Positions 1 through 9,152 of a DNA stretch of 9,152 nt are shown in pieces. The number at the start of each line of letters is the position of its first letter. Position 1 is the first letter of the stretch. The DNA is from an uncultured Frankineae bacterium (GTDB taxonomy: Bacteria; Actinomycetota; Actinomycetes; Mycobacteriales; SCTD01): the NCBI GenBank assembly GCA_902805805.1, contig CADCUE010000192.1:1-9152 (forward strand). The letters run 5' to 3'. Made by a program: the position numbers and the translations under genes. Under the pieces are notes generated by a model. That model worked only from the letters and a program-made list of their open reading frames with translations. It ran no database searches and had not been told where the DNA came from.

Positions 1-10
1 GCCGGCGTGA
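1..10 (+). CDS. possible 3' end of an upstream gene (two codons and a stop)
   Basis: Reading from base 2 gives two codons and a TGA at 8-10, which overlaps the GTG start of the next gene in a GTGA. The same 4-base junction joins other gene pairs in this window, so an upstream coupled gene ending here is plausible. Too little is visible to say what it encodes. Confidence 0.22.
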
Positions 11-915
11 GCGCACCGCGCGCGCTGGTCCTCGGCGCCGGCGGCTTCGTCGGCCGCCACCTGTGCGCCCGCCTGCGCGCCGACGGCTGGACGGTCGTCG
101 GGACCGTCCGGCCCGGGCGCGCCGGTGGCGTGCCGGTCGACCTGGCCGACCCGGTCGCGCTGGCCCGCGTCGTCGGCGACGCGGACCCCGACGTCGCCTT
201 CCACCTGGCCGCCGGACGCGCCCGCGCGACGGCCGAGGAGCGGGCGGCGACGGTCGCGGTCAACACTCTGTCGGGGCTGCACCTCGTCGAGGCGCTCGGC
301 CCGCGGTCCCGGGCGGTCGTGCGGCTCGGCTCCTCGACGGAGTACGCCGCGGTGGACGGTCCGACGGACGAGCAGGCGCCGCTCGTGCCGCGGGGGCTGT
401 TCGGCGCCACCAAGGCCGCCGGCTCGCTGCTGCTCACCGCCGCGGCGGCGGAGCGCGGCGTGCGCTCGGCGGTCCTGCGCGCGTTCCAGGTCTACGGGCC
501 CGGCGACCACGCGGGTCGGCTGGTCCCGACGGTCCTGCGGGCCGCCCGCGACGGGGCGGTCCTGCCGCTGACCGAGCCCGGCGCGCGCCGCGACTGGGTC
601 CACGTCGACGACGTCGTCGACGCCTGCGTCCGGGCCGCGCTCGCCGACGACCTGCCACCCGGTCAGGTGCTGAACGTCGGGACCGGCCGGCAGACCGCCA
701 ACGAGGAGCTCGTCGCCGCCGCCGAGCGGGCCACCGGACGCCCGATCCGCACGGCCGTCGGCGGGCATCCCGGACGGTCCTGGGACACCGGCTCGTGGGT
801 GAGCGACCCGTCCGCCGCCCGCGACCTGCTCGGCTGGGCCGCCGAGGTGGAGCTGGAGGACGGCCTGCGGCGGTGCTGGCAGGCCGAGCTCGCGACCTCG
901 ACCGGCACGCCGTGA
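7..915 (+). CDS. extended-SDR NAD-dependent epimerase/dehydratase-like protein with Phe at the catalytic Tyr position
   Basis: A 302-residue protein of the extended short-chain dehydrogenase/reductase family, which usually epimerises or dehydrates nucleotide sugars in the cytoplasm. The Rossmann signature GAGGFVG is at residues 10-16. Asp45 and the FHLAA stretch (65-69) fit NAD binding, GSSTEY (108-113) supplies the Ser/Thr of the active site, and RDWVHVDDV (195-203) is the late conserved motif. The YxxxK motif reads FGATK at 132-136: Lys136 is present but the catalytic Tyr is Phe132 (codon TTC, 400-402). Length is normal for the family. The GTG start overlaps a possible upstream TGA, and the stop overlaps the start of the glycosyltransferase by 4 bases, which suggests a surface-glycan operon. 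The substrate cannot be told. The family call is firm; enzymatic activity is uncertain. Confidence 0.88.
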   Translation: MSAPRALVLGAGGFVGRHLCARLRADGWTVVGTVRPGRAGGVPVDLADPVALARVVGDADPDVAFHLAAGRARATAEERAATVAVNTLSGLHLVEALGPRSRAVVRLGSSTEYAAVDGPTDEQAPLVPRGLFGATKAAGSLLLTAAAAERGVRSAVLRAFQVYGPGDHAGRLVPTVLRAARDGAVLPLTEPGARRDWVHVDDVVDACVRAALADDLPPGQVLNVGTGRQTANEELVAAAERATGRPIRTAVGGHPGRSWDTGSWVSDPSAARDLLGWAAEVELEDGLRRCWQAELATSTGTP

Positions 916-1589
916 CGGCCGCCCGGACGGCCGTCGTCGTCCCCGTGCACGGCAACGCCGCCACGCTCGAGGAGCTGGTCGACCGGCTGGCGACGGCGCT
1001 GCGCGGACGCGACTGGCGGGTGCGCCTGGTCATCGACGCCTCGCCGGACGACAGCGCTGCCGTGGCCGCGCGCCTGGCTGCCCGCGAGCCGCGGGTCGCC
1101 GTCACGGTGCTGGAGCGCAACGTCGGTCAGCACCGCGCGCTGGCGGTGGGACTGGCCGCCGAGCCCACCGCGGACCGGTGGGTGTGCCTCGACGCCGACC
1201 TGCAGGACCCGCCCGAAGCGGTCCCCCGACTGCTCGACCGCCTGGCCGCCGGTGACGTGGCCGCGGTCTTCGCCGGCCGGCGCGGGGCGTACGAGGGGCG
1301 GCTGCGCCTGCTGACCGGACGGCTGCACCGCGCCGTGCTGTCCCGCCTGACCGGGCTCCCCCCGGACGCCGGCGCCTTTCTCGCTCTCGGGTCCGCGGCG
1401 CGAGGGGCGGTGCTGGCGGCCGGCGGCCCCAGCCTGGTCGCCGCACTCGGCACCGCCCGGCTGCCGGTCGCCAGCGTCCCGGTGGCGCGCGAGGTCCGGC
1501 CCGTCGGCCGGTCGGCGTGGACCGCCCGGGCGCGGGCCCGGCAGTCGCTGCGCACCCTGGCGTGGGCGGTGCGCCGGAGGTCGGGCTAG
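912..1589 (+). CDS. short family-2 glycosyltransferase, polyprenyl-phosphate type
   Basis: A 225-residue protein with a GT-A fold of glycosyltransferase family 2. It starts with AVVVPVHGN (7-15), has NVGQHRALAVG at 70-80, and carries the metal/nucleotide-binding DxD within LDADLQDPPE (93-102). This DADLQDPP signature is typical of enzymes such as GtrB or DPM1 that move a sugar from a nucleotide donor to polyprenyl phosphate. GtrB relatives are usually above 300 residues with two C-terminal membrane helices; this protein ends at a basic tail (RRRSG) with none, so it is soluble or peripherally bound. The usual VDDGS motif reads VIDAS (40-44). The GTG start sits in a GTGA shared with the epimerase stop, and no ribosome binding site is visible, so translational coupling is likely. 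Its TAG overlaps the stop of the convergent gene. Confidence 0.83.
   Translation: MTAARTAVVVPVHGNAATLEELVDRLATALRGRDWRVRLVIDASPDDSAAVAARLAAREPRVAVTVLERNVGQHRALAVGLAAEPTADRWVCLDADLQDPPEAVPRLLDRLAAGDVAAVFAGRRGAYEGRLRLLTGRLHRAVLSRLTGLPPDAGAFLALGSAARGAVLAAGGPSLVAALGTARLPVASVPVAREVRPVGRSAWTARARARQSLRTLAWAVRRRSG
1586..1589. other. shared CTAG: overlapping stop codons of convergent genes
   Basis: The palindrome CTAG contains the plus-strand TAG (1587-1589) of the GT2 gene and the minus-strand TAG (1588-1586) of the membrane glycosyltransferase. The two genes therefore overlap tail to tail by 4 bases, with no room for a terminator between them. Confidence 0.9.
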
Positions 1590-2995
1590 CGGGACCACCG
1601 CTGCACGACGAAGTCGGTCCGACTGGTGCCGCCGAACGACCGGCTGGCCACGAGGCGCATGCCCTGAGCGTGGAGGACCGCGTCGTCGTCGGTCGGCTGC
1701 AGCCGGCCGCCCCGGGCCCGGCGGAGCAGCCAGACGACGTCCCCGGGCGGCGGGTCGTCCGGCGGCAGGACGACGTCGGGGCGCAGCCGGCCGGCGTACT
1801 GCTCCAGCGCCAGGGCCGACCGCTGGTCCGCCGCGACCACCGGCTCTCCCGGCGACTGGCGCTGCTGCAGGTCGGTGACCGCGCCGCGGGCGTCCTCGCG
1901 CGGCCCCCGCTCGACCACCGGGCCGAGCGCTGCCAGCTGCAGCCCGAGCAGGGCCGCGGTCGCCGCTGCGAAGACCGGACGGGGCAGCCGGGCGAGCCCG
2001 GCGGCGCAGAGGACCGACACGCCCAGCAGGGTCGGCAGGAGGTAGCGCGGCACGAAGACCGGTTGCAGCACCTCGACGGCCGTGAAGGCGACCAGCGGCA
2101 CCCCGGCCCAGCAGGCCGCCACGACAGAAGTGGTCCGGTGACCGGCGAGCAGTCCGGCGAGCGCGGCCAGGAGCACGGCCGCGAGGAGCAGGCTGCTGCG
2201 TCCGGTCCAGGCCTGCAGGGCCAGCAGCGGCAGCTCGCCCCCGGTGCTGCGGATCCACGTGGCCATGGAGCCGCCGGTGCCGTTGACCTGCGCGAGGACG
2301 ACGAGCCCCACCGTGGGCAGGACCGCGACGGTCGCCACTCCGGCCAGCGGGACGGCCGAGCGTCGGCGCAGGAGCAGCGCGGCGACGACGAGACCCGCGA
2401 CCACCGGCACGGCGAACCAGTGCGCCAGGCCGGCGGTCGTCGCGCCGACGGCCCACAGCCCCAGCCGGCCGTCCTCGAGCCAGCGCACCAGGCCCAGCGC
2501 CGCCGTCGCCGTCGCGAGCAGGGCCAGCCCGTACCCGCGGGCCTCGGCGGCGTACTCGACGACCAGCGGGGAGGTGGCGGCGAGCAGGCCGGCGGTCACC
2601 CCGACGGTCCGTCCGGCCAGGCGGGACACCGCGGCGGTCAGCACCCCCACCCCGGCCACCGCCGCGCACAGCGAGAGCAGCCGCAGCCCCAGCTCGTCGG
2701 CCGGCAGGCGGGTCAGCCCCAGCCAGGCCTGCACGACGACGTAGTAGGGCGCGTTGTACGACGGCGGGACGTCGAGCAGGTAGCTCGCCGTCCCCCGCCC
2801 GGTCAGCACGGCGCGGACCAGCGCGACGGGTCCCGCCGTGCCGACCTGCGCCGTGAACAGCTCGTCGTACCAGAGACTGCGGCGCTGCAGGACGAGCAGC
2901 CCGCCGAGCACGGCCAGGACCAGAGGGGGCAGCAGCTCGGCTCGACGGTGCACGCTGGAGCCGCTCACCCGCTCCAGACTAGGCAGCGCGATCAC
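1586..2995 (-). CDS. polytopic membrane glycosyltransferase, PMT_2/GT39-like
   Basis: A 469-residue integral membrane protein with about ten hydrophobic segments (near 21-37, 105-125, 130-147, 155-171, 178-207, 216-235, 266-284, 288-308, 318-335, 340-358) and a soluble C-terminal part from about 360. It fits the GT-C glycosyltransferases of the PMT_2 (ArnT/dolichyl-P-mannose mannosyltransferase-like) group, which transfer sugar from a polyprenyl-phosphate donor on the outer face of the membrane. Supporting motifs are an acidic pair in the first outer loop (WYDELF, 42-47), PPSYNAPYY (77-85), EARGYGL (151-157) and VPRYLLP (315-321). The chosen start is GTG at 2995. A GTG nine codons in (2968-2966) has a GGAG just upstream and may be the true start. 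The acceptor is unknown. A polyprenyl-phosphate-type glycosyltransferase lies convergently next to it and could supply its donor, which is inference. Confidence 0.8.
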   Translation of the reverse strand: MIALPSLERVSGSSVHRRAELLPPLVLAVLGGLLVLQRRSLWYDELFTAQVGTAGPVALVRAVLTGRGTASYLLDVPPSYNAPYYVVVQAWLGLTRLPADELGLRLLSLCAAVAGVGVLTAAVSRLAGRTVGVTAGLLAATSPLVVEYAAEARGYGLALLATATAALGLVRWLEDGRLGLWAVGATTAGLAHWFAVPVVAGLVVAALLLRRRSAVPLAGVATVAVLPTVGLVVLAQVNGTGGSMATWIRSTGGELPLLALQAWTGRSSLLLAAVLLAALAGLLAGHRTTSVVAACWAGVPLVAFTAVEVLQPVFVPRYLLPTLLGVSVLCAAGLARLPRPVFAAATAALLGLQLAALGPVVERGPREDARGAVTDLQQRQSPGEPVVAADQRSALALEQYAGRLRPDVVLPPDDPPPGDVVWLLRRARGGRLQPTDDDAVLHAQGMRLVASRSFGGTSRTDFVVQRWSR

Positions 2996-3010
2996 ACCCC
3001 GGCCGGCGCC

Positions 3011-3026
3011 GGCAGTGGCGGCTGCC
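3011..3026 (-). other. GC-rich inverted repeat after the kinase gene
   Basis: In the 54-base gap between the histidine kinase stop and the membrane glycosyltransferase start there is an inverted repeat, GGCAG / 6-base loop / CTGCC. It abuts a 12-base perfect palindrome at 3002-3013. No T-tract follows on either strand, so it is at best a weak or factor-dependent terminator. It may have no function in DNA this GC-rich. Confidence 0.25.
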
Positions 3027-3049
3027 CACGTGACCCTCTCGTACGACCG

Positions 3050-4495
3050 TCAGCGCTGCCCGGCGCTCGGCGGGTCGGTCGACGCCCGGTGCAGCGGCAG
3101 CCGTACGCGGAAGGTCGTGCCCTGCGGGCCGGTGACGAAGTCGAGCGCCCCGCCGTGGCGCTGCACGACGATGCGCCGGGCGCCGTCGAGGCCGAGGCCG
3201 CTCCCCTGGCCGGGCGCCTTGGTCGTGAAGAAGGCCTCGTACACCCGCGGACGGACGGCCTCGGGGATGCCCGGACCGGCGTCCTGCACCTCGACCAGGA
3301 CGTGGTCGTCGCCGTCGCGCGACGTGCGCAGCACCAGCCGGCCCGTGCCCGACATCGCGTCGGCGGCGTTGTCGATGAGGTTGGTCCACACCTGGTTGAG
3401 CTCGGCGCCGTACGCGGAGACGCGCGGCAGGTCGGGGTCGTACTCGCGTGTCACCTGCACCCCGGCGAGCTTGTGGCCGAGCATCACGACCGTGCTGTCG
3501 AGACCGTTGTGGACGTCGACGTCCTGCCGGGCGGCCGAGTCCATGTAGCTGTACTGCTTCACGGCCGCGACCAGCGTCGAGATGCGCCCGGTGGCGTCCT
3601 CGATCTCGTCCATGAGGTTCTCGGTCTCGACGGTGTAGGCCAGCCACCGCAGTGGGCCCTCGAGTGCGGCGCCCTGCCCGTCGACGGAGGCGGCGAGCTC
3701 GTCGAGCCACTCGACGCCGAGGCCGGCCGCCACGAAGACCGGCGCGAGGTCCAGCGACGCGGCGATCCCGAGCTCCTCCATCCGGTCGGCGAGGGCGTCC
3801 TCGAGATCGGCCTCCTCGACCGCGGTCAGCCGCCGGCGGCTCTTCGCGGCCAGCTCGACCGCCCGCTCCTGCGCGGCCACCAGCCCGGCGATGCCGTCGC
3901 GGTCGACCGGACCGCTCGCGATCATCCCGAGCTTGGCGCGCATCCCGGCGACCCGCTCCCGCAGCTGACCGGTCGCGCGGACCGCGGCCGCGGCCGGGTT
4001 GTTGAGCTCGTGGGCCAGGTTGGCCGACAGGGTCCCGAGCCGGGCCAGGTGCTCGTGCTGGCGCAGGGTGGCCTCGCTGTTGCGGACCCCGACGTAGAGG
4101 CCGTCGAGCAGGTGCACGGCGAGGGGGAACCACCGGCGCATGAAGGTGGCGAAGTCCGCGGCCGGCAGCCGGTAGAAGGCGCTCGGGCGGGTGGTCACCA
4201 CCGAGTTGGCGTAGCTGTCCTCCGGCTGCTCGACGTAGGCGCGGGTCGCCCCGGCGTAGGCGCCGCGGTGCGTCGTCTCGCCGATGACGACGTCGTCGCC
4301 GCCGAGCGCGCGGGACAGCCGCACACCTCCCTCCAGCAGGACCCAGAGCGCGTCGGCCGGCTCCCCCTCGCGGTAGACCGGGGTCGCGCTGTCGAACGCC
4401 CGCACCTCACCGTGCTCGGCGAGCCAGCTGAGCTGCTCGTCCGCGAGGTGCTCGAACAGGAACAGCGTGCGCAGGGTCTCGGGCGCGATGCTCAC
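3050..4495 (-). CDS. soluble sensor histidine kinase with N-terminal cyclic-nucleotide-binding-like domain
   Basis: A 481-residue cytoplasmic histidine kinase with no membrane segment. Residues about 10-125 resemble a CRP/CNB beta-roll (YREGEPADALWVLLEG at 41-56). The H-box LSANLAHELNNPAA gives phospho-acceptor His162, followed by a long helical dimerisation region to about 330. The catalytic domain has N-box NLIDNAADAM (372-381), G1 DAGPGIP (405-411), F-box FFTTK (422-426) and G2 GSGLGL (431-436), so it looks fully active. In the sensor, the phosphate-binding cassette reads GETTHRGAYAGATR (72-85) and lacks the clear PRxAT arrangement of cAMP binders, so the ligand may not be cAMP. The GTG start lies in a GTGA shared with the upstream response-regulator gene stop and has no ribosome binding site of its own. 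That coupling makes the receiver of the neighbouring fusion the likely phosphorylation target. Confidence 0.88.
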   Translation of the reverse strand: MSIAPETLRTLFLFEHLADEQLSWLAEHGEVRAFDSATPVYREGEPADALWVLLEGGVRLSRALGGDDVVIGETTHRGAYAGATRAYVEQPEDSYANSVVTTRPSAFYRLPAADFATFMRRWFPLAVHLLDGLYVGVRNSEATLRQHEHLARLGTLSANLAHELNNPAAAAVRATGQLRERVAGMRAKLGMIASGPVDRDGIAGLVAAQERAVELAAKSRRRLTAVEEADLEDALADRMEELGIAASLDLAPVFVAAGLGVEWLDELAASVDGQGAALEGPLRWLAYTVETENLMDEIEDATGRISTLVAAVKQYSYMDSAARQDVDVHNGLDSTVVMLGHKLAGVQVTREYDPDLPRVSAYGAELNQVWTNLIDNAADAMSGTGRLVLRTSRDGDDHVLVEVQDAGPGIPEAVRPRVYEAFFTTKAPGQGSGLGLDGARRIVVQRHGGALDFVTGPQGTTFRVRLPLHRASTDPPSAGQR

Positions 4496-6159
4496 GTGCG
4501 CGCCAGGTAGGTGTGCACCAGGGTGACGGCCATCGCGCCCTCCCCGACGGCGGACGCCACGCGCTTCACGGAGGCGGCACGCACGTCGCCGGCCACGAAC
4601 ACGCCCGGGACGCTGGACTCCAGCAGGTACGGGTCCCGCTGCAGCGGCCAGTCCGGCGGCGGACGGCCGTCGGCGTCGAGCAGCTCGAGGCCGGTGAGCA
4701 CGAAGCCGCGGCCGTCCCGGGCGAACCGCTCGCCGAGCCAGTCGGTCCGCGGCACCGCGCCGATGAAGACGAACAGCCAGCCGGCCCGCACCTGCTCGAC
4801 GACCCCGCGCACGCCGTCCCGGAGCTCGAGCGTCTCGAGGTGCTCGTCTCCCCCGGCCCCGACCACCTCGGTGCACAGCCGCACCTCGATCGTGGGATCG
4901 GCCTCGATCCGGGCGACGAGGTACTCGCTCATGCTGCGGCGCAGGTCGGACCCCCGTACGACGAGGACGACCCGGGCGGCGTAGCGGCGGAAGAACAGCG
5001 CGGCCTGCCCGGCGCTGTTGGCGGCACCGACGACGTAGACGTCCTGGCCGGTGCAGTTGACCGCCTCGTGCGCGGCGGCGCCGTAGAAGACACCCCGGCC
5101 GGCGAAGGCGTCGACCCCTGCGGCGGGCAGCCGGGTGTAGCTCACGCCGGTCGCGAGCACGACCGCGTGGGCGGTGACGCTGCCCGCGCCGTCGAGGTGC
5201 ACGACCCGTCCGTCGCCCTGCGGCTCGACGCCGGTCACCTCCGCGGCCGTGACCACCTCCACCCCGAAGCGCACCGCCTGGTCCCGGGCGCGCTGTGCCA
5301 GCTCCGCGCCGGACAGCCCCTGGGGGAAGCCGAGGTAGTTCTCGATGCGGCTGCTCTGCCCGGCCTGGCCGCCTGTGGCGGCCCGCTCGACGAGCAGCGT
5401 GCGCAGGCCCTCGCTGGCGCCGTACACGGCGGCGCCCAGACCGGCCGGCCCGCCGCCGACCACGACGAGGTCGTAGAAGGGGCTGCCGGCCTCCGTCGAG
5501 AGCCCGGCGCGGGCAGCCAGCTCCCGCAGCGACGGCCGCTCCAGCACCGACCCGTCGGGCAGCAGGACCACCGGCAGCGGGACGTCGTCGGCCAGGCCCG
5601 CCGCGGCCAGCAGGCGGGCACCGGTCGGGTCGGTGACGTCGAGATGGCGGTACGGCACCTGGTTGCGCGCGAGGAACTCCTTGGCCGCCTGCGTGTCGGC
5701 CGACCACTGGTGGCCGATCAGCGTGATGCCGCTGAAGGACGGGCGGCGGCGGGTCCGCCAGGCCCCGAGCAGCTCGTCGAGCACCGGGTAGAGCCGTTCC
5801 TCCGGCGGGTCCCACGGCTTGAGCAGGTAGCGGTCGAGGTCGACGTCGTTGATGGCCCGGATGGCGGCGTCGGTGTCCGCGTAGGCGGTCAGGAGCACGC
5901 GCTTGGCGTCCGGGACGACGTCCATCGCGAGCTCGAGGAACTCCACGCCGGTCATGCCCGGCATCCGGTGGTCGGCCAGCAGCAGCGCGGTGTCCTCCCC
6001 CCGCAGGGTGAACTCGCGCAGCGCCTCGAGCGCGTCGGGTCCGGACTCGGCCCGCACCACCCGGTGCGCCTCGCCGTACCTGCGGCGCAGGTCCCGGGCG
6101 ATCGCCCGGCTGACGGAGGGGTCGTCGTCGACGGTGAGCAGCACGGGCCGCTCGCTCAC
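4492..6159 (-). CDS. response regulator fused to glutaredoxin-like and thioredoxin-reductase-like domains, redox cysteines lost
   Basis: A 555-residue three-domain protein. Residues 1-130 are a receiver: acidic DDD at 11-13, phospho-acceptor Asp63 in DHRMPG, Thr91 and Lys114 in LLKPW. Residues about 144-225 look like a glutaredoxin/thioredoxin fold with a probable cis-Pro in LPVVLL (195-200), but the CxxC site reads SADT (153-156). Residues about 228-555 are a class II pyridine nucleotide-disulfide oxidoreductase of TrxB type: FAD motif GGGPAGLGA (235-243), the second nucleotide site VVGAANSAGQA (377-387) and the FAD-contacting VFVAGD (520-525). The TrxB catalytic CATC position reads GAAA (360-363). 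Only Cys369 and Cys429 remain in the chain. FAD and NAD(P)H binding look possible, classical disulfide reduction does not. The GTG start has GAGGA nine bases upstream, and its stop overlaps the kinase start. The domain calls are firm; the role as a redox or NAD(P)H-responsive regulator is inference. Confidence 0.88.
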   Translation of the reverse strand: MSERPVLLTVDDDPSVSRAIARDLRRRYGEAHRVVRAESGPDALEALREFTLRGEDTALLLADHRMPGMTGVEFLELAMDVVPDAKRVLLTAYADTDAAIRAINDVDLDRYLLKPWDPPEERLYPVLDELLGAWRTRRRPSFSGITLIGHQWSADTQAAKEFLARNQVPYRHLDVTDPTGARLLAAAGLADDVPLPVVLLPDGSVLERPSLRELAARAGLSTEAGSPFYDLVVVGGGPAGLGAAVYGASEGLRTLLVERAATGGQAGQSSRIENYLGFPQGLSGAELAQRARDQAVRFGVEVVTAAEVTGVEPQGDGRVVHLDGAGSVTAHAVVLATGVSYTRLPAAGVDAFAGRGVFYGAAAHEAVNCTGQDVYVVGAANSAGQAALFFRRYAARVVLVVRGSDLRRSMSEYLVARIEADPTIEVRLCTEVVGAGGDEHLETLELRDGVRGVVEQVRAGWLFVFIGAVPRTDWLGERFARDGRGFVLTGLELLDADGRPPPDWPLQRDPYLLESSVPGVFVAGDVRAASVKRVASAVGEGAMAVTLVHTYLART

Positions 6160-6188
6160 GGCTGGCTGTCCTCGTGCGCGCTGGTCAT
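6156..6188 (-). CDS. possible 10-residue leader peptide overlapping the response-regulator start
   Basis: An ATG at 6188 is preceded by GAGGGGG (6198-6192) and opens a 10-codon frame, MTSAHEDSQP. Its TGA overlaps the GTG start of the response-regulator fusion in a GTGA, the same junction that links real gene pairs nearby. It could act in translational coupling or as a regulatory leader. It could also be chance, because the downstream gene has its own GAGGA site and the frame has no known relative that I recognise. Confidence 0.3.
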   Translation of the reverse strand: MTSAHEDSQP

Positions 6189-6342
6189 GGTCCCCCTCGG
6201 TGCTCCCGCCGCAGTCAACGCCAGCGGCGGCAGCCGGTCCACCCCTCGGGTGCTGGCACGGCGAGCCGGCCGAGCGCGACGTCGAGGACGAAGCCGACCG
6301 GCGGCAGGCGGCATGACCAGCCCGGGCCCGAGCCGCGGGACC
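6160..6342 (-). other. 183-base gap between the RsbU_N gene and the response-regulator gene
   Basis: This is the only sizeable non-coding gap within the minus-strand block. It may hold a promoter for the downstream two-gene unit. A TTGACT hexamer lies at 6218-6213, but no convincing -10 follows at 16-18 bases. A 52-codon Arg-rich frame runs through it in phase with the short leader frame and looks like GC-biased chance reading. I see no clear terminator or riboswitch. Confidence 0.4.
6169..6173 (-). promoter_or_regulatory. ribosome binding site of the response-regulator fusion
   Basis: GAGGA on the minus strand, nine bases before GTG 6159-6157. It supports that start, since the frame offers no better upstream initiation codon. 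Confidence 0.5.
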
Positions 6343-6723
6343 TCAACCGGCCGTGCGTCCCGCCCGCAGCCGCGCGATCTCCTGCTGGGCGTCGTCGAGC
6401 TGCCGGGCCATCGCGGCGAAGGCGGACGACGTCATGGAGAAGGCCGCGAGGACCTCGGTGAGGAACTCCGACGCGGCGGTGCTCATCGCGACGACCTCCT
6501 GCGGGTCGCGCGCGTCCGGCAGCACCTCCAGCAGCGTGACGTGGTGGGCCTCGACGAGCTCCAGCATGCTCTGGCCCTGCGCGACGGCGGTGCGCCCCAG
6601 CACGTAGCCCGCGTGCCGGGCCGGCTCGTCGCGGCGGGACAGGTAGCGCAGGAACGCCGGCCGGTAGTCGCGCTGCAGCCGCTCCTGCTCCGACGTCAGG
6701 ACGGGCGGCGGCCCCTCGGTCAC
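6343..6723 (-). CDS. stand-alone RsbU N-terminal (RsbT-binding) domain protein
   Basis: A 126-residue all-helical protein. Residues about 13-97 match the RsbU_N family, the dimerising RsbT-binding domain at the start of the PP2C phosphatase RsbU. Features are DYRPAFLRYLSRRDE (19-33), the GRTAVAQGQSMLELVEAHH helix pair (43-61) and FLTEVLAAFSM (87-97). The C-terminal helix (about 100-122) looks coiled-coil-like. There is no PP2C domain here or elsewhere in the window. The GTG start overlaps the rsbS stop (GTGA), so the two are translationally coupled. Because its likely ligand, an RsbT kinase domain, is encoded three genes upstream, it may bind that sigma-RsbT fusion as an anchor, competitor or activator. 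The domain call is good; the role is inference. A decayed RsbU that lost its phosphatase half is the main alternative. Confidence 0.78.
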   Translation of the reverse strand: MTEGPPPVLTSEQERLQRDYRPAFLRYLSRRDEPARHAGYVLGRTAVAQGQSMLELVEAHHVTLLEVLPDARDPQEVVAMSTAASEFLTEVLAAFSMTSSAFAAMARQLDDAQQEIARLRAGRTAG

Positions 6724-7136
6724 GGCAGGCTCGGCCGGGCCCAGCGCGGGCCGACGTCCCCTCCTCGCGAGGTGAGCCGGGCGAGCACCTGCAGTCCCTG
6801 CTCGAGGTCGAGGGCGGTGTGGACGTTGGCGATGCTCATCCCCAGCCGCACCATCGTGAAGGCGATCTCGGGGCTGACGCCCACGATGACCGTCTCCGCG
6901 CCCCGCAGCCGGGCCATCTCGGCGAGCACGCCCAGCGTGCGGGCGCCGTAGCTGTCCAGGACGTCCAGAGCGGCGACGTCGATGATCACCCCCGTGCAGC
7001 GCTCGGCGCCGATCCGCTCGACCAGAGCGTCCGAGAAGCGCTGCATCTCGGTGTCGTCCAGGGCAGCGTTGATCGACGCCAGGAGGTGGTCGCCCTGGCG
7101 CAGGATCGAGACGAGCAGCGGAGAGGTCCTGATCAC
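6720..7136 (-). CDS. rsbS: RsbS-like STAS-domain stressosome scaffold protein
   Basis: A 138-residue single STAS-domain protein like RsbS, which in Bacillus co-assembles with RsbR proteins into the stressosome and holds RsbT until phosphorylated. The STAS core spans about 5-118. The phospho-acceptor Ser is present in LDVLDSYGARTL (57-68) at Ser62, aligned with Ser59 of Bacillus RsbS, followed by GVSPEIAFTMVRLGM (86-100). A C-terminal tail of about 20 residues (GGDVGPRWARPSLP at the end) extends beyond the usual length of about 120. The GTG start at 7136 overlaps the rsbR stop in GTGA, with GAGGAG close upstream inside the rsbR end. Its place between rsbR and the RsbU_N gene supports the assignment. 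Longer upstream frame is possible but Arg-rich and overlaps rsbR, so it was not used. Confidence 0.87.
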   Translation of the reverse strand: MIRTSPLLVSILRQGDHLLASINAALDDTEMQRFSDALVERIGAERCTGVIIDVAALDVLDSYGARTLGVLAEMARLRGAETVIVGVSPEIAFTMVRLGMSIANVHTALDLEQGLQVLARLTSRGGDVGPRWARPSLP

Positions 7137-8065
7137 GCCTCCTCGTGGACGTGCTCGACGGCGTCGCGACGGATGACCTTGAAGCCGAGCAGGCGCTCGG
7201 CCTCCTCGATGCCGCCCTGCAGGTCGCCGATGGTGTTCATCTTGCCGAGGTCCACTCCGATCGTGACGAGCGTCTGCGCGATCTTGGACGAGAGCCCTGT
7301 GATGATGACGCTCGCGCCCATCAGGCGTGACGCGTCCACGGTCTGCACCAGGTGGTTGGCCACCGAGATGTCGACGTCCGGCACACCGGTGGTGTCGATG
7401 ACGACGACCTTGGCGCGGTGCGTGCGGATGCCGGCGAGCAGCTGCTCGGTCAGCTGCCGCGCCCGCTCGGTGTCCAGGACGCCGATGATCGGGAGGATGA
7501 GCAGCCGCTCGCGCACCTGCAGGACCGGTGTCGACAGCTCGCGGATCGCGTCCTGCTGCTGGCGGATCACGCGCTCGCGCTCGTCGACGAAGCTGACCGC
7601 CACCGTGTTGGCGATGCGGTTCGCGGCCGGCTCGTACGCGTCCAGCACGTGGTCGAGCAGCGCGAGGTCGGCGGAGTACTTCTGGAACAGCGAGCGCGCC
7701 AGCACGTCGCGCAGCAGCAGGACGATGCCGACGACCTCGTTGGTCTCGACGCCCCGCGGGATGATCCGCTCGGAGAGGTCGCGCGCGTAGTGGCGCAGCG
7801 CCTCGACGCTGCCGGTCTCGAGGACCTCGACGTAGTTGTCGTAGACGGAGGTGGTCTCCGAGTGGATCTCCTGCGGGGTCATCGCCGCGAGCAGGTGCGA
7901 GTCCGTGATCCGGCTCGCCCACTCCTGGCGGAGCTGGCTGCGGTGCTCGCGCAGGTGCGCGACGAGCTCGGGGAGCAGCTTCTTGTCGTCCAGCCAGCCG
8001 AGGTCGTCCCGGTCCGCCTCCGGCCCGAGCAGGGGCCCCTGCCCGCTGTCGCGTGTGTCGGTCAT
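7133..8065 (-). CDS. rsbR: RsbR-type stressosome sensor: RsbRD_N plus STAS domain
   Basis: A 310-residue protein. Residues about 35-165 form a helical RsbRD_N-type sensory domain (ending near the FVDERERVIRQQQDAI helix, 159-174) and about 185-297 a STAS domain. In Bacillus such proteins build the stressosome shell with RsbS and are phosphorylated by RsbT on two STAS threonines. By alignment from memory, Thr199 (LDTERA) matches Thr171 of RsbRA, while the Thr205 position is Ile233 (VDISVANH, 231-238), with Ser234 next to it. ATG at 8065 was chosen because GAGGAG lies seven bases upstream. An in-frame ATG at 8080, overlapping the previous stop as ATGA, would add five residues but has no good binding site. 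The stop overlaps the rsbS start. No transmembrane segment is seen, so sensing is cytoplasmic; the signal is unknown. Confidence 0.9.
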   Translation of the reverse strand: MTDTRDSGQGPLLGPEADRDDLGWLDDKKLLPELVAHLREHRSQLRQEWASRITDSHLLAAMTPQEIHSETTSVYDNYVEVLETGSVEALRHYARDLSERIIPRGVETNEVVGIVLLLRDVLARSLFQKYSADLALLDHVLDAYEPAANRIANTVAVSFVDERERVIRQQQDAIRELSTPVLQVRERLLILPIIGVLDTERARQLTEQLLAGIRTHRAKVVVIDTTGVPDVDISVANHLVQTVDASRLMGASVIITGLSSKIAQTLVTIGVDLGKMNTIGDLQGGIEEAERLLGFKVIRRDAVEHVHEEA

Positions 8066-8072
8066 GGCACTG

Positions 8073-8078
8073 CTCCTC
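8073..8078 (-). promoter_or_regulatory. ribosome binding site of rsbR, decides its start
   Basis: GAGGAG on the minus strand, seven bases before ATG 8065-8063. It overlaps the stop of the sigma-RsbT fusion (8079-8077), which couples the two genes, and favours the 8065 start over the ATG at 8080. Confidence 0.6.
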
Positions 8079-9152
8079 ATCGTCGGGTGGACCCGTCCGT
8101 GCTGCGCCACTTGCGCATCGTCACCGTGGTGCCCCTGCCGACCTCCGACTGCAGGACGAACTCGTCCATGAGCCGTCGGCAGCCGGGCAGCCCCAGCCCC
8201 AGGCCGCCGTAGGTGCTGTGCCCGTCGCTCAGCGCCTGGTCGAGGTCCGGGATGCCGGGGCCGGCGTCGCGCGCCACCACCAGCAGCCCGCACCGGGACT
8301 GCTCGTCCAGCCGGCCGATGCGCACCTCGCCGGTGCCGGCGAACTTCACGATGTTGCGGGTGACCTCGGAGATGGCCGTCGCGATGACGGTGCCGTCGGT
8401 CGAGGTGAAGCCCAGAGCGGCGGCGAGGTCACGTCCGGTCTGACGGGCCAGGACGACGTCGGCGTCCGTCGTGACCGGGATGCGGGTGCTGGAGTCGTCG
8501 TCCGCCCGGCCCGCCAGCGGGCGGCCGAGATCAGCGCAGTAGGGGCAGCCCAGCAGGTGGCCGGACACGTCCAGCTCGCGCTGGCGCCGGCGGTCGCCGC
8601 CGGACAGCGCGAGCAGCACCGGCCGGCAGGTCGCGGTCGGCGGCTCGGACCGGTCCATCGCCAGGAGGTACTCGACCCGCAGCCGGGCGCGGGTGCGCTT
8701 GAGCTGGGCGGCGAGCGCTCCGGAGCTCGAGTGCTGCTCCGCAGCCAGCTCGGCCAGCGCTCTGCCGTGCACGTCGTGGGCGAGCAGCACGGCCCGGTCG
8801 CGGTCCGGCAGGCGGGTGAGCGCGGTCGCCACGGCGTCGCTCGTCTCCCGGTCGAGCACCGCGTCCTCGGGGCGGTCCACCGGCAGCAGGTCCACGACCC
8901 GGTGCAGGTTGCGGCCGGTGGTGTCGGCCTGCCGCCACGTCGACGCCACGACGTTGCGGGCCGTCGTGATGGCGTAGGGCACCGCGGTGGCCGGGTCGAT
9001 GCGGTCCCACGCCGTGAGCACCTTGGTCAGCGTCTCCTGCACGAGGTCGTCGACGAGGTGCGCATCCCGGACGCGAGACGCCACGACCCTGCGCACGATG
9101 GTGCGGATCTCGAGCAGCTCCTCCGGCGCGGGACCGCCGGCCGGCGCGACGG
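8077..9152 (-). CDS. ECF sigma factor - ZAS-like zinc motif - RsbT serine kinase fusion (5' end outside window)
   Basis: The frame is open from the window edge to TGA 8079-8077, giving 357 visible residues (numbering here from GTG 9096 as 1). Residues 1-56 are sigma region 2 (DAHLVDDLVQETL, 11-23; ITTARNVV, 43-50). About 88-146 are region 4, with helix-turn-helix before LKRTRARLR (132-140). Residues 155-195 carry a ZAS-type anti-sigma zinc signature: Cys157, then HLLGCPYC (His180, Cys184, Cys187). About 208-330 are an RsbT-type GHKL kinase: SEVTRN (243-248), DAGPGIPDLDQAL (277-289), DGHSTYGGLGLGLPGCRRL (291-309). GTG 9096 would cut into the first sigma helix, whose residues continue in frame upstream without ATG, GTG or TTG, so the true start is probably beyond the window. 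It heads the rsbR-rsbS operon. The domains are clear; direct stressosome control of this sigma factor is inference. Confidence 0.88.
   Translation of the reverse strand, partial: VAPAGGPAPEELLEIRTIVRRVVASRVRDAHLVDDLVQETLTKVLTAWDRIDPATAVPYAITTARNVVASTWRQADTTGRNLHRVVDLLPVDRPEDAVLDRETSDAVATALTRLPDRDRAVLLAHDVHGRALAELAAEQHSSSGALAAQLKRTRARLRVEYLLAMDRSEPPTATCRPVLLALSGGDRRRQRELDVSGHLLGCPYCADLGRPLAGRADDDSSTRIPVTTDADVVLARQTGRDLAAALGFTSTDGTVIATAISEVTRNIVKFAGTGEVRIGRLDEQSRCGLLVVARDAGPGIPDLDQALSDGHSTYGGLGLGLPGCRRLMDEFVLQSEVGRGTTVTMRKWRSTDGSTRR

Follow-up and report, generated by a model that had tools for sequence, protein, structure and literature searches.

An RNA polymerase sigma factor, a zinc anti-sigma (ZAS)-like motif and a kinase of the RsbT type are joined in one polypeptide in an uncultured Frankineae bacterium, and the operon headed by this gene is judged to be a new stressosome output architecture. 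The window analysed is a stretch of 9,152 nucleotides (contig CADCUE010000192.1), and the fusion gene lies at its edge, at 8077..9152 on the minus strand. Through such a protein stress sensing may control transcription directly, bypassing the usual relay of three further proteins. In the outputs described in the sections of the literature cited below, the effector stands behind RsbT, in many cases on RsbU_N. A sigma factor carried on RsbT itself would turn a multi-step partner-switching cascade into one release event, and in a small reconstituted system transcription could then serve as a direct readout of release from the stressosome.

The frame 8077-9150 is open and continues past the window edge. 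A database protein (P0001) is 99% identical to the 357 residues in the window and is complete at 363 aa, so six N-terminal residues of the fusion lie outside the window and 363 aa are expected. Pfam places Sigma-70 region 2 (PF04542 Sigma70_r2, E 4e-10) at residues 18-76 (8923..9099, minus strand) and Sigma-70 region 4 (PF08281 Sigma70_r4_2, E 3.9e-7) at residues 105-157 (8680..8838, minus strand); no model of any other sigma region is among the Pfam matches of the fusion. From this content of regions 2 and 4 only, the sigma part is assigned to the ECF type, and the TIGR02937 sigma70-ECF model scores 64.7 bits against a cut-off of 42.9. The RsbT-type GHKL kinase domain occupies residues 218-350 (8101..8499, minus strand), with HATPase_c_2 at residues 230-347 (E 1.6e-9) and HATPase_c at 254-346 (E 3.9e-11); it has the GHKL fold and E-x3-N, DxGPG and GLGLGLPG-type motifs, and a query with stand-alone RsbT retrieves the fusions in all of 24 genomes at 50-63% identity. 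All four Pfam domains exceed their curated cut-offs. The single frame with ECF sigma regions 2 and 4, a ZAS-like motif and an RsbT-type kinase that the earlier note had described from the letters alone is thus borne out by Pfam and motif. The structure model of the whole fusion (pTM 0.64) leaves the arrangement of the domains open. Members of the family for which a source name is given are mostly called ‘sigma-70 family RNA polymerase sigma factor’, ‘RNA polymerase sigma factor (sigma-70 family)’ or ‘serine/threonine-protein kinase RsbT’.

The sigma part could be a docking module only, through which kinase or stressosome is brought to RNA polymerase without any start of transcription. No conserved -35 box was found before the operon in the fusion loci, which speaks for this, but both sigma regions exceed their curated cut-offs and align with ECF sigma structures, and we consider such a role improbable. 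The sequences upstream of the fusion genes likewise give no sign of sigma autoregulation.

The ZAS-like motif, C175-x22-H198-x3-C202-x2-C205 (8536..8628, minus strand), has the H-x3-C-x2-C pattern with an upstream ligand that is one mark of ZAS domains, and its four ligands are invariant in 105/105 aligned proteins and at 72/72 fusion loci. Pfam zinc-finger models gave no significant match in the fusion; zf-HC2 was matched by one of 32 segments, weakly (E 0.15), and the best PDB profile match of the segment is 3hug_B, also weak (E 0.78), which going by its entry title is the ZAS protein RslA. Of the domain families that had been expected, therefore, Sigma70_r2, Sigma70_r4_2 and HATPase_c were found above cut-off and the zinc finger was without a significant match. 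The label ‘ZAS’ is based on the motif and on helices in the structure model.

Had the homologues been consistently split into separate genes, a sequencing error would have been the obvious explanation, and a frame or assembly artefact can join genes that are in fact separate. When one genome per species was scanned (84,980 species), 340 relatives came up; the analysis covered the best 80 of them, at 79 loci. Of these 79 loci 69 have a full-length fusion, in many cases from a named isolate, and two (L063 and L073) have it in two frames. Three more fusions, from 396 sampled genomes of the phylum, bring the number to 72, all with identical zinc ligands and kinase residues. These counts refute the artefact, to which we give practically no chance. 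Among the best 120 of 2,617 homologues at E <= 1e-10, which need not all be fusions, 119 carry a HATPase and at least one sigma region. The window fusion is mostly 50-63% identical to those at the other loci. Its hosts, a group of soil actinobacteria, include Geodermatophilaceae, Nocardioidaceae, Propionibacteriaceae, Intrasporangiaceae, Cellulomonas, Ornithinimicrobium and Nakamurella. The two split genes reflect sequencing error or decay. A metagenomic protein of 592 aa (P0038) has a GAF domain ahead of the fusion, either a real extension or a joined frame.

The fusion is followed on the same strand by three genes. An rsbR-like gene (7133..8065, 310 aa) encodes RsbRD_N (PF14361) and STAS (PF01740) domains and matches RsbR chains with E values down to 1.8e-33; an alternative ATG at 8080 would overlap the stop codon of the fusion. 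Next is an rsbS-like gene (6720..7136, 138 aa; STAS PF01740), which matches RsbS chains at E 5.5e-22 with the phosphosite serine aligned, and whose GTG start overlaps the rsbR stop. The last (6343..6723, 126 aa) is a bare RsbU_N gene without a phosphatase (PF08673, E 1.7e-10, above cut-off), the GTG start of which overlaps the rsbS stop; a profile of relatives matches the RsbU structures 2j70 (E 1.4e-5) and 1w53 (E 2.5e-5). The earlier note had rsbR and rsbS directly after the fusion, as is the case, on one strand and with overlapping stop and start codons, both outside 8077..9152; its operon of fusion, rsbR and rsbS overlooked the fourth gene, RsbU_N at 6343-6723. The order fusion-rsbR-rsbS-RsbU_N on one strand recurs at 66 of the 69 full-length fusion loci, where RsbR and RsbS with STAS domains adjoin RsbT as members of a stressosome, and the other three (L021, L031 and L054) reach contig ends. 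Across 26 loci compared no further neighbour is broadly conserved (the largest cluster has eight members).

The stressosome core encoded in these operons is altered. The RsbS phosphosite serine is kept in 71/71 fusion rows, and the RsbR site equivalent to Listeria T175 is Ser or Thr in 44/71 (Thr199 in the window). At the site of Listeria T209, Ser and Thr are found in none of the 71 fusion rows, which have Glu (55), Gln (9), Ala (4), Val (2) or His (1); the window RsbR has Ile233. Stand-alone loci have Ser or Thr there in 14 of 17. The full set of three phosphosites (RsbR T175 and T209, RsbS S56 in Listeria numbers) is therefore not found in the fusion loci, which makes theirs a variant rather than a canonical stressosome. 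As the fusion RsbR rows share ancestry, the change at the T209 site represents one or a few events, not 71. In Listeria, according to a preprint (PMC12154155), T209 phosphorylation tunes the response and T209E affects core assembly. The fusion systems are thus natural examples that manage without phosphorylation of RsbR at T209, and some perhaps without the stressosome core as well. Identity between the window and 24 fusion genomes is 79-86% for RsbR and mostly 50-63% for the fusion itself; so constant a sensor suggests a conserved ligand or an assembly constraint.

The wiring of the whole genome was examined in 24 fusion genomes chosen across genera from the 69 loci. Each has exactly one RsbU_N, the bare one; one strong RsbT match, which is the fusion itself, beside rsbR (G019 has an additional weak match at E 3.6e-6); and one strong RsbR, with two extra weak matches (E 9e-10 and 8e-9) just beside it. 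As the sole RsbU_N match is bare and the fusion is the only strong RsbT, no canonical RsbU with a PP2C phosphatase was found in the 24 genomes, and the output attached to RsbT is, on this sequence evidence, evidently sigma. In fusion loci the RsbU_N frame stops 2-40 residues past the aligned domain, whereas at six outgroup loci the tail runs for 60-513 residues, five of them with GAF, PAS or histidine-kinase parts (L074 is cut by a contig end). In the sample of 396 genomes 25 have RsbU_N; at 153-252 codons from stop to stop, against 248-886 in the others, the frames of the four fusion genomes among them are four of the five shortest. For other bacteria, targets of RsbT that carry no RsbU_N have been proposed (PMC9237108, section 10), and the lack of a second RsbU_N is thus still compatible with other outputs.

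RsbU_N follows the fusion even more strictly than does the core. Among 147 genomes of Nocardioides, the genus of L071, the fusion occurs in five; RsbU_N (E <= 0.001) is found in the same five and in none of the other 142, although in G420 it falls just below the Pfam cut-off (23.6 against 25.5 bits). By pure counting this co-occurrence has a chance of 1 in 534,017,484, for genomes that are related and not independent. In G420 and G471, RsbR (E <= 1e-15, and in G420 also 1e-5) and RsbS (E <= 0.001) gave no match, and the same queries detect both proteins in the remaining three; the assemblies of G420 and G471 may be incomplete, and the G420 fusion is cut by a contig end. In these two genomes RsbU_N comes directly after the fusion, which still has the zinc ligands and kinase motifs. 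The two are close in sequence, so the loss of RsbR and RsbS may be one event. The stressosome core thus appears not to be indispensable, and, as far as these genomes go, RsbU_N rather than the core is the constant partner of the fusion. RsbR and RsbS as partners, as the earlier note had it, fit the adjoining genes at 66/69 loci but are only part of the picture. A stand-alone RsbT occurs in six further genomes of the 147, together with a distant RsbR but with no RsbU_N.

Binding between the two proteins has a precedent in B. subtilis, where RsbT binds the N-domain of RsbU (PMC12143880); the RsbU interface position E24 is invariant in 21/21 bare RsbU_N rows, and the contact Y28 is not conserved. 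One of the two main rivals to our reading makes RsbU_N an antagonist that binds RsbT and keeps sigma shut, with the stressosome as an added controller competing for RsbT. RsbU_N does stay with the fusion in the two genomes without RsbR or RsbS matches, where something must still control sigma. However, RsbU_N binding is the stress-on state in B. subtilis (PMC12143880), and RsbS and its serine are kept in 71/71 fusion rows with rsbS; we regard an antagonist as unlikely, though worth keeping in view.

A sister architecture suggests how the fusion arose. Sigma-ZAS proteins without RsbT were found in seven of the 396 genomes and, with L072, make eight relatives, all of which keep the ZAS motif. 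In all eight the motif is soon followed by a hydrophobic helix (scores 1.68-2.35), with about 100 or more residues behind it. Only one of the 72 fusions reaches the threshold of 1.6, and that inside the RsbT part; the window fusion has a maximum of 1.30 and hence no predicted membrane helix after the motif. In the RsbT-domain tree, 15 of 18 stand-alone rows lie apart from the 37 fusion rows (support 97/83), and three divergent stand-alone rows attach elsewhere. To judge from these sequences, RsbT seems to replace a membrane sensor on a sigma-ZAS module. The occurrence of sigma-ZAS with either a predicted membrane anchor or RsbT argues that RsbT is an input domain and, as the sigma-ZAS half is common to the membrane-anchored form, the ZAS part probably acts in cis. 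This suggests an evolutionary swap on one sigma-anti-sigma module between a membrane sensor and a stressosome docking domain.

Zinc anti-sigma factors such as RsrA sense oxidation. The other main rival accordingly puts a zinc or redox switch first: the ZAS segment in cis would sense oxidation, and the RsbT domain would merely tune or localise the protein. The ligands, invariant in 105/105 proteins and kept in 8/8 membrane-anchored relatives, would suit such a sensor. A mere tether, however, would need neither invariant kinase motifs nor a strict link to RsbU_N, and zinc may be structural, as is described for RsiW (PMC7406223). We regard this rival, too, as unlikely.

Direct control of sigma by RsbT's partners remains the best reading. 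Building on the domains, motifs, operon order, single RsbT and RsbU_N match in each of 24 genomes and sister architecture, we think it rather likely that the output domain of the stressosome has changed sides, from RsbU to RsbT, and extend that degree of belief to the following cycle. The sigma factor would be a cytoplasmic one of ECF type; in the same chain it would carry a zinc-type anti-sigma segment, acting in cis, and it would receive its input through the RsbT domain. In unstressed cells the RsbT domain would dock the whole fusion on the RsbR/RsbS core, and core and ZAS segment would withhold sigma from RNA polymerase. Under stress, the RsbT domain would phosphorylate RsbS (Ser62) and then release; once free it would bind the bare, probably dimeric RsbU_N, which would hold the fusion away from the core and, by dimerising or by displacing the ZAS segment, render sigma competent. 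What this cycle assumes for zinc binding, for the activities of kinase and sigma factor, for docking and for the direction of each step is putative, as is the choice of which RsbT-bound state is active. The short-circuited stressosome of the earlier note survives in part. Genome comparison supports a short circuit well, as the fusion is the only strong RsbT and RsbU_N is without a phosphatase (24/24); capture and release of sigma itself by RsbR/RsbS would be its putative mechanism, and a picture with RsbR and RsbS alone is incomplete. More speculatively, and at less than even confidence, sigma-ZAS-RsbT and bare RsbU_N may make up a switch of two proteins that is complete in itself. They would then represent a new class of sigma factor under the control of a partner, with RsbU_N regulating sigma directly through RsbT. 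The megadalton stressosome would be an optional sensor that some lineages discarded; where kept, it would capture and release the transcription factors as such, in most cases with a negative charge already built into the RsbR T209 site.

The RsbR-RsbS-RsbT and RsbU-RsbV-RsbW-sigmaB system of Bacillus and Listeria shares RsbR, the phosphorylated serine of RsbS, the RsbT kinase motifs and the RsbU_N partner. It differs in that here RsbT is fused to an ECF sigma factor with a ZAS motif, RsbU_N is without a phosphatase, there is one strong RsbR per genome (24/24) and, compared with Listeria, the T209 site of RsbR is never Ser or Thr (71 fusion rows). Other stressosome outputs are encoded downstream, some with RsbU_N (PMC9237108, section 10). 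RsbU_N is also found on histidine kinases and diguanylate cyclases (PMC9237108, section 10; PMC12143880); the exchangeable RsbT-RsbU_N link is common to both arrangements, but there the output is on RsbU_N and here it is on RsbT, with RsbU_N bare. ECF48/52/53 sigma factors (PMC8999054) join sigma and a zinc-finger anti-sigma in one polypeptide, as here, and carry a fused ZAS and membrane helices, a layout like that of the RsbT-less relatives; the window fusion instead has RsbT in place of the membrane helix and what follows, with no membrane helix predicted. The portions consulted of the literature on ECF mechanisms mention fusions of ZAS and membrane parts and not the RsbT fusion. That the architecture is uncharacterised, as had been supposed, agrees with a literature search that gave no description of a sigma factor fused to RsbT, although the group could still be listed in the 2021 ECF reclassification.

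Several minor observations concern the surroundings. A GTA/TANNNT-like box lies 6-8 bases before the fusion start codon at 49/69 loci (picked by pattern; e.g. L003, L038 and L050), a position that suggests leaderless mRNA. L021, L033, L066 and L070 have another RsbS-like STAS gene close to the operon (STAS confirmed for L066), and G521 likewise has a second one. Downstream of the operon in L042 (12296-13171) is an Hsp20-family gene, a possible regulon member, whose cluster takes in the flanks of L046 and L057. In the window, a response-regulator receiver domain fused to a thioredoxin-reductase-like flavoprotein is encoded at 4492-6159 (minus strand) and a histidine kinase next after it at 3050-4495 (minus strand); strong matches to this pair beside the operon occur only in L001, the nearest relative, of 79 loci. 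Finally, at the stand-alone RsbT loci L103, L104 and L105 the neighbouring frame, a longer one, contains another RsbT-like domain, and there is a long-branched RsbT in the tree; these loci are perhaps a distinct actinobacterial stressosome type.
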